DNA of 64,000 nucleotides, from assembly GCF_030297155.1 (NCBI RefSeq), contig NZ_AP028067.1:1426001-1490000 (forward strand). Reading direction: 5' to 3'. A model generated the notes under the pieces. It worked only from the letters and a program-made list of their open reading frames with translations, ran no database searches and had not been told where the DNA came from. Shown piece after piece: positions 1-64,000 of the stretch. The first letter of the stretch is position 1; every line of letters starts with the position of its first letter. Origin of the DNA: Vibrio sp. FE10 (GTDB taxonomy: Bacteria > Pseudomonadota > Gammaproteobacteria > Enterobacterales > Vibrionaceae). The translations under genes and the position numbers were made by a program.

Positions 1-57
1 CTGTGTTCGTATCTCCGTCCAACATTTGCGCATAAGAACTATTGTGACAGTGTTATG
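1..57 (-). other. possible continuation of the minus-strand adhesin-export operon
   Basis: Only 57 bases lie beyond the OmpA-like stop codon. No terminator hairpin is visible here, so the minus-strand operon may continue past the window edge. An ATG on the minus strand at 33 opens a frame that runs off the edge, but it has no good ribosome-binding site and may not be a gene. Inner-membrane export genes or LapD/LapG-type genes would be natural neighbours, but nothing here shows them. Confidence 0.25.
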
Positions 58-669
58 CTATTTCTCTAGCGTGGTAAAGATAGTCCATTCTTCTACGATT
101 TGTTCATCGAGTCCGACTACTGTCGCGGTTACTTTACGGTTTAGAGCGTGTGCAGTGGCATCATCGCCATCACTTTCCAGACGCTCTTCCCCATAGCCAA
201 CAATCCTAACGCGGCTTGAGTCGACCCCATTCGACAGCAATTCGTCTTCCACGTGGTGAGCTCTTTTCTTTGATAACTCTAAGTTGTACTCATTGGAGCC
301 TACTTTACTGGCGTAGCCTTGGATCTCAATCGATGCACTTTTATAAGTTTCTAAAAATTCCGCCATGGTTGTGATTTGGTCAGAGAAGATCGGGTTCACT
401 TCGTAAGAGTCGTTTGCAAAAAGGATTTTCAACTGTCTGACTTCTTGCGAGCGAACAGTTTCCCCGCAGCCAGCGTTATCCACTTGAGAACCTTCGGGTG
501 TACCAGGGCAGGTATCTCGTGCGTTTACCACACCATCTTTGTCATCGTCTTGCAGGTCAGAAATTTGCTCAGCTTCAGGTGTCTCGATGTAGTCTTCTTC
601 CTGCTGATTAGAACAGGCAAATAAAGTCATCGATAATACGGGAAGTAGTAAGTAAGTTATTTTCATCAT
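58..669 (-). CDS. OmpA-family lipoprotein (peptidoglycan-binding C-terminal domain)
   Basis: A 203-residue protein. The start is taken as the ATG at 669, which overlaps the last base of the upstream tolC-like stop codon (TAATG) and follows GGAG at normal spacing; this suggests translational coupling. The N-terminus is a lipoprotein signal with lipobox LFAC (Cys about residue 18). A short acidic region with a thrombospondin-type-3-like motif (DDDKDGVVNARDTCP) follows, and then an OmpA C-terminal domain from about residue 80, including the typical NxxLSxxRA helix (NLELSKKRAHHV) and GYGEERL. Proteins of this kind bind peptidoglycan from the outer membrane. Its pairing with a TolC-like protein opposite a giant adhesin suggests a role in export or anchoring of that adhesin, which is inference. 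Confidence 0.85.
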   Translation of the reverse strand: MMKITYLLLPVLSMTLFACSNQQEEDYIETPEAEQISDLQDDDKDGVVNARDTCPGTPEGSQVDNAGCGETVRSQEVRQLKILFANDSYEVNPIFSDQITTMAEFLETYKSASIEIQGYASKVGSNEYNLELSKKRAHHVEDELLSNGVDSSRVRIVGYGEERLESDGDDATAHALNRKVTATVVGLDEQIVEEWTIFTTLEK

Positions 670-1976
670 TAATACTCCACGGCCGTTGTCCACTCTTCTG
701 GAATGTCGACCAGTAGAGCATTCAATAAAGAACCTGTTGCGTTCATTACACGGTACTTAGCGTACTGCTCAGAGTAATGCGCATCGAGATAATCTTTACG
801 GGCTTCAAATAGTTCGTTCTCGGTGTTGAGTAGATCGAGCAAAGTACGTTTACCTATTCGATATTGTTTTTCATAAGCGATAACGGTTTCCGAAGCTGAA
901 TCAACATGATCAGATAGGAAGTTCTTTTGTTGCAGTGTTAGATCTAAGGCACTCCATGAAAGGCGAAGGCCTTCCTCTACTTGTCGATAAGCTCGGTCTC
1001 TCAGATCTTTCGCTTTGTTTAGTTGATAAGCAGCGGCTTCAGAATTAGCGCTGTCCGTTCCACCGTTGTACAAGTTGTATCGCATTCTCAGCATTGCTAG
1101 CGTTTCTTGGCTCGAACCTTCATCGCCCCCCGCATCATCTCGCCATGATTGAGATGCTTCGATAGAGAAAGTAGGGTAGTTAACACCTTTCGATTGTTTG
1201 TACTGAAAATGCGCTGAATCGACATCTGCAGAAGCGACTTTGATGACTGGATGTTGGTCCAAAGCATCAACTAAGGCGTCTGATAATGACAGTGGAATCA
1301 TAGAAATATCGGCTCTTGGGTAAACCAAGCCTAATGGTTCCTGACCGACCACTCTTCGAAATTGGGTATGGGTATCGATTAGATTGTTCTGTGCGGCTAA
1401 CAAGTTGCCGTGAGCTTTTGCGATCCTAGCTTCTACCTGCGATACATCTGCAGTTGAACCTATGCCTGACACAGCGCGCTTTTTGATGTCTTTATAAATT
1501 TTCTTGTGGATAGCAAGGTTACTTTCCGAAAGGGCTAAAACTTCAGTCGCTTTTACTGCGTCTAAATATATCTGTGTTACCTCCAAGGCTTTGTCTTCGG
1601 CATCCGCTAACAGTTGTAAACGAACCGATTCTGCTTCTGCGGCAGTACGATCAATGTCGTTTAGAGTTGATGAACCATCCCATAACAGTTGAGTCAGGGA
1701 GATTGTAGCTTCCTTTCTTGTAAGGTCTGTATCTGGGCCGTTGTTCGGTGCAGGGTTTATGCCTTCGTAACCAATACCTGCATCAAGGTCGATACTAGGT
1801 CGGTAAGCACCACCAGCAGCGTCATTTCGTTTTTTGACGCTCACATACTCGTTAAAGATGCTTTTGATCTCAGGATTGGTCGCCAAAGTGATAGCAACAG
1901 ATTGTTCCAAAGTTTGAGAGGCGACTGGGGCCGCTGCAATGAAGCAGCATACCATGGATAACTTAAACAATTTCAA
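669..1976 (-). CDS. TolC-family outer-membrane channel, LapE-like (type I secretion)
   Basis: A 435-residue outer-membrane efflux protein. I chose the TTG at 1976 because a strong AAGGAG lies seven bases before it and the product then begins MKLFKLSMVCCFIAAAPVAS, a typical signal peptide; a longer TTG start at 2012 is possible. The mature protein starts with TLEQSVAITLATNPEI, the usual first helix of the TolC fold, and shows two internally similar coiled-coil halves (LSDALVDALDQHPVIKVA opens the second). Members form the outer-membrane duct of type I secretion systems. The gene is divergent from the giant adhesin and translationally coupled to the OmpA-like gene, so export of the adhesin is the likely job. 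The ABC transporter and membrane-fusion partners are not in the window. Confidence 0.88.
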   Translation of the reverse strand: MKLFKLSMVCCFIAAAPVASQTLEQSVAITLATNPEIKSIFNEYVSVKKRNDAAGGAYRPSIDLDAGIGYEGINPAPNNGPDTDLTRKEATISLTQLLWDGSSTLNDIDRTAAEAESVRLQLLADAEDKALEVTQIYLDAVKATEVLALSESNLAIHKKIYKDIKKRAVSGIGSTADVSQVEARIAKAHGNLLAAQNNLIDTHTQFRRVVGQEPLGLVYPRADISMIPLSLSDALVDALDQHPVIKVASADVDSAHFQYKQSKGVNYPTFSIEASQSWRDDAGGDEGSSQETLAMLRMRYNLYNGGTDSANSEAAAYQLNKAKDLRDRAYRQVEEGLRLSWSALDLTLQQKNFLSDHVDSASETVIAYEKQYRIGKRTLLDLLNTENELFEARKDYLDAHYSEQYAKYRVMNATGSLLNALLVDIPEEWTTAVEY

Positions 1977-2284
1977 AGTAGCTCTCCTTCTACTTTTATA
2001 TGTTTCGATCAATCTCGTAGCAGTATTTTCTGCTTTAGTGAGACACAGACTGTATTAAAGAAGCTTAGGACATCTGTAAAAAAATGCGAAGTTTGTTTGT
2101 TTTTTTTGATGGTAAGTCGCTATTGCTATTGACTAATTTAAAAATAGCCATATGCACGCCCATCTTAGTGAGTTGATTATCAATAGTGTCGATACTAAAT
2201 TTACTGTATGCGACAGCCATAACGCAGAGCTGGGAGTGAGCTAGCGTGTGGTTTGTTCTGGGTAGAGGAAGTGGGAACTTAGCT
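1977..2284. promoter_or_regulatory. divergent control region of tolC-like and adhesin genes
   Basis: About 308 bases between the divergent tolC-like and adhesin genes. It must hold both promoters. It contains a T-rich stretch near 2093-2110, but I see no clear operator or terminator. The minus-strand 80-residue frame here overlaps the adhesin start and has no family features. Confidence 0.4.
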
Positions 2285-5200
2285 ATGGGAAACTTCAACC
2301 TAAACATACTAGGCCTTGCTAGCGGCAGTGTTGTGCTCGACGCTCAAGGCCAAGTTAGACGTTTGTCTCCGGGCGAACAGCCAGCTGCCAGTGATGTAGT
2401 CATCAGTTTCGATTCTAGTGAAGCCAGTGTGCCAAGTGTTTCTGCACGATTTGTAGATAACCAGGGCCAACAAAATGTGCTAGATACTGATGATGCAATC
2501 GCTCAAGTACAACGTGCTATCGAAGAAGGATTTGATCCAACGGAATTAGGAGATGAGTTTGATACAGCTGCGGGTGAGCAAGGCTCAAGTTTAACCAACA
2601 GCGGTAGGATTGAACGTACCGGGGCTGAAACTCAAGCTGCGACAAACTTTGAAACTGACGGGCTTGAGTCTCAAGGGTTGTCAGAAACTCAAAGTATTGC
2701 TCTTTTTGACATCATAGCTTTTGCGCTTGTGTCAGGAGAAGCTAATGTTGTTGAGTTTGAAAGTGACGAGCCTATTGAAACTGGGGGGACCTTAACCATT
2801 GAGGAGCCGGGTATAACCTTTATCGCTAAAAGTGTGGAAGGGGATAATGGGTTAGGGAGCTTTGTCGTCAACGAAGATGGAACATGGACCTTTGTAGCCA
2901 ACAGTCCATTTGACGAACTTACCGACGGTGAGCAAATTCAAGATACAACCACAGTACAAACTTCTGATGGAGGTGAGCAAGTTATTACAGTCACCATTAT
3001 TGGTACTGATGATGTGGCAGTTGCTGCAGATGATACAGGCAGTGTGACTGAGGATGTAGATGTCGATGAACTAACCAACCAACTAGTCACCTCTGGACAA
3101 GTTACGATCACCGACGTAGACGGTGATACTCCTACTTTCTTACCTGACGGTGAGTTTAACCTTGAAGGTTCGACGAATGAATCACAACTAGGCGTGTTAA
3201 CTATAGTCCCTGATGGTGCTTGGACTTACGTTGTCAATAATGATGATGTGCAGTACCTAGATGACGATGAGTTTGTCACGGAAGTTTATACGGTCACTGC
3301 GATAGACGGCACAACAAGCGAAGTGATCGTCACCATTAACGGTGCGGATGATCCATCTGACATAACCGCAGGAGAGGGTGATTCGGATACTGGTGAAGTA
3401 ACTGAGGATGTCGAGGTTGACCAAGAGAGCAACAACTTAACGACGTCAGGTACTTTAACCATTACCGATCTTGATGACAATGATACACCTGCCTTCAACC
3501 CAAACGGCATTTTTAACACCACGGGTTCAACTAATGCGATACCGCTCGGGGCGCTGACCATTACGTCCGATGGTGAGTGGACCTACACTGTCGACAATTA
3601 TGCCGTTCAATACCTTGATGATAACGAAATTGTTACTGAGGTCTACACGGTGAGTGCAACAGACGGCACTAACAGTGAAGTGACCATCACCATTAACGGT
3701 GCCGATGATCCATCCGAAATTACCGTCGGAGAGGGTGACTCTGACATGGGTGAAGTGACGGAAGATGTGGATGTCGATGACGAGTCGAACACGCTTGAAA
3801 CAACAGGCTCGCTGACTATCAGTGATCCAGATACCAGTGATAATCCCGCCTTTAATCTATCTGGTGCGTTTAAACCTTCCGGTTCAACGAATACTATACC
3901 TCTCGGGACGCTGACGATTACGTCCGATGGTGAGTGGACCTACACTGTCGACAATGATGCGGTGCAGTATCTTGATGAAAACGAAACCGTTACTGAGATC
4001 TATACAGTGAGTGCCACAGATGGCACCACTAGCGAAGTGACCATCACCATTAATGGCGCTGAAGATCCGTCTGAGATCACTGTTGGTGAAGGTGATAGTG
4101 ATATGGGTAATGTGACCGAAGATGTGGATGTCGATGAAGACACCAATAATCTTGAAACCACAGGCTCATTAACCATTAGCGACCCAGATACAAACGATAC
4201 ACCTGCATTTAACCCAACCGGCGGGTTTCAACCTGCGGGTTCAACCAATGACACACCTTTAGGCTCATTGACCATCACCGCTGATGGTGAGTGGACCTAC
4301 ACTGTCGATAATGATGCCGTTCAATACCTTGATGATAACGAAATTGTTACTGAGATCTACACGGTGAGTGCAACAGACGGCACTACCAGTGAAGTGACCA
4401 TCACCATTAACGGTGCCGATGATCCATCCGAAATTACCGTCGAAGAGGGTGACTCTGACATGGGTGAGGTGACGGAAGATGTGGATGTCGATGAGGAGTC
4501 GAACACGCTTGAAACAACAGGCTCGCTGACTATCAGCGATGCAGACACCAGTGATAATCCTGCCTTTAATCCATCTGGTGCGTTCAAACCTTTCGGCTCA
4601 ACTAATGCTATACCTCTCGGCAAGCTGACGATTACGTCCGATGGTGAGTGGACCTACACTGTAGACAATGATGCCGTTCAATATCTTGATGATAACGAAA
4701 CTGTTACTGAGATCTACATGGTGAGTGCAACAGACGGCACCACCAGTGAGGTAACGATTATTATCAACGGTGCGGAAGACCCATCGGAAATTACGGTTGG
4801 TGAAGGTGACAGTGACACGGGTAGCGTTACGGAAGACGTGGATGTCGATGACGAGTCGAACACTCTTGAAACAACAGGCTCACTGACTATCAGTGACCCA
4901 GATACCAGTGATAATCCTGCCTTTAATCCATCTGGTGCGTTCAAACCTTCCGGTTCAACTAATGCGATACCTCTCGGGACACTGACCATTACGTCTGACG
5001 GTGAGTGGACCTACACCGTAGACAATGACGCTGTGCAGTATCTTGATGAAAACGAAACCGTTACTGAGATCTATACAGTGAGTGCAGCAGACGGAACCAC
5101 AAGCGAAGTGACTATCACCATCAATGGTGCGGATGATCCGTCTGAAATTACCGTTGGTGAAGGTGATTCGGATAAGGGAGAAGTGACCGAAGACTTGAAT

Positions 5201-6808
5201 GTCGACTTAGAGACCAACGAACTTATGACATCGGGTACGCTCACGATTACCGATGTTGACACCAGTGATATGCCGGCCTTTAAACCTAATGGTGTATTCA
5301 CACCTGTAGGTTCAACCTATGCACTAGCATTAGGTATGTTAACTATCACCCCTGAGGGCGCATGGAGTTATGTTGTTGATAATGATGCCGTTCAATATCT
5401 CGGTGACGACGACACCGTTATTGAGAACTATGTGGTCACTGCAATTGATGGTGTTGAACATGTCATCGAAATAACGATCAATGGTGTCAACGATGCCCCT
5501 GAAGCAACAAGCTTTGTGGTGGTCAATGATGACGATGCCGTGATTCCTATTTTGTTCGACTCTGAAGATGGTGGCATGCCTGATTACATCTCAGATATAG
5601 AAGATGATCACAATGAGATACCTCTAAATGTTCGCATTAACACCTTGCCAACCAGTGGCACCCTTCTTTATACCGATGAAAATGGAGACACCAGGGAAAT
5701 AGTGCAGTCCGATGTGGATAGTGGTGTGCTGTTTGTTCCAAACAATATTAGCTTTGTTGCTGGGCCTGGAGATCTGTTTGAAATGGGCTTCAGTGGCGAT
5801 CCTGAGGACATGCCTGACCTTGTTGATGGCTTCTATAACTGGGGAGTGGCGGTATCTCCAACGGAAAGGCTGATCACCTTAGCTAACGGCAATACCATTA
5901 CGATATCGATTGATGACAATAATGACAAACCCCTACAGCAATATCAAGGTGAGCAGCCTCATGTTGGTTATGGGATTGGTGATACTGATGGTAAAGGTAT
6001 GAACATGCAGGAGACCTTGATCATCGACTTTACCAACAACCCACTTGAAGTTGTTCATTTTGGGTTAGATGGTATGGGAGGAGAGTTCAATACCAATAGC
6101 AGTGTACATATTGAAGTTACTTACACCTTTGCTGACGGGACTACAGCTAGCGAGCAATACCAAAAAGACGAAGGCGATACAGGCAACCAGCAGATTCTGT
6201 ACGAGTTCAGCTACTCGTCACCAAGTAATCCGATTGTTGGTATGGAGCTTTCATCTTCTGGTGGTAATTGGGAGCTGCGTTATGTCCAAGGAAACGAGGC
6301 AGTAACCGATGATCCTCAGTTTGACTATGTCGCAGTAGATTCAAGTGGCGCTGAAAGTACAGTCGAAACGGTGACAGTTGATACTGAAGAACCACAGCTA
6401 TACAACGTGATCAGTGCTGCGAGTAACGAACCGCTGTTTGCTGCTGCTGGCAATGATTTATTGATTGGTGATAGTGAGGACAATATCTTTACTTGGTTAG
6501 ATTCAGCGCTCGACAACGGTACAGACATCATTAAAGACTTTGAGCTTTATACTAACGGCTCTGGTGATTTAATTGACCTCAATGATCTCATTGAAGACCC
6601 ACAAGACGAAACTCAAATGGCAGAATTGCTTGATATGATTGAAGTCTCGGTCGATGGTGAAGACATTGCTTTGTCTATTCCAATCAATGGTGGAGTCGAC
6701 GTTCAAACAATCGTGGTAGAAGGGATTGCTACGGAAATGGGCGCTTCGGTTGATCTTGGTAGTGATCTCGCGATATTGGGAGAACTTATCAAAAACGATG
6801 CAGCTTAG
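2285..6808 (+). CDS. giant LapA/BapA-type VCBS-repeat adhesin, type I secreted
   Basis: A 1507-residue surface adhesin. The start at 2285 gives MGNFNLNILGLASGSVVLDA, the usual opening of a LapA-type retention module; an upstream in-frame ATG at 2246 would add 13 residues. Residues 94-97 are TAAG, matching the site where LapG cuts LapA. About seven tandem repeats of 118-119 residues (VCBS/cadherin-like, each starting G-x-VTEDVDVD and containing the DGEWTYTVDN motif) run from residue 252 to about 1080. They are followed by a DUF5801/cadherin-like region and a C-terminal type I secretion signal: GNDLLIGDSEDNIF, then DIIKDFELYTNGSGDLIDLNDL. The protein is very acidic, as expected for Ca-binding adhesins. 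In relatives, c-di-GMP acting through LapD controls cleavage; no LapD or LapG is visible here. Repeats 3-6 are nearly identical in DNA, so the copy number may vary between strains. Confidence 0.92.
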   Translation: MGNFNLNILGLASGSVVLDAQGQVRRLSPGEQPAASDVVISFDSSEASVPSVSARFVDNQGQQNVLDTDDAIAQVQRAIEEGFDPTELGDEFDTAAGEQGSSLTNSGRIERTGAETQAATNFETDGLESQGLSETQSIALFDIIAFALVSGEANVVEFESDEPIETGGTLTIEEPGITFIAKSVEGDNGLGSFVVNEDGTWTFVANSPFDELTDGEQIQDTTTVQTSDGGEQVITVTIIGTDDVAVAADDTGSVTEDVDVDELTNQLVTSGQVTITDVDGDTPTFLPDGEFNLEGSTNESQLGVLTIVPDGAWTYVVNNDDVQYLDDDEFVTEVYTVTAIDGTTSEVIVTINGADDPSDITAGEGDSDTGEVTEDVEVDQESNNLTTSGTLTITDLDDNDTPAFNPNGIFNTTGSTNAIPLGALTITSDGEWTYTVDNYAVQYLDDNEIVTEVYTVSATDGTNSEVTITINGADDPSEITVGEGDSDMGEVTEDVDVDDESNTLETTGSLTISDPDTSDNPAFNLSGAFKPSGSTNTIPLGTLTITSDGEWTYTVDNDAVQYLDENETVTEIYTVSATDGTTSEVTITINGAEDPSEITVGEGDSDMGNVTEDVDVDEDTNNLETTGSLTISDPDTNDTPAFNPTGGFQPAGSTNDTPLGSLTITADGEWTYTVDNDAVQYLDDNEIVTEIYTVSATDGTTSEVTITINGADDPSEITVEEGDSDMGEVTEDVDVDEESNTLETTGSLTISDADTSDNPAFNPSGAFKPFGSTNAIPLGKLTITSDGEWTYTVDNDAVQYLDDNETVTEIYMVSATDGTTSEVTIIINGAEDPSEITVGEGDSDTGSVTEDVDVDDESNTLETTGSLTISDPDTSDNPAFNPSGAFKPSGSTNAIPLGTLTITSDGEWTYTVDNDAVQYLDENETVTEIYTVSAADGTTSEVTITINGADDPSEITVGEGDSDKGEVTEDLNVDLETNELMTSGTLTITDVDTSDMPAFKPNGVFTPVGSTYALALGMLTITPEGAWSYVVDNDAVQYLGDDDTVIENYVVTAIDGVEHVIEITINGVNDAPEATSFVVVNDDDAVIPILFDSEDGGMPDYISDIEDDHNEIPLNVRINTLPTSGTLLYTDENGDTREIVQSDVDSGVLFVPNNISFVAGPGDLFEMGFSGDPEDMPDLVDGFYNWGVAVSPTERLITLANGNTITISIDDNNDKPLQQYQGEQPHVGYGIGDTDGKGMNMQETLIIDFTNNPLEVVHFGLDGMGGEFNTNSSVHIEVTYTFADGTTASEQYQKDEGDTGNQQILYEFSYSSPSNPIVGMELSSSGGNWELRYVQGNEAVTDDPQFDYVAVDSSGAESTVETVTVDTEEPQLYNVISAASNEPLFAAAGNDLLIGDSEDNIFTWLDSALDNGTDIIKDFELYTNGSGDLIDLNDLIEDPQDETQMAELLDMIEVSVDGEDIALSIPINGGVDVQTIVVEGIATEMGASVDLGSDLAILGELIKNDAA
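3038..5533 (+). repeat. seven tandem ~357-bp VCBS repeats inside the adhesin
   Basis: Repeat units start at 3038, 3392, 3749, 4106, 4463, 4820 and 5177, counted at the Gly codon before VTED. Periods are 354 bases once and 357 bases five times. The middle units share long identical DNA stretches, a substrate for recombination and for assembly collapse. The first and last units are the most divergent. Confidence 0.9.
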
Positions 6809-6846
6809 TCGGTATCGTGAAGTGTTCTATGGCTTAACGTAATGAA

Positions 6847-6871
6847 AGCCCTCGGTTTCGGGGGCTTTTTT
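6847..6871 (+). terminator. rho-independent terminator of the adhesin gene
   Basis: A GC-rich hairpin (AGCCC paired with GGGCT) followed by a run of T residues, about 40 bases after the adhesin stop codon. Confidence 0.85.
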
Positions 6872-6913
6872 GTACCCAGCATTAGCCGAAGAAAAATTGC
6901 CTGAATCATAGGC

Positions 6914-6944
6914 AAAAAAAAGCCCAAACCAACACGGTTTGGGC
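6914..6944 (-). terminator. strong minus-strand terminator without an annotated upstream gene
   Basis: On the minus strand a perfect 9-bp stem (GCCCAAACC / GGTTTGGGC, 5-base loop) is followed by eight T residues. The adhesin terminator lies before it on the plus strand, and no long minus-strand ORF reaches it. It therefore ends a short transcript arising between here and psrA. Confidence 0.85.
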
Positions 6945-7026
6945 GGATACAAGTATAGGAGTTAATAAGGAAAATGCAGTAATTAAGAAAGCAGGGGAGA
7001 GACAAGTTTGACGGCCTGTTAAACTT

Positions 7027-7092
7027 CTAAATACTCTGTTTTCTACTTAATTTATGACCCTCCATTTCTATTTCAGTTCCCAGAAAATTCAT
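7027..7092 (-). CDS. candidate 21-residue small protein
   Basis: The ORF encodes 21 residues (MNFLGTEIEMEGHKLSRKQS followed by I) on the minus strand. AAGGA lies seven bases before the ATG at 7092. It ends with TAG about 80 bases before the strong minus-strand terminator. The peptide is charged, with no signal or membrane segment. Support is only the initiation site plus the terminator; it could be the coding part of a dual-function RNA or chance. Confidence 0.35.
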   Translation of the reverse strand: MNFLGTEIEMEGHKLSRKQSI

Positions 7093-7127
7093 TAATTTTT
7101 CCTTTTTTTGTAAACATGCATCGATTC

Positions 7128-7151
7128 AATCGCTTAGTGAATAAAGCGATT
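7128..7151. repeat. 8-bp perfect inverted repeat beside the FadR-like site
   Basis: AATCGCTT and AAGCGATT are separated by 8 bases and end directly before the FadR-like operator. The repeat has no T run, so it may be an operator rather than a terminator. Confidence 0.4.
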
Positions 7152-7168
7152 AACTGGTACGACCAATT
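7152..7168. promoter_or_regulatory. FadR-like operator upstream of psrA-fadE
   Basis: AACTGGTACGACCAATT closely matches the E. coli FadR operator of fadB, sharing the CTGGTACGACCA core. It lies about 85 bases before the psrA start. FadR represses fatty-acid degradation genes and is released by long-chain acyl-CoA, so control of psrA-fadE by FadR is a direct prediction. Confidence 0.75.
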
Positions 7169-7221
7169 TGTGAAAATGTGATGTTGCTTGCTTGTTAAAT
7201 AAATGTACTAAGCGTATATTT

Positions 7222-7235
7222 CAAACAGTTGTTTA
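7222..7235. promoter_or_regulatory. PsrA-like operator (autoregulation)
   Basis: CAAACAGTTGTTTA is a near-perfect palindrome fitting the PsrA pattern (G/C)AAAC-N2-4-GTTT(G/C) known from Pseudomonas, with only the last base off. It lies 15 bases before the psrA ATG, where bound repressor would block transcription of psrA and the co-transcribed fadE. Confidence 0.7.
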
Positions 7236-7250
7236 ATACGAGTGATTGAA

Positions 7251-7880
7251 ATGGCACCAAGAAGTACAACCAAAGACAAAATCTTAGATGTGGCTGAAGG
7301 CTTATTTGCTGAGCACGGTTTTAATGACACCTCTTTACGCACTATTACGGGTAAAGCCAATGTCAATCTTGCTTCAGTGAACTACCACTTTGGCGATAAG
7401 AAGACTCTGGTTCGTGCCGTATTAAATCGATACTTAGAAGCATTTATGCCTGCACTGCAAGACGCTTTAGTGAACTTAAACTTGAACGAAACGTATTCTA
7501 TGAGTGATGTGTTTGAGTCTTTAAGGCAGCCACTAAGAGCACTGAATGATGTAAGGCCAAATGGTACGAGTCGATTTATGTTACTCATCGGTCGAGGTTA
7601 TACGGATGTGCAAGGTCACTTGCGTTGGTTCATTACTACTCGCTACAGCGAAGTACTGACCCTGTTTACCAGCTCAGTGATGAAAGCCAACCCGAACCTC
7701 ACTCAAGAACAGTTATTTTGGCGATTGCACTTCACCCTAGGGACTTGTGTATTCACCATGGCATCTAGCCAGGCTCTGATAGAAATTGCAGAGAATGACT
7801 ATGACAGAAAAATAGATGCTAAGGCAGTGGTCGATATTCTCATTCCATATTTGGCCGCTGGCATGTCAGCAAAAGAATAA
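7251..7880 (+). CDS. psrA: TetR-family fatty-acid-responsive regulator PsrA
   Basis: A 209-residue TetR regulator. The ATG at 7251 is preferred over an in-frame GTG at 7242, since it gives the usual MAPRSTTKDKILDVAEGLFAEHG start. The N-terminal helix-turn-helix has the family pattern TSLRTITGKANVNLASVNYHFGDKKTL. The C-terminal half (about residues 80-205) is the ligand domain of the PsrA/YcdC type. Pseudomonas PsrA senses long-chain fatty acids and controls fadE-type genes. Here psrA is followed 55 bases later by fadE on the same strand with no terminator between, so the two probably form an operon. FadR-like and PsrA-like boxes lie upstream, which points to combined control. Confidence 0.85.
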   Translation: MAPRSTTKDKILDVAEGLFAEHGFNDTSLRTITGKANVNLASVNYHFGDKKTLVRAVLNRYLEAFMPALQDALVNLNLNETYSMSDVFESLRQPLRALNDVRPNGTSRFMLLIGRGYTDVQGHLRWFITTRYSEVLTLFTSSVMKANPNLTQEQLFWRLHFTLGTCVFTMASSQALIEIAENDYDRKIDAKAVVDILIPYLAAGMSAKE

Positions 7881-7935
7881 AACAATAAAAAGCAAAATAT
7901 TCACAAACAATATAGTGAACAAAAGGATCTGAACT

Positions 7936-10218
7936 ATGAGCTCTCTAAGACAAAAATGGGTAAGTGACCCAGCTTTTAAACTCTTTAAAAAAGTACTACC
8001 ACCACTATCTAGCACCGAGAAAGAAGCGATGGAAGCGGGTAGCGTGTGGTGGGACGGAGAGCTGTTTTCTGGTAAGCCAGATTTCACTAAGCTTCACCAG
8101 TACCCAAAACCTCAGCTGACAGCAGAAGAGCAATCGTTCATGGATAATGAACTTGAAACTTTGCTCGCTATGCTTGATGACCACAAAATTGTGAAAGAAG
8201 ACAGAGACCTTCCAGAGGAAGTTTGGAACTTCTTACGCAAAGAGCGTTTCTTCTCGCTAATTATCGCGAAAGGGTACGGCGGTCGTGAGTTTTCGGCGCA
8301 CGCCAACTCTACAATCGTAACCAAGATTGCAACTCGTAGTATCAGTACTGCGGTTTCGGTAATGGTTCCAAACTCTCTTGGCCCTGGTGAGCTACTGTCT
8401 CACTACGGTACTCAAGATCAAAAAGACTACTGGCTCCCACGTCTTGCTGACGGTACAGATATCCCTTGTTTCGCACTAACAGGCCCTGAAGCGGGTTCTG
8501 ATGCGGGTGGTATCCCTGATGTCGGCACTGTGTGTATGGGCATGCACGAAGGCAAAGAGACACTAGGCATCAAGCTTAACTGGAATAAGCGCTACATTAC
8601 GCTAGCACCAGTGGCGACGGTACTCGGTCTGGCTTTCAAATTGCACGATCCAGAAAAACTACTGGGTGACAAAGAAGACATTGGTATCACTTGTGCGCTT
8701 ATCCCAGCTGACCACGAAGGCGTTGTGATTGGTGAGCGTCATGACCCTCTTGGTCTTGCGTTTATGAATGGTCCAACTCGCGGTCACGATGTGTTTATTC
8801 CTATGGAATGGCTAATCGGTGGCGCAGATTACGCAGGTAAAGGCTGGCGTATGCTGGTGGAATGTCTGTCTGCAGGTCGTGGTATCTCATTACCAGCACT
8901 TGGCACGGCGATGGGTCACCTAACTGCGAAAACGACTGGCGCATACGCTTATGTTCGTAAGCAGTTCGGTATGTCGATTGGTAAATTTGAAGGTGTTGCA
9001 GAGAGCTTAGGCCGTATTGGTGGTTTAACGTATCTATTAGAAGCGACTCGTACACTGACAACCACTTCACTTGATATGAAAGAGAAGCCGGGTATCGTAA
9101 CGGCAATCGCGAAGTATCACATGACAGAAATGGCTCGTACTATTCTGAATGACTCGATGGATATCCACTCAGGTCGTGCAATTCAAGATGGCCCAATGAA
9201 CTACTTGGCTGCGCCTTACCTAGGTATTCCAGTTGCTATCACAGTAGAAGGTGCGAACATCCTAACTCGTAACCTGATGATCTTCGGTCAAGGTGCGACA
9301 CGTTGTCACCCATACGTATTGAGCGAAATGGAAGCGGCAGCGAACCCAGACGAGAAGCAAGGTGCAAAAGACTTTGATAGCTTGTTGTTCAAGCACATCT
9401 CACACGCAACTAAAAACACGTTCGGTGCTTTTGGTGCGGCACTAACGGGTTCTAAGTTCATTAAAGCCGACATGAGTGGCCCAACGAAGCCTTACTACCA
9501 AGATCTGACTCGTTTAAGCCGTGCGCTTGCAGTCAGTGCGGATTTCGCAATGCTGACGCTAGGTGGCGAACTGAAACGTAAAGAACTTATCTCTGCACGT
9601 TTAGGTGATGGTCTAAGTTACCTATACATGGCGTCTGCTGCACTTAAAAAGTATGAAGACGAAGGTCGTCAACAAGCTGACTTAGACTACGTACACTACG
9701 CAGTTCAGCACTGTTTCCACAATGCGGCTAAATCACTACAAGAAGCGTACCGTAACTTCCCGAACAAGATGGTTGGCAAAGTACTTAAAGGTCTAGTTTT
9801 CCCTGTAGGTAACCACTTCGAAAAACCGAGTGATAACCTAACAGTTCAACTAGCAGAAAGCTTGATGACTCCGGGCGCACACCGTGAACGTCTGACTCAC
9901 CTTTGCTACATCGGCAAGGAAGAGGATGATAGTGTTGGTCTTATGGAGAACGCTTTCAATGCGATGTACAGCATCAAGCCTCTGGAGCGTAAAATCTTCA
10001 AAGCAGTGAAAGAAGGCAAAGTGGCTCGTAAAGGCTTGCTGGCAGACAAACTGGCTCAGGCACTTGCTGCCGATGTTCTAACGCAAGAAGAAGTCGACCA
10101 AATTATTGCAGCTGATAAACTGCGTTACACAGCGATTCAAGTTGACCACTTCAGTCATGACTTTAGTGAAACTTTGACGCGAAAAGAGTTAAAACCTAAG
10201 CTAAATAGCGTTGCTTAG
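7936..10218 (+). CDS. fadE: acyl-CoA dehydrogenase FadE
   Basis: A 760-residue enzyme of the large FadE type, somewhat shorter than the roughly 814-residue E. coli protein, which has extra N-terminal membrane sequence. AAGGA precedes the ATG. It catalyses the first oxidation of fatty acyl-CoA to trans-2-enoyl-CoA with FAD in beta-oxidation. Visible family features are the mid-chain acyl-CoA dehydrogenase segment PCFALTGPEAGSDAGG (about residues 175-190), a second substrate/FAD region (GRGISLPALGTAMG), and IHSGRAIQDGPMNYL followed by TVEGANILTRNLMIFGQGA, typical of the FadE subfamily. A long C-terminal DUF1974-like helical region follows. It is in an apparent operon with psrA and ends in a strong terminator. 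Confidence 0.95.
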   Translation: MSSLRQKWVSDPAFKLFKKVLPPLSSTEKEAMEAGSVWWDGELFSGKPDFTKLHQYPKPQLTAEEQSFMDNELETLLAMLDDHKIVKEDRDLPEEVWNFLRKERFFSLIIAKGYGGREFSAHANSTIVTKIATRSISTAVSVMVPNSLGPGELLSHYGTQDQKDYWLPRLADGTDIPCFALTGPEAGSDAGGIPDVGTVCMGMHEGKETLGIKLNWNKRYITLAPVATVLGLAFKLHDPEKLLGDKEDIGITCALIPADHEGVVIGERHDPLGLAFMNGPTRGHDVFIPMEWLIGGADYAGKGWRMLVECLSAGRGISLPALGTAMGHLTAKTTGAYAYVRKQFGMSIGKFEGVAESLGRIGGLTYLLEATRTLTTTSLDMKEKPGIVTAIAKYHMTEMARTILNDSMDIHSGRAIQDGPMNYLAAPYLGIPVAITVEGANILTRNLMIFGQGATRCHPYVLSEMEAAANPDEKQGAKDFDSLLFKHISHATKNTFGAFGAALTGSKFIKADMSGPTKPYYQDLTRLSRALAVSADFAMLTLGGELKRKELISARLGDGLSYLYMASAALKKYEDEGRQQADLDYVHYAVQHCFHNAAKSLQEAYRNFPNKMVGKVLKGLVFPVGNHFEKPSDNLTVQLAESLMTPGAHRERLTHLCYIGKEEDDSVGLMENAFNAMYSIKPLERKIFKAVKEGKVARKGLLADKLAQALAADVLTQEEVDQIIAADKLRYTAIQVDHFSHDFSETLTRKELKPKLNSVA

Positions 10219-10231
10219 ATAACGAAATGAT

Positions 10232-10259
10232 AAAAGGCACCTAATCAGGTGCCTTTTTT
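10232..10259 (+). terminator. terminator of psrA-fadE
   Basis: A hairpin AAAAGGCACC / GGTGCCTTTTTT just after the fadE stop codon, with a T run. Confidence 0.9.
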
Positions 10260-10427
10260 GTTTTTGTCGTAGAAGTCTCAATAGAAGCGTTAACAAATGG
10301 CGACTTAGTCAGCAAATATCAGTTGAGTGCTCCAACCACTTGCATTTTCACCACATTTTTACAGAAATTAGATGCCATTTGCGCACGAAACTCTTATCCT
10401 TAACCTGATTTTTTAAGGAAGTTGAAT

Positions 10428-11630
10428 ATGATCATCAAACCTCGAATTCGCGGATTCATCTGTACTACAACACATCCAGTCGGTTGTGAAGCTAATGTAA
10501 AAGAACAAATTGCTTACACAAAAGCTCAAGGCCCAATCGCAAACGCACCTAAACGTGTACTAGTTGTTGGCTCTTCAAGTGGCTACGGCTTGTCTTCACG
10601 TATTGCGGCAGCATTTGGTGGCGGCGCTTCTACTATCGGTGTTTTCTTCGAGAAAGCCGGTACTGAGAAAAAAACTGGCACAGCTGGTTTCTACAACTCA
10701 GCAGCGTTCGACAAGCTAGCTAAAGAAGAAGGCCTGTATTCAAAAAGCCTTAACGGCGATGCTTTCTCTAACGAAGCAAAACAGAAAACAATTGACCTGA
10801 TCAAAGAAGATCTAGGTCAGATCGATATGGTTGTGTACTCACTGGCGTCTCCAGTGCGTAAAATGCCAGAGACTGGCGAAGTAATTCGTTCAGCTCTTAA
10901 GCCTATCGGCGAAACGTACACATCTACAGCTGTAGATACAAACAAAGATGCGATCATTGAAGCAAGCGTTGAGCCTGCTACTGAAGAAGAGATCAAAGAC
11001 ACTGTTACTGTAATGGGCGGTGAAGATTGGGAACTTTGGATCAACGCACTTTCTGAAGCGGGTGTTCTAGCTGACGGTTGTAAGACTGTTGCTTACAGCT
11101 ACATCGGTACTGAACTAACGTGGCCAATCTACTGGGATGGCGCGCTAGGTAAAGCTAAGATGGATCTAGATCGTGCAGCGTCAGCGCTAAACGAAAAACT
11201 AGGCCAAACTGGCGGTACTGCAAACGTGGCTGTTCTTAAGTCTGTTGTGACTCAAGCAAGTTCTGCGATTCCTGTTATGCCTCTTTACATCGCTATGGTG
11301 TTCAAGAAGATGCGTGAAGAAGGTATTCACGAAGGTTGTATGGAACAGATCTTCCGTATGTTCAGCCAACGTCTATACAAAGAAGATGGCAGCGCAGCAG
11401 AAGTTGATGAAGTGAACCGTCTACGTCTAGACGACCTAGAACTTCGTGACGACATTCAAGAGCATTGTCGTAACCTATGGCCTCAAATCACAACTGAAAA
11501 CCTGAAAGAACTGACTGACTACGTTGAGTACAAAGAAGAGTTCTTGAAGCTGTTCGGTTTCGGTGTTGAAGGCGTTGATTACGAAGCTGACGTTAACCCA
11601 GCTGTTGAATTTGATGTAGCTGACATCTAA
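10428..11630 (+). CDS. fabV: NADH-dependent trans-2-enoyl-ACP reductase FabV
   Basis: A 400-residue enzyme starting at the ATG at 10428 (AAGGA nine bases before it): [20 protein letters not shown], the characteristic FabV opening. It performs the last reduction of fatty-acid elongation and is a triclosan-insensitive alternative to FabI. The N-terminal Rossmann part contains [21 protein letters not shown]. The active-site pattern Y-x8-K is present as [10 protein letters not shown], rather than the shorter spacing of FabI. The gene stands alone with its own terminator, next to the beta-oxidation genes. Confidence 0.96.
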
Positions 11631-11652
11631 TTCAAACAATCGAATCAAAATG

Positions 11653-11683
11653 AAATAGGCGCTCACTGAGCGCCTATTTTTTT
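11653..11683 (+). terminator. terminator of fabV
   Basis: AAATAGGCGCTCA / TGAGCGCCTATTT hairpin with seven T residues, about 25 bases after the fabV stop. Confidence 0.92.
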
Positions 11684-11702
11684 GTCTTAAAAGCAGAAAC
11701 GA

Positions 11703-11800
11703 GATACGAGTATCGGGATGCGAAGAGATTTAAGAGCTGGTGCGGGATACGAGATGCTAGATACGAGGAGATTTAAAGAGCAGGTGCGAATAGCGGGATG
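11703..11800. repeat. imperfect intergenic direct repeats (GATACGAG family)
   Basis: GATACGAG occurs at 11703, 11746 and 11760. A roughly 20-base segment (GAGATTTAAGAGCTGGTGCG) occurs at 11725-11744, with a close copy at 11768-11788 (one inserted A, one T to A change). The block lies between two convergent genes and has no ORF. It looks like a dispersed intergenic repeat, but whether it recurs elsewhere in the genome cannot be seen here. Confidence 0.7.
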
Positions 11801-11852
11801 TAAAAGCTCTAAGGTCAGACTTTGGATACAATGAAAGCTGAGAACAAGTCAT

Positions 11853-11886
11853 AAAAAATGCACTAATCCAAAGATGAATTAGTGCA
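11853..11886 (-). terminator. terminator of ybjL
   Basis: On the minus strand TGCACTAATTC / GATTAGTGCA forms a hairpin followed by six T residues, downstream of the ybjL stop at 11927. Confidence 0.85.
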
Positions 11887-11926
11887 TTCGAAATATCTAA
11901 TCTGGGCTGCTTTTAAGCAGCAGACG

Positions 11927-13609
11927 CTAGCTAATGATGATGATGAAAGTACCTGCTAAGGTCATCAATATATTGGCTATCGCGTATGTACCGGCGTAAC
12001 CCAGTGCTGGAATGGTTGAGCGAGCGTGGTCATTTACGATGTCCATCGCCGGAGCACAGGTTCGTGCGCCAATGATCGCACCAAATAAAAGAGCGCGGTT
12101 CATCTTCAACACGTAAGCGCCAACTAAGTAAGCAAAGAATACTGGCAGAACACTCACGACTAGGGCTATACCGATGACCTGGGGGCCTACTTGCGTTAAG
12201 TGTTCAAACATCTTACCGCCGGCACTTAAGCCTATACCGACCATGAAGAACATCAAACCCAAGTCTTTGACCATGTTCAATGCCCCTTGAGGCACGTAAC
12301 CGAAAGTAGGGTGGTTCGCTCGTAAGAAGCCAAGCATGATGCCCGATAGAAGTAGGCCAACCGCATTACCTAAGCCAAATGAAACCTGACCGAATGTCAT
12401 GGTGATCAAACCAAACAAAATGCCCAGAATGAAGAAGCTACAGAAGGCCATCAAATCCGCCATTTGGCTGTGGATCGAGATGAAACCAATTTTCTCAGCT
12501 AGACCGTGAACGCGACTCTTTTCACCACTGACCTGCAGTACATCACCTTTAGAAAGCACGATGTTTAAGTCCATCGGCATTTCAATCTGAGCTCGTACTA
12601 CGCGGTTAAGGAAACAACCATATTCAGACAGGTTTAAGTCTGACAGGCGCTTACCTGCGATGCTGTCACTTTTAACGACGATTTCTTCTTCAACGATACG
12701 TAGATCGAGAAGATTACGGTCGAAAACCTCTTTACCGTTACGGAAGCTCGGGTCAAGACGCGCGTGGCTATCAGGGAAACCAACCAATGCGATTTCATCA
12801 CCTTCTTGCAGGATCGCATCACCATCAGGGTGGGCAAGAATACCATTACGGCGAATACGCTCGATGTAACAGCCCGTTTGGCGATAAATACCCAGTTCAC
12901 GCAGGTTCTTACCATCCGTCCAAGAGATAAGCTCTTGACCTACGCGGTAAGCTCGTATGATTGGAAGGTAAACCTTACGTTGCCCAGAAGCACCTAAGCC
13001 ACGCTCTTGGGCGATTTGCTCCGCTGAATCGTGCAGGTTAACTTTCTGAAGCTTTGGAATAAGGCGAGCAAACATAATCATGCTGATTAAGCCAACTAAG
13101 TAAGCCATCGCATAACCCACTGATAGGTTTTCGATGATCAGGCCTATATCCATGTTTCTTGGTAATTCTGCAAGCCCAGAATTCAGCGCATCTTGAGCAC
13201 CTACTAATATCGGCGTTGCTGTTAAGGCGCCCGCCATCATGCCTGCGGATAAACCAAAGCCCAGCCCGAGGTAATGACTGCTGAAATACGTTAAAGCAAT
13301 TGCGGTAGAGAGCACCACAAGGCTCAGAATGAGATAATGCTTACCGTCTCTGAAGAAGATACCGAAGAAGTTGGGTCCAGCTTCAATACCAACACAGTAG
13401 ATGAAAAGCATGAAGCCAATCGTAAGCGCATCAGCGTTAAACGAAAAACCAAGATGTCCCATGATAAGGGAAGTAATCAGAACGCCGATTGAATTGCCAA
13501 GTTGGAGGCTACCGAAACGAATTTTACCAATGGCTAATCCAATCGATAAAACAACAAAGATGAGGAGAATGGGGTTTTGTTCTAACAGAAAAACAACGTC
13601 GATATTCAC
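11927..13609 (-). CDS. ybjL: YbjL-type putative transporter (AspT/YidE duplication family)
   Basis: A 560-residue membrane protein, the same length as E. coli YbjL (561) and similar along its length. About five or six transmembrane segments at each end (residues 1-190 and about 385-560) flank a cytoplasmic region with two TrkA-C (RCK_C) domains, including [35 protein letters not shown] and [13 protein letters not shown]. The family includes the aspartate:alanine antiporter AspT, and the substrate of YbjL is unknown. [18 protein letters not shown] near the C-terminus is a strongly conserved family segment. In E. coli ybjL is also close to grxA, which supports the orthology. Confidence 0.92.
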
Positions 13610-13749
13610 AGTGGTCGCTCAATAATTGGCGTGAAACACAGGGTAAGTTTGAGAGGTGAATTGTATCTAAATATAAATAAATTATAAGCGATATTTTGCT
13701 ATTTTACTTGATTTTGACCTTATTCTTATTCCGTATGAAAACTGGTCAT

Positions 13750-13778
13750 AAAAAAAGCCCGCTACAGTGAGCGGGCTT
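13750..13778 (-). terminator. terminator of grxA
   Basis: On the minus strand AAGCCCGCT / AGCGGGCTTTTTTT forms a hairpin with a T run, about 80 bases after the grxA stop. Confidence 0.88.
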
Positions 13779-13859
13779 CATATAAATCGTACAGTCTAAT
13801 TCTAAAATTGGTTAGCTGTTTTAGGCTTTAGCCTTGGATCTCGTAAGAGAAGTCTTAGC

Positions 13860-14123
13860 TTAGTCGAAAAGACCTAGGTTTTCTTTTGCGTATGCTTCAA
13901 ATTCTGTGCAGCCGCCGATGTGGTCTTGATCGATGAAGATTTGTGGCACTGTGTCTACTGGCTTACCAACAGTCTTCTCTAGGTCAGCTTTGCTGATGCC
14001 TTCAGCGTGGATGTCAACGTAACGGTAGTTGAAGTCATCGCGTTTAGCTTTAAGAGTTTCAGCATGCTCTTTTGCACGAACACAGAATGGGCAAGCAGGG
14101 CGACCAAAAATAACTACAAACAT
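13860..14123 (-). CDS. grxA: glutaredoxin 1
   Basis: An 87-residue glutaredoxin with active site CPFC (E. coli Grx1 has CPYC) in the N-terminal context VVIFGRPACPFCVRAKEHAETL. It also has the cis-proline segment DTVPQIFIDQ and the GSH-binding GGCTEFEAYA. It reduces protein disulfides and glutathione mixed disulfides, and supplies electrons to ribonucleotide reductase. The ribosome-binding site is AGGAGAAATTA before the ATG at 14123. In E. coli grxA is induced by OxyR, and an OxyR-like half-site is present upstream here. Confidence 0.94.
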   Translation of the reverse strand: MFVVIFGRPACPFCVRAKEHAETLKAKRDDFNYRYVDIHAEGISKADLEKTVGKPVDTVPQIFIDQDHIGGCTEFEAYAKENLGLFD

Positions 14124-14529
14124 TTAATTTCTCCTAAATACGGGATGAGGCTCGTTAACTCTATTATGTTAACTATTCTTTAGTGAATGCCACTCAAAAT
14201 TTCTTAAAACCAACTATGCCTCAATGCTATGGGGAAATAAAGATGGAATTGCCTCTTAATACGATAGCTTTTACCTATCAGCGCAAATATTCACCATAAA
14301 TAGAAAGGGGCTCGCAAACTGCCCGTCACCATCGTTGAGTACCCACAAATTGAGAGTGTGAATTACCCCTAAAAATACGACTTTAATCCATCTTTAATGC
14401 CACAAGTTGCACCTCGTCAAAAAAAGCTCCTACAGAACGAGGCATCTTAATAGTGATGCACGATACAAAGGCTAAATTCCAATAACCAAGAGTTCGCAGT
14501 TTTGTTTGGTCATAGGCGCAGGAGGCACC
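14124..14529. promoter_or_regulatory. divergent control region of grxA and the iron alcohol dehydrogenase
   Basis: 406 bases between divergent genes. It contains the OxyR-like site at 14264-14278 and a repeated GTTAAC at about 14155-14174. No coding sequence is apparent. Promoters for both genes must lie here. Confidence 0.5.
14264..14278. promoter_or_regulatory. OxyR-like half-site upstream of grxA
   Basis: ATAGCTTTTACCTAT fits the OxyR half-operator ATAG-N-T-NNN-A-N-CTAT at every specified base. The expected second half-site at 22-base spacing is degenerate. The site lies about 140 bases upstream of the grxA start. grxA is a known OxyR target in enterobacteria. Confidence 0.55.
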
Positions 14530-15831
14530 ATGTTTCAATTTATGACACCTACAAAGATCATCTTTGGTGATGGAGCACTTCAGGCTTCATTGTCCCTCTT
14601 TAATCAATACGGCTACAGCGTGTTATTGGTTACTGGCAACACGTTAGAACGCACTTCACTGGTCACCGATTATCTCGATGCGCAAAGCATGCGCTATCAA
14701 CACATTGCCGTTTCCGGTGAACCCAATATCAAAATGGTCGAAGAGGCCGCCACTTCGGCACGCCGATTTAAGCCTGATATGGTGGTTGCAATGGGTGGAG
14801 GCAGTGCAATTGATATGGGGAAAGCGTTAGCAGCTGTTTTACCGAATCAAGGTAACTTATACGACTATGTGGAAGTTGTCGGTCGGAATGTACCACTCAA
14901 GGCTAAACCACTGCCGTTCATCGCGATTCCTACAACAGCGAGCACCGGCGCTGAAGTCACTAAAAACGCCGTGCTTAAGTCTGGACAAGATCAAGTCAAA
15001 ATCAGCCTTCGAAGCCCCGATATGTTAGCCGACGTGGCGATTGTCGACCCGACCTTAACGTACGGCACCAACTTGTATTTATCAGGACGTGGCGCGATGG
15101 ATGCCTTTACGCATCTAATGGAAGCTTATGTGTGTGGTGAACCTAATTCGCTCACCGATATGATCTGTGAGGAAGGGTTACGTAAGTTAAGTGGCTCTGT
15201 GGTTAAAGCGTGCGTTTATGATGAACCTCAAGCTCGCTCTGATCTTGCCTTTGCTTCTATGCTCGGTGGTATGGCAATAACCAATGCCAAGCTTGGAGCT
15301 GCGCACGGATTAGCTTCTGCGTTAGGGGGTAAGATATCCGCGCCACACAGTGTTATAACAGCACGCTTAGCGCCATTTGTGATGATGGAGAATATCGCAG
15401 TTGCGAGAGAGCAACAAAGAAGTGACATCTTAGCGCGCTATCAACGAATTGCTCAGATTGTTACTGGAAGTATTGAGGCAAAAGAGGAAGACGCGATTTC
15501 TTGGTTATCTGAAGTGTTGGACACGCTAAAGCTTCCAAGCCTACTGGAGTTTGGTGTCTGTGAAGCTCAGTTTGATGAGGTGTCTTCCGACGCGCTTAAA
15601 TCTGTTGCGATAAAAGGAAACCCTTTACCGTTGAATCAAGAGAGGCTTGTACATATTCTTCAGCAGGTTTGTGCGGAATGCGGTTGTGGAGGGGAATACC
15701 ATGAGACAGCCTCGATGAATCAAACAGCTCAAATAGCCCCAGAACAGGCTACGGAGTCGAGTTTTACTATTATTAACTCTTATGCGTCTGAGAATAATGT
15801 CGTAGAGAAAGGTAATAGCTGGACGATCTAA
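14530..15831 (+). CDS. iron-containing alcohol dehydrogenase with C-terminal extension
   Basis: A 433-residue protein starting at 14530, directly after a strong AGGAGG. It is a group III (Fe-type) alcohol dehydrogenase: an N-terminal NAD-binding part with MGGGSAIDMGKA (about residues 88-99), IPTTASTGAEVT, then metal ligands Asp and His in MDAFTHLMEAY and two further His in AAHGLASALG and APHSVITA. It oxidises or reduces short alcohols and aldehydes with NAD(P); the exact substrate cannot be told. The family is usually about 380-390 residues. Here a short Cys-rich segment (CAECGCG) and about 45 polar residues are added at the C-terminus. Confidence 0.88.
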   Translation: MFQFMTPTKIIFGDGALQASLSLFNQYGYSVLLVTGNTLERTSLVTDYLDAQSMRYQHIAVSGEPNIKMVEEAATSARRFKPDMVVAMGGGSAIDMGKALAAVLPNQGNLYDYVEVVGRNVPLKAKPLPFIAIPTTASTGAEVTKNAVLKSGQDQVKISLRSPDMLADVAIVDPTLTYGTNLYLSGRGAMDAFTHLMEAYVCGEPNSLTDMICEEGLRKLSGSVVKACVYDEPQARSDLAFASMLGGMAITNAKLGAAHGLASALGGKISAPHSVITARLAPFVMMENIAVAREQQRSDILARYQRIAQIVTGSIEAKEEDAISWLSEVLDTLKLPSLLEFGVCEAQFDEVSSDALKSVAIKGNPLPLNQERLVHILQQVCAECGCGGEYHETASMNQTAQIAPEQATESSFTIINSYASENNVVEKGNSWTI

Positions 15832-15892
15832 TAGCAGAAAGCAAAAACATAAAACACATATAACGAGAAAGCTAAGCTAACTCAGGACAAAT

Positions 15893-15919
15893 AAAAACGG
15901 AGCACTAGGCTCCGTTTTT
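15893..15919. terminator. bidirectional terminator between adh and hexR
   Basis: AAAAACGGAGC / GCTCCGTTTTT hairpin with an A run before and a T run after, between two convergent genes. Confidence 0.9.
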
Positions 15920-15968
15920 CAATTCAACTGGTTATCAGTTCATGTGTTTTCAGTTCTGTCTTCGCAGA

Positions 15969-16823
15969 TTAGAACTGAGAGTATTTCTCGTAACGTGAAT
16001 CACGAAGTGACTCTTTCACACGCTTTAGGTTCTCTCTGAAGCCAGAACCACGACGAAGCGTAAAGCCTGTCGCTAACACGTCGATAACAGTCATCTGAAC
16101 AACGCGGCTTGCCATTGGCATGTAAACGTCAGTGTCTTCTGGAACATCCAGAGAAATAGACAACGAGCTCGCTTTATCTAGAGGAGAATCTTTTGCTGTG
16201 ATAGCAATAACGGTCGCGCCGTTTTCACGAGCCAGGTTCGCAATCTCAACTTGGCTTTTAGTACGGCCAGTGTGAGAGATAAGAACAATAACATCGTTAT
16301 CACTGCAGTTAATGCAGCTCATTCGTTGCATCACAATGTCTTCAAAACACGTGATTGGGATATTAAAACGAATAAACTTGTTTTGAGCGTCTTTCGCTAC
16401 GGCAGAAGATGCACCCAGGCCAAAAAACGAAATGCGTTTTGCTTGAGTTAGCAAGTCAACAGCTCGGTTTACTTGCATCGCGTCTAGACTGTTTTTAGCA
16501 ACATCCAGACAAGCCATAGTCGATTCGAAAATCTTATGTGTATAAGCATCAGGGCCATCGTCTTCTTCAACATTACGGTTCACGTAAGGTGTACCGTTCG
16601 CCAAGCTTTGAGCTAGGTGAAGTTTAAAGTCAGGGAAGCCCTTTGTGTCTAAACGACGACAGAAGCGGTTAACTGTAGGCTCACTTACGTCAGCCATTTT
16701 AGCTAAGGTAGCAATGCTAGAATGAATTGCAGTTTGAGGGGAAGCCATAATTACTTCGGCTACTTTACGCTCAGACTTGCTGAAATTTTCCAGGTTTTTT
16801 TGTATTTTTTCTAATGTATTCAT
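15969..16823 (-). CDS. hexR: HexR, RpiR-family regulator of central carbon metabolism
   Basis: A 284-residue regulator. The ATG at 16823 gives MNTLEKIQKNLENFSKSERKVAEVI, the usual HexR start; an in-frame GTG nine bases earlier is possible, and neither has a clear ribosome-binding site. The N-terminal RpiR helix-turn-helix includes ATLAKMADVSEPTVNRFCRRL. A C-terminal SIS domain (about residues 120-250; ISFFGLGASSAVAKDAQNKF and VLISHTGRTKSQVEIA) binds a sugar-phosphate, known to be KDPG for HexR in related bacteria. HexR controls Entner-Doudoroff, glycolysis and gluconeogenesis genes. It stands as a single gene with a 358-base upstream region. Confidence 0.9.
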   Translation of the reverse strand: MNTLEKIQKNLENFSKSERKVAEVIMASPQTAIHSSIATLAKMADVSEPTVNRFCRRLDTKGFPDFKLHLAQSLANGTPYVNRNVEEDDGPDAYTHKIFESTMACLDVAKNSLDAMQVNRAVDLLTQAKRISFFGLGASSAVAKDAQNKFIRFNIPITCFEDIVMQRMSCINCSDNDVIVLISHTGRTKSQVEIANLARENGATVIAITAKDSPLDKASSLSISLDVPEDTDVYMPMASRVVQMTVIDVLATGFTLRRGSGFRENLKRVKESLRDSRYEKYSQF

Positions 16824-17181
16824 AGTGTTCACGAGGGTATAGAGAACAACTTGCTAGTTAATATCGTTTACCAGGGGGTATGGCTGAAGCAAATATCAGT
16901 AAAACAGAACCTAAAACAATGAGAGGTTTGTAATTACTGCTGCGTCAAATGGATATCAAGCTAACTAGCACCATAGAGTCAGTATAAACCCAACATACTA
17001 TTAACTAATACAAAAACACGGCATGAATGCTTAAGAATATGACAAACCTCAACAAAATTTTAGAAAACTACAGAATTGGAAGAGAGTTTGAGCAAAAAGA
17101 ATGCAAATTGAGTATGAACTGACAGCTTAGTTACATCAAAAAGAAAGAAATTTTCAAATTGATGCAACTAAAATTGAATGA
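16824..17181. promoter_or_regulatory. upstream region of hexR, downstream of panP
   Basis: A 358-base AT-rich region with no ORF of note. It should contain the hexR promoter. A partial match to the HexR palindrome (TGTAATTAC at about 16929) is too weak to call. I see no terminator for panP. Confidence 0.4.
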
Positions 17182-18825
17182 CTATGCGTTGATTTGCGTA
17201 ACCAGTTTATTGATTTTGCCCATCAGGTTTGGTGCAAGTTTAGAGATTGCACGCTGTTCTTCAAGAACAGAGGTGAGTATCTCGTTGCCTGTAAGCGGGT
17301 TTGCCAATACAACACGGAAAACAATGATCGGCTGATGTGACCAAGCTTCTGGATTCAAGCGGGTTCTGGAAACAAAAGACTTGCCAGTTTCACGCTGTTT
17401 CTTCTGAATAAATTTAGTGAGCTCATTGAGTAACTCATTCAATTCAACACGTTGTTGAGCACCAGCTTTTAGCAAGGCGGCTTTTACTGATTCAGGGAGA
17501 TAGCGATACGTCAGTAGGCACAGCTCTGGCTCGGACACTAACTCAAAATCACTTTGTTCTTTAATCAGGTCAGCGAAATAACGTGCTTTGTTGATGCTTT
17601 GGTCGATCAGCAGCTCATAGCCAGGGCGGCTGATGATATGCATTGACGCATAAACGAGCATCGCCATACCGGAACGAGAGCCTTCTAGAGTGTGGCTACC
17701 TAGGTCTTTCGAACCCTTACGCAATATGTATTGAGCATGATGTTCAATCGCTGTCATCGCGTCTGGCTTCTTAAACAAAACCATACCCGCACCCATAGGG
17801 ATGTAGAGCTGTTTATGCGCGTCTATTGTGACAGAGTCCGCTAACTCAATACCATCAAGTAAATGACGGTGATTGTTCGACATCAGCGTTGCGCCCCCCC
17901 AAGCTGCATCCACGTGGAAGTGGCAGTCAGACTCGGCACATACCTCTGCAATTTCTCTTAGAGGGTCGATATTGCCAGTTTCGGTCGTACCCGCTACGCC
18001 AATCACGGCAAAAGGCTTAATCTTGTTCTGCTTAAGCTGCTCGATCTTGAGTCTCAGGTCGTCAGTGCAAATACGGTTATTGTTATCCGTTTTTACTGAA
18101 ACAAGGCCTTCTTGGCCAATACCGAGTACATCGGCTGCTTTTTTCAAAGAGTAGTGACCGCGTTCAGAAACCAAGATAGCGAGACCTTCGTAGTCGTAGT
18201 GCTTCATGGCTTTGAACAAGCCTTCTTTCTCTACACCTTTGAACGAGCCTTGCGCTTTCAATGCATTATTACGAGCAACCCAAAGCGCAGTAATGTTCGC
18301 GATGGTACCGCCAGAACAAAACGCACCTAAAGAGTGGTTGGCGCTGTGCATCCAACGAGAATAAAACTGGTCGCTGTCTTGATAGATCAAACGGTGCAAC
18401 ATCCCCAAAACTTGGCGTTCAAGAGGAGTGAAAGCTTTTGACGTTTCGATTTTTACTAGATTCTGATTCAACGCAATCATGATTTTAGACAGCGGCATCA
18501 GGAAATAGGGTAGTGCAGACGTCATGTGGCCAATAAAACTTGGCGACGACGTATGTACAGAATGAGATACGAGAGAATCGAGGAGATGCTCGGTATGTTC
18601 TGAAACAAACTCAGGCTGCTCAGGGATATGAGCATTCGAAAAATCTTTCTCAATCTCACGCAATGGCTTTTCTTCAGCCACAATGTGTTCACGTAAGAAT
18701 TGATTCAGGTTTCGTGAAAGTTTGTCTTCGATTTGAGTGAGTGTTGAATCTGGGCCTTCAGGTACTGTAAAGATACGTAGAAGACTGTCGAAGCTAACAT
18801 CTGCTGTTTTTTGTTCCGTAACCAT
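17182..18825 (-). CDS. panP: PLP-dependent aspartate 1-decarboxylase PanP
   Basis: A 547-residue group II PLP decarboxylase. The ATG at 18825 (MVTEQKTADVSFDSLLRIF) is preferred to an earlier frame opening at 18888. Visible features are the phosphate-binding CSGGTIANITALWVARN, the pyridine-nitrogen Asp region HFHVDAAWGGATLMSNNHRHLLDG, and the PLP-lysine motif TIDAHKQLYIPMGAGMV. PanP makes beta-alanine from aspartate for pantothenate and CoA synthesis, replacing the pyruvoyl enzyme PanD in many vibrios. Older annotations call it glutamate decarboxylase, and substrate choice rests on family knowledge rather than on residues I can read. Confidence 0.85.
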   Translation of the reverse strand: MVTEQKTADVSFDSLLRIFTVPEGPDSTLTQIEDKLSRNLNQFLREHIVAEEKPLREIEKDFSNAHIPEQPEFVSEHTEHLLDSLVSHSVHTSSPSFIGHMTSALPYFLMPLSKIMIALNQNLVKIETSKAFTPLERQVLGMLHRLIYQDSDQFYSRWMHSANHSLGAFCSGGTIANITALWVARNNALKAQGSFKGVEKEGLFKAMKHYDYEGLAILVSERGHYSLKKAADVLGIGQEGLVSVKTDNNNRICTDDLRLKIEQLKQNKIKPFAVIGVAGTTETGNIDPLREIAEVCAESDCHFHVDAAWGGATLMSNNHRHLLDGIELADSVTIDAHKQLYIPMGAGMVLFKKPDAMTAIEHHAQYILRKGSKDLGSHTLEGSRSGMAMLVYASMHIISRPGYELLIDQSINKARYFADLIKEQSDFELVSEPELCLLTYRYLPESVKAALLKAGAQQRVELNELLNELTKFIQKKQRETGKSFVSRTRLNPEAWSHQPIIVFRVVLANPLTGNEILTSVLEEQRAISKLAPNLMGKINKLVTQINA

Positions 18826-18943
18826 AGCAAGCGAGTTATTTTTCTTATATTGACGCGAGCGGGACAATTTAAACGAAAACGGGAACAATGTCCCGTCTTA
18901 ATTATGAAATCCAACTTCCCACAAAAGCATAGTAAATCAAGGG

Positions 18944-19471
18944 TTATTTACACTTGATCGCTTCAAGTTTAGCAATCGACTGGTTGTAACGCTGCAGTGC
19001 AGTATCGATTTGCTTAGGGTGGCTCAGTAGCTCAGCAAACGCTGAACGTAGCTCGTAGTTTTGAGCGTGAGGGGTTGATTGACGGTCATCGAACGTCTGC
19101 TTAGCAATTTTGCCAAGCTCATCATCACGTGTTGAAAGCGTTTTAATATCGTGCTGTTCTAGTTGTAACCAACCTTCAACCGACTGTGCTGTCGCAACTT
19201 TGCTTGAATCATTCACTAAGTAGTAGTTTACCGCAGCGCGGTTGAGTTCAAAATGGTGTTTACGACCTTCTAGGAACCACTCACTTACTTCTTTGAGCTC
19301 TGGATATTGCTCAGACGTTAATGCAGCAAGATCAGCATACCAATTCAAAGAAGCGTCGATGTATGCATCATACTTTGTTGATTGGCATTGGTTTGTTTCA
19401 GACATTGAATCTGCTGCAAAAGAGAAAGTAGAAGTTGAAGCTAGCAGTAATGCGACGCAAAGGCGTTTCAT
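18944..19471 (-). CDS. secreted or periplasmic protein of unknown function
   Basis: A 175-residue protein with a clear signal peptide (MKRLCVALLLASTSTFSFAA, cleavage after SFAA) and AAGGA before the ATG. The mature part is helical and charged, with one N-terminal Cys (NQCQS) and one at the end (IKCK), which could form a disulfide joining the termini. No domain is recognised. It lies 118 bases upstream of panP on the same strand and may be co-transcribed with it. Confidence 0.8.
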   Translation of the reverse strand: MKRLCVALLLASTSTFSFAADSMSETNQCQSTKYDAYIDASLNWYADLAALTSEQYPELKEVSEWFLEGRKHHFELNRAAVNYYLVNDSSKVATAQSVEGWLQLEQHDIKTLSTRDDELGKIAKQTFDDRQSTPHAQNYELRSAFAELLSHPKQIDTALQRYNQSIAKLEAIKCK

Positions 19472-19646
19472 AGTGGTTCCTTTTGTAAGTTTATTCTTTT
19501 TAGAACTTTGTCGTTACAGAGTACCGTGATCATTATTTGTTGAGCAATGACACTTAGTGTCTTTTTATTTCGGTAACTGTATCGGTATCTTGGGCTTTGG
19601 TACTAAGAAATGCATTCTAATCTAAAACAATCGCTATTCCTGCGAT

Positions 19647-20552
19647 CTAGTTAGCAAGAGATACAAAGAACAACATCATAATCGGGACGAGAAGACTCAA
19701 TATAAACCCGCTGACGATGGCGATAGGGACACATCGAACGCCGCCTGTTGTTTGAATGACAGGCAAGGTGAAGTCCATTGCGGTTGCACCAGCATAGCCA
19801 ATAGAAGTACACGGATAACTGCGAATCAGCACCGGGATCAGCACTAGGGCCACCAACTCTCTTAGTAGCTCAAGCATGAACGATGCACCACCATAGACTG
19901 GGCCAAAAGCGTCACCCATTAGAATGCCTGCCAGGGAATACCAACCGAATCCGGATGACATTGCTAAAGCTTTAAAGAGGGGTATATCAAGTAAGTAAGC
20001 GGCAATCACGCCACCGATCATTGAGGTCACGATAATCGTAAGAGCGATCACCATGCCGTGTTTGTTCAGTAAGATTTGTCTGAGGGTCAATCCGCTATTG
20101 CGCAGTTGAATGCCAATAAAGAACAGAAGAACGAATAGAATCCATTCACTTGCAGTGTCGACCCAATCAAGCCCTATTGGGAGAACTAAGCCCGCAATGA
20201 GGCCAGAACCGACCACCAGAATCAATTTTGCAGATTCCATCGCCATTGATGATAGGGGGAGCTTTTTCTGGCTGCTGTCAGTTTTAAGCGGCAGTAATTT
20301 ATCGATTGCTGGCAGCGCCATTAGGTTGCATACGCTTAAACAGACAAAGAAAGTGACAGTATAAAGAAGGATTGTCTGTAGATTACTGCCTAGGTTATCG
20401 AGCGCGGCTAAGCTCAGCCCCATAAGCGATAGGATTACGTAGATCAGCCTAGACGTCGAGCGATTAATGAACTCTAACGTCTGAGTGTTTGATATAGAAA
20501 AAAGATACCCCACGACGAGTGGCGCAAATATAAAGATCATCCCTGTAAACAT
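19647..20552 (-). CDS. lysO: lysine exporter LysO (YbjE) family
   Basis: A 301-residue inner-membrane protein with about eight hydrophobic segments and AGGG before the ATG. The C-terminal half has the family signature segments SSGFGWYSLAGILMGDAFGPVYGGASFMLELLRE and AGATAMDFTLPVIQTTGG. LysO exports L-lysine and toxic analogues in E. coli. It lies between an HDOD gene and a secreted-protein gene on the same strand, with gaps too long to prove an operon. Confidence 0.88.
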   Translation of the reverse strand: MFTGMIFIFAPLVVGYLFSISNTQTLEFINRSTSRLIYVILSLMGLSLAALDNLGSNLQTILLYTVTFFVCLSVCNLMALPAIDKLLPLKTDSSQKKLPLSSMAMESAKLILVVGSGLIAGLVLPIGLDWVDTASEWILFVLLFFIGIQLRNSGLTLRQILLNKHGMVIALTIIVTSMIGGVIAAYLLDIPLFKALAMSSGFGWYSLAGILMGDAFGPVYGGASFMLELLRELVALVLIPVLIRSYPCTSIGYAGATAMDFTLPVIQTTGGVRCVPIAIVSGFILSLLVPIMMLFFVSLAN

Positions 20553-20607
20553 GCTTTCCCTTTTGCATTTACTTACTATTACAACTACTTAGCAATTTTA
20601 CGATGGC

Positions 20608-21528
20608 TTAGAAGCCGCTAGCGTTGATAACGTCGCTTAGCTTTGCATTAAAATCATTTTTACTCAAGTTGCTTAGTTTATAAAGAACTTCGGCACCCGT
20701 GACATTAAGCTCCACTTCATGTTCATCGATGTTTTCATCCTTGTTTCTAAACATCAAAAGGTGATTGGCAATTCGTGCAATATCAAGATAAGACACTTCG
20801 CGCTCTTCTTGCTGATTGATGGTGTTACTACACACATCAATGAAGTCACTGTCGAATCCCCAACGTCTAAGAACTAGCTTACTGGTTGCAGAGCATTGGC
20901 CTTGGAATATTTGCAGAGCGATATCGTGGTCTAGGTAGTTCCCATTTTCGAGATAGAGATGATACTCACTTACTAGGCAGAACAAACCAATATCGGCTAA
21001 TAGCCCGACGAGTAGAGATTTCTCATGCTCGAGGTAGCGATATTCGATAGGGGACAGTTCTTTGAAGCTATTGGTAACCAGTACCATCGTCGCGCCAAGT
21101 TCTTTTGAGATAGAAGCGCTTTGCACCAAAACCTGATTACATTCGTGGTTTAGATTCACAGAATGCTTAAGCTGTTCGATAGCTTGGGCAGTGACGATAT
21201 CTCTTACTCTCAATATCCCTAAGCGTGATACTGCCGTCATAATGTCGACACAGGTGATATTCCGTCTGTTAAATACCACAGAATTAGCAACGCGAATCAC
21301 AATAGCCGTTAGGCCAGGGTCTTCAAGTAAGCACTCAGCAACCTCGGCAATGCCCGTTGAATCTTGGGTGCATAATTTTTGAATTTTTAAAACGACTTCA
21401 GGGATAGGAGGAAGGGTTATTTTTCCCGCTGAGATAGAATGGCCAACAAGTTGGGCAAACTCGGATTCTAGACCCTTTAAGAGAAGAGCCTTATTTTGTG
21501 GTAGCCAGAAAAACGATAAATGATTCAT
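20608..21528 (-). CDS. HDOD-domain protein
   Basis: A 306-residue protein if started at the ATG at 21528 (MNHLSFFWLPQNKALL); an earlier in-frame start at 21585 would lengthen it, and no ribosome-binding site separates the two. The HDOD domain (about residues 45-245) includes LPPIPEVVLKIQKLCTQDSTGIAEVAECLLEDPGLTAIVIRVANS and SLLVGLLADIGLFCL. HDOD proteins are non-enzymatic relatives of HD-domain phosphohydrolases and act in signalling. No second output domain is present. The gene is divergent from tfoX, and this neighbourhood is conserved in vibrios. Confidence 0.85.
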   Translation of the reverse strand: MNHLSFFWLPQNKALLLKGLESEFAQLVGHSISAGKITLPPIPEVVLKIQKLCTQDSTGIAEVAECLLEDPGLTAIVIRVANSVVFNRRNITCVDIMTAVSRLGILRVRDIVTAQAIEQLKHSVNLNHECNQVLVQSASISKELGATMVLVTNSFKELSPIEYRYLEHEKSLLVGLLADIGLFCLVSEYHLYLENGNYLDHDIALQIFQGQCSATSKLVLRRWGFDSDFIDVCSNTINQQEEREVSYLDIARIANHLLMFRNKDENIDEHEVELNVTGAEVLYKLSNLSKNDFNAKLSDVINASGF

Positions 21529-21885
21529 ATAAAAAGTAAAAAATGTATGTGGACCTATTTTACAAGCCGCGATGCTGCGAGGCAATACTCATCGGGCCTC
21601 ATAAACCTAGAAAACTTGAACCGATGTATCACCAAACATCAAAAACCATTCATATTTTGATGTTTTACTGTGATGTCAATCATGAAAAACCAGAATACTC
21701 AATTGATGGATGTGAACTAAGTCCAGACTTATTTTTCTTTTCAAAGTATCATTTATTTAAAGGTGAAAAACGAAATCATAATATTCACCTAAACAATAAA
21801 AAATAGATTTAACATTTTTCGCATAAAAAAGCTGCTTGTCTGGTGATCAACCTAATCGGGGTAATTTGATTAAGGATCAACGGAT
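21529..21885. promoter_or_regulatory. divergent HDOD-tfoX region, long tfoX leader
   Basis: 357 bases. An 87-codon plus-strand frame here (21543-21806) has no convincing initiation site and no family features. The tfoX leader hairpin is at 21844-21879. No c-di-GMP riboswitch of the GEMM type is recognisable, which argues for tfoX rather than tfoY. Confidence 0.5.
21844..21879 (+). promoter_or_regulatory. hairpin sequestering the tfoX ribosome-binding site
   Basis: CCTAATC at 21851-21857 can pair with GATTAAGG at 21868-21875 (one bulged A), and TGAT at 21844 with ATCA at 21876. The Shine-Dalgarno AAGGA (21872-21876), nine bases before the ATG, is inside this stem. In V. cholerae tfoX is translated only when the chitin-induced sRNA TfoR opens such a structure. 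Confidence 0.65.
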
Positions 21886-22467
21886 ATGACCGAGACAGCA
21901 TTTATTAATTACGTGAATCAATTTGGTGAGCATCAAAAACGTTCTATGTTCGGAGGTATTGGCCTCTTTCAAAATGACGCTATGTTCGCTTTGTTGAGTG
22001 AAGGTTGTTTATTTATTAGAGGTGGCAAGTCATTAGATAAAAAACTGACGGATCTTGATTGTGAAAAGTATCGTCATGTGAAAAAGCAGACAACAGCAAC
22101 CGTAAATTACTACGATATTACGGATCTGTTTACATGTGAACATCCTGAATTGGATAGCATTATTCGTACTTCAATCGATAATTCAATTCAACAACGTAGC
22201 TTCAAAAAATCATCCGCTAGCCGTAGATTGAGAGATCTTCCAAACATGCAACTCACATTAGAGCGCATGGTGAAAAAAGCAGGTGTTGATGATGTTTCAA
22301 TGTTTATGCAGTTAGGCGCGCCTGAAGTGTTTAATAAGGTTCGCGAAGCGTACGGCAATGATGTTGACCTAAAACTACTTTGGAAATTTGCGGGCGCAAT
22401 TGATGGTATCCACTGGAAACTATTGCAAGAACCACGCAAGCAGCAATTATTGAAGAGCTGCCACTAA
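21886..22467 (+). CDS. tfoX: TfoX (Sxy), activator of natural competence
   Basis: A 193-residue protein with two domains. An N-terminal TfoX domain (about residues 1-100; RSMFGGIGLFQNDAMFALLSEG, LFIRGGKSL) and a C-terminal TfoX domain (about 110-190; LRDLPNMQLTLERMVKKAGVDDVSMFMQLGAPEVF, LWKFAGAIDGIHW) are both visible. TfoX switches on DNA-uptake and type VI secretion genes on chitin, acting with CRP. The paralogue TfoY is similar. I favour TfoX because of the neighbourhood (outer-membrane protein, regulator/kinase pair, serC) and the masked ribosome-binding site without a c-di-GMP riboswitch. Confidence 0.85.
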   Translation: MTETAFINYVNQFGEHQKRSMFGGIGLFQNDAMFALLSEGCLFIRGGKSLDKKLTDLDCEKYRHVKKQTTATVNYYDITDLFTCEHPELDSIIRTSIDNSIQQRSFKKSSASRRLRDLPNMQLTLERMVKKAGVDDVSMFMQLGAPEVFNKVREAYGNDVDLKLLWKFAGAIDGIHWKLLQEPRKQQLLKSCH

Positions 22468-22507
22468 AGAAGTCATCCCTCTATGCTTAAGATTACTGTT
22501 AATAAAT

Positions 22508-22536
22508 AAAAACCGAGGAATATCCTCGGTTTTTTT
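22508..22536 (+). terminator. terminator of tfoX
   Basis: AAAAACCGAGGA / TCCTCGGTTTTTTT hairpin, about 45 bases after the tfoX stop codon. Confidence 0.9.
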
Positions 22537-22628
22537 GTTTCTGTTTTAGCCGGATTTCTTAAAAGACTAAGTATCAAAAGGCTAAGAGCTCATGGAGAGC
22601 TTATTTGCTAGGGCTGTCTCGCTAAGTA

Positions 22629-23171
22629 TTAGTACTTGAAACGAGCAGTGAACATAAGTTGATCACCGTAGAAGTCGTTGATACGAGCTTCAGCACCTAG
22701 AGAGAATAGCTCTGTAGAGTGGAAACGAGCGTAAACAGAACCTGTCCAATCATCGTTGTCATCGATTGAAACGTAACCACCTTTACCGCCCACTTCTAGT
22801 TGTGGACCAAGCCATTGGCGAACACCAACGTTGATTTCCATACCGATATCAGTAGAGCTTGAGTTTTCAGGCTGAACGATACGCGCTAGCATTTCACCAG
22901 TTAGGTCAGCCCAGTTGTTTAATGGAGCGTGGAAACCAAGTCCTACAGCTGAGTCGTAATCGCCTTCAAATTCTGAATCGATACGTGCTATAGCGTGAGC
23001 ATTCGGGTGAATTGACTTACTGAACGCACCACCAAATGTTACTGGGCTAGCACCGATACGTGCTTCAAAGTAATCGTAGTTAAAGTTACTCATTACTTGT
23101 GGTTGTTCATCAACAGCTAGTGCTGGGCTAGAAGCCAATAGCATAGCGGTAGTAAGTAGAATTTTGCGCAT
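22629..23171 (-). CDS. small outer-membrane beta-barrel protein
   Basis: A 180-residue protein with a signal peptide (MRKILLTTAMLLASSPALA). The mature part shows alternating hydrophobic strands and ends with an aromatic residue (FTARFKY), as do outer-membrane barrels; an eight-stranded barrel would fit the length. No specific family is recognised. It is convergent with tfoX, the two 3' ends separated by the tfoX terminator, and lies downstream of the response-regulator/kinase pair on the same strand, without evidence of co-transcription. Confidence 0.75.
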   Translation of the reverse strand: MRKILLTTAMLLASSPALAVDEQPQVMSNFNYDYFEARIGASPVTFGGAFSKSIHPNAHAIARIDSEFEGDYDSAVGLGFHAPLNNWADLTGEMLARIVQPENSSSTDIGMEINVGVRQWLGPQLEVGGKGGYVSIDDNDDWTGSVYARFHSTELFSLGAEARINDFYGDQLMFTARFKY

Positions 23172-23379
23172 AACGACCGTAAACCTTTAATTAGTGTTAA
23201 TTCCTTTGGTTTGAGAAAAATCAGGCAAACCATAAACATTGAGACAGTTTAATCTAACTCACGGAAAAGTAATCCATAAAAATGCGAATCATTTGTCAAT
23301 TAGCCAAAAAATGAGCAAATTATGTATCACTCTGTAACTGAGATCTCATGTTTTCGGGCGATTCACAAAAAATTAAGCG

Positions 23380-23877
23380 TTACTCTCCAAAACTTGTCCG
23401 TTTATTCGCCATCGCGGTAAGGATACGTTCGGTATCTAAGACTGACGTCCAGTTCAATAACTGCTTGTCATTGGCAATCACGAAGTCGGTTAGCTGTTGT
23501 GTGATCGTGTCTCTGAGCTGGTCGCCTCGCCAAGGCTTAGAGATATAGAAATCAAGTGCAGCATTATTGATGGCCGTTACTGTGTCTTCAAGCCCGGCTT
23601 GGCCTGTGAGCAGCAGTTTGCGCGTTGGTTGCGTCGAGTCGTGCTGGTTTAGCTCGATGAGAAAATCGATGCCCGTTTTGTCAGGCATGATGTGGTCACA
23701 CAAAATTAAGGCGAGCTTAATACCATCTTGTCCCATTTCTTTAATCACTTGCTTGGCTTCATCGACCGATTCGGCTCCTTCAACAATAAAGTTTTCTTCA
23801 AATGGCGCTAAGTCTTGAAGGACACTGTTGAGAACTTCAGGTTCATCATCGACACATAAAATTAGGTACTTATTCAT
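23380..23877 (-). CDS. stand-alone response regulator
   Basis: A 165-residue protein consisting of a receiver domain (residues 1-125) plus about 35 extra residues and no DNA-binding domain. The acidic pair D10-D11 (LCVDDEPE), phospho-acceptor D61 (LILCDHIMPDKTG), the T/S position (LLLTGQAG) and K (YISKPW) are all present. Its start overlaps the end of the upstream kinase gene by 8 bases, so the two are co-transcribed and probably partners. Without an output domain it likely acts through protein contacts or as a phosphate relay. Confidence 0.88.
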   Translation of the reverse strand: MNKYLILCVDDEPEVLNSVLQDLAPFEENFIVEGAESVDEAKQVIKEMGQDGIKLALILCDHIMPDKTGIDFLIELNQHDSTQPTRKLLLTGQAGLEDTVTAINNAALDFYISKPWRGDQLRDTITQQLTDFVIANDKQLLNWTSVLDTERILTAMANKRTSFGE

Positions 23878-25813
23878 GAGGTGCTCCTTCTTGTTTGAAC
23901 GGAAGCCACACTTGCATGTGAGTATGGCTACCTACCTCAGACTCGACCAAAATAAAACCTTGATGAGCCGAAACGATTTGTTGAGAAATGGATAACCCAA
24001 TCCCTAAGCCAAAGTTGCCTTCTTTTTTGGTGGTGAAGTTTGGGTTGAAAATAGTGTTGATGTCTTCCTTGGCGATGCCGTGGCCAGTGTCTGATATTTG
24101 CACCACTAAAAAAGTGTCGTCTCCCTCTGTTTGTTGAGAGGTGGTGATAGAGACTGTTCCTCGCTCTGAAAGCGCATCCAGTGCATTGGAGATAAGGTTT
24201 GTCCAAACTTGTTGTAATGCGAGTGACTGGCACAATAAAGGCGGAAGGTCGGTGTCGTAGTGTTTTTCGAGTTGATGATGTTTAAGTCTGTTTTCAAAGA
24301 TCACTAAGGTGTCTTCTAGTCCTTCATGGATATCCGCGTAGTGACGCACTTCTTCATCTTCTCGGGCGTAGCTTTTTAGGCTTTTCACCATATCGGCAAT
24401 GCGCTTGCTGCACACTTGAATCGAACGAATAGAGTTTCCTACATAATGGTAATGCTCTAAGTCGTTAAGCAGTTCTTTGCCCGCAATAGGGGAGTCTTTT
24501 AAGGTATCTAAAACCACAGAGTCTTGGCTCAAGTTCAGTCTCACGGCTTTTTTAGCGAGCGTACGATCATCGATAGTCGATGAGAGGTGCTTAACGAGTT
24601 GTCTCTCTTGCGCCGTGGATAGAGGCTTAGCCAATTTTGAGTGTGCTAATACTTCCGTCCCTTTATTCGATTCTGGGAGTGACGAGTTTTCGAGTATCTG
24701 GTCGAGATGTTCAGATAAGGTTTCAATACTTCGCAAGATCGCTGCAATCGGGTTGTTCAACTCATGAGCAACACCCGCTACAAGCTGACCCAGCATCGCC
24801 ATCTTCTCTTTCTCAATCAATTGTTGATGGGCTGATTCCAATGATTCCAGTGTTTGTTGCAGCTTGATCTTATTGGTGATGCTTCGTTGCAAACGGCGAT
24901 TAAAGTGACGGAGTAACAGGTTAGTAAAGAGCGGGAGCAGGGTATTGTTTGAATGCATAACCTGAGCAAAGCTATCTTTATCGAGCTTGATCACTCGTGT
25001 CTGGGTTAGGGTGATCGCAGTAGAGAATGAAGGTTCACCTGTCACGAATGACATCCCGCCAACAATGTTGCCCTTAGAGTGACGCACAACTTCGCGTTGT
25101 TGCCCCAGCTCATCTTTTTTATAGAGAGCGGCTTCACCTTCAATGATTAACCAAAGAAAGCGATTGTCTTCACCTTCTACAGTCAGCAGATGTTCTGGCG
25201 AGTAATCACGAATGGCTTTGGTTTTGTCGTCTTTCGAAAAGACATCCTGCAAAGCATTGACGACACGCTCAGCAAGGGCGTTGTCAGAAAGCTGGTGGTA
25301 ATCGTGAATGAACCCAGATTGGAACGAATGAATCTTTTGTTCGATGTGTGCTCTTAGTAAGCGTTGTTGATCCAACGCATCACTGTAAGACAAAAGGTTT
25401 TCTGGGTCGTACTCGATGACAAAAGAAGTCAGCTCTTTTTGTGCTGATTTGAAGAGAACCTGATCTTGAACCGGTTTGGTTAGGCAGTGGTTGAGCCTAC
25501 CTTCGTTCACTGCGGTTAGAATGGATTGAATGTCTGACGAGGCGCTCACCAATATCGTTCTTGCGGTATTACTATGAGGCAGCTGTTCAAGTTCAATCAG
25601 AAATTGCACACCATTGAATTCAGAATGATGGTGAGAGATCACCAAGGCGACGGTTTGGTGATTGTCGTGGATATCTTCTAATGCGTGATGCGCGTCTTCT
25701 AAGTTCTCAGCAGTATAAATGTCGAATACATAAGACAACGGAGCCAGCTCCGAGCGTATTCTTTCAATGCTCACCGGATTATTGTCCAAACAAATAACAG
25801 CGTATTGATTCAC
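23870..25813 (-). CDS. sensor histidine kinase with pseudo-receiver and cNMP-binding domains
   Basis: A 647-residue cytoplasmic kinase. It starts with GTG at 25813, AAGG upstream. Order: receiver-like domain (1-135), a linker, a cyclic-nucleotide-binding domain (about 205-310; LWLIIEGEAALYKK, GNIVGGMSFVTGEP), a coiled coil, HisKA with H350 in VAHELNNP, and HATPase_c with N box (NLISNALDAL), DTGHGI and GLGIGLSIS. The receiver-like domain aligns with that of the neighbouring regulator, but the phospho-acceptor Asp is replaced (VISHHHSEFNG against LILCDHIMPDKTG) and the acidic pair is D-N. It is therefore probably not phosphorylated. No transmembrane segment is seen, so the input is cytoplasmic. 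Confidence 0.88.
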   Translation of the reverse strand: MNQYAVICLDNNPVSIERIRSELAPLSYVFDIYTAENLEDAHHALEDIHDNHQTVALVISHHHSEFNGVQFLIELEQLPHSNTARTILVSASSDIQSILTAVNEGRLNHCLTKPVQDQVLFKSAQKELTSFVIEYDPENLLSYSDALDQQRLLRAHIEQKIHSFQSGFIHDYHQLSDNALAERVVNALQDVFSKDDKTKAIRDYSPEHLLTVEGEDNRFLWLIIEGEAALYKKDELGQQREVVRHSKGNIVGGMSFVTGEPSFSTAITLTQTRVIKLDKDSFAQVMHSNNTLLPLFTNLLLRHFNRRLQRSITNKIKLQQTLESLESAHQQLIEKEKMAMLGQLVAGVAHELNNPIAAILRSIETLSEHLDQILENSSLPESNKGTEVLAHSKLAKPLSTAQERQLVKHLSSTIDDRTLAKKAVRLNLSQDSVVLDTLKDSPIAGKELLNDLEHYHYVGNSIRSIQVCSKRIADMVKSLKSYAREDEEVRHYADIHEGLEDTLVIFENRLKHHQLEKHYDTDLPPLLCQSLALQQVWTNLISNALDALSERGTVSITTSQQTEGDDTFLVVQISDTGHGIAKEDINTIFNPNFTTKKEGNFGLGIGLSISQQIVSAHQGFILVESEVGSHTHMQVWLPFKQEGAPHE

Positions 25814-25996
25814 GGTTCAACCTTAGTAGTAGCGACGCTTCTAGCCTACCAAGAAGCGCTTAATAAGGATGAGAGCTAGCCGTTAATTTGTTGAGGGAAT
25901 TGAAGTATCGAGCAATAGACTGATTTAACTCAATGTTTCTTGTTTGCTACTGATGGGTTAGACTAAAAAAAACAGACTAGTGTAGAAAGAGAACTC

Positions 25997-27259
25997 ATGG
26001 AACAGTTAAGAAAAATTGGCGCAATTGGCGGAGCAATCGCATTGGCACTTTGTTGGCCACTTGCGGTTGGGCAAATTGGACAAAACGCAATTACAGATGG
26101 CGTTGCAAAGCTTAACAATTCAAGCATTCAAGCTGAGATCGTGGAATACGATAGAGGTTATCTTTCTTCTAATGTAACCACTCGCGTAACTGTGACGGAT
26201 GAGAGCTTGAAAGAGCAACTTGCGCTCGACGGCTTACCAAGTGAGTTTGTCATTAATAGTGCAGTTAGCCATGGTTTGGTGAGCTTAAACGCGCTGTCGA
26301 CGTTTGAGAATACTGATATTTTACCTCTTACTCTGACTACCAGCACTGAGCTAAACGGCAACACGGATTTCAACTTCGAGTTAAGCCAGTTCAATCACCA
26401 AGGCTCAGAAGAAAATGGCACCTCGGTCTCTATCACGAAGTCGAATCTGTCTGGCCATGCCACTGTATTAGGGCAGGTCGATTACGAGCTTTCTATCCCA
26501 TCGGTTCAAATTGATTTTGAAACGGGTGAAGAGGTGACACTATCTAACCTAAAAGGTATTGGTTCAGGCCAGCAAGCGAAAGGTTACTGGTTAGGCACGC
26601 AGAATTTTACTATTGATAGCTTCTTGATTTCAGATTCTGCAATGCAGCCATTCATGACCATCGAAAACTCTAAGTACGATTTTGAATCGCATCTAGATGA
26701 AGCGACTAAGCGCTTGAGCAGCAGCCTTAAGCTCGATATCGCCAACATCGAAACCAACGAAGGCCAGTTGAACAATCTAAACGTCGATTTTGAAATGTCG
26801 AAACTAGATAGCCAGTCGTTTGAGAAAATCTTTGAAATTTACCAGGCGAATCCTGTTCTGACGCAAGAAGATGTGGCTGAGATCATTCCGTTCATCGATG
26901 TACTGTTTGCTAAAGGCTTCGACCTTTCAATGAACAATATGTCGTTAGAATTAGGCAAGGGTCAGTTTGAATCTAAGTGGTTGGTGAGCGTACCGGAAGG
27001 CACAGAGAACATCAGCAGCAACCCTTCAATGATTGTTCCTGCATTAACCGGTAATGTTCAATCTAGCTTCTCAAATGAACTTGTCGAAGAATACCCATTC
27101 ATCCGTGAAGGGATCGACGAATTGATCGTGATGGAAATGATCAAGCAAACAGAAAGTGGTTATGAAATCACGGCTGACCTAGAGAATGGAAATCTAGTGT
27201 TTGAAAATGGACAAGAAATTCCATTAATTGCACTGCTTATGCCGGCTTTTGTTCAATAA
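25997..27259 (+). CDS. YdgA-family protein (DUF945)
   Basis: A 420-residue protein with an N-terminal signal/anchor (GAIGGAIALALCWPLAVG) and a long beta-rich region typical of the DUF945/YdgA family, which in E. coli is an inner-membrane-associated protein of unknown function. Family-like features are the conserved opening region VEYDRGYLSSNVTTRVTV and a C-terminal ITADLENGNLVFENGQEIPL. AGAGAACTC precedes the ATG. It stands alone and ends before a perfect palindromic terminator. Confidence 0.8.
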   Translation: MEQLRKIGAIGGAIALALCWPLAVGQIGQNAITDGVAKLNNSSIQAEIVEYDRGYLSSNVTTRVTVTDESLKEQLALDGLPSEFVINSAVSHGLVSLNALSTFENTDILPLTLTTSTELNGNTDFNFELSQFNHQGSEENGTSVSITKSNLSGHATVLGQVDYELSIPSVQIDFETGEEVTLSNLKGIGSGQQAKGYWLGTQNFTIDSFLISDSAMQPFMTIENSKYDFESHLDEATKRLSSSLKLDIANIETNEGQLNNLNVDFEMSKLDSQSFEKIFEIYQANPVLTQEDVAEIIPFIDVLFAKGFDLSMNNMSLELGKGQFESKWLVSVPEGTENISSNPSMIVPALTGNVQSSFSNELVEEYPFIREGIDELIVMEMIKQTESGYEITADLENGNLVFENGQEIPLIALLMPAFVQ

Positions 27260-27325
27260 AAAGAGTCGGGCTTAATACTGATAGGGCGATCTAACGGGTT
27301 AAGTTAAACATTTTGTACGGTACGA

Positions 27326-27361
27326 AACAAAAGAGGTCTTAAGACCTCTTTTGTTGTTTTT
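27326..27361. terminator. terminator after ydgA-like gene
   Basis: A perfect 30-base palindrome centred on the AAGACCTC / GAGGTCTT core, followed by TTGTTTTT. It separates the YdgA-like gene from serC, leaving only about 60 bases for a serC promoter. Confidence 0.88.
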
Positions 27362-27421
27362 ATGTTGGGTAAAACATGGTATTACTTGCATAGTTATTAT
27401 TTAGCAGGAGCAATCATCCCC

Positions 27422-28516
27422 ATGGAACTTACATTAGATAACGTATTCAACTTTAGTGCTGGCCCAGCGGCACTGCCTAAACCGGTAATGAAACAAGCAC
27501 AAGCGGACTTCATTGATTGGAATGGTTTAGGCACTTCCGTTATGGAAATCAGCCATCGCAGCAAAGAGTTTATTCAAGTTGCCGATGAGTCTGAGCAAGA
27601 CCTACGTGATCTTCTGAACATCCCAGACAACTATAAAGTGCTTTTCTGTCAGGGGGGCGCTCGTGCTCAATTCGCTGCTGTTCCTCTAAACCTTCTAGGC
27701 GACGCGACGAAAGCAACTTACATTGATGCGGGTTACTGGGCTGAAAGTGCGGTGACTGAAGCAAGTAAGTACTGCGAAATCGACGTATTTAATGCTAAGA
27801 CATCGATTGATGGCAAAGCGGCTGTTGTTCCGGCTAAAGATTGGAAAATTGACCCAGAAGCGGCATACGTGCACTTTTGTCCAAATGAAACCATCGATGG
27901 CATCGAAATCAGTGAGCTTCCGCAAACAGATAAGCCAATCGTTGCTGACATGTCATCTAACATCTTGTCTCGCAAAATCGATGTTTCTCAGTATGGTGTT
28001 ATTTACGCGGGCGCTCAAAAGAACATTGGCCCTGCAGGCATCTGCATTGCTATCGTGCGTGATGACCTACTAGAACTAGCAAACGACGTGCTGCCGAGCA
28101 TTCTGAACTACAAAGTGCTTGCTGAAAAAGACTCAATGTTCAACACGCCACCAACCTACGCATGGTACTTATCTGGCTTAGTTTTCAAATGGTTGAAAGC
28201 TCAAGGTGGTGTTGAAGCGATGGAACGTGTTAACCAAGAAAAAGCAGCGCTACTTTACAACGCGATTGATGATTCTGCTTTCTACAAAAACGACGTTCAT
28301 ACAGCAAACCGTTCAAGAATGAACGTGCCTTTCCAATTAGCGAAACCAGAACTAGACGCTAAGTTTTTAGAACTGGCTGACGCTGCTGGTCTGAAATCGC
28401 TAAAAGGTCACAGAGCGGTAGGCGGAATGAGAGCTTCACTTTACAACGCGATGTCTTTGGAAGGCGTGCAAGTACTAGTCAGCTTCATGAAAGACTTCGA
28501 AGATAAATACGCTTAA
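27422..28516 (+). CDS. serC: phosphoserine aminotransferase SerC
   Basis: A 364-residue enzyme (E. coli 362). The ATG at 27422 is chosen because it gives [22 protein letters not shown]; the frame opens 20 codons earlier at 27362, next to the preceding terminator. The PLP-lysine is in [12 protein letters not shown]. Other family features are [16 protein letters not shown] and [20 protein letters not shown] at the C-terminus. It makes phosphoserine from 3-phosphohydroxypyruvate and glutamate, and also acts in pyridoxal-phosphate synthesis. Confidence 0.97.
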
Positions 28517-28882
28517 TCAATAACAGAAGTTTGAACAATAAATAGCATCCTTGCTTTGGATTGTGTCAGATGTACTAAACGAGATGAATGCCGCTTTTGC
28601 GGCATTTTTTTTTTGCCTAAAAAAGCATAAAGGGTATGATATGTTGCACTGTGTTGTTCAGAGTTAAGCTGAACAAAAAGGTTTGGTTGTTATCGGAGGA
28701 GGGCAACTCGTATCGATAGAAAAATGAACAGATAGCTTGGTTTTTCTGTTTATTACTGACCTTTTACTATATAACGTCTTGCCCCAAAGTAACGACGAAC
28801 CCCAACAGCCAATATCATCACCATTCTTGATGATTTCTGGCGTCATTCGAGACATGATACTTTTCGCCATGAGGAATTAGGT
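28517..28882. promoter_or_regulatory. intergenic region before the binding-protein/GGDEF unit
   Basis: 366 bases. It begins with the serC terminator. A small inverted repeat GTTCAG / CTGAAC lies at about 28654-28672. The rest has no ORF or recognised site and should contain the promoter of the downstream pair. Confidence 0.4.
28587..28614 (+). terminator. terminator of serC
   Basis: AATGCCGC / GCGGCATT hairpin followed by about ten T residues. Confidence 0.92.
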
Positions 28883-30031
28883 GTGAGATTTTTGAGTATA
28901 TTAGCGGCGTTGTTCCCCGTGGTTACTTGCGCCTCTACGCTCGAAATATGGGCAGGTATCAATTACGAAACCGCTGATTATGTTAAAGAACACATCGAAT
29001 CGATGACTGATCACCGTGTCGAAATACGACCATTTGATATCAACAGTATCCGCTCAGAGCTTCTTGTCGCAGACCCTCGAGACAATACCTTTCCTGATGT
29101 CATTTGGGTGCCTTCTGATTTCTTGGGGCTTACTGAGTATATCGAGTTAGCAACGTTACCTTCCGCTTGGGTCGATACTTCGCGCTATGAGAAAAAAGCC
29201 CTTGATGCAGTGGTGATTAATGGTGAACTTAAGGCGTTACCAGTCGGAATTGGTAACCAGTTAGTTCTGTATTCGAACAAGCCACAAGACCGTGCCATTA
29301 CTTGGGAAGAGTTGATTCAACTCTCATCTGTTTCGAAGCGTGCCAGTGTTTTGTTCCCAAATCCAAACATGTACTTCTATCTGGCGTTCTTCCAACTGTT
29401 TTCTCAAGACATGCTTTCATCAAGAAACATTGATGGGGAAGGTTTGGTCTCAATTTTTGAGTTCATCGATAAGCTTGAGAAAGCCAAAACCATTGAAGCA
29501 TCTTGCAATGAGACATGTGCGAGGCAACGTTTCATTGCTGGTGAAGTCGAGTTTTTGATTGATGGCGATTGGGCTTTTAGCGAACTAGATCTGGCGTATG
29601 GCGAGCACTTACATGTGAACTCTTTACCTACCTATCGCGACAAGGCGATGTCTTCATTTAGTGGTGCCAAGATTTTCGCGATCACAAAGAAAGGGATGAA
29701 CAACCCAGAGAAAAGAGAAGCATTAAAAGAAGTTGTTCAGTACTTACAATCGAACAGTTTTACTTATTTGGCGCATTCAAACGCGATGATCTCGCCATTT
29801 CGTGAGGTGAACCAACGCCGTGTTGAAGAAGGGAACACCACTTTCTCTAATATGTACGATGAATTTCAATCATCGCAAATGATGTCGAGTGACTACAAAA
29901 TGGCGATCGTATGGGAAGCTACGGCACGAGCGTATGAGCGATATAAGTCGGGAATGCCGAAGCAAGAGCTGAACAAATTTTACGATGACTTTGTAAGTTA
30001 CTATTCAGCGAACATGAGGTCTGGCGATTGA
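28883..30031 (+). CDS. periplasmic solute-binding protein linked to a diguanylate cyclase
   Basis: A 382-residue protein starting with GTG at 28883 (AGGA upstream). It has a signal peptide (MRFLSILAALFPVVTCAS) and the fold of sugar-type (family 1/8) ABC binding proteins: LEIWAG near the start, FPDVIWVPSDFLGL, LKALPVGIGNQLVLYSNK, AGEVEFLIDGDWAFSEL. No ABC permease or ATPase gene is nearby. Its stop codon overlaps the start of a membrane GGDEF protein (TTGA). I infer it feeds a periplasmic ligand signal to that cyclase rather than serving transport. Confidence 0.82.
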   Translation: MRFLSILAALFPVVTCASTLEIWAGINYETADYVKEHIESMTDHRVEIRPFDINSIRSELLVADPRDNTFPDVIWVPSDFLGLTEYIELATLPSAWVDTSRYEKKALDAVVINGELKALPVGIGNQLVLYSNKPQDRAITWEELIQLSSVSKRASVLFPNPNMYFYLAFFQLFSQDMLSSRNIDGEGLVSIFEFIDKLEKAKTIEASCNETCARQRFIAGEVEFLIDGDWAFSELDLAYGEHLHVNSLPTYRDKAMSSFSGAKIFAITKKGMNNPEKREALKEVVQYLQSNSFTYLAHSNAMISPFREVNQRRVEEGNTTFSNMYDEFQSSQMMSSDYKMAIVWEATARAYERYKSGMPKQELNKFYDDFVSYYSANMRSGD

Positions 30032-32088
30032 AACTTTCATTGAAATACTCCATGGGTTTGGTGTTCTTGGCGTGTTCGTTATTCCCAGTTTATCTAGCCG
30101 GTCAACTGATACTGAATAAGCAGAATGAAAGCTCTCTCGAACAAAAAGAGATCAAGCTCGCCAACTCAACGGCGGGTATTCAGCAAACGGTGCAAGAGCA
30201 GCTCAACCTTACAGCCAGTCTCACGCAGTGGTATTCGCAAGATCGTTCATTGATTAAAGCGGGTGGGAATATCTTTTTCTCTAGTGTTGTGTGGGACAAG
30301 ATGGAAAGCTTTAACGCACTAGCCGATAGCGTGTCCGCAACCTATATATTGGATAGTCACTGGAAGCCCATTTATGACAGCAAAGGTAGCTTGTATCATT
30401 TTGAACAAAGTCAGTTACTTGAGGATTTGAAGCGTCCTGAGTCTGCGTACAAGCAAGGTAAGTTGTTTCATGCTGAGTTTATCGAACCGGAAATCGCCGA
30501 TAACGCGGATTCAGGTATCGTTTTTGTCGCGCCAATTTTGCCGTATCGGTTGATAGAGGGCTCAAGTTATACGCCGCAAGGCTATCTTGTAGTGCTGATG
30601 GGCTACGACCGATTAGAGTCTAAAGTAGCGCCTTTCCTATATGACAATGAGTCAGTGGAGTTTGATTATTTGGCTTCGGTTAGCGATAAAACTGAACAAA
30701 CAGGCACCCAGTTAATCTCTAACGACAATAAGCTGTTTTCAGAAGCACTAACATTAGCGGTGAAACACCATGTATCGGACAGTGCTCGTTTACGGGAGAT
30801 GCAGCAATCTCAGGTAGTGTTTGTTCGAATATTATTTGCGACATTAGCCGTCGCAATTGTCTTCGCGTTGATGTTGAATCGCGCCTTTTCGAGACAACTT
30901 AATTTGCTCACAGGTTCGGTGGAGTCCTACTCAAACAATCAGCCTCCTGAGCACAATCCAGATAAGCATCGTTTTACTGAGTTCACTGTATTTAGCCGTT
31001 TATTGGAAAAGATGTGGTCTCGAATACAGAGTCAATTGAGTGAACTGACGGTACGTAATGATCAGTTGAGATCCGCCTATCAACAGATCAAAGAGAACAA
31101 CCACAAGCTTGAAAGTTTTAACACACAGCTAGAGCAAACGGTGGAAGATAAAACGAGTAAATTAACGCATTCATTATCCCGTGAAGAGTCTCAGAAAAAC
31201 CGTATTCTTAAGATCGTTAAGTTTGCTTCTATGAGACAAAGTGTCGAGTATCGCTTGATTCCTGAGTTGGTGAATCAACAGCTGGAATCGTTACTTCCTG
31301 ACAGCTTAATCCAATTCAGCTTTAACTCTGTTTCTGATGGCGACATTGCTCATGGTGACATTTCTCATGGCGATATTGCTGATAGCGACATGACTAGTCG
31401 CTACAAAGATTTAAAAGATTTAAAAGATTTAAAAGATTTAAAAGATTTAAAAGATTTAAAAGATTCAAAAGGCACCACGATTGGTTACTTCTCGTCTCAG
31501 GACTTTGGTTTACTGAGTGAGGAAGACTTATTGATTTTCGACCTATACCAAAAACAGTTAGCTGGTTGGATAGAGCTTGAGAACATTACTCGCATCAACA
31601 TGCCAACAGGGTGCTATAACCGTAAAGCCTTCGACGAGGATCTGGATTTCTCTAAGCAACGTGCTACAGAGTACAAAGAGAGTTTGTCTTTGCTGATCAT
31701 TGACATTAATGGACTAAAGAGCGCCAATGATCAGTATGGACATGCGGTGGGTGATGAGTTGATCAAAGGCTGTACGGATGTGATTCGTAATCGGTTAAGC
31801 CATACCAGTAATCTGTATCGATTAGGTGGTGATGAGTTTGCCATTCTTACTTTGAAGCCTGATGAGCAACACGCGCAAGACCCTCACCAACTCGCTGAGC
31901 AGCTGTACACGGATCAAATCGACCAGGCCGTCGAAACGCAAGTCGGCGTTAGCATACCGGTTAGATTCTCGATTGGCGTCGCGTCAACGGAATCGACAGA
32001 AGTCGAGCAGCTGTTCTCTCAAGCGGATGAAGATATGTATCGCCAAAAGCGTCGTTATTATCAAGATCTAGCTGAAGTCGCAAAGTAG
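30028..32088 (+). CDS. membrane diguanylate cyclase (GGDEF) with periplasmic sensor
   Basis: A 686-residue protein starting with TTG at 30028, inside the stop codon of the preceding gene, with AGGT nine bases before it. Order: transmembrane segment 1 (about residues 8-28), a periplasmic sensor region (to about 262), transmembrane segment 2 (263-285), a HAMP-like/coiled-coil segment (to about 385), a linker containing GDIAH/GDISH repeats and six KDL repeats (about 437-481), and a GGDEF domain with an intact RLGGDEF at 598-604. The inhibitory RxxD site upstream of GGDEF is absent (SHTS). It should make c-di-GMP in response to a signal possibly delivered by the binding protein. Confidence 0.9.
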   Translation: MKLSLKYSMGLVFLACSLFPVYLAGQLILNKQNESSLEQKEIKLANSTAGIQQTVQEQLNLTASLTQWYSQDRSLIKAGGNIFFSSVVWDKMESFNALADSVSATYILDSHWKPIYDSKGSLYHFEQSQLLEDLKRPESAYKQGKLFHAEFIEPEIADNADSGIVFVAPILPYRLIEGSSYTPQGYLVVLMGYDRLESKVAPFLYDNESVEFDYLASVSDKTEQTGTQLISNDNKLFSEALTLAVKHHVSDSARLREMQQSQVVFVRILFATLAVAIVFALMLNRAFSRQLNLLTGSVESYSNNQPPEHNPDKHRFTEFTVFSRLLEKMWSRIQSQLSELTVRNDQLRSAYQQIKENNHKLESFNTQLEQTVEDKTSKLTHSLSREESQKNRILKIVKFASMRQSVEYRLIPELVNQQLESLLPDSLIQFSFNSVSDGDIAHGDISHGDIADSDMTSRYKDLKDLKDLKDLKDLKDLKDSKGTTIGYFSSQDFGLLSEEDLLIFDLYQKQLAGWIELENITRINMPTGCYNRKAFDEDLDFSKQRATEYKESLSLLIIDINGLKSANDQYGHAVGDELIKGCTDVIRNRLSHTSNLYRLGGDEFAILTLKPDEQHAQDPHQLAEQLYTDQIDQAVETQVGVSIPVRFSIGVASTESTEVEQLFSQADEDMYRQKRRYYQDLAEVAK
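31405..31467 (+). repeat. 9-bp tandem repeat in the cyclase coding sequence
   Basis: The unit AAAGATTTA occurs six times perfectly and a seventh time with one change (T to C). It encodes (KDL)x6 then KDS in the linker before the GGDEF domain. Changes in copy number keep the frame and alter linker length by three residues. Confidence 0.95.
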
Positions 32089-32136
32089 CGTAAGTCACCC
32101 TGTAAATTAGAGTCAGGGCTTAAAGATAGGCTTTTA

Positions 32137-32949
32137 CTACCTTCTTCGACCATTAAATCGAAACTGCTGTGGCGTGACATCAAAAGACGCCTTGAAGGCT
32201 TTAATGTAAGACGAGTCGTTTTGATAGCCGACTTGGTCAGCAATACTTTGGATTGAGAACTCTTCATCGAGTAAAGACAACGAATAAATCAGCCGGATTT
32301 GTTGTCGCCACAACTGAAATGATGTGTTGAACTCTTTTGAGAATAATCGCGACAAGGTTCGCTCTGATGCACCGACTTTCTCTCCCCACTCCTTTAGCGA
32401 CAAATCCAATGTTGGCGTCTCTGTCAGCGCTTCAAATATAAGCTTCAAGCGTCGGTCTTCAGGAAGCAACAATTGATATGTCTGAATGTTGTCTTTGATG
32501 ATCTGATCGTGCAATACCGAGAGTAATCGCGATACCTCTTCATCACTCACTAATCCTTCGCACTGTCTGCGAATTTCCTGCAATAGTGCATTCAAAAACG
32601 GCGTCAGGGTAATGGTTCGAACTTGAGGTTCATACTTAATACCAAAGGCTGGATTAAGGTAAATGCCGACAAACGTCGTATGGCTTAATGCGATAGATTC
32701 ATGTTGAATCCTTGCAGGTACAAACAAAGCAGAAGTATGGGGCACAAGGTGTTGGTAGTGCTCGGTTTTCGTTTGCAGTAGGCCTTTGATCGGGAAGATC
32801 ACTTGATGCCACGTATGTTGGTGCATTGCATCGACGTATCCCCTGGGCATGTCGATGGTCTTCACCAACGCGGGCGAATTCGGGTTAGCGACCATCATCT
32901 CATTTGAGGTGATGATTCCGGAGTGAGAATCTATTTGGCGGGTTGGCAT
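32137..32949 (-). CDS. AraC-family transcriptional regulator
   Basis: A 270-residue regulator with an N-terminal cupin-like ligand part (HQHTWHQVIFPIKGLLQTKTE, ALFVPARIQHESIAL) and two C-terminal helix-turn-helices (about residues 170-270), including LSLKEWGEKVGASERTLSRLFSKEFNTSFQLWRQQIRL and SIQSIADQVGYQNDSSYIKAFKASFDVTPQQFR. Relatives often control efflux or metabolite genes. It is convergent with the cyclase gene and divergent from a small ORF and yiiM, so either could be a target; nothing proves it. Confidence 0.85.
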   Translation of the reverse strand: MPTRQIDSHSGIITSNEMMVANPNSPALVKTIDMPRGYVDAMHQHTWHQVIFPIKGLLQTKTEHYQHLVPHTSALFVPARIQHESIALSHTTFVGIYLNPAFGIKYEPQVRTITLTPFLNALLQEIRRQCEGLVSDEEVSRLLSVLHDQIIKDNIQTYQLLLPEDRRLKLIFEALTETPTLDLSLKEWGEKVGASERTLSRLFSKEFNTSFQLWRQQIRLIYSLSLLDEEFSIQSIADQVGYQNDSSYIKAFKASFDVTPQQFRFNGRRR

Positions 32950-33036
32950 GGTTAACTGTCTTTATATCCCTATTCTGACGTGGCGGGACTAGGCTATCAT
33001 GCCCGGCAAAGTGAATGAAGTAGAGAGGGCACGCGT

Positions 33037-33279
33037 ATGCGATATCAAGTTGAAATATCGAAAGAAAACCAACTACTATTCAAGGTCGATATTGAAGGCA
33101 TTAATCAAAACAAGTGTGAAGCATCGCTCGAAACGGTCTTGGTTAAGTTTCCGAAAACAGAAGGTTATCAGCGTCATGTATCGCTTTCGAACAGCGAAAC
33201 ACGTTATCTAAAGAGCACTGAAACCCACATTGAAGTATTAGCATCGGTTCCGGTATTTAAATCACTGGGCGAGCAATAA
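33037..33279 (+). CDS. small conserved-looking protein of unknown function
   Basis: An 80-residue soluble protein with GAGAGGG before the ATG. It begins MRYQVEISKENQLLFKVDIE and looks beta-rich, without membrane segments or a signal peptide. No family is recognised. It lies 55 bases upstream of yiiM on the same strand, so an operon is likely. Confidence 0.65.
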   Translation: MRYQVEISKENQLLFKVDIEGINQNKCEASLETVLVKFPKTEGYQRHVSLSNSETRYLKSTETHIEVLASVPVFKSLGEQ

Positions 33280-33334
33280 GTTGGCGTTAGCTCGTATAAA
33301 ACAGCAAATAAGTTTCAGGTAAGAAGGAAGAGAT

Positions 33335-34027
33335 ATGAAGAAGTTAGGCGTAGTAAATAGTGTATTGGCAGGCAAAACCGTTACTTTTGCGCACGGTGCA
33401 AATAGCGCTATTGATAAGCAGGTTTTGTCGGAGCGCCAGTACGCTACAGAGCTGGGTTTTACCAATGATGAACAAGGTGATCCTCGCTTTCATGGCGGCA
33501 TTCAAAAAGCCCTTCATATCTACCCGAGCGAGCACTACCCAGTTTGGCAGCAAGAACTGGGTGATAAAGACATCTTCCAATTTGCAGGCGCATTTGGCGA
33601 GAACCTAAGCTCAAGCGGTATTACAGAACAATCCATTTTTTTGAAAGATAAGATTCGTATTGGCTCAACTTTATTGGAAGTCTCACAGGGGCGCATGCCT
33701 TGTTGGAAGCTCAATGTACGATTCGATCAAAACGATATGGCAAGAAGACTGCAAGACACACTTCGAACGGGTTGGTACTTCCGAGTCTTGGAAGAAGGCG
33801 ATATTGGCGCAGGCGATGAGATCATTCTGTGTGAAAGGCCTTACCCAGATTGGTCGTTAGCGCGCATCATGGGCGCGGTGTTTACTGGCAGCCTTGATAG
33901 AGAAGAGTTAAGTCAGATGGCTGAACTACCGTTAGTCGAATCTTGGGGCAACCTGGTTGAGCGTCGTCTAGAAACCGGTGAAGTCGAAGATTGGGAGATG
34001 CGTTTAGTTGGCCCTACAGCAGCATAA
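33335..34027 (+). CDS. yiiM: MOSC-domain protein YiiM
   Basis: A 230-residue protein with AGGAAGAG before the ATG. The MOSC domain (about residues 30-165) has the typical GDPRFHGGIQKALHIYPSEHY, FGENLSSSGI and the conserved Cys in SQGRMPCWKLNVRF. A three-alpha domain follows. YiiM and relatives use molybdenum cofactor to reduce N-hydroxylated bases such as 6-N-hydroxylaminopurine. The ydeP/fdhD molybdoenzyme genes lie in the same window but 17 kb away, so no direct link is implied. Confidence 0.88.
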   Translation: MKKLGVVNSVLAGKTVTFAHGANSAIDKQVLSERQYATELGFTNDEQGDPRFHGGIQKALHIYPSEHYPVWQQELGDKDIFQFAGAFGENLSSSGITEQSIFLKDKIRIGSTLLEVSQGRMPCWKLNVRFDQNDMARRLQDTLRTGWYFRVLEEGDIGAGDEIILCERPYPDWSLARIMGAVFTGSLDREELSQMAELPLVESWGNLVERRLETGEVEDWEMRLVGPTAA

Positions 34028-34045
34028 ACTCGGATGAGAAAAACA

Positions 34046-34079
34046 ATAAAGCCCACTAATGGAAGTTAGTGGGCTTTAT
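34046..34079. terminator. bidirectional terminator between yiiM and the exonuclease gene
   Basis: ATAAAGCCCACTAA / TTAGTGGGCTTTAT hairpin; the minus strand continues into TTGTTTTT. Confidence 0.88.
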
Positions 34080-34117
34080 GTTTATACGCTCTGTTTAACT
34101 TAAGCCTTAATTGGCAA

Positions 34118-34834
34118 TTAGAGCCAGAAGTTCTTCAAAGGCATCTCAGAGTCAAAGTGATGAGCAATCTGCGCTTGGAGTAGCTCAGCGGTCGCAATAG
34201 CATCGGTTAGCGCGTGGTGCGGTGTGTAGTCGGGTAAGTGGTATCGACGACGACTCTGACCCAATCTCACTGAAGCAGGCTTCTTACCTTTTAGCTTATT
34301 CCACAAGCCGCCAGCCAGTTTATTCTGGATTTGAGATTCAATCTCGAGGGTGTCGAGGACTGGGAACTCAATGCCTTCTCCGAGTCGTACCTTTAATGCA
34401 TTATCCAAGAAGTCACGTTCGATACGACGATAGTGAACCACAGGGATATGTCCTGCCATTGATTCTAAGATCTCGCCCAGCACTTCGCTAAGGTCTGGCG
34501 CATCAATGATGTCATTGTGAGTGATGCCATGAATCACGACAGACTCTTCTTCCAACTTCTGTTTTGGTCTCAGCGTCCAGTGTTTGGCTTGTCGCAAGTA
34601 GATGCGATTGAGCGTAAATGGCACTAAACCAATGGTAATGATGCCGTCCTTGTTTGGGTTTAACCCCGTGGTTTCAAAGTCGACAGCCAAGAAGGTCACT
34701 TCTGAAAGTGGCGTATCAGGCGCAGGAAGAGGCTGGCTGTAAAAGTGCTTTAAGCGGTCGTCTCGCGCGCGTTCGAGTTTCTGAGCAAACTTAAATGGCC
34801 AATCGACCGCAGGTGATCTGAATAGTTTGTTCAT
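34118..34834 (-). CDS. DnaQ-like 3'-5' exonuclease (DEDDh)
   Basis: A 238-residue exonuclease. Motif I is FLAVDFETTGLNPNKDGII (D and E), motif II includes VHYRRIERDFLD, and motif III is HHALTDAIATAELL (H and D), together the DEDDh set. It resembles DNA polymerase III epsilon-type proofreading nucleases but lacks a polymerase-binding tail. It follows the DUF294 gene by 5 bases; this pairing is common in gammaproteobacteria and suggests joint function in nucleic-acid or nucleotide signalling, mechanism unknown. Confidence 0.88.
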   Translation of the reverse strand: MNKLFRSPAVDWPFKFAQKLERARDDRLKHFYSQPLPAPDTPLSEVTFLAVDFETTGLNPNKDGIITIGLVPFTLNRIYLRQAKHWTLRPKQKLEEESVVIHGITHNDIIDAPDLSEVLGEILESMAGHIPVVHYRRIERDFLDNALKVRLGEGIEFPVLDTLEIESQIQNKLAGGLWNKLKGKKPASVRLGQSRRRYHLPDYTPHHALTDAIATAELLQAQIAHHFDSEMPLKNFWL

Positions 34835-34839
34835 AAGTC

Positions 34840-36729
34840 CTACTTAAACTTATTGCTAGCTTGATAACGGAACTTAAGGAAGTTTTGCGCATTACTTAAA
34901 ATTTGGAATGCGTCCTTTAGATTGCGTCGTTCGAAGTCAGATAAGTTCTCTGGTTCAATGTTGTTATCAGGCTCGATATTGTTATCAACATCATGCGCTT
35001 GGTGACGAATACGAACCAAAGAGATGAACTCCATGGCGTCTTTCAAATCTTGCGCTCTGCCTTTAGGCAAAATACCGGCATCGATAATATCGTCCAAACG
35101 CTCAAATGAGTTCTTCGAACGAGAAGCAACAGCTAACGAGTGAACACGAATCAAGTCTGCGAGTGGCGCGGTGCCACGACGTTTAAGGTTGATCGAGTTG
35201 TTGTGACGGCCATCTTTCTCCATTACGAAATCTTTGAAGAAACCCAGAGGCGGTGTGCGGTTGAGCGCGTTACGAGCAAGACACGCCAAGAAGCGGTTGT
35301 TCTTACGTGCACGTCTTACGATGAAGCTGTTCAATTGCTCAGCCCATTTCAAGCGGCCATACACGCCATCTAAATCAAAGAAGATAGAGGCGTTCAGCAG
35401 TGCCTTCGGGTTTGGATCATCAATCCAATCAGCAAAGCACTCTTCCCATTGTCGACGTGTCATGCGCCAAGTTGGGTTCGTCGCCATGATGTCACCAGTA
35501 CAGTAAACATAACCACACTGGTCTAAACCGTCACAAATGAACTTTGAAAGCTCTTCAAAGTATTTACCGTGTTTTGCTTCGTCGTAGGTATCATCAAGAA
35601 TGATGGCGTTATCTTGGTCTGTGACCAGCAACTGCTCGTCACGTCCCATAGAGCCTAATGCAAGGAAACAGTATGGGATTGGTGATTTACCTAACTTCTC
35701 TTCACCCAATTCGATAATACGTTGTTTAAAGCTGCGGCCAATCACTGACATCGCGGTGCCAACCATGTGGGCATTGGCATCTTCATTGACCAAGCGTACA
35801 AAGCTGTCTTTCACTTGTTCGGAAAGCACTTTTAGGTCTTCGATACTTTGCTGTTGGAAGATACTGCTTACCAATAACAGCGAGTTTTGAGATTCGTAAC
35901 GTACGATATCGGTCGCTTCGATAATACCAATAGGCTTCTTATCTTTTAGCACGGGTAGGTGATGCACGTTGTAGCGAAGCATGGTCATCATAGCTTCGTA
36001 TACATAGGCATTATGGTCGAGTGAGATAACCTCTGGTGTCATTACGCTAGAGACTTCATCCGATGGGTCGAGACCTTCAGCCAGTACACGTGTACATAAA
36101 TCACGGTCGGTGATAATACCGATAACGGGTGTCGAATCATCCTCTTCGTCTTCAACGATATCTGGGTCGATAATCAGTAGGGAAGATACGTTATCTTCGG
36201 CCATCATGGTGGCAGCTTGCTGAATCGTACGCGTTTTCTCGATCATCGGTGCTTCACTGGTGAGCAGTGTTTTAACCTTGGATGTCGTTAAATCGTTGGC
36301 GTCGTTGCTGTCTAAGTTAGCCTGACGCAGTCGCGCGTTATCTTCTACTTCGACAAAGTCAGCGAATGAATCATAGTTGTCATAAAGTTCTTGGAAAATA
36401 GGCTCAGGGATACAGTAGAGCAGAGTGTCTTCTGTTGCCTTAACGGGGAAGCGAACTTTATTGTTGGTGAGTAACCCCATTTGGCCGAACAAGTGGCCTT
36501 CATCGAGACGGTTATAGAGCTCACCTTTACGACGGTAGACTTCTACTTCGCCGCTTCGAACAATGTAAAGATCATTAATCTGGTCACCAAAGTGAATGAT
36601 AGGTGTGTCTTGGCGGTAATAAGAAATTTCCACGCTACTGGTCACTTTCGCCAACATCTCCTCAGGGAGTTCTGTGAAAGGGGGGTATTGTGCCAGAAAG
36701 TTTTGAATCTCTAATAACTCAGCATCCAT
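34840..36729 (-). CDS. cNMP-binding/CBS/DUF294 nucleotidyltransferase-like signalling protein
   Basis: A 629-residue protein; the ATG at 36729 (MDAELLEIQNFLAQYPPF) is preferred to one three codons earlier. Order: cyclic-nucleotide-binding domain (about 10-125; LYIVRSGEVEVYRR, GHLFGQMGLL), two CBS domains (about 155-290; SLLIIDPD, VIGIITDRDLCTRVLAEGL, VHHLPVLKDKKPIGIIEATDIVRY), a GlnD-like nucleotidyltransferase domain with GSMGRDEQLLVTDQDNAI, and a C-terminal DUF294_C region. The combination suggests a regulator sensing adenine nucleotides. It forms an operon with the downstream exonuclease. Confidence 0.9.
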   Translation of the reverse strand: MDAELLEIQNFLAQYPPFTELPEEMLAKVTSSVEISYYRQDTPIIHFGDQINDLYIVRSGEVEVYRRKGELYNRLDEGHLFGQMGLLTNNKVRFPVKATEDTLLYCIPEPIFQELYDNYDSFADFVEVEDNARLRQANLDSNDANDLTTSKVKTLLTSEAPMIEKTRTIQQAATMMAEDNVSSLLIIDPDIVEDEEDDSTPVIGIITDRDLCTRVLAEGLDPSDEVSSVMTPEVISLDHNAYVYEAMMTMLRYNVHHLPVLKDKKPIGIIEATDIVRYESQNSLLLVSSIFQQQSIEDLKVLSEQVKDSFVRLVNEDANAHMVGTAMSVIGRSFKQRIIELGEEKLGKSPIPYCFLALGSMGRDEQLLVTDQDNAIILDDTYDEAKHGKYFEELSKFICDGLDQCGYVYCTGDIMATNPTWRMTRRQWEECFADWIDDPNPKALLNASIFFDLDGVYGRLKWAEQLNSFIVRRARKNNRFLACLARNALNRTPPLGFFKDFVMEKDGRHNNSINLKRRGTAPLADLIRVHSLAVASRSKNSFERLDDIIDAGILPKGRAQDLKDAMEFISLVRIRHQAHDVDNNIEPDNNIEPENLSDFERRNLKDAFQILSNAQNFLKFRYQASNKFK

Positions 36730-36879
36730 AATGATCATCCATTAGTTTGTATGATTTCATGGTACAACATTTGATAATATTTTGCCGTCACAAATCAATC
36801 TGTGAGCTAAAACCTTTTTAAAGTCTTATGGATAGACTAACCTTTCAATTAATGGAGTGACAGTTTAAGGATGATAGGA

Positions 36880-37524
36880 ATGTCGAAGTGGAAGCTTAGT
36901 TTTGTATCTGCGGTTTTTATGTTTTCTCCAAGTTTGTGGGCAGCCACTGACGGTGTGGATATTCTTGATTATGACCATATATATGCGACAGCGCATTCGG
37001 GCAGTTTGAATGAAGACGCTGGTGGTAATAATAACGCCTCGTCGTTTGGTTTAGGGGTGAGTTACACCATGACGGATGATTGGTTGTTGCTAGGAGACTA
37101 TAGCGCACGCTTCATTCACCCAGATGAAAGTACCACTCGAATTGATACCTTAATGGCAGGGGCTGGGTATCGTTACAGCATCAAGAAAGACTTGGATATT
37201 GTCGCTTCTTACTTGCTGGGTATTACTAAAGGTGAGGTGGAGCTTAACGGTAGCAATGAAACCATTGAATCGGATACTGAATTTGTTCAAGGTGTAAAAG
37301 CCGAGCTTAACTATGGTTTTGCAAAGCGTTGGATTGCGAATGGTAGCGTGCAGGTAAATCGAAGTGATTTGTTCGACGAAGAGATTTACCATTTAGGTTT
37401 GCGCTATCTCGTGACCAACAAATTTGCGATTGGTGGCTCTTACCAACACCGAGATGGTGAGGGTAGTAAAGGTGGAAGCGAGAGGACGAATGAATTGGGT
37501 GTTGAGTTTTTCCTAGAGTACTAA
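36880..37524 (+). CDS. outer-membrane beta-barrel protein (OmpA/OmpW-like fold)
   Basis: A 214-residue protein; the ATG at 36880 follows ATAGGA, an alternative ATG is nine bases earlier. It has a signal peptide (MSKWKLSFVSAVFMFSPSLWAA) and amphipathic strands ending in an aromatic residue (VEFFLEY), fitting an eight- to ten-stranded barrel. No closer family is recognised. It is divergent from the DUF294 gene and has its own terminator. Confidence 0.75.
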   Translation: MSKWKLSFVSAVFMFSPSLWAATDGVDILDYDHIYATAHSGSLNEDAGGNNNASSFGLGVSYTMTDDWLLLGDYSARFIHPDESTTRIDTLMAGAGYRYSIKKDLDIVASYLLGITKGEVELNGSNETIESDTEFVQGVKAELNYGFAKRWIANGSVQVNRSDLFDEEIYHLGLRYLVTNKFAIGGSYQHRDGEGSKGGSERTNELGVEFFLEY

Positions 37525-37557
37525 CTTAATTAAACCTAATACGTCAAAAACAGACAC

Positions 37558-37587
37558 AAAAAAGCCAGCTTAGTCGCTGGCTTTTGC
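37558..37587 (+). terminator. terminator of the barrel-protein gene
   Basis: AAAAAAGCCAGC / GCTGGCTTTT hairpin, about 35 bases after the stop codon. Confidence 0.85.
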
Positions 37588-37646
37588 ATATCTATTGGTC
37601 TGCAAGTGCAGGTTTCTGGTCTGTAAATATAGGTTTCGCTTTACGA

Positions 37647-38837
37647 TTAAAGAACCGCAGCTAGACCTTTACATAGAGGACCCATGTTTGACTTAGTCAT
37701 ACCAGCAACACTGATACGGCCAGAACCAACAATGTAGATTGCGAATTCATCTTTCAGACGAGTTACTTGCTCTTTGCTTAGGCCAGAGAACGAGAACATG
37801 CCGTTTTGACGCTCGATGAATGTGAAATCTGCATCAACACCTTCAGATTTCAGTGTTGTTACGAATAGCTCACGCATCTCTTGGATACGGTCGCGCATTT
37901 CTGCTACTTCTGCTTCCCATTCAGCACGTAGGTCAGCATCACCAAGGATGTGAGTAACGACAGCACTGCCGTGCGCTGGTGGGTTAGAGTAGATAGAGCG
38001 GATGATGCTCTTAACTTGAGAGAATGCTGTTGTTGCTACATCTACAGACTCTGCAACCAATGTGAATGCCCCAACACGTTCGTTGTACAAACCAAAGTTT
38101 TTAGAGAACGAGCTCGCGACTAGAATTTCTTTGTTGTATTGAGCAAAAATACGCAGGCCAGCCGCATCTTCTTCAACGCCTTTTGCAAAACCTTGGTAAG
38201 CAAAATCGAATAGAGGAAGCAGTTTCTTCTCAGCAACTAGCTTAGCCAGTGCTTCCCACTCTTCAGTTGTTGGGTCGATACCTGTTGGGTTATGACAGCA
38301 GCCGTGAAGAAGAACGATATCGCCAGCAGAAGCTTTCTCTAGGTCAGCAACCATGCCTGCGAAGTCTTTGTCTTTTGTTTCAGCGTTGTAGTAGCTGTAT
38401 TGAGCTGTCTCGATACCGGCAGCAGCGAAAACGCCGTTGTGGTTAGCCCAAGTTGGGTTACTGATCCAGATTTTTACGTCGCCCAGTTGGCGCTTGATGA
38501 ATTCACCCGCTACGCGAAGTGCACCTGTACCACCTGGAGCTTGTGCTGTTTTAGCGCGTTGAGATGTTACGATCTCAGCGTCTGAACCGAAAAGAAGTTT
38601 TTGAACGGCTAGACCGTATTCAGCTGTACCTTCAATCGTTAGGTAAGATTTGGTTTTTTCGTTTTCAAGAAGTGCAGCTTCTGCTTTCTTTACTGTTTTA
38701 AGTACAGGCGTTTGACCATCTTCATTTTTGTAGATGCCAACACCAAGGTTGATTTTCTCTGCACGAGAGTCTTTTTTAAACTCTTCAGTAAGGCCGAGGA
38801 TAGGATCGGCGGGAGCAGCTAACACTTTTTCAAACAT
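37647..38837 (-). CDS. aspC: aspartate/aromatic aminotransferase AspC
   Basis: A 396-residue aminotransferase, exactly the E. coli AspC length, when started at the ATG at 38837 (MFEKVLAAPADPILGLTEEFKKD); upstream in-frame starts are likely artefacts. The PLP-lysine is in SSFSKNFGLYNERVGAFTL. Substrate-binding Arg occurs in the C-terminal SGRISVAGM region. It interconverts aspartate/oxaloacetate and may also act on aromatic amino acids, as AspC/TyrB types do. It stands as a single gene. Confidence 0.93.
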   Translation of the reverse strand: MFEKVLAAPADPILGLTEEFKKDSRAEKINLGVGIYKNEDGQTPVLKTVKKAEAALLENEKTKSYLTIEGTAEYGLAVQKLLFGSDAEIVTSQRAKTAQAPGGTGALRVAGEFIKRQLGDVKIWISNPTWANHNGVFAAAGIETAQYSYYNAETKDKDFAGMVADLEKASAGDIVLLHGCCHNPTGIDPTTEEWEALAKLVAEKKLLPLFDFAYQGFAKGVEEDAAGLRIFAQYNKEILVASSFSKNFGLYNERVGAFTLVAESVDVATTAFSQVKSIIRSIYSNPPAHGSAVVTHILGDADLRAEWEAEVAEMRDRIQEMRELFVTTLKSEGVDADFTFIERQNGMFSFSGLSKEQVTRLKDEFAIYIVGSGRISVAGMTKSNMGPLCKGLAAVL

Positions 38838-38987
38838 AATCTTCATCCATGTCAATTGAGAGGGGATAGTATCTATGGGTAGTTATACCTGTATGGAATT
38901 TTTAAGACAATACGAAGTGAACAGAAAGGCTAAAAAAAATCCATTTCAATCAGATTTATTGACTAAAGAGGGTATTTGATAACAAAA

Positions 38988-39013
38988 CACCCTACGGATT
39001 AACCTATAGGGTG
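38988..39013 (-). terminator. terminator of the HD-GYP gene
   Basis: On the minus strand CACCCTA / TAGGGTG forms a hairpin followed by TTTTGTT, about 30 bases past the HD-GYP stop codon. Confidence 0.75.
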
Positions 39014-39039
39014 CAAGAAGTTAGTGATTTTTGAATAGA

Positions 39040-40542
39040 TTATGCGGGTTGAGCAACAAGGCTTTCGCGTTCGAGTTCACTTGCGATACTTTTGCCATCT
39101 TTATAGGTTGCGGCAATCGAAATAAACGCTTGTTCAACGGCTAGAAAGGCGTCGACAACTTGCGGATCAAAATGCGTCCCATTGCCCTCTAAGATAATCT
39201 GTTTCGCTTGCTCATGACTAAAGGCTGGCTTGTAGACTCGCTTCGAGATAAGCGCATCATAGACATCGGCTAATGCCATTAAACGACCCGATAACGGAAT
39301 ATCTTCACCAGACAACTGATTTGGATAACCGCTGCCGTTCCATTTCTCGTGGTGAGTGAGAGATATCTCTTTCGCGACTCTTAAGAAAGAGCTACTTCCT
39401 AATTGTCTTTCTGCGATAGATAACGCTTCGGCGCCAATAGCAGGGTGACCTTTCATTATCTCAAACTCTTCGTCAGTCAGTTTGCCCGGTTTCAATAACA
39501 CACTGTCAGGTACGCCAACCTTACCTACATCATGCAGTGGGGCAGACTTATAAAGCAGCTCGATATAGTTGGGTGTTAATAAGGTCGCGTGAGTTTCTGA
39601 TTTACTGAGCTCTTGCGCGAGAACCTTAACGTATTCCTGAGTTCTTAGGATATGCGCGCCCGTTTCATTGTCTCGAGATTCCGCAAGTGCAGACAAACTC
39701 ACGATCGCAACGTCGCGTGTGGTCTTAACTTCGTTTTGTGCCGTTTCAAGGCTATCAAGCATAGTGTTGGTCATTGAGGCCATTGACCCCAGCTCGTTGT
39801 AACCGAAAATAGGTAAACGAACACCTTGCTCGCCTTTGGTTACTTTGTTCAATGCACACTCTTGGCTAAGCAAAATACGTTTAATCAGCTTGCTCCAAAG
39901 TGTCATGATGATGATAGCGTAGCCACCCAGTACCACCGCCAAATAAATGAATTCTTTGATCACGCTGATCTTACCGGTGCCGTCTAATAAACGGTCAGGG
40001 TTGTGCTCAAGCCAAAAGATGTCTTTGACGGCAATCATCGTCAACATAGTCGTTAGTGTGACTAAAAGAACGATGACCAAGCCTATCATTTGCTTGACCA
40101 GTGAACTTCTCTCACCAATGAGATGAAAATCAAATTGGCCAGTCGCTTCCATTTTATCCATTTGGTTAAGCTTGGCGTTGAGTTGAAGAATGGTTCCAGT
40201 AAAGAAACCAAATAAACTCATGCCGAACAGTACTTTCAAATTGCTATCTATGGTGAATTCATAGCTTAGGTTGTAATAGAGCGCGAAAGGGACGCTTGCA
40301 GTAAAAAACAATAAGGTATCGAGTTGTGCGAACCGACCTTGTTTGACTAAAGTGTGCTGCGCTAATAGGTAATGACGAACGAGCCATAATAAGACGAAAA
40401 CGATACTAACGTGCGTGAAAATCTCTAACGTGGTTAAGCTCTCGAGCATAGGACATACTCGGCTGCCGTAGGTGCCAAACAGCACGCCTGCGATGACGTA
40501 TAACTTAGTCGTTAGCGATTGATTGTAGTTCGAATTATCCAT
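39040..40542 (-). CDS. membrane HD-GYP c-di-GMP phosphodiesterase
   Basis: A 500-residue protein. The N-terminal half has about six hydrophobic segments (starting at residues 12, 37, 70, 105, 150 and 195). A HAMP-like helix follows, and then an HD-GYP domain (about 285-470) with LHDVGKVGVPDSVLLKPGKLTDEEFEIMKGHP, HHEKWNGSGYP and ALADVYDALISKRVYK; all metal-binding residues and the GYP motif are intact. It should degrade c-di-GMP. It is the hydrolytic counterpart of the GGDEF enzyme about 7 kb away, but no shared operon exists. Confidence 0.92.
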   Translation of the reverse strand: MDNSNYNQSLTTKLYVIAGVLFGTYGSRVCPMLESLTTLEIFTHVSIVFVLLWLVRHYLLAQHTLVKQGRFAQLDTLLFFTASVPFALYYNLSYEFTIDSNLKVLFGMSLFGFFTGTILQLNAKLNQMDKMEATGQFDFHLIGERSSLVKQMIGLVIVLLVTLTTMLTMIAVKDIFWLEHNPDRLLDGTGKISVIKEFIYLAVVLGGYAIIIMTLWSKLIKRILLSQECALNKVTKGEQGVRLPIFGYNELGSMASMTNTMLDSLETAQNEVKTTRDVAIVSLSALAESRDNETGAHILRTQEYVKVLAQELSKSETHATLLTPNYIELLYKSAPLHDVGKVGVPDSVLLKPGKLTDEEFEIMKGHPAIGAEALSIAERQLGSSSFLRVAKEISLTHHEKWNGSGYPNQLSGEDIPLSGRLMALADVYDALISKRVYKPAFSHEQAKQIILEGNGTHFDPQVVDAFLAVEQAFISIAATYKDGKSIASELERESLVAQPA

Positions 40543-40855
40543 CGATAAGCCTTTATTCTCAGGTTCAAAAATTTGTTTTTAGCTCTACATAGCTGTTATA
40601 GATTTATGTAATTTTGTAGATTCATACAATTTTACTGATTCACGATTTGTTGAATTACATGTAATTTGTATAACTGACGCGAATAAGACCGGAAATTCTA
40701 TCGATAGCTTTCGTGGATTGATACAAGAAACTGGTTTGTGTTAGTGATTTGTTAGCTAGGTGGGGGTTATTACAGCATTTTTATGAAGATACTTGAATAG
40801 CCTCAGTTGTGATTAGAGGCTATTAAGTCGGTACACTTGAGCGAATTAAACCAAG
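40543..40855. promoter_or_regulatory. upstream region of the HD-GYP gene
   Basis: 313 bases, AT-rich. It holds a perfect 14-bp palindrome AATTACATGTAATT at 40653-40666 that could be an operator for the HD-GYP gene, and a hairpin at 40796-40824 after the small ORF's stop codon. No gene is seen. Confidence 0.5.
40796..40824 (-). terminator. hairpin downstream of the 99-residue ORF
   Basis: AATAGCCTC / GAGGCTATT pair perfectly (9 bp). A T run is missing on the minus strand, so termination efficiency is uncertain. Confidence 0.45.
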
Positions 40856-41155
40856 TTACTTTTTAAGATTGATTTCAGCTTCAATAGAACTGGTTTCAAT
40901 ATCAGGATGAGACGCCAGTTTGTCAGTTGCCCACTGGTTTAAGTGCTTAAGAATTGCAGACACCGCGTGTTTCTCTGTCGGCGCTTGATCTTGCTCTACA
41001 TCGATCTTCTGTTTTGGGTGTGAACCTGTCGCATCTTCAGCGATATGAAGCCAGTCTGGGTGCCAGTAATATGGTTGGCCACTCGGTGTTGTCCAACTAT
41101 GAACACCGTTTGACTCTCCTTTATAACTTAATTGGTCTGCTTTTATTTTTGTCAT
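40856..41155 (-). CDS. small protein of unknown function
   Basis: A 99-residue soluble protein rich in Trp, His and charged residues near the N-terminus (WTTPSGQPYYWHPDWLHIAED). No signal peptide, membrane segment or known domain is visible. It lies divergent from a MocR-type regulator. A weak Shine-Dalgarno-like GATAACA precedes the ATG. Judged real because of codon usage and length. Confidence 0.6.
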   Translation of the reverse strand: MTKIKADQLSYKGESNGVHSWTTPSGQPYYWHPDWLHIAEDATGSHPKQKIDVEQDQAPTEKHAVSAILKHLNQWATDKLASHPDIETSSIEAEINLKK

Positions 41156-41372
41156 TGTTATCTCGCATGTATTTGGGTTACATCAAATTATTGAAGCAGA
41201 AAGCCAACTTAGCTCCTGCCTTGGATACAAACTTAGCAAAGCTTACAAAGTTAACTGTGAACCAATTCACACTATTATAGAAATTAGCTGCAATCATATG
41301 GATAGCAGCAATAGTTGATAACGTTAGTGATAAAATCTCCGGCTTATAAATTTATCTAGGTAGTACAATTAG

Positions 41373-42776
41373 ATGGCGCGTTATGAAGAGCTTGCAAAGG
41401 ATATTCGAACTCAGATTGCTAACAACACTTGGCGATCCGGGGAGAAGATCCCTTCTGTGCGCATGAGTTGTCGTAATTACAACGTCAGCAATAGTACTGT
41501 CTTACAAGCCTACCAGTTGCTTGAAAGCGAAGGGTGGATCATCGCTAAGCCTCAGTCTGGCTATTTTGTCGCCCCGCGAGTAGACGGTGTTGATCTTGAT
41601 TCAACACCAGTGCATCAAAAGAAAGCGATTAATGATCGCCTGTTTGATTTTTTGAAATCGAGTTCTGCAGAAGGTGTTATTCCTTTTGGCTCCGCATTCC
41701 CAGACCCCGACCTTTTCCCGTTACCGACTTTAACTCGAAACCTTGCCAGTGCCGGGAGGAAAATGACCGGTGCTAGTGTGATCAATAATCTGCCACCGGG
41801 CAGTGAGTCTCTCAGAAGACAAATTGCGCAGCGTTATCTGCAGCAAGGGATCACAGTTAATCACCAAGACATTGTGATTACGTCTGGCGCGATGGAAGCG
41901 CTTAACTTGAGCCTACAAACGGTCACCAAGTCGGGTGACAATGTTGTGATTGAATCTCCAGCTTTCTATGGTGCTTTACAGGCCGTGGAGAGGTTAGGGC
42001 TTAACCCGATTGAAGTCGATGTTTGTCCAGTTAATGGGCTGAACATTGAACAGTTTGAACATGCCCTAAAAAACCAAGACGTGAAAGCGTGCTGGTTGAT
42101 GACGACTTTTCAAAACCCGACAGGAACGAGTTTGTCGGAAGAAGCAAAGCGCCGCGTTGTAGAGATTGCTGAACAACACAAGACCTACATTATTGAAGAT
42201 GACGTGTACGGCGACCTATATTACGAAGGGCATAAACCTAAGCCGCTAAAGGCCTTTGATAAAACCGACTCTGTTTTGCTTTGTGGCTCGTATTCAAAAA
42301 GCCTGTGTCCCGGTTATCGAGTAGGCTGGGTAGTGAACACACGTTTCAACGATGCGATTCAAAAGCTTCAGCTGCTTTCTACATTATCGAGTAGTGCACC
42401 TGTTCAACTTGGTGTTGCACACTTTCTGACTCATGAAAGCTACGACAATCACCTTCGTAAACTGCGTAAAAACCTCTTGGTCAGAAAAGAACGGTTTATC
42501 AGTGCTATCCGACAGTACTTCCCCCAATCAATCGAGATAGAAGAACCTGCTGGTGGTTATTTCATTTGGGTTCGTTTCTCTGCAAATTTCGACAGCCAAC
42601 AATTCCATCAACTCGCGATTGCACAAGGTATTAGCGTTGCATCGGGCGATCTATTTAGTGAGCAGGGCAAAGTAGATAACGCGATTCGATTGAATTTCTC
42701 TTATGAACTGACAGAAGAGAAAGAACAAGCGCTGATCCTACTTGGCAAGCTCGCGCATAAACTGACTCACTCGTAA
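41373..42776 (+). CDS. MocR-family regulator (GntR HTH fused to aminotransferase fold)
   Basis: A 467-residue protein. Residues 1-70 are a GntR winged helix (LAKDIRTQIANNTWRSGEKIPSVRMSCRNYNVSNSTVLQAYQLLESEGWI). Residues about 95-465 have a class I aminotransferase fold with the PLP-lysine in GSYSKSLCPGYRVGWV and ITSGAMEALNLSLQTV. MocR regulators sense PLP-linked metabolites and bind direct repeats. A 10-bp direct repeat lies downstream, before a small membrane-protein gene. No pdxST, gab or tau genes are adjacent, so the effector is unknown. Confidence 0.9.
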   Translation: MARYEELAKDIRTQIANNTWRSGEKIPSVRMSCRNYNVSNSTVLQAYQLLESEGWIIAKPQSGYFVAPRVDGVDLDSTPVHQKKAINDRLFDFLKSSSAEGVIPFGSAFPDPDLFPLPTLTRNLASAGRKMTGASVINNLPPGSESLRRQIAQRYLQQGITVNHQDIVITSGAMEALNLSLQTVTKSGDNVVIESPAFYGALQAVERLGLNPIEVDVCPVNGLNIEQFEHALKNQDVKACWLMTTFQNPTGTSLSEEAKRRVVEIAEQHKTYIIEDDVYGDLYYEGHKPKPLKAFDKTDSVLLCGSYSKSLCPGYRVGWVVNTRFNDAIQKLQLLSTLSSSAPVQLGVAHFLTHESYDNHLRKLRKNLLVRKERFISAIRQYFPQSIEIEEPAGGYFIWVRFSANFDSQQFHQLAIAQGISVASGDLFSEQGKVDNAIRLNFSYELTEEKEQALILLGKLAHKLTHS

Positions 42777-42891
42777 TAAACGTATTCCTGAGCTGTCTGA
42801 TGTTTTGAGCGTTTAAGCACTTTAGTTCAAAGCGAGCACATGGCTTAGTCGTCACAAATCCTTAAGTCACTCATAAAAAAGACAATGATTA

Positions 42892-42925
42892 CAACTGTAC
42901 GGGTTGTTTGTGGTGCAACTGTACG
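42892..42925. promoter_or_regulatory. 10-bp direct repeats over the promoter of the small membrane protein
   Basis: CAACTGTACG occurs at 42892-42901 and 42916-42925, 24 bases apart. The second copy overlaps the spacer of a plausible promoter whose -10 (TATAAA) is at 42929-42934. MocR regulators typically bind such direct repeats, and the MocR gene ends about 115 bases upstream. Confidence 0.55.
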
Positions 42926-42984
42926 CCTTATAAAGCAAAGAGTTGTGCTTCAATAACGGTAGATTAAATATTGGAGATACCGTT

Positions 42985-43191
42985 ATGTTGAAAATGACTA
43001 TGGGAAACGAAGTTAAGCTGATCATCGTTGCTATTGTATGTGCTCTTCTGCTTATTCTCGGCCACGTCTTGCTGGCAAAAGCATTCGCTGATATGGCTTG
43101 GGCAGAATACACCACTGCCGCAATCCCATTCGTTATGATGGCAATCTGCGGTCTCGCGATAAAATACGCTATCGACCAAGATGTCGATTAA
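42985..43191 (+). CDS. small two-helix membrane protein
   Basis: A 68-residue protein with GGAG nine bases before the ATG at 42985; a longer frame from 42943 is less likely. Two hydrophobic helices are visible (IIVAIVCALLLILGHVLLA and AAIPFVMMAICGLAIKYAI) with a short loop. No family is recognised. It lies downstream of the MocR regulator behind a direct-repeat candidate operator and has its own terminator. Confidence 0.72.
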   Translation: MLKMTMGNEVKLIIVAIVCALLLILGHVLLAKAFADMAWAEYTTAAIPFVMMAICGLAIKYAIDQDVD

Positions 43192-43547
43192 GCAGCGTTA
43201 TTTATACTGATGATTTTTTAAGCCCTGCCACTATTTGGCAGGGCTTTTTCGTTTATAACTTTGGTATTAAACACTATTTGATAGTACTTCCACCCTATAA
43301 ACCATACTCAATGTAAGTCTATGTAAGCGTCTGAACATGCTTATTTGGAATATGCATCACCTTTAGTCAAAAGCTTGGCTTATGAGTCTTGTTAGAAATC
43401 ACCATGTTCTATCTTTAGTTGTCATATATTTGCGTCAATTATTGGTCGTTCTGGGGAGTAAAGCCGTTCCAACAAAGCTTACAGGGCCTTACAGGTTAAA
43501 ATTACTCATATCTTACAATTGGTTATGACTAATTGAGAGGTGAGGGT
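43192..43547. other. intergenic region, nothing further recognised
   Basis: 356 bases. Apart from the terminator at 43220-43249 I see no gene, repeat or operator. It should contain the promoter of the secreted protein/protease unit. Confidence 0.4.
43220..43249 (+). terminator. terminator of the small membrane-protein gene
   Basis: AAGCCCTGCCA / TGGCAGGGCTTTTT hairpin with T run, about 30 bases past the stop codon. Confidence 0.9.
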
Positions 43548-44258
43548 ATGAGATTGAAATACGTAAAAACAAACCTGTGTATGTTGGCGTTGTTGAGCTC
43601 GAATGTTTCAGCGAGCGAGATTCATGTTGATTTGAATAACCTAAGCAACATTTCTGAAGTAGGTAGCAATACACTATCCATTACCAATGAATTTATCGGC
43701 TATGAGCTTGATGAAGGCCAGTATCGTTATGCAAGAGATGTAGATTTAAACGGCTTGGATTGGGCTTTTTTATACGGTAAGCATCAAAGAATAGGTAAAC
43801 AAAATACTGACTTAATAAGTGACGTGACAGTACTTGGTGAATTTAAACAGATCGAGAATGCTAATAGCGAAAATGCATTTGGGAATCGTTATTTCTGGCA
43901 AGGTGGAGATTCTACCGACTACAACCACGAATTGGCTTTTGCTGGTTTAGTTAAAGATTCCGGTGGCTTTAGTTTTGACGTTAAACCAAATAAACCAGGG
44001 CGATTTGTCGTAGAGCTTTACTCACACAACTGGTTATCTTCTGCTGACGTAAGAGCTTGTATCAAGGCGCAATGCGTCACTATCAAAAATGATATTTCCT
44101 TTCATATGACGAGCGTGAAAAACACGGTCACTTTTGAAACTCAATCTGCTGATGACACCGTTGAAGTCTTTTATTTTCGCCAACATAGGCAGTTTGATTT
44201 TGAATCGGAACAAGGCTACCACGCTATTGAAGCTATCCAGTTGAGAGAGGTTGAGTAA
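43548..44258 (+). CDS. secreted protein of unknown function, partner of the serine protease
   Basis: A 236-residue protein starting at the ATG at 43548 (GAGGTGAGGG upstream). It has a signal peptide (MRLKYVKTNLCMLALLSSNVSA). The mature part is beta-rich, with one close pair of cysteines (RACIKAQC) likely to form a disulfide, and it ends GYHAIEAIQLREVE, the kind of last strand seen in carbohydrate-binding beta-sandwiches. No known family is recognised. The next gene starts 2 bases after its stop, so the two are translated together. Confidence 0.78.
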   Translation: MRLKYVKTNLCMLALLSSNVSASEIHVDLNNLSNISEVGSNTLSITNEFIGYELDEGQYRYARDVDLNGLDWAFLYGKHQRIGKQNTDLISDVTVLGEFKQIENANSENAFGNRYFWQGGDSTDYNHELAFAGLVKDSGGFSFDVKPNKPGRFVVELYSHNWLSSADVRACIKAQCVTIKNDISFHMTSVKNTVTFETQSADDTVEVFYFRQHRQFDFESEQGYHAIEAIQLREVE

Positions 44259-44259
44259 C

Positions 44260-45420
44260 ATGAAAAGAATTATTTTAGCATCAGCAATTGTAACGACTTT
44301 TTCTGCTCACTCAGGTCTCGGGAAAATGGATCGTTCGGTCACTCAACACAAAACGTTCGCACTACAAACTCAGTTCGATTTTGCCTGTCATATGAATGCG
44401 GGTTCCGCGACCTTAATTGACCCTTACTGGGTGATAACGGCAAATCACGTATCAGGCTCTAAAAGTGAAGGGTATGAAAATGCAGTAACTTGTTCTTCTT
44501 ATGAAAAAGATGAGAACGGTAAGTTCAACGTTATTCATACATCACGTGCGACAACTGACCCTGATGGTGAGTGGGGGGAGTATGAATTTACCGATGGCAT
44601 TTATGATTTCGCTCTGGTGCGTTTAGACACGCCAATAACCGGTATGAAGCCTGCGAAGTTACCAGAGAAAGGGATGTTCGATCATTCAGAGGTTTATGAA
44701 GTAAATAGCGTTGGCTTTGGTAACTATAACGGCCGTAATGGCGGGAAGAAATTTGTTAAGTACAATGACACAGATAAGAAATGGTTAGCTGAATATAAAT
44801 ATAACCCGGTGATCATGCCTCAAAGTGATTTGCAGTGGCTGATCATCCATGGAGACTCAGGTTCAGGTATTACGATTGAGAGAGAAGGCGAGTTTTATAT
44901 TATTGGAGAAATTGGCCTTCAATATTATGGCGAGCTTGGTTGGCAAGATACATTCGACGATGTTTTAGGGAGGTTAGACTCTCTAAAAAGCGATATGAGA
45001 GAGCATGGGTTTAGTTACACGAATCCAGTAAAGCTCACTGACGTAAAATGGACGCCTACGACACAAAGTGATATCGAAAACCTTCATGCGTTTTACAGCT
45101 ATTGGAAAGCTGAGAATATGGATTTCAATGGTACTTACTGGACAAAGGAAGGTGGGATACATAATACCGTTAATGCGATAGAAGGTGAAAAGTACACGTT
45201 TGAAACCGTGATCCCTGCAAATCCTAAAGCTCCAGCATTTGATGTGTTTGTAAATGGTCGTCAGGTCGCTCACAACATCAAAGCTGACCAAGAAAGCTTG
45301 TTTTTGAAAGTAAATACGTTTGAACAGAAGGGTGACCAGATGGTGATTGAGTTTAAGCCATTAAAAAAGTCGAATGAAAAGATAATCCTAGACCACTTCT
45401 TAGTCCGCGCTGTTGATTAA
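44260..45420 (+). CDS. secreted trypsin-like serine protease with C-terminal beta domain
   Basis: A 386-residue protein from the ATG at 44260. It has a short signal peptide (MKRIILASAIVTTFSAHSG). The catalytic triad is readable: His in WVITANHVSGS, Asp in YDFALVRL and Ser in GDSGSGI (chymotrypsin/S1 fold). The C-terminal about 120 residues form a separate beta-rich region ending KIILDHFLVRAVD, similar in style to the end of the preceding secreted protein. It begins two bases after that gene and is followed by a terminator. The substrate is unknown; a secreted digestive or surface-processing role is inferred. Confidence 0.85.
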   Translation: MKRIILASAIVTTFSAHSGLGKMDRSVTQHKTFALQTQFDFACHMNAGSATLIDPYWVITANHVSGSKSEGYENAVTCSSYEKDENGKFNVIHTSRATTDPDGEWGEYEFTDGIYDFALVRLDTPITGMKPAKLPEKGMFDHSEVYEVNSVGFGNYNGRNGGKKFVKYNDTDKKWLAEYKYNPVIMPQSDLQWLIIHGDSGSGITIEREGEFYIIGEIGLQYYGELGWQDTFDDVLGRLDSLKSDMREHGFSYTNPVKLTDVKWTPTTQSDIENLHAFYSYWKAENMDFNGTYWTKEGGIHNTVNAIEGEKYTFETVIPANPKAPAFDVFVNGRQVAHNIKADQESLFLKVNTFEQKGDQMVIEFKPLKKSNEKIILDHFLVRAVD

Positions 45421-45460
45421 ACCTGTGTAAAAAATGGTTTATAGATAAAGTCTGCTGCAT

Positions 45461-45491
45461 AAAAAAACCTCCGCAAGTGCGGAGGTTTTTA
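45461..45491. terminator. bidirectional terminator between protease and asnS
   Basis: AAAAACCTCCGCA / TGCGGAGGTTTTT hairpin flanked by A and T runs, between convergent genes. Confidence 0.9.
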
Positions 45492-45527
45492 TTTGTTCTT
45501 AACTTTTAACTTCGATTAAGGTTCGAA

Positions 45528-46928
45528 TTAGAAGTTCGCAGAGCGTGGTGTACGTGGGAACGGGATAACGTCACGAACGTTGCCCATACCTGTTACGTAA
45601 GACACTAGACGCTCAAAACCAAGACCGAAACCAGCGTGTGGCACTGTGCCGTATTTACGTAGGTCGCGGTACCAGCTCATGTGCTCAGGGTCGATACCCA
45701 TAGCAATCATGCGCTCGTCTAGAATGTCTAGACGCTCTTCACGTTGTGCACCACCGATGATTTCACCGATGCCTGGTGCAAGTACGTCCATAGCTGCAAC
45801 TGTTTTGCCGTCGTCGTTTAAGCGCATGTAGAAAGCTTTGATGTCTTTCGGGTAGTTCTTAACGATAACAGGAGCTTTAAAGTGCTCTTCAGCTAGGTAA
45901 CGCTCATGCTCAGAAGACATGTCGATGCCCCACTCAACGTCAAATTCAAACTTCTTACCAGAGTCTAGTAGGATTTGGATTGCGTCAGTGTAGTCAACTT
46001 GTGCGAAATCAGCGTCTACGAATTGCTCTAGACGAGTGATTGCCTCTTTGTCGATGCGAGAAGCGAAGAACTCAAGGTCATCACGGCGTTCTTCAAGAAC
46101 AGCAGCGAAAACGTACTTAAGCATGTCTTCAGCCAGTTTCGCTACATCGTCAAGGTCTGCAAACGCAACTTCAGGCTCAACCATCCAGAACTCAGCTAGG
46201 TGGCGGCTTGTGTTTGAGTTTTCAGCACGGAACGTAGGACCGAACGTGTAAACCTTGCTTAGTGCACAAGCGTAAGCTTCAGCATTAAGTTGGCCAGATA
46301 CTGTTAGGAAAGTTTCTTTACCGAAGAAATCTTCGTTGAAGTCAACTTTGCCTTCGTCAGTGCGAGGTAGGTTTTCCATGTCTAGCGTAGATACGCGGAA
46401 CATTTCACCAGCGCCTTCTGCATCAGATGCAGTGATAAGCGGAGCTGAAGTCCAGAAGAAACCTTGCTCGTGGTAGAAACGGTGAATCGCTTGAGATAGA
46501 CAGTTACGTACACGTGCTACTGCGCCGATCACGTTGGTACGTGGGCGTAGGTGAGCAACTTCACGAAGGTATTCGATAGAGTGACGTGTCTTAGCCATTG
46601 GGTAAGTATCAGCGTCTTCAACCCAGCCTACAACTTTAACGTCAGTTGCTGCTAGTTCGAAGTCTTGACCTTTCGCAGGAGACTCAACAATCTTACCAGT
46701 TACTTCAACAGAGCAGCCAGTTGTTAGCTTTAATACTTCGTCTTCGTAATTATTAAGATTATTAGGAACCACGGCCTGAATCGGGTCGAAACAAGAGCCG
46801 TCATAAATGGCAAGGAAAGAGATTCCAGCTTTGGAATCACGACGTGAACGGATCCAGCCGCGAACAGTTACTTCACTGTCTACCGCTAGCTTGCCGCCAA
46901 GTACGTCTGTTACAGGCGCGTAAGTCAT
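45528..46928 (-). CDS. asnS: asparaginyl-tRNA synthetase
   Basis: A 466-residue class IIb synthetase, identical in length to E. coli AsnS, from the ATG at 46928 ([25 protein letters not shown]); GGAG lies ten bases upstream, and an earlier ATG at 46946 contains that site and is unlikely. It has an N-terminal OB-fold anticodon-binding domain ([24 protein letters not shown]), class II motif 2 ([22 protein letters not shown]) and motif 3 ([29 protein letters not shown]). It charges tRNA-Asn in the cytoplasm. Confidence 0.98.
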
Positions 46929-47208
46929 GTTGATTTCATTCTCCATTGAGGGACAAATTCAACTCAAAGTCTCTAGCATTGCAGCAAATAAACCGTTATT
47001 TGAACAATAAGTAGCCGAAACATTGAGTTGTATAAACTTTTTAAATCGATTGAACATATTACCTGTCATACAGACAGCTTCAACCTTTATTCTTGCTCGG
47101 CGAAAGAAATATTTTGTCTATCGAGGATAAAAACCAATAAGGGCTGATTTTTTACTCTATTTTCTACATTTCAGCGAAGAGTTGTCCCTTTGGTCTCTCA
47201 GTTGAAGA
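46929..47208. promoter_or_regulatory. asnS promoter region
   Basis: 280 bases between the minus-strand asnS start and the end of the minus-strand chemoreceptor gene upstream. I see no clear terminator for the chemoreceptor gene and no further feature. Confidence 0.35.
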
Positions 47209-48834
47209 CTAATTTTTATGGTGTTCAGAGTTGGAGAGTGTGAATTGATTAATCAGCGACTCGAGATGATCAGACAGTTCTTCCAAATCATGACTGATCC
47301 CGCGCGTTTCTCCGGCTGATTGCGAAGTATTATTGGCGTGAGAAGTAATGGTTTCGACTTTGTGTTGAACATCTTTCGTTGCGAGTGTGGTGGACTGTGT
47401 TTGCTGTTGGATATTTTGAGCATGTGCCAGCACTTGCTTCATCTCTTCGACCACTCCATTCATGTCGTGAGACAGAGCATCAACATCCGTTGAGCTTTGA
47501 TGAGCTTGCGCGCAAACACGGTCGGCAGAAGTCAGAGACTCCTCACTGCCTTGTTGGAATTGTTGAATAATCGATTCAATGTTGCCGGTGGCTTCAGCCG
47601 TTCGTGAGGCGAGGTGACGAACTTCATCGGCAACGACAGCAAAACCTCGGCCTTGCTCTCCTGCTCGAGCGGCTTCAATGGCAGCATTTAAAGCGAGAAG
47701 GTTGGTTTGATCGGCGATGCCTCGAATCACACTCAATATAGAAGACACTTCGCCCGTTTGTTCATTGAGTGTCAGTATCTTGTGTTTCACTTCTTCAATA
47801 CTGGTCACCAAATTTTTGATTTCGCTGCTCGCACCGTGTGCTTGATTAGCACTTTTACACGCGACATCAGCAGTATGATTGATCAATTCGGATGCGGTTA
47901 ACGTTGCTTGCTCTACATTCACTTGCTGCGCTTGTATCCCTTCCACATTGTGCTGTACTTCAGCTGTTTCGCTTTGTTGATCGCTGGCGGCTTTTTCCGT
48001 GATTTGGGCAACGCTGGTTAACTGGTTGGCAGAAGCATTGAGCTTATGTGAGGTGTCTTGGACCTTGACCAAGCTGTCTGAGACAGTCCCCATAAAGGAG
48101 TTAATCGAGCTTGCTAAGGTGCCAATTTCATCGTTACTTTGCTCAGGCAATCGAGTGGATAGGTTTTTATTCTCGCTGACTTGTGTCATGAAATTTGAAG
48201 TCTGTTGAAGAGGGCGAACAATAATTTTACGAATTAAGCCCATCGTCAGTACAAAACCAACGAATGAAATCACCGCCATAATGCCAATGGCCGCCATGGT
48301 TTGAGTGTTAATCAACGAATTGACATGGTTTAGGTTGTATTCAAGACGTATTGCGCCCAGTACTTCTCCCTCAGGTGCCATATGGCAAGCGACGCAGTTG
48401 GTTCCTCGGTAGTTTTCACTCGACTTCATCGGCAGGGCGATAACCAAACCTTTACCCCATTCGGCAGAGAAAGGTTCAATAATGGTTTCACCAGCTAGTG
48501 CGCGTTTATCAATATCATCGACCGGTTTCTGATTTTCGTTACCCGGTCCGTAGAGCTTACTGACCGCATCAGCACGCAGCACTCTTACGTTTTCAATCCC
48601 TTCTTGAGCTAATGCTTTCTGACGTAAGGTTTCTTTTTGCGCCATCGTGCCAGTGAGCATCATCATATTGAGGCTATCGAAATAGTTACTGGCTTTATCG
48701 TGAAGTTGTTCACTCAGGACTGAGTTAACCAGTTGTTTTTGCTGTGAGTATTGAAAATACGTCGATATGACGAGCAGAAACGTGAACACGATGGCGAGAG
48801 CCACGAGGATTTTGGCAGTGATTGTTGAGCGCAT
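47209..48834 (-). CDS. methyl-accepting chemotaxis protein with c-type haem motif in its sensor
   Basis: A 541-residue chemoreceptor. Transmembrane segments at residues about 8-26 and 180-202 enclose a periplasmic sensor of about 150 residues, which contains C147-V-A-C150-H151 (NCVACH), a haem-c attachment motif, in a Tll0287/DUF3365-like setting. Then follow HAMP (about 203-260) and the MCP signalling domain with the hairpin tip [40 protein letters not shown]. It should pass a redox, gas or electron-transport signal to CheA. It is a single gene. Confidence 0.9.
48382..48396 (-). other. CxxCH haem-binding motif codons in the chemoreceptor
   Basis: These codons encode CVACH in the periplasmic sensor region. 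Haem attachment in the periplasm would be by the cytochrome c maturation system. Confidence 0.75.
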
Positions 48835-49144
48835 AGGATAGTCGGTTTTTATTATTTATAATGACGCGCATACTTTAACGGGAAGAACACCTACTCCCTA
48901 TGGGGTATAACGAATTGTGTGACCATACTCCGGTTGTGGTTATGTTTCTGTGATGTAGCGAGTTTGTGACTGTGTTCTATAGGGTTTGAACGGGAGTCTA
49001 TCTTTAGATTTTAAGTGTATGAAAGGCCTCAGAAAATCACATGACTTTGAAAACGCCAGTTCTTAAAAGGCACCCAATGGATGCTTTCGCTTAGTATTAT
49101 TCAATCTGGCATAACAGCGAAGTCGCTATCATTCCAATGATCGG
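48835..49144. promoter_or_regulatory. upstream region of the chemoreceptor gene
   Basis: 310 bases with no ORF or clear terminator. Several GTG/TGTGA-like words occur around 48915-48975 without forming a convincing CRP site. Confidence 0.3.
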
Positions 49145-49570
49145 TTAGTTGGTTAGATTTAAGCCCAGTTGAAGTGCCATGCTTAACTCATTGCGTTCAA
49201 CAATTTCCTCAACGACTTTGCCTTCATCATTGAATCGGAAGTAAGTCAGACTCGTCCAAGTAACGTTCTTGCCATTCAATTGGTAGCCTTTCCACTCATC
49301 AGCACCTTTCGCACGGTGAGTGAGCGCAACAACAACTTGATGCCCGTCCTCTACGATTTTTTGAAACGTTGTTTCCAGTGATTCATATCGGTCGGTAACA
49401 TGAACTTTTAACATTGCTTCGAACTCAATAAGACCGTTTATTATCTTGTTGCAATCTGGTCGATGGATCATTGTATCTTCAGCAAAATATTCGCCGACAC
49501 GGTGAGTCTGTTTACCGTCGACACAGTGCTTAAAGTAGTCTTTTACGACCTGAACTTTTTTGCTTGTCAT
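49145..49570 (-). CDS. SnoaL-like/NTF2-fold protein
   Basis: A 141-residue protein from the ATG at 49570 (AGGATAGGAA upstream); the frame is open further upstream but without a start signal. The NTF2/SnoaL pattern is visible: VVKDYFKHCVDGKQTHRVGEYFAEDTMIHRP, then GLIEFEAML and VTWTSLTYFRFNDEGKVVEEIV. This fold holds small polyketide cyclases, isomerases and binding proteins, so the exact activity is unknown. It is divergent from a LysR regulator, the usual arrangement for regulator and target. Confidence 0.8.
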   Translation of the reverse strand: MTSKKVQVVKDYFKHCVDGKQTHRVGEYFAEDTMIHRPDCNKIINGLIEFEAMLKVHVTDRYESLETTFQKIVEDGHQVVVALTHRAKGADEWKGYQLNGKNVTWTSLTYFRFNDEGKVVEEIVERNELSMALQLGLNLTN

Positions 49571-49684
49571 TATTCCTATCCTTATGTTTGTTGAGTGCCA
49601 ACAATCTAATCGAACGCTATCGTCTTGAGTAGAGCCCATTTAGTGGATAGTCTGTCGACAATATGTAAACAGTAGGGTCGGGTC

Positions 49685-50578
49685 ATGAACGTTCTAACGT
49701 CCATTAAGTCATTCATTGTGACTGTTGAGGAAGGCAGCTTTACAGGTGGAGCTAAGAAGATCGGAGTATCAAAATCTTTGGTTAGTCGCCATGTAAGAGA
49801 ATTGGAGACTTACCTGAACACCCGCTTATTGAATCGATCTACCAAGTCACTGTCTTTAACTGAGGCAGGCCGTCGCTATTTCAATGAGGCTCATGGATTG
49901 GTCGATCGTATTGAAGACTTAAATGACTCTTTGAGGTTTGATAGTTCTGAAATGGTTGGCTCTTTGAGTGTGATGGCACCCAAAGGTCTCACTGAGATCA
50001 TGTTAATGCCGTTCATTTTAGAATTTTCTGATAAGTACCCAGATTTGAATATGAACCTTATGCTTTCGGATGGCGTTCAAGATCTCGCGACGGTTGGTTA
50101 TGATATTGCGATTCGTTCTGGTGACTTGGTTTCGAAAGACTTAGGAATGATCGCGCGTACCATCTTTGTTAATCAGAATTTGGTTTGTGCTTCACCTAAA
50201 TATTTGGCTAATAGCTCAGACATTAATACTCCTAACGATTTAGTGAATCACCGCATAATTGAAGATCCAAACCTAAAGAATGATGGTGTGTGGCGGTTCG
50301 AGCTGGATGAACATTTCCATGATATAAACCTAAAGCCAACCCTTACCGTAAACAGCGTGCAAGCAGTAAAGCTCGCCGTTCGTTCAGGCTATGGTATTGG
50401 AATGCTGCCAAGGCAATTGGCTGAAGATGATGTAGAGTCGGGCGCCATTGTGGAAGTCCTGTCCCAGTATGCGCTTAAAGAGAGAACGGTTTATGCACTT
50501 TACCGAGAGCGAGTGAATACGCCACGCAAGGTAAAGGTGTTTATTGATGAACTATGTGAGCACTTCTCTTACTGTTGA
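49685..50578 (+). CDS. LysR-family transcriptional regulator
   Basis: A 297-residue regulator. The N-terminal helix-turn-helix is SFIVTVEEGSFTGGAKKIGVSKSLVSRHVRELETYLNTRLLNRSTKSLSLTEAGRRYF (the CrgA-like subgroup). The effector domain follows (residues about 90-295; GSLSVMAPKGLTEIMLMPFI, YDIAIRSGDLVSKDLGMIAR). It is divergent from the SnoaL-like gene, 114 bases apart, which it probably regulates. Confidence 0.9.
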   Translation: MNVLTSIKSFIVTVEEGSFTGGAKKIGVSKSLVSRHVRELETYLNTRLLNRSTKSLSLTEAGRRYFNEAHGLVDRIEDLNDSLRFDSSEMVGSLSVMAPKGLTEIMLMPFILEFSDKYPDLNMNLMLSDGVQDLATVGYDIAIRSGDLVSKDLGMIARTIFVNQNLVCASPKYLANSSDINTPNDLVNHRIIEDPNLKNDGVWRFELDEHFHDINLKPTLTVNSVQAVKLAVRSGYGIGMLPRQLAEDDVESGAIVEVLSQYALKERTVYALYRERVNTPRKVKVFIDELCEHFSYC

Positions 50579-50602
50579 ATATACTGGCCAAGCGTCAATG
50601 TA

Positions 50603-50633
50603 AAAATCCACCTGCCAAAACAGGTGGATTTTT
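50603..50633. terminator. terminator after the LysR gene
   Basis: AAAATCCACCTG / CAGGTGGATTTTT hairpin 25 bases after the LysR stop; it could also serve the convergent ydeP-like gene. Confidence 0.85.
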
Positions 50634-50665
50634 ACCTTTACTTTCAGTTGCCGATTGCCTATTGA

Positions 50666-50731
50666 CAGTTAGCTGACAGTTAGCTGATAGTTAGCTGATA
50701 GTTAGCTGATAGTTAGCTGATAGTTAGCTGA
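50666..50731. repeat. six tandem copies of an 11-bp repeat at the ydeP-like 3' end
   Basis: The unit (T/C)AGTTAGCTGA is repeated six times in a row, the first two copies starting with C and the last four with T. The array runs into the stop codon of the ydeP-like gene (50724-50726), so the last copy supplies its final codons. Confidence 0.93.
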
Positions 50732-53048
50732 CGGTTGAAAGGGGAATTGTGTCAGAGGTTGATTTCTCTAGTCTGATGGCAATAAATTTCGAGGTAGGGG
50801 TAAAGGTTCGTTCACCATAGCTGTCTAAAGGAACCAAAGGGTTGGTTTCAGGATAGTAAGCTGCCGCCTGACCCCGTGGAACGTCATAAGCCACCAAGGT
50901 AAACCCTTTCACTTTTCTCGTTACACCATCTTCCCAAAGCGACACCATGTCGACCTTGTCGCCCGGTTCAAAACCGAGCTTCAATATATCAGCTTCATTG
51001 ATAAACAAAACTTCGCGCATACCAAAGACACCGCGGTACCGATCATTCAAGCCATATAACGTGGTGTTGTATTGGTCATGGGAACGCATGGTTTGTAAGA
51101 TCAAATCGGGTTTATTAGCACCCTGCAACACCGCTTCATTAATCAGATGTTTTGGCAGTTCATTGGAGCCAAATTGCGCTTTACCACTAAGGGTGTTCCA
51201 TTGGCGATTTGCGGCAGGATTGACTAAATGAAATCCACCCGGATTTTCCAGTTTCTGATTGAAGTCAGTAAAGCCCGGAATCGTATCTGCAATGAGATCT
51301 CGAATATGTCCATAATCTTCAATGACCCAATTCCAATCTATTGGATGGCTGCCCAGTGTGGCATTGGCAATACCCGCGACAATGGCTGGTTCAGAACGTA
51401 AATGCTCTGATCGAGGTTCGAGCTGTCCGTAAGAGATGTGAACCATGCTGAAGGTATCTTCGACGGTGATGCCTTGTGGTCCATTAGCTTGTGTATCGAT
51501 TTCCGTACGTCCTAAACATGGCAGAATCAGGGCATCTTGACCGGTAACAAGGTGAGAGCGATTGAGTTTGGTTGAGATATGAACGGTTAGGTCACAATTT
51601 TTCATCGCCAAATGCGTGCGAGGAGTATCGGGCGTGGCTTGCGCAAAATTACCGCCTAAACCAATAAAGACTTTCGAGCGTTTTTCCTCCATCGCTTTAA
51701 TGGCTTGTATGGTGTTGTGGCCTACATCTCGTGGGACATTGAAATTAAAGCGGCGTTCAATGCTATCTAGAAATTGGTTTGAGGGTTTTTCATCGATACC
51801 CATCGTACGATCGCCTTGGACATTACTATGTCCCCTAACCGGTGATAGCCCTGCACCTGGCTTACCGACGTTGCCGCGCAACAATTGCACATTGGCTACT
51901 TCTTTGATGGTTTGTACTGAATGACGATGTTGTGTTAGCCCCATCGCCCAACACATGATTACTTTTTCTGAACGGCGGTACATGTCTGCGACCATTTCTA
52001 TTTCGCTTAAAGCTAACCCCGATTGTTCAGCGATATGCTCCCATGTCGTCGCATCAACTTCTGCTAAGTATTCATCAATACCTGTGGTGTGTTCGCTGAT
52101 GAATTTACGATCAAATATGGCTTTTCCTTCGGTTGCGAGCGCATCACGTTCCCATTGCAGCAAATATTTGGCCATCCCACGAAAGACCGCCATATCGCCA
52201 CCTAATGCTGGTCTTAAATAAGCGGTATTGGTTGGTTTTGAACCATTGCTTAACATTTCAACCGGAACTTGAGGGTTTTGGAAACGTTCAAGTCCACGTT
52301 CTTTCAATGGGTTGAAACAGATCACCTGCGCACCGCGTTTTACCGCTTCACGCAATGGTTCAAGCATGCGGGGGTGGTTAGTGCCTGGGTTTTGCCCGAG
52401 CACAAAGATCGCGTCTGCTTTTTCAAAGTCGTCAAAAATCACGGTTCCTTTGCCGACACCGACCGTATCTTTCATGCCAATTGCACTGGCTTCGTGGCAC
52501 ATGTTTGAACAGTCTGGGAAGTTATTTGTTCCAAACGCACGGACGAAGAGTTGGTACAAGAACGCCGCTTCATTACTGGCGCGACCCGAGGTGTAAAACT
52601 CAGCTTGATGTGGTGAATCGAGTTGCTTCAAATGCTTGGCTACGAGCGAGAATGCTTCATCCCACGCAATAGGAATATAGTGGTCGGATGCAGCGTCGTA
52701 CTTCATCGGATGGGTTATTCGGCCTTGGTATTCCAGCCAGTAATCTGTTTGTGATGACAAGGATGTTACGCTGTGTTCAGCGAAAAAATCAGGATCCACA
52801 AATCGATTTGTGGCTTCCCAGTTCACGGCTTTTGCACCGTTCTCACAGAAGTTCACTTTACTGCCGTGTGGGGATTCACCCCATGCGCATCCCGGACAAT
52901 CAAAACCACCGTTTTGATTCGTTTTAAGCATTGTTCGAATGTTTTTGATGGCGTTTTCGCTGCCCCACCAACTCTTAGTGACGGCTTTTAACGCGCCCCA
53001 ACCACCAGCAGGACCTTTATACTTTTTTATCTGTTCTTTTTGGCTCAA
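50724..53048 (-). CDS. ydeP: YdeP/FdhF-family molybdopterin oxidoreductase
   Basis: A 774-residue protein if started at the TTG at 53048, seven bases after GAGGAG; a GTG at 53063 is an alternative. Features: the N-terminal Cys-rich segment GGFDCPGCAWG with a further Cys at NFCENGAKAVNW, the bis-MGD molybdopterin-binding core (EFYTSGRASNEAAFLYQLFVRAFGTNNFPDCSNMCHEAS, VLGQNPGTNHPRMLEPLREAVKRGAQVICFNP, GNVGKPGAGLSPVRGHSNVQGDRTMG) and the C-terminal molydop-binding domain (GFEPGDKVDMVSLW). E. coli YdeP is linked to acid resistance; the substrate is unknown. An FNR-like box lies upstream and fdhD is nearby. Confidence 0.88.
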   Translation of the reverse strand: MSQKEQIKKYKGPAGGWGALKAVTKSWWGSENAIKNIRTMLKTNQNGGFDCPGCAWGESPHGSKVNFCENGAKAVNWEATNRFVDPDFFAEHSVTSLSSQTDYWLEYQGRITHPMKYDAASDHYIPIAWDEAFSLVAKHLKQLDSPHQAEFYTSGRASNEAAFLYQLFVRAFGTNNFPDCSNMCHEASAIGMKDTVGVGKGTVIFDDFEKADAIFVLGQNPGTNHPRMLEPLREAVKRGAQVICFNPLKERGLERFQNPQVPVEMLSNGSKPTNTAYLRPALGGDMAVFRGMAKYLLQWERDALATEGKAIFDRKFISEHTTGIDEYLAEVDATTWEHIAEQSGLALSEIEMVADMYRRSEKVIMCWAMGLTQHRHSVQTIKEVANVQLLRGNVGKPGAGLSPVRGHSNVQGDRTMGIDEKPSNQFLDSIERRFNFNVPRDVGHNTIQAIKAMEEKRSKVFIGLGGNFAQATPDTPRTHLAMKNCDLTVHISTKLNRSHLVTGQDALILPCLGRTEIDTQANGPQGITVEDTFSMVHISYGQLEPRSEHLRSEPAIVAGIANATLGSHPIDWNWVIEDYGHIRDLIADTIPGFTDFNQKLENPGGFHLVNPAANRQWNTLSGKAQFGSNELPKHLINEAVLQGANKPDLILQTMRSHDQYNTTLYGLNDRYRGVFGMREVLFINEADILKLGFEPGDKVDMVSLWEDGVTRKVKGFTLVAYDVPRGQAAAYYPETNPLVPLDSYGERTFTPTSKFIAIRLEKSTSDTIPLSTVS

Positions 53049-53208
53049 AACTGCACTCCTCACACGTGGGAACGGCAGTAAACAAGGGAACCGGTAAAAA
53101 CAGGCGCGTTATAAAAATAAGGCGGGAGTAAAACGGTTTTGATTATTTGGTGTCGATACCTGTTTACTGCTTTGAATATTTAGAAATAGATTGGCTGTTT
53201 TTTTTGCC

Positions 53209-53222
53209 ATGATCTAAATCAA
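53209..53222. promoter_or_regulatory. FNR-like box on the ydeP side
   Basis: ATGATCTAAATCAA matches the FNR palindrome TTGAT-N4-ATCAA at nine of ten positions, about 160 bases before the ydeP-like start. Confidence 0.6.
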
Positions 53223-53270
53223 AGATTATGTCGTTAAAGGGCGGTGCGTCCAATTGATATTGCCGACTAA

Positions 53271-53357
53271 GTGATAAATAGAATCTATGATGGCGAGTAA
53301 ATATGGAAAGTATCGCTTTTGTCACAGTGATAAATAGACTTGTCATAGTGATAAATA
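53271..53357. repeat. three copies of GTGATAAATA
   Basis: Copies at 53271-53280, 53327-53336 and 53348-53357. The last two are 21 bases apart (two helical turns), both preceded by CA(C/T)A. Possible binding sites for the adjacent LysR regulator; the binding protein is unknown. Confidence 0.5.
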
Positions 53358-53500
53358 AAATTTATTAGCCAGTGCGATATGAGTTCTATTTTTTGAGAGA
53401 TTCGTCGAGCAGCCTTGATATAGCTGAGTCCTCGATGATAGTTGCTGTCTATCACGCTATAGATAATTTAGATTTGACCTGTATTTAAATTAGGCATACT

Positions 53501-53514
53501 TTGATTTAAATCAA
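53501..53514. promoter_or_regulatory. perfect FNR box on the lysR-fdhD side
   Basis: TTGATTTAAATCAA fits TTGAT-N4-ATCAA exactly and is fully palindromic. It lies about 136 bases before the LysR start. Confidence 0.72.
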
Positions 53515-53649
53515 AAAATACCGTTTTATTTTAGCTGTCGTTTTACAGATAGAGCTATTTCCCGTGATAGCTCTTTTCAATCGTAGAGAACAGTGAATGT
53601 ACGACAAACGCGAAGACGACGCCTCATTTCAAGGTTTTACTGATCATTC

Positions 53650-54534
53650 ATGGATATAAAACAACTTAAGTATTTAATCGCTTTAGATCAAACGAAACAC
53701 TTTGGTCAGGCTGCGACACTTTGCCATATTACTCAGCCTACGTTGTCGATGAGGATAAGGCGGTTAGAAGAAGAGTTAGACCTTGAATTGATTTCAAGAA
53801 GTCAACGTTTTGAAGGGTTTACCGAAGCGGGCGAACGTATATTGGCTTGGGCAAAGACGGTCTTAGCAGCTCATGACGGTTTACAAGCTGAAGCGGCTAA
53901 CTGCCGTGGTCAACTGGTTGGCTCGTTAAGAGTTGGCATGGTGCCTTTAGCCAGCCAAAATCCGATGCAGTTGATTAAGCCGTTAGCAGAAAAATTCCCT
54001 GAACTTCGTTTTCAAATTTTGTCGATGACATCTGAGCAGATCATAGACCAGCTCAATCGTAATCAACTTGATTTAGGTATGTGTTACACCGACCAGATCA
54101 ATACGGCTTATTTTGACGTCATAGAAATGAACTCGACGGATTTAGGCATTCTGTATGACAGCCGATTCTTTGATTTTGCTGAGTCGGAAGTCTTATGGGA
54201 ATCACTCAATAGCATTCCTTTGGGGCTTTTGTCTAAAGGCATGCATTATCGTCATTCGATTGATTTGAGCTTCGGTAGTAAAGGCTTAGTTCCGCAAACT
54301 TTGATTGAAAGTAACTCTACGTTTCACCTGATCCAAGCCGTCACCAGTGGCCTGTGCTGTGCTGTTATGCCGCTTAACTCTGGATTAGAAGAGCTTAACG
54401 AACAACTGCGTATCGTACCGATAGAAAAAGCCGTGGTGCATTCGCCTCTCGGTCTACTTAAGCGTAAACAAGAACCTTATTCGGCACTCACTGATCAGTG
54501 TTTTTCTGAAGCAAAACTCTTGTTAAATCAGTGA
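53650..54534 (+). CDS. LysR-family regulator adjacent to ydeP and fdhD
   Basis: A 294-residue regulator with helix-turn-helix FGQAATLCHITQPTLSMRIRRLEEELDLELISRSQRFEGFTEAGERIL and an effector domain (about 90-290; GSLRVGMVPLASQNPMQLIKPLAEKFPELRF). It stands between the divergent ydeP-like gene and fdhD on the fdhD strand. The position suggests it controls these molybdoenzyme genes, which is inference. FNR-like boxes precede it. Confidence 0.9.
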   Translation: MDIKQLKYLIALDQTKHFGQAATLCHITQPTLSMRIRRLEEELDLELISRSQRFEGFTEAGERILAWAKTVLAAHDGLQAEAANCRGQLVGSLRVGMVPLASQNPMQLIKPLAEKFPELRFQILSMTSEQIIDQLNRNQLDLGMCYTDQINTAYFDVIEMNSTDLGILYDSRFFDFAESEVLWESLNSIPLGLLSKGMHYRHSIDLSFGSKGLVPQTLIESNSTFHLIQAVTSGLCCAVMPLNSGLEELNEQLRIVPIEKAVVHSPLGLLKRKQEPYSALTDQCFSEAKLLLNQ

Positions 54535-54590
54535 TGTTTGTTTAACCAGTGATATTTATTTAATCAGTGATATTTATTTAATCAGTAACG
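54523..54590 (+). repeat. 18-bp tandem repeats at the end of the LysR gene
   Basis: Units of 18 bases related to TTTAATCAGTGATATTTA start at 54523, 54541 and 54559, with a partial fourth at 54577. The first unit contains the final codons and stop of the LysR gene, so the array seems to have arisen by duplication of the gene end. Confidence 0.88.
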
Positions 54591-54641
54591 TTTTCAGTCT
54601 GAGTCGATATCGTCAAGCTGACCGTCTTTCTGGGTGATTTT

Positions 54642-55472
54642 ATGAGATGTATAACTCAATCCTATATTGAACTGCCTGATTTTAATCAAGCGCCTCCACA
54701 GCCCAATGCCATGAGCTATCGTGAGCTTACGGGCTATAGCATGGTGGTGGATGCACCTCTGGCAAACGAATCGGCATTGGCGATCAGTTATAACGGGATC
54801 AGTCAGGCGGTTATGATGGTGACGCCAGGCCACATGGAAGACTTTGTGCGCGGTTTTAGTTTAAGCACCGGTATCATAAAAAGATTCAGTGAAATTCGTG
54901 ATATTGAGATTGGTGGCAATGGTGAATCTCATTTCGCGCAAGTAGAAATCAGCAATCGCGCTTTTTGGGAAATGAAAACTCAGCGACGGAACTTGGCTGG
55001 AGCCACAGGCTGTGGCTTGTGTGGTGTTGAGGCGCTTGAACAAGCACTTCCGGATTTGGTTCCATTGCCATCGTCATTACCGCCCAGTCCACTGGTTTTT
55101 GAGGGGTTGAGAGGGCGAATTGCCGAACATCAAAAAGCAGCCAAAATATCCGGTGCTTTACATGCCGCTTTGTTTGCGAACTCGAAAGGTGAAATTTCAC
55201 TTTGTCGTGAAGACATCGGCCGCCATAACGCACTGGATAAACTAATAGGGGCGATGGCCGTGAACGAAATCAACCCTAAATCGGGGTTCGCCATTATGAC
55301 GAGTCGTTGCAGTTTAGAGCTTATTCATAAAGCCGTGCGTGCCGAAATCGCAACCTTGGTTTGTTTGTCGGCTCCGACCTCATTGACGGTCGAATGGGCA
55401 AGACGTAATCGCTTGAATCTAATTCACTTACCCAACAGCAGTCCACCTCGTTTATATAGCCCAGCGCCTTAA
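54642..55472 (+). CDS. fdhD: FdhD, sulfurtransferase for formate dehydrogenase-type molybdoenzymes
   Basis: A 276-residue protein with GGTGA before the ATG at 54642. The catalytic CxxC is in TGCGLCGVEALEQAL; other family features are VVDAPLANESALAISYNGIS, TPGHMEDFVRGFSLSTGII and CREDIGRHNALDKLIGA. FdhD passes sulfur from IscS to the molybdenum cofactor of formate dehydrogenases, and may serve the YdeP-like enzyme here. It follows the LysR gene by 107 bases across the 18-bp repeats and is likely co-transcribed. Confidence 0.94.
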   Translation: MRCITQSYIELPDFNQAPPQPNAMSYRELTGYSMVVDAPLANESALAISYNGISQAVMMVTPGHMEDFVRGFSLSTGIIKRFSEIRDIEIGGNGESHFAQVEISNRAFWEMKTQRRNLAGATGCGLCGVEALEQALPDLVPLPSSLPPSPLVFEGLRGRIAEHQKAAKISGALHAALFANSKGEISLCREDIGRHNALDKLIGAMAVNEINPKSGFAIMTSRCSLELIHKAVRAEIATLVCLSAPTSLTVEWARRNRLNLIHLPNSSPPRLYSPAP

Positions 55473-55495
55473 ATGTAATGTTTTCGTTTGGATAA

Positions 55496-55528
55496 AAAGA
55501 GAGACCATTGGGTCTCTCTTTGGTTTTT
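55496..55528 (+). terminator. terminator of fdhD
   Basis: AAAGAGAGACC / GGTCTCTCTTT hairpin followed by a T-rich stretch, 25 bases after the stop codon. Confidence 0.85.
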
Positions 55529-55714
55529 ATTAATAATGATTATTGTTTTACGCGGTTTGGTGGTTAATTTCTGCTCAAACGGCTGTTTTGTTCAATTTAA
55601 TAGCAGAAATTGTGGTTATAGCGTTGTGTTTCGAGGCTCATTCGATAAGATAAAACGACCTCTAATGCTAGGGGTAGGGCAGCAACGGATACGCTGCTTT
55701 AAATACTATGGAAT
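55529..55714. promoter_or_regulatory. likely promoter region of the tyrP leader
   Basis: Bases between the fdhD terminator and the leader ORF. No TyrR box (TGTAAA-N6-TTTACA) is recognisable here. Open frames in this stretch lack initiation signals. Confidence 0.35.
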
Positions 55715-55738
55715 GTGACTCAATTATTGGACACATAC

Positions 55739-55936
55739 ATGAAATTCAAGATTACATCGCCGATTATTGAACCTACGGAAGGTTCACCACATCAGTTAAC
55801 GCTTACTCACGCTTCTCGTTTTACCTCTTTTAAGACAAGCTCCCCTTTGAACGCCCTGTTCGACAACGTCTCTGCACGCTTCTTTACTGCTTATCGCTCC
55901 TATTGTTATTCGTTTTATAACTTTATTTCTATCTGA
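55739..55936 (+). CDS. candidate regulatory leader ORF with Tyr/Phe-rich end, upstream of tyrP
   Basis: A 65-codon ORF (MKFKITSPIIEPTEGSPHQL at its start), with a possible longer form from a GTG at 55715. Its last 20 residues contain four Tyr and five Phe (ARFFTAYRSYCYSFYNFISI). It ends 69 bases before the ATG of an aromatic amino-acid permease. The segment after its stop is C-rich and G-poor, as expected for a Rho-loading site, and holds no intrinsic terminator. The ribosome-binding site is weak. It could sense tyrosine/phenylalanine supply by ribosome pausing, or be a small protein. Confidence 0.45.
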   Translation: MKFKITSPIIEPTEGSPHQLTLTHASRFTSFKTSSPLNALFDNVSARFFTAYRSYCYSFYNFISI

Positions 55937-56005
55937 ACTCCTTTGTCATCCACTTGATGTACGAAGACTCACACCTATAAAAACTAAACAAATAAGTTAA
56001 AAATA

Positions 56006-57160
56006 ATGAATATTAAAATGATGGGTAGCTCCCTAATTATCGCTGGTACCGCTCTCGGTGCTGGTATGCTTGCGATCCCAATGGTATTAGCTCAATTTGG
56101 GTTGCTTTACGGCACACTGCTGATGGTTCTGATCTGTTTCGGTACCACTTACGCAGCACTATTACTTTTAGAAGCGACCATCAAAGCCGGTGGCGGTCTA
56201 GGGTTGAACTCTATTGCTCGAAAAACTCTGGGCAAACAAGGGCAGTTGATTACCAACGGCCTACTTTACGCGTTATTGATTTGCCTATTAATGGCTTACA
56301 TTTTGGGTGCGGGTGATTTGCTGAGCAAGTTACTGTCTAACTTTGGCGTTGAGATCACCGCGACCACCAGCCAAATCGTGTTTACCTTGCTTGCAGGTGC
56401 CGTTGTCGCGAGTGGTACAGGTGTAATTGATAAGCTGAACCGTGCATTGTTCTTTGTGATGCTTGCCAGCCTGTTTGTCACCATGGCCTTCTTAGCGCCA
56501 AACATGACTCAAGATAACCTGTTGCAGGTGACCAGTCATGATCACGTTGATCTAATCAAAACCAGTGCAATCCTGTTTACTAGCTTTGGCTTTATGGTTG
56601 TGATTCCAACCTTGGTTTCTTACAACCACGAAGCGACAGACAAACAGTTGCGTAATATGGTGATTGTTGGTTCTCTGATCCCGCTAGTGTGTTACCTGTG
56701 TTGGTTGTTTGCGGTAGTCGGTAACTTGAGTGAAGAGCAATTCAGAAGCTTCAAAAATGTCTCTGATTTGATGGCGGCGTTTGAGGCACAGTCTCCTTGG
56801 GTGGGTAATGTTCTTTCTACCTTCACTGGTTTGGCACTGTTAACTTCTTTCTTTGGTGTAGCGATGTCGCTGTTCAACCAGAATAGAGATATGTTCAACC
56901 AAAACACAGCGGTGACTTACTGCATTAGTTTCATCCTGCCACTCGCGGGTTCACTGCTTGCTGCAGATAAGTTCCTACAAGTGTTGAACTATGCAGGCAT
57001 CATCTTAGTGTTCTTGGCTGTTTTTGTTCCTTTGATCATGGTTCACAAGCAACGCTTTATGAAAGTCGCGGAAGACAGATACAGCGCTGAAGGTGGCAAG
57101 CCAATGATGCTTTTCTCATTGCTATTTGGTTGCTTCTTGCTTATCTCACAAGTGATTTAA
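56006..57160 (+). CDS. tyrP: aromatic amino-acid permease, TyrP/Mtr type
   Basis: A 384-residue membrane protein with about eleven hydrophobic segments. It belongs to the hydroxy/aromatic amino-acid permease (HAAAP) family: SSLIIAGTALGAGMLAIPMVLAQFG near the start, FTSFGFMVVIPTLVSYNHEATDKQLRNMVIVGSLIPLVCY in the middle. It imports tyrosine (TyrP) or tryptophan (Mtr); TyrP is my preferred name, from overall resemblance. It has no clear Shine-Dalgarno sequence and follows the Tyr/Phe-rich leader ORF. Confidence 0.82.
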   Translation: MNIKMMGSSLIIAGTALGAGMLAIPMVLAQFGLLYGTLLMVLICFGTTYAALLLLEATIKAGGGLGLNSIARKTLGKQGQLITNGLLYALLICLLMAYILGAGDLLSKLLSNFGVEITATTSQIVFTLLAGAVVASGTGVIDKLNRALFFVMLASLFVTMAFLAPNMTQDNLLQVTSHDHVDLIKTSAILFTSFGFMVVIPTLVSYNHEATDKQLRNMVIVGSLIPLVCYLCWLFAVVGNLSEEQFRSFKNVSDLMAAFEAQSPWVGNVLSTFTGLALLTSFFGVAMSLFNQNRDMFNQNTAVTYCISFILPLAGSLLAADKFLQVLNYAGIILVFLAVFVPLIMVHKQRFMKVAEDRYSAEGGKPMMLFSLLFGCFLLISQVI

Positions 57161-57223
57161 CAAAACAATTTGGTGAGTTGAATAAATCAGTCACCAAATT
57201 TCAGCTACAAAAGCTTCAGATAC

Positions 57224-57254
57224 AAAAAAAGGAACGCATCGGCGTTCCTTTTTA
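57224..57254. terminator. bidirectional terminator between tyrP and sdaA
   Basis: AAAAAAAGGAACGC / GCGTTCCTTTTT hairpin between convergent genes. Confidence 0.9.
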
Positions 57255-57279
57255 TTATTTGTTTGTTAATTCAGATTGA

Positions 57280-58641
57280 TTAACATACAACCTTAACAGC
57301 CAAACCACCTTGAGAAGTCTCACGGTATTTAGCGTTCATGTCTTTACCTGTTTCTAGCATAGTTTCGATAACTTTATCTAGAGAAACAGTAGGAGCAGAA
57401 GAGCGACGAAGTGCCATACGCGTTGAGTTGATTGCTTTTACTGCAGCAATACCGTTACGCTCGATACATGGTACTTGTACTTGGCCAGCAACTGGGTCAC
57501 ACGTTAGACCTAGGTTGTGCTCCATGCCGATTTCTGCAGCCATACATACTTGCTCAGGGCTACCACCCATAAGCTCAGCAAGACCAGCAGCAGCCATAGA
57601 ACATGCCACACCAACTTCACCCTGACAGCCAACTTCAGCGCCAGAGATAGAAGCGTTACGCTTGTAAAGACCACCGATCGCGCCAGAAGCTGCGAAGTAA
57701 CGGATGTAGTCTTTCTCTGTTACCGTTTGAATGAACTTATCGTAGTAAGCCAGTACCGCAGGGATGATGCCACACGCGCCGTTTGTTGGTGCCGTTACTA
57801 CACGACCGCCCGCAGCATTTTCTTCGTTTACTGCAAAAGCAAACATGTTCACCCAGTCAACAACCGTCATTGGATCGTTGGTTGTTTTTTCTGACGTGAT
57901 CAGTTGTTGGCGAAGTGCTGCTGCACGGCGAGGTACACGCAGTGGACCAGGCAGGATACCTTCAGTATTCATACCGCGATCCATACACTCACGCATCGTT
58001 CTCCAGATGTTAGCGAAGTAAGTACGAGACTCTTCGTCTGAGTGGAACGCTGCTTGGTTTTTCATAACCAGTGTGCTGATAGAAAGACCACTTTCTTTAC
58101 ACTGATTAACCAGCTCTTCAGCTGTTGTGAATTCGTAAGGTGCTTTAATTGGGTTTTCTTCTTCTTTGCCGAAGTTCTCTTCGTCAACGATGAAACCACC
58201 ACCAATTGAGTAGTACGTTTTTGAGTAAGCGACTTCGTCATCAACCCAAGCATGAATGCTCATGCCATTTTCATGCAATGAAAGGTTCGAAGTATGGAAG
58301 TTCATTCCGCCATCTTTAGGGAACGAAACAGTATGACAGTGCATACCAACAGGTAGACGTTCAGTTTCTTCTACTCGAGCAATAAAGCCCGCGATAGAGT
58401 CGATATCTACTTTCTCAGGAGTATTGCCAGCAAGACCCATGATGATAGCGATATCTGTGTGGTGACCTTTCCCTGTCAGTGATAGTGATCCATATACGTC
58501 CACGGTGATTTTAGTGATGTCGCGCAATTTTCCCATTGAACGTAGGTCATCAATAAATTCTTTACCCGCTTTCATTGGTCCAACTGTGTGTGAGCTCGAT
58601 GGACCAACACCGATTTTATAGATATCAAATACACTAATCAT
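57280..58641 (-). CDS. sdaA: L-serine ammonia-lyase SdaA
   Basis: A 453-residue iron-sulfur serine dehydratase (E. coli SdaA 454), from the ATG at 58641 (MISVFDIYKIGVGPSSSHTVGPMKAG; GAGGT upstream). It has the N-terminal beta domain and the C-terminal alpha domain with cysteines for the [4Fe-4S] cluster (TNGACGIIPAVLAYY, GAEVGCQGEVGVACSMAAAGLAELMGG, NLGLTCDPVAGQVQVPC). It turns L-serine into pyruvate and ammonia. It lies downstream of sdaC on the same strand. Confidence 0.96.
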   Translation of the reverse strand: MISVFDIYKIGVGPSSSHTVGPMKAGKEFIDDLRSMGKLRDITKITVDVYGSLSLTGKGHHTDIAIIMGLAGNTPEKVDIDSIAGFIARVEETERLPVGMHCHTVSFPKDGGMNFHTSNLSLHENGMSIHAWVDDEVAYSKTYYSIGGGFIVDEENFGKEEENPIKAPYEFTTAEELVNQCKESGLSISTLVMKNQAAFHSDEESRTYFANIWRTMRECMDRGMNTEGILPGPLRVPRRAAALRQQLITSEKTTNDPMTVVDWVNMFAFAVNEENAAGGRVVTAPTNGACGIIPAVLAYYDKFIQTVTEKDYIRYFAASGAIGGLYKRNASISGAEVGCQGEVGVACSMAAAGLAELMGGSPEQVCMAAEIGMEHNLGLTCDPVAGQVQVPCIERNGIAAVKAINSTRMALRRSSAPTVSLDKVIETMLETGKDMNAKYRETSQGGLAVKVVC

Positions 58642-58655
58642 TGCGATTACCTCAA

Positions 58656-58687
58656 AAAGAGAGCCTCCCAAGGGGAGTAGGGAGGCT
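58656..58687 (-). terminator. hairpin between sdaC and sdaA (terminator or attenuator)
   Basis: On the minus strand GAGCCTCCC / GGGAGGCTC is followed by TTTTTG, and the sdaA Shine-Dalgarno lies a few bases later. It can end most sdaC transcripts and let some proceed into sdaA. Confidence 0.75.
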
Positions 58688-58761
58688 CATTTATTATCAT
58701 TATATTTTGTGTTTAATCTCGCGATATAAGATGGAAGTCATCTTATAAAAAGTGCTTTAGA

Positions 58762-60015
58762 TTAAAGAGCGCCGTAGATTACAGAACTAATAGCCGCTAG
58801 ACCACATAAAGCTGTAAAGATTTGCACAGGTGCTGATGTTTTGTACTTAGCCATTGCTGGTACTTTTTGCATCGCGAATACAGGCATTAGGAATAGGATA
58901 GCTGCAATCATTGGAGCACCCATTGTTTCAATCATACCTAGGATGCTTGGGTTAACTACCGCAACAATCCAAGTTGTAACAACGATGAACGCTAGAGATG
59001 CTTTCTCAATCGTGCTGATTGAAGAACCAGAGCGAGACTTGATTAGACCAACAAGACCTTCATGAGCACCTAGGAAGTGACCGAAGTAGCTAGAAGTGAT
59101 TGCTGCGAACGCTACTAGAGGACCCATGTAAGAGATAAGTGGAGACTCATGAACGTTAGCTAGGTAAGAAAGAACCGAGATGTTTTGAGATTGTGCTGTT
59201 GCTAGTTGCTCTGGAGATAGAGAAAGTACTACAGAGAATACGAAGAACATTACAAAACCCATCAGCATCATTGCTGCGCCACCAGTGATTGCGTCAGTTT
59301 TCTTAACTGCGTCTTCACCGTATACACGACGTTGCTCTTTAGAGAACTGTGAAATGATTGGGCTGTGGTTGAAAGAGAACACGATGATTGGAATCGCAAG
59401 CCAGATAATAGAAGGCATTGCTGACCATTCTGGGCTTGTTTCCATCATTGAAGTGTTCCAATCAGGAACTAGGTAGAAAGACAATGCTAGTAGGATGAAT
59501 ACTAGTGGGTAAACCATTGCTGAAGTTGCTTTAAGCATCAGCTCTTTACCGAATACAACACCTGCTGTCATAGCAAGGATAAGTGCACCAGAAAGAAGAG
59601 GACGAGGAATAGATTCCATGCCCATTTGGTTTACTAGGAAAGAATCAACCGTGTTGGTGATACCAACGCCGTAGATAAGAACGATTGGGTAGATAGCGAA
59701 AAAGTAAGCAAAAGTAATAAGGTTTGCGCCAGTCTTACCGAAGTGTTCTTCAACTGTATCTGTAATATCTGCTTCAGGGTTCTTAGAAGACAATACGAAA
59801 CGAGCTAGAGATTTGTGTGCGAACCAAGTCATTGGCGCCGCGATTAGAGCTAGGATAACTAATGGCCAAAAACCACCCGCACCAGCTTTGATTGGAAGAA
59901 ATAGTACGCCAGCACCAACTGCTGTACCGAATAGTGATAAACACCAGGTAAAATCTTTGTAGTTAAACTTGCTTGAATCTTTAACGGCATTTGCCGAAGA
60001 AGTTGTTGTGTTCAT
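58762..60015 (-). CDS. sdaC: serine transporter SdaC
   Basis: A 417-residue HAAAP-family permease with about eleven hydrophobic segments. Family features: FTWCLSLFGTAVGAGVLFLPIKAGAGGFWPL near the N-terminus, YFFAIYPIVLIYGVGITNTVDSFL and FSFNHSPIISQFSKEQRRVYGEDA. It imports L-serine for SdaA. The genes sdaC and sdaA are separated by 120 bases containing a hairpin. Confidence 0.93.
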   Translation of the reverse strand: MNTTTSSANAVKDSSKFNYKDFTWCLSLFGTAVGAGVLFLPIKAGAGGFWPLVILALIAAPMTWFAHKSLARFVLSSKNPEADITDTVEEHFGKTGANLITFAYFFAIYPIVLIYGVGITNTVDSFLVNQMGMESIPRPLLSGALILAMTAGVVFGKELMLKATSAMVYPLVFILLALSFYLVPDWNTSMMETSPEWSAMPSIIWLAIPIIVFSFNHSPIISQFSKEQRRVYGEDAVKKTDAITGGAAMMLMGFVMFFVFSVVLSLSPEQLATAQSQNISVLSYLANVHESPLISYMGPLVAFAAITSSYFGHFLGAHEGLVGLIKSRSGSSISTIEKASLAFIVVTTWIVAVVNPSILGMIETMGAPMIAAILFLMPVFAMQKVPAMAKYKTSAPVQIFTALCGLAAISSVIYGAL

Positions 60016-60324
60016 GTTAAATTACTCATTTTTTGGGAACAGGAAATAAGTTGGGGCTAATTCTGCAGAATTTTCTTCTACAAAAAATAGATCTAAATCA
60101 TGTAATGAAACGGCGTGTCACATGATATGCGAAAAACGGATTTTTGATCACGAAATTGGCGTGCTACAGGTGATTTATGTTCATGTTAGATATTAGTTTT
60201 TGTTATGCGAAAGGATGAGTTGCTCAGATTTATACCAGGGAAACGTTTGCGTAAAATTGGATTAATAAATCTGTTCCATGGAAAGGCTGGATTTTGTTAA
60301 CAGAGATTAAACAAAACGTAGTTG
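60016..60324. promoter_or_regulatory. sdaC promoter region
   Basis: 309 bases between the minus-strand sdaC start and the end of nudL. A half CRP-like TCACA occurs near 60117, but no full site. No ORF or clear terminator for nudL is seen. Confidence 0.35.
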
Positions 60325-60924
60325 CTATGTAATTTGTTGCACTACGTGTTGCTGCAGAGATTGGATGATTTGAGCCGTAACGCCCCATATTAGGTGCTCT
60401 TCGAAGGGCATGGCAAAAACACGGTGTTTGATTTTCTTAAAGTTAACGGTGTGACTATGAAGCTTAGCTTGGTCCAAAACATAGGTGGCAGGAACCTCAA
60501 AAATAGAGGCAACTTCGTTCTGATCAATAACCGCTTTGTAATCAGGATCGACCATTGCAACAATCGGCGTCACAGAAAATTTACTAATGGTACTCAATGC
60601 TGGTAATTGCCCAACAATTTTAACCTGATCCGATCGAATTCCAACCTCTTCATGCAGTTCTCTTAGTGCAGTAAATTGCATAGAAGGGTCCGATTGTTCA
60701 TGTTTTCCCCCAGGGAAGCTGATTTGGCCGGGGTGGTGCTTAAGATGTGCTGCTCTTTTAGTAAAAATGACATGTAAACCGTCTTCTCGTTCAACTAAAC
60801 CAACCACAACTGCAGCCTTACGAAGTTGCTCCCCACTAATATGTGAAACACGCTCTACAGATTCAGGGTGGTAACCAACCGTTGGGTTAAGTTGGAACTG
60901 TTGAAGGAAGTTGTCTTTATTCAT
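60325..60924 (-). CDS. nudL: CoA pyrophosphatase, Nudix hydrolase NudL
   Basis: A 199-residue Nudix protein. The CoA-type signature IFTKRAAHLKHHPGQISFPGGKHE and the Nudix core ALRELHEEVGI are visible (about residues 53-95). It hydrolyses CoA or acyl-CoA to phosphopantetheine products. In E. coli nudL lies between pabB and sdaA; here pabB is separated from it by the inserted hnoX-hqsK pair. Confidence 0.9.
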   Translation of the reverse strand: MNKDNFLQQFQLNPTVGYHPESVERVSHISGEQLRKAAVVVGLVEREDGLHVIFTKRAAHLKHHPGQISFPGGKHEQSDPSMQFTALRELHEEVGIRSDQVKIVGQLPALSTISKFSVTPIVAMVDPDYKAVIDQNEVASIFEVPATYVLDQAKLHSHTVNFKKIKHRVFAMPFEEHLIWGVTAQIIQSLQQHVVQQIT

Positions 60925-61264
60925 GTCATGCCAATATATTGATTATTATGATTTTAAGTATAGGCATAACACCGAGTTGAAAGCCAATTTCACTGCTCAG
61001 CTCGTTTGGCGTAGTTTTTTTATACTTGACCTGTTTGTTTACTCTCTTATGGGGATGAATAGATAGCATCGCCAATCAATAGAGAAGCTTGATGGGCTTT
61101 ATCTTAAATTCTCAGGTTTTTGCTATATTCAATATGGGCATATGAGCCTGTAAGCGTTACTCATGTCATAAAATTGAGTGGTTAAACGTAGTTTTTGTCC
61201 TTAAGAATTTGATAACACTCACTTAGTGGCTCATTCTAAAAAGAAATAGAAGAAAAGGTATGAG
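60925..61264. promoter_or_regulatory. divergent region nudL-hnoX
   Basis: 340 bases. No recognisable NsrR or NorR site, terminator or ORF. It should hold promoters for both nudL and hnoX. Confidence 0.35.
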
Positions 61265-61807
61265 ATGAAAGGAATCATATTCACCGAATTTTTGGAACTT
61301 GTTGAAGATAAGTTCGGGTTAGAGCTTTTGGAAGAAGTTTTAGAAATGTCAGAAGACGAAGGGATCTACACATCGGTCGGAAGTTACGACCATAAAGATC
61401 TCGTTAAGCTCATCATTAACCTCAGTAAGAAGACCGATATCGATGCTGGGAGTTTGCAACGCGTATTTGGCCAGTCGGTATTTAAGAACTTGTTAGCTTC
61501 TTTGCCGAACAAAGCCAGCCTTGCACACAGCAATACGACTTTTCAATTTATCCAACACGTAGAGCGCTATATTCATGTAGAAGTGAAGAAGCTCTATCCC
61601 GACGCTGAGCCACCAGAATTCAGCTTTCTTACCACTACCGAAGCACAGCTCGTTTTTGACTACAAAAGCGCTAGGTGTATGTCTCATGTTTGTCTGGGGT
61701 TAATTGAAGGGTGCGCCGAACATCATGGTGAGTCAATTTTGGTAGAAATGACACCTCAGAATGATGACCAAAGTGTGGTTAGGTTTAATTTAAAAGTCGA
61801 AAAGTAA
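61265..61807 (+). CDS. hnoX: H-NOX haem nitric-oxide sensor
   Basis: A 180-residue HNOB-domain protein (MKGIIFTEFLELVEDKFGLE start). The proximal haem ligand is H104 (RYIHVEVKKLYPDAE) and the propionate-binding Y-x-S-x-R is Y133-K-S-A-R137. Cysteines at 138, 143 and 150 lie where related H-NOX proteins bind zinc. It binds NO and controls a partner kinase. The kinase gene starts one base after the stop codon. In V. parahaemolyticus and V. harveyi relatives this signal feeds quorum sensing. Confidence 0.95.
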   Translation: MKGIIFTEFLELVEDKFGLELLEEVLEMSEDEGIYTSVGSYDHKDLVKLIINLSKKTDIDAGSLQRVFGQSVFKNLLASLPNKASLAHSNTTFQFIQHVERYIHVEVKKLYPDAEPPEFSFLTTTEAQLVFDYKSARCMSHVCLGLIEGCAEHHGESILVEMTPQNDDQSVVRFNLKVEK

Positions 61808-61808
61808 T

Positions 61809-63527
61809 ATGGATCTGGCATCTGCCTTAGAAAAGAAGCTTAAACGTCAGGTAGCGGCGCGAAAAGCGGCTGAAGCATTGTTGGAACAAAAGAGCCTTGA
61901 ACTGTTTGAGGCTAACCAACAGCTTGAACTTGCACTGCGCCAGCTTGAGAAGCGTTCGAATGCGAACATACGTCGTATTGAGTTTCAGGAACAGATCGAC
62001 AACTTGTTGATTGATTTCGGGCGCGCCTTTCTTAGGAACGATCTCAACGATGTAATGCTTTCAGAGTTAACCACTAACGTGACCAACAGTTACCTGATTG
62101 AAGCCAGTCGTTTGATTTTACCTCCCAAGTTACTTCCTCAGTTACAAACCTACGACTATGGTGATGAAATGGTCGAGGTGCTAGAACACGACATTCAAGA
62201 ACCCCATTGGCAAGGTAATGTGCTGAGTGTGCCATTAGAGGTTGAGAATGTGATTGTCGGCGTCTTAATAGTCCAAGTTAGATTGCTGGACCAAGACTAC
62301 GAGTTTATTCAGAGCCAACTGTTACTCGTAACCGACCTTATTTGCAGTGCATTAACCCATCAACTGACCATCAACCGAAATATCGAATCTCGCCAACGTG
62401 CCGAAGAGTCTGAAAGGGCAACGCGTGACTTTGTGGCGATGATCAACCATGAACTAAGAACCCCGCTTAATGGCTTACTAGGCAGTGCTGAGTTGATCAG
62501 TGATACCGAACTGAACAGCTCTCAGCGTGAGATAGTGAATAACCTTAGCCAGTCTGGCGAGTTTCTCAGAACCATCATTAATGACTTACTTGATTACAGT
62601 AAGATTAATGCAGGCATGTTGGAGCTTATACCGAAGAAATTTGCCTTACACGATTTAAGAAACACGATTGAGAGTATTTTCGTCAATCGCGCCATTGAAA
62701 AGCAGCTTGAATTCAATATCAGTGTTGCTTCCAATGTGCCTTCTCATTTCCAAGGGGATTTAGAACGTATCACTCAACTGTTTGTGAACTTGATCGGTAA
62801 TGCGATTAAATTTACGGAAGAAGGGCATGTGAATGTTGATATTGAATGGGACAACAAGCAATTCGTTTTCTCGGTGGAGGATACTGGGGTCGGGATTGCT
62901 GAGTCTGCCCACAAAACGCTGTTTGAACCGTTTACCCAGGCCGATAACTCAAGTAGTCGAAATTATGAAGGCACAGGGCTGGGTTTAGCGATTTGTCGCA
63001 AGTTAGTGGCTCTAATGAATGGCGATATTGGAGTGACCAGTGTTGTGGGGGTCGGTACTCGATTTACCATTTCAATTCCTCTTCAAGTTGTCGACATGCC
63101 AACAGAGAGTGATCGAGTCGCGACAGGGTTTGAATCAGAGGGCGAACTGTCTTTACTTAAAGTACTGGTGGTGGACGATATCAAGATGAACCAAATCATC
63201 ATCCAACAGATGCTGCGCAAATATGAGATAGAGCCGACCATCGCTGGTAATGGGGTGGAAGGGTTGGAACTGGCCTCAGACAATGAATATGACATTGTGT
63301 TTATGGATTGCAGGATGCCAGTCATGGACGGTTTTGAAGCGACACAAAAGCTAAGAGAGAAAGGTTACACTAAGTCTATTGTGGCACTCACAGCCGGAAC
63401 GACGCTTGAAGAGCGTGAGCGTTGCATTAAGTCTGGAATGGATGACATCCTCAGCAAACCCTACACCTCGAACGATCTTAAAGACATGCTCAAGAAGTGG
63501 GGTATTGCACCAGCTGCTGTTGTTTAG
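61809..63527 (+). CDS. hqsK: H-NOX-associated hybrid histidine kinase (HqsK/HahK type)
   Basis: A 572-residue soluble kinase. Order: an N-terminal coiled coil (1-60), a GAF-like region (about 65-185), HisKA with H214 in MINHELRTPLNG, HATPase_c with N box VNLIGNAIKF, DTGVGI and GTGLGLAI (to about 425), and a receiver domain (450-565) with D456/D457, phospho-acceptor D500 (VFMDCRMPVMDG) and K550. No transmembrane segment is present, as expected for a kinase controlled by H-NOX. Its partner phosphotransfer protein (LuxU in relatives) is not in the window. Confidence 0.92.
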   Translation: MDLASALEKKLKRQVAARKAAEALLEQKSLELFEANQQLELALRQLEKRSNANIRRIEFQEQIDNLLIDFGRAFLRNDLNDVMLSELTTNVTNSYLIEASRLILPPKLLPQLQTYDYGDEMVEVLEHDIQEPHWQGNVLSVPLEVENVIVGVLIVQVRLLDQDYEFIQSQLLLVTDLICSALTHQLTINRNIESRQRAEESERATRDFVAMINHELRTPLNGLLGSAELISDTELNSSQREIVNNLSQSGEFLRTIINDLLDYSKINAGMLELIPKKFALHDLRNTIESIFVNRAIEKQLEFNISVASNVPSHFQGDLERITQLFVNLIGNAIKFTEEGHVNVDIEWDNKQFVFSVEDTGVGIAESAHKTLFEPFTQADNSSSRNYEGTGLGLAICRKLVALMNGDIGVTSVVGVGTRFTISIPLQVVDMPTESDRVATGFESEGELSLLKVLVVDDIKMNQIIIQQMLRKYEIEPTIAGNGVEGLELASDNEYDIVFMDCRMPVMDGFEATQKLREKGYTKSIVALTAGTTLEERERCIKSGMDDILSKPYTSNDLKDMLKKWGIAPAAVV

Positions 63528-63565
63528 TGTTAATACATCTGTATTGGCTCTTATCTAAAAACAGA

Positions 63566-63605
63566 AAACCCTAAGCTATCTTGGATGGCTTAGGGTTTGT
63601 TTTAT
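63566..63605. terminator. bidirectional terminator between hqsK and pabB
   Basis: AAACCCTAAGC / GCTTAGGGTTT hairpin with T-rich flanks on both strands, between convergent genes. Confidence 0.85.
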
Positions 63606-63679
63606 TTGATGACTTAGATTGGCTAACACGCCGCTAGGCTATGTTTGGGTGTTTACGTTTGGGGGTTTACCGATTTAGA

Positions 63680-64000
63680 TTAGCATTCTTCAAGCACTGG
63701 CAAGATACGACTCAGTTTATCGAGTGTTTCTTGATACTCAGAGGCACAGTCACTATCAAATACCACGCCACCGCCAGCCCATGCATAAAGGGCATTATCT
63801 TCCGCAACTAAGGTACGAATCGTAATACTGGTGTCCATTCTGCCATTACGGCTGATATAACCAATACTGCCGCAATATGCTGAACGTCGATGGGGTTCTA
63901 ACTCTTCAATGATCTGCATTGCACGAACTTTCGGAGCGCCCGTAATCGAACCTCCTGGGAAGCAGGCTCTCAATAAGTCAGTCGCCGAGTACTGAACATC
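63680..64000 (-). CDS. pabB: aminodeoxychorismate synthase component I, C-terminal part (cut by window edge)
   Basis: The last 106 codons are visible, and the frame continues past the window end. The chorismate-binding-domain signature LLRACFPGGSITGAPKVRAMQIIEELEPHRRSAYCGSIGYIS is clear, followed by AWAGGGVVFDSDCASEYQET. PabB with PabA makes aminodeoxychorismate for folate. TrpE shares this domain, but the pabB neighbourhood (nudL, sdaA) and the S-I-T-G-A-P-K form favour PabB. Confidence 0.9.
   Translation of the reverse strand, partial: DVQYSATDLLRACFPGGSITGAPKVRAMQIIEELEPHRRSAYCGSIGYISRNGRMDTSITIRTLVAEDNALYAWAGGGVVFDSDCASEYQETLDKLSRILPVLEEC

What the first reader, a model, noticed from the sequence alone, without database searches (positions are those of the whole stretch)
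55715..56005. Tyr/Phe-rich leader ORF immediately before an aromatic amino-acid permease
A 65- to 73-codon ORF ends 69 bases before tyrP. Its last 20 residues hold four Tyr and five Phe. The interval after its stop is C-rich and G-poor with no intrinsic terminator, the layout expected for leader-peptide control through Rho, as in the tna operon. No TyrR box is seen, so the permease may be controlled by translation of the leader. The Tyr/Phe cluster and spacing are read from the sequence; the mechanism is inference.
Basis: partly seen in the sequence, partly recalled or inferred. Interest (0 to 1): 0.75.

Follow-up and report, generated by a model that had tools for sequence, protein, structure and literature searches.

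The report
Conserved leader-peptide switch before tyrP
A short unnamed gene in front of a bacterial amino-acid importer is strongly conserved and looks like a switch: ribosomes slowed on its tyrosine- and phenylalanine-rich end would free the importer's start site, which is otherwise folded shut.

Summary
The leader ORF is real; the proposed mechanism needs changing. The 65-codon ORF (55739-55936) occurs in 86 of 227 genus genomes, exactly those with this tyrP, and in 15 genomes of two other genera. An N-terminal motif, EPTEGSPH, is identical in 99 of 99 distinct loci although synonymous sites are saturated. The middle is variable and C-rich. The tail is rich in Tyr and Phe, and its mRNA pairs with the tyrP start. 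This recurs between lineages with unlike sequences: native pairings beat the mean of swapped ones in 36 of 37. It raises the computed cost of opening the tyrP start from 2.7 to 8.5 kcal/mol; a ribosome on the Tyr/Phe codons removes most of that. Upstream, a covarying hairpin with GGA in its loop and two more GGAs, the last at the leader's ribosome-binding site, form the layout of a CsrA target. Best reading: CsrA-gated translational attenuation of tyrP by Tyr/Phe codons. The tna-like Rho layout is not supported, though arrest at the stop stays possible in many relatives. The role of EPTEGSPH is unknown. No experiment was done.

The parts
55675..55701 (+). Hairpin with GGA in its loop (core stem 55679-55683 with 55693-55697, loop AACGGATAC 55684-55692); candidate CsrA site 1
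   Evidence: Covariation over 37 representatives: 88.7% of 222 cells paired, 54 cells changed on both sides vs 14.8 in shuffles, 0/500; window hairpin p=0.005 vs dinucleotide shuffles
55710..55712 (+). Second GGA, candidate CsrA site 2
   Evidence: 98 of 99 distinct loci have a GGA at -22 to -36 from the leader ATG
55729..55731 (+). Third GGA, the leader's Shine-Dalgarno-like site; candidate CsrA site 3
   Evidence: 98 of 99 distinct loci have a GGA at -8 to -12; 92 of 99 have all three GGAs
55739..55936 (+). Leader ORF, 65 codons, ATG to TGA
   Evidence: 86 of 86 genus genomes with this tyrP, 15 genomes of two other genera
55769..55792 (+). Codons 11-18, EPTEGSPH, the invariant peptide motif
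   Evidence: 99 of 99 distinct loci; pS 0.71, pN 0.00 over 37 representatives
55793..55897 (+). Variable, C-rich and G-poor middle of the ORF (codons 19-53)
   Evidence: Mean C 0.31, G 0.13 over 37 representatives vs C/G 0.88 in tyrP
55880..55924 (+). Tyr/Phe cluster, codons 48-62 (4 Tyr, 4 Phe)
   Evidence: Tyr 18.2% in last 12 residues vs 2.4% in the middle over 37 representatives
55896..55922 (+). Anti-start strand: leader codons that pair with the tyrP ribosome-binding site and first codons
   Evidence: 24 long-range pairs in the clade alignment; window fold z -3.25
55995..56029 (+). tyrP start region paired by the leader end
   Evidence: cost of opening -14..+6 is 1.1 kcal/mol without the leader and 5.9 with its last 19 codons
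56006..57160 (+). tyrP, aromatic amino-acid permease (PF03222)
   Evidence: Pfam 262.4 bits; NCBIfam TyrP equivalog 215 bits, below its cut-off of 482

Best explanation
A translational attenuator with a leader ORF. Left alone, the leader's last codons pair with the tyrP ribosome-binding site and start codon and keep tyrP shut. A ribosome slowed on the Tyr/Phe codons near the leader's end, as when charged tRNA-Tyr or tRNA-Phe is short, sits on the anti-start strand, frees the tyrP start and lets the importer be made. Ribosome access to the leader is itself gated by an upstream hairpin with GGA in its loop and two more GGAs, the last in the leader's Shine-Dalgarno, most likely read by CsrA; blocking leader translation would keep tyrP shut and might also expose the C-rich leader to Rho. 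Shown by sequence comparison: conservation of the ORF, peptide-level constraint on EPTEGSPH, the covarying GGA-loop hairpin, and recurrent complementarity of leader end and tyrP start. Computed: opening energies and their relief by a ribosome. Inferred: CsrA, Tyr/Phe-tRNA sensing, direction of control, any Rho part. Unexplained: why EPTEGSPH is invariant; I take it to be a second gate that acts early in elongation.
For: Leader and this tyrP co-occur in 86 of 86 genomes of 227 searched; none of the 24 genomes whose best tyrP is 57-62% identical has it. Leader-start pairing is stronger than synonymous-codon shuffles (15 of 37 at p<0.05, Fisher 1.4e-13) and dinucleotide shuffles (20 of 37, Fisher 9e-18), and than swaps between clades (36 of 37, Wilcoxon 1.5e-11). 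Opening cost of the tyrP start: 2.65 without the leader, 8.49 with its last 19 codons, raised in 36 of 37. A modelled ribosome lowers the mean from 8.19 to 3.29 at its best place near the end, but not at H18 (8.14). Tyr codons gather in the relief zone: 63 vs 20.6 expected; Tyr+Phe 116 of 262 vs 59.7. Aromatic residues are also enriched in tail codons outside the duplex (Tyr 11.7%, Phe 29.8%, n=171; middle 2.4% and 11.3%), so they are not only a by-product of pairing. GGA hairpin covariation; three GGAs in 92 of 99; csrA present in the genome.
Against: No expression, binding or ribosome data. The representatives share ancestry, so the combined p-values are optimistic, and only 1 of 37 stands for the window's own 27-member clade. 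Within that clade the helix hardly varies (0 compensatory, 3 one-sided changes in 504 cells); the largest clade among the representatives gave no long-range pairs by alignment folding, and in a hand-set register 5 of 20 sequences lacked the anchor and some pairs failed in up to 5 of 15. Single representatives show no excess pairing (L018 p=0.56, L096 p=0.86 vs synonymous shuffles). Six of 37 show under 1.5 kcal/mol relief by a ribosome. Some Tyr/Phe codons would follow from pairing with an A-rich start site. The stop position relieves as well in 21 of 31. Pausing at Tyr/Phe codons does not explain the invariant N-terminal motif. For the hairpin, the count of pairs with changes on both sides (6 of 6) is reached by 61 of 500 shuffles, and 5 of 37 representatives lack the hairpin at -46 to -54 by the scan.
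Confidence: 0.55

Rival explanations
1. TnaC/SpeFL-type control: free Tyr or Phe arrests the ribosome at the leader stop codon and so keeps Rho off, or the arrested ribosome itself frees the start; tyrP is then induced by its substrate.
For: Arg/Tyr/Phe-rich peptide end; TGA stop in 71 of 99 distinct loci; no terminator found; in 21 of 31 representatives a ribosome at the stop also relieves the start.
Against: In the window and in nine SFSRFYFSY-type representatives the stop position gives little relief (window 5.0 vs 5.8 free; the nine range from -0.9 to +2.7 kcal/mol of relief, against 4.1-7.6 at the best place). The last residues are not kept one by one (pN 0.47). The C>G stretch lies before the stop.
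Confidence: 0.15
2. The N-terminal motif is the main sensor: EPTEGSPH makes ribosomes pause or drop off near codon 18, somewhat like the EPDP motif of MgtL, and whether they go on decides if the tail is unfolded or the C-rich leader is left to Rho. The Tyr/Phe codons are secondary or a by-product of pairing.
For: Motif invariant in 99 of 99 while codons vary; conservation ends sharply at H18; acidic and proline residues within the first 30, as in leader peptides sensitive to destabilisation (PMC11282234, passages read); C>G leader.
Against: A ribosome at H18 does not change the computed opening of the tyrP start (8.14 vs 8.19). The resemblance to MgtL is by eye; such motifs need not be invariant at every residue. 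Tyr enrichment in the tail is left unexplained.
Confidence: 0.2
3. A free-standing small protein that works with TyrP; the pairing is incidental.
For: Strong peptide-level constraint at the N-terminus; 8 of 14 database relatives carry the name hypothetical protein.
Against: The rest of the peptide drifts in sequence and length, 39-65 residues; the last codons are constrained by pairing to tyrP, which fits action in cis; no Pfam or NCBIfam match.
Confidence: 0.07

Closest known systems
iraD-idlP (ORF27) of E. coli: CsrA represses a short upstream ORF to which iraD is translationally coupled (Park 2017 as told in the review PMC7652899; passages read)
   Same: Candidate CsrA sites in front of a short ORF that controls translation of the next gene
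   Different: idlP slightly overlaps iraD; here the gap is 57-130 bases and the coupling is through a long-range helix; here also an invariant peptide motif and a Tyr/Phe tail. CsrA binding is untested here
Amino-acid-responsive translational control by a leader peptide, rtpLP before anti-TRAP in B. subtilis (recalled; one search gave listings only)
   Same: Codons of the relevant amino acid in a leader ORF; a slowed ribosome opens the start of the next gene
   Different: Trp rather than Tyr/Phe; other phylum; short peptide; no invariant N-terminal motif; no GGA hairpin known to me
Translational attenuators of the ermC type (ermCL, passage in PMC10219788)
   Same: A ribosome held on the leader exposes a sequestered start site
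   Different: The signal there is an antibiotic; here the anti-start strand is the end of the leader ORF itself
Classical transcription attenuators (trpL, pheL, hisL; recalled)
   Same: Cluster of codons for the relevant amino acids
   Different: No terminator found between leader and gene
mgtL of E. coli (PMC11282234, passages read)
   Same: Acidic/proline motif near the start of a leader peptide before a transporter gene
   Different: EPDP at residues 2-5 there, EPTEGSPH at 11-18 here; ion rather than amino-acid transport; no shown destabilisation here
tnaC of E. coli (abstract of PMC8429421 in listing; layout recalled)
   Same: Leader peptide before an aromatic amino-acid gene, no terminator
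   Different: Rho site behind the stop there; C>G stretch inside the ORF here

Membership tests
Translational attenuator with leader ORF | Start site of the next gene sequestered by leader RNA | tested here: met
   Computed: opening cost 2.65 to 8.49 kcal/mol, raised in 36 of 37
Translational attenuator with leader ORF | A ribosome at a defined leader position frees the start | tested here: met
   Computed only: mean 8.19 to 3.29 at the best place; 6 of 37 under 1.5 kcal/mol
Translational attenuator with leader ORF | Ribosomes really pause there and expression follows | not testable with these tools
   Needs toeprinting and reporters
CsrA-controlled upstream ORF (iraD-idlP type) | GGA in a hairpin loop plus GGA at the ORF's ribosome-binding site | tested here: met
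   Three GGAs in 92 of 99; hairpin covaries; hairpin at -46 to -54 found in 32 of 37
CsrA-controlled upstream ORF (iraD-idlP type) | CsrA binds | not testable with these tools
   Genome has one csrA
CsrA-controlled upstream ORF (iraD-idlP type) | Upstream ORF overlaps or abuts the gene | tested here: not met
   Gap 57-130 bases
Classical transcription attenuator | Intrinsic terminator between leader and gene | tested here: not met
   None found by the consensus scan in the window
tna-type leader | C-rich, G-poor Rho site directly behind the leader stop | tested here: not met
   Composition after the stop A 0.43, C 0.22, G 0.09; C>G stretch is in the ORF. Rho itself not tested
tna-type leader | Nascent-peptide arrest at the stop by a free amino acid | not testable with these tools
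   Computed relief at the stop in 21 of 31, not in the window
TyrR regulon | TyrR box near the gene (consensus recalled) | tested here: not met
   No site within 3 mismatches between 53547 and 58744
Known RNA family | Match to an Rfam model | tested here: not met
   No gathering-score match here; only sub-threshold matches in five leader loci

The most novel reading that the evidence does not exclude
EPTEGSPH marks a new class of two-stage leader peptide: an N-terminal nascent-chain element (arrest or destabilisation near codon 18) decides whether ribosomes reach a second, codon-sensing module whose own mRNA is the lock on the next gene, all behind a CsrA gate, so that three post-transcriptional inputs meet within about 350 bases.
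Probability: 0.3. Interest if true: 0.85.

Novelty: new variant of a known kind. Interest (0 to 1): 0.7.

Why it matters
If true, an aromatic amino-acid importer in these bacteria is controlled by translation of a leader rather than by TyrR, with codons that both report Tyr/Phe supply and form the lock on the gene. An eight-residue peptide that is invariant across three genera inside an otherwise drifting leader is a direct, testable handle on how nascent peptides act early in elongation. The element matches no Rfam family at gathering score in the window and no Pfam or NCBIfam family.

Tried and rejected
Overlapping gene on the other strand as the cause of N-terminal conservation: no minus-strand ORF of at least 30 aa overlaps 55739-55936. 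DNA operator instead of an RNA hairpin at 55675-55701: rejected because the arms vary in step while the loop stays, the reverse of an operator. Leader homologues in other families: one weak hit (G071, E 1.3e-4) was read and is a chance match with stops. G165 (E 0.0033, three stops) was likewise counted as spurious without reading it. A first column count in the KARYSYCF-type clade used a wrong register and was redone (5 of 20 sequences lack the anchor motif and were left out of that count). Alignment folding of that clade gave no long-range pairs. A scan of every codon timed out without output and was rerun on H18 and the last 20 codons. Rfam scans of nine loci upstream of other tyrP-like permeases (no match to E 1) and of five leader loci led nowhere. 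Papers: ten searches listed no report of this leader; only open-licence PMC papers are held, so absence from print is not shown. Papers opened: passages of PMC11282234, PMC10219788, PMC7652899, PMC12298160; abstract and outline of PMC1262725.

Full report
What is there. From the ATG at 55739 it has 65 codons, ends in TGA at 55936 and lies 69 bases before tyrP. Its last 20 residues hold 4 Tyr and 4 Phe. tyrP is a PF03222 permease; NCBIfam ranks TyrP first among its equivalog models but below the cut-off, so the substrate (Tyr, possibly Phe) is inferred.

Conservation. Retrieval by tyrP, not by the leader, gave 23 named Vibrio loci (close relatives only); 23 of 23 have the leader. A profile search found it in 86 of 227 genus genomes at E of 3.6e-13 or better, with the next hit at 0.011. 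The tyrP orthologue (530 bits or more) is in exactly those 86; the 24 genomes whose best tyrP is 57-62% identical have no leader hit. In 329 genomes of the family the leader was also in 14 genomes of a second genus and 1 of a third, both unnamed. In a sample of 394 genomes of the order no other family gave a real hit. One locus from each of the two other genera was checked, and the downstream gene is PF03222 in both.

Anatomy of the peptide. 145 fetched loci reduce to 99 distinct sequences and 84 distinct peptides of 39-65 residues. They cover 97 of the 101 genomes with true hits; G213, G250, G254 and G256 were not read. The extraction script required EPTEGSPH, but the only loci it left out are the 9 noise hits and the 20 loci fetched for other permeases, so the filter did not make the invariance. 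For statistics 37 representatives were chosen by similarity of the part after H18; the window's own 27-member clade counts as one. EPTEGSPH: pS 0.71, pN 0.00. With the five codons before it: pS 0.70, pN 0.08. Last 8 codons: pS 0.68, pN 0.47. So the N-terminus is held as a peptide, and the tail is not held residue by residue. Tyr goes from 2.4% in the middle to 18.2% in the last 12 residues, Phe from 11.3% to 23.6%; Trp is absent from the last 12.

The tail pairs with the tyrP start. Folding leader end and tyrP start together shows long-range helices whose leader strands differ between clades (its output was cut in the middle). Controls: synonymous-codon shuffles of the last 18 codons (15 of 37 at p<0.05, 2 at p<0.01; Fisher 1.4e-13), dinucleotide shuffles (20 of 37 at p<0.05, 4 at p<0.01; Fisher 9e-18), with some representatives showing nothing, for example L096 at p=0.86. 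Native pairs average -14.5 kcal/mol, pairs swapped between clades -11.0; native is stronger than its swapped mean in 36 of 37 (Wilcoxon 1.5e-11), and the 57 nt after H18, which overlap the tail in the shortest leaders, average -8.4. Covariation inside clades is limited. Window clade: 0 compensatory and 3 one-sided changes in 504 cells, none broken. Its sister: 0 and 3 in 274. SFSRFYFSY clade: 6 compensatory, 8 one-sided, 6 broken in 238. Second genus: 1, 13 and 8 in 221. In the KARYSYCF clade, alignment folding found no long-range pair; in a set register one pair shows T-A, T-G and C-G states (6, 3, 6 of 15), while others fail in 0-5 of 15. The stronger argument is recurrence with unlike sequences. 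The combined p-values ignore shared ancestry.

Cost of opening. The tyrP start (-14 to +6) costs on average 2.65 kcal/mol to open without the leader, 8.49 with its last 19 codons (stop included) and 8.19 with the whole leader; the last codons raise it by more than 0.5 in 36 of 37. In the window it is 1.1 versus 5.9, and 55880-56035 folds at z -3.25.

Where a ribosome helps. A ribosome was modelled as a block from 15 nt before to 12 nt after the first P-site base. Mean opening cost: none 8.19, at H18 8.14, at the last sense codon 5.08, best position 3.29; the relief is greatest with the P site 1-6 codons before the last. In the window the best place is Tyr57 (2.0), and the last-codon ribosome gives 5.0 against 5.8 free. 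In the nine SFSRFYFSY-type representatives the last-codon position relieves by -0.9 to 2.7 kcal/mol, the best position by 4.1 to 7.6. In 21 of the 31 representatives with usable relief the stop position works as well; six with less than 1.5 kcal/mol relief were dropped. Of 262 codons in the relief zones of the 31, 116 are Tyr/Phe (59.7 expected by permutation) and 63 are Tyr (20.6 expected), both p=0.0002. That permutation draws from all residues after H18, so it tests concentration at the end rather than the exact zone. Tail codons with no base in the duplex are still rich in Tyr (11.7%) and Phe (29.8%) (n=171). Equilibrium folding ignores the order of transcription.

The 5' gate. Three GGAs stand near -50, -28 and -10 before the leader start; 92 of 99 distinct loci have all three. 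The first sits in a hairpin loop: the scan finds such a hairpin with GGA at -46 to -54 in 32 of 37 representatives; over all 37 the scan gives p<0.05 in 30. On the alignment of all 37, 88.7% of 222 cells pair, 54 cells are changed on both sides against 14.8 in shuffles (0/500), and the covariation score is 0.685 against 0.319 (0/500); the plain number of pairs with a double change, 6 of 6, is reached by 61 of 500 shuffles, and the helix was picked from these same sequences. RNAalifold found five of the six pairs unasked. L173, from the third genus, has no such hairpin. This is the layout of CsrA targets as the review PMC7652899 describes them (passages read), and the genome has csrA. In E. coli CsrA represses iraD through a coupled upstream ORF. 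CsrA is said to affect amino-acid transport and metabolism in Vibrio (PMC12298160, passages read); no passage seen names this site.

The C-rich, G-poor stretch is the leader ORF, not the interval after it, so a Rho site behind the stop, as in tna, is not what the sequence shows. An untranslated leader might still load Rho; that would add to the pairing, not replace it.

What stays open. Nothing here says why EPTEGSPH is invariant. Because the part after it varies from 21 to 47 residues, it cannot sit at a fixed place in the tunnel when the ribosome is at the tail. It must act early, as a pause or destabilising element near codon 18, or after leaving the ribosome. MgtL's EPDP (PMC11282234, passages read) is the nearest analogue, by resemblance only.

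Noticed in passing
L140-L154, about 200-300 bases upstream of the 57-62% identical tyrP in other genus genomes: An identical 15-mer, TTGCTTCGAACCCAA, in 15 of 15 such loci fetched (of 24 such genomes), flanked by short complementary arms; a different, unexplained element that replaces the leader there; no Rfam match in the eight of these loci scanned.
   Followed up: partly
L017, L018, L023, L084, L119 and relatives, just after the leader stop: A conserved stretch, TTGTTAGCCATCGCGCTAGGCACGCGCAC-like, that could fold in alternative ways; absent from the window's clade.
   Followed up: no
L097-L107 and relatives, around the leader stop: A hairpin CGTATTGA/TCAATACG that contains the leader stop codon, seen in the folds.
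   Followed up: no
window 55713-55736 and equivalents: TGTG...CACA in the window's clade and the second genus, TGTC...GACA in many other loci, spanning the leader's ribosome-binding site; might be a small stem (by eye).
   Followed up: no
window 58762-60015 (-) and 57280-58671 (-): A more distant PF03222-type permease next to a serine dehydratase gene just beyond tyrP.
   Followed up: no
G000:C2:383860-385014: A 50% identical tyrP paralogue on the second contig of the same genome; its upstream region shows no such leader.
   Followed up: partly
window 6914-7044 (-): VrrA, Vibrio regulatory RNA of OmpA, Rfam RF01456, 112 bits.
   Followed up: no
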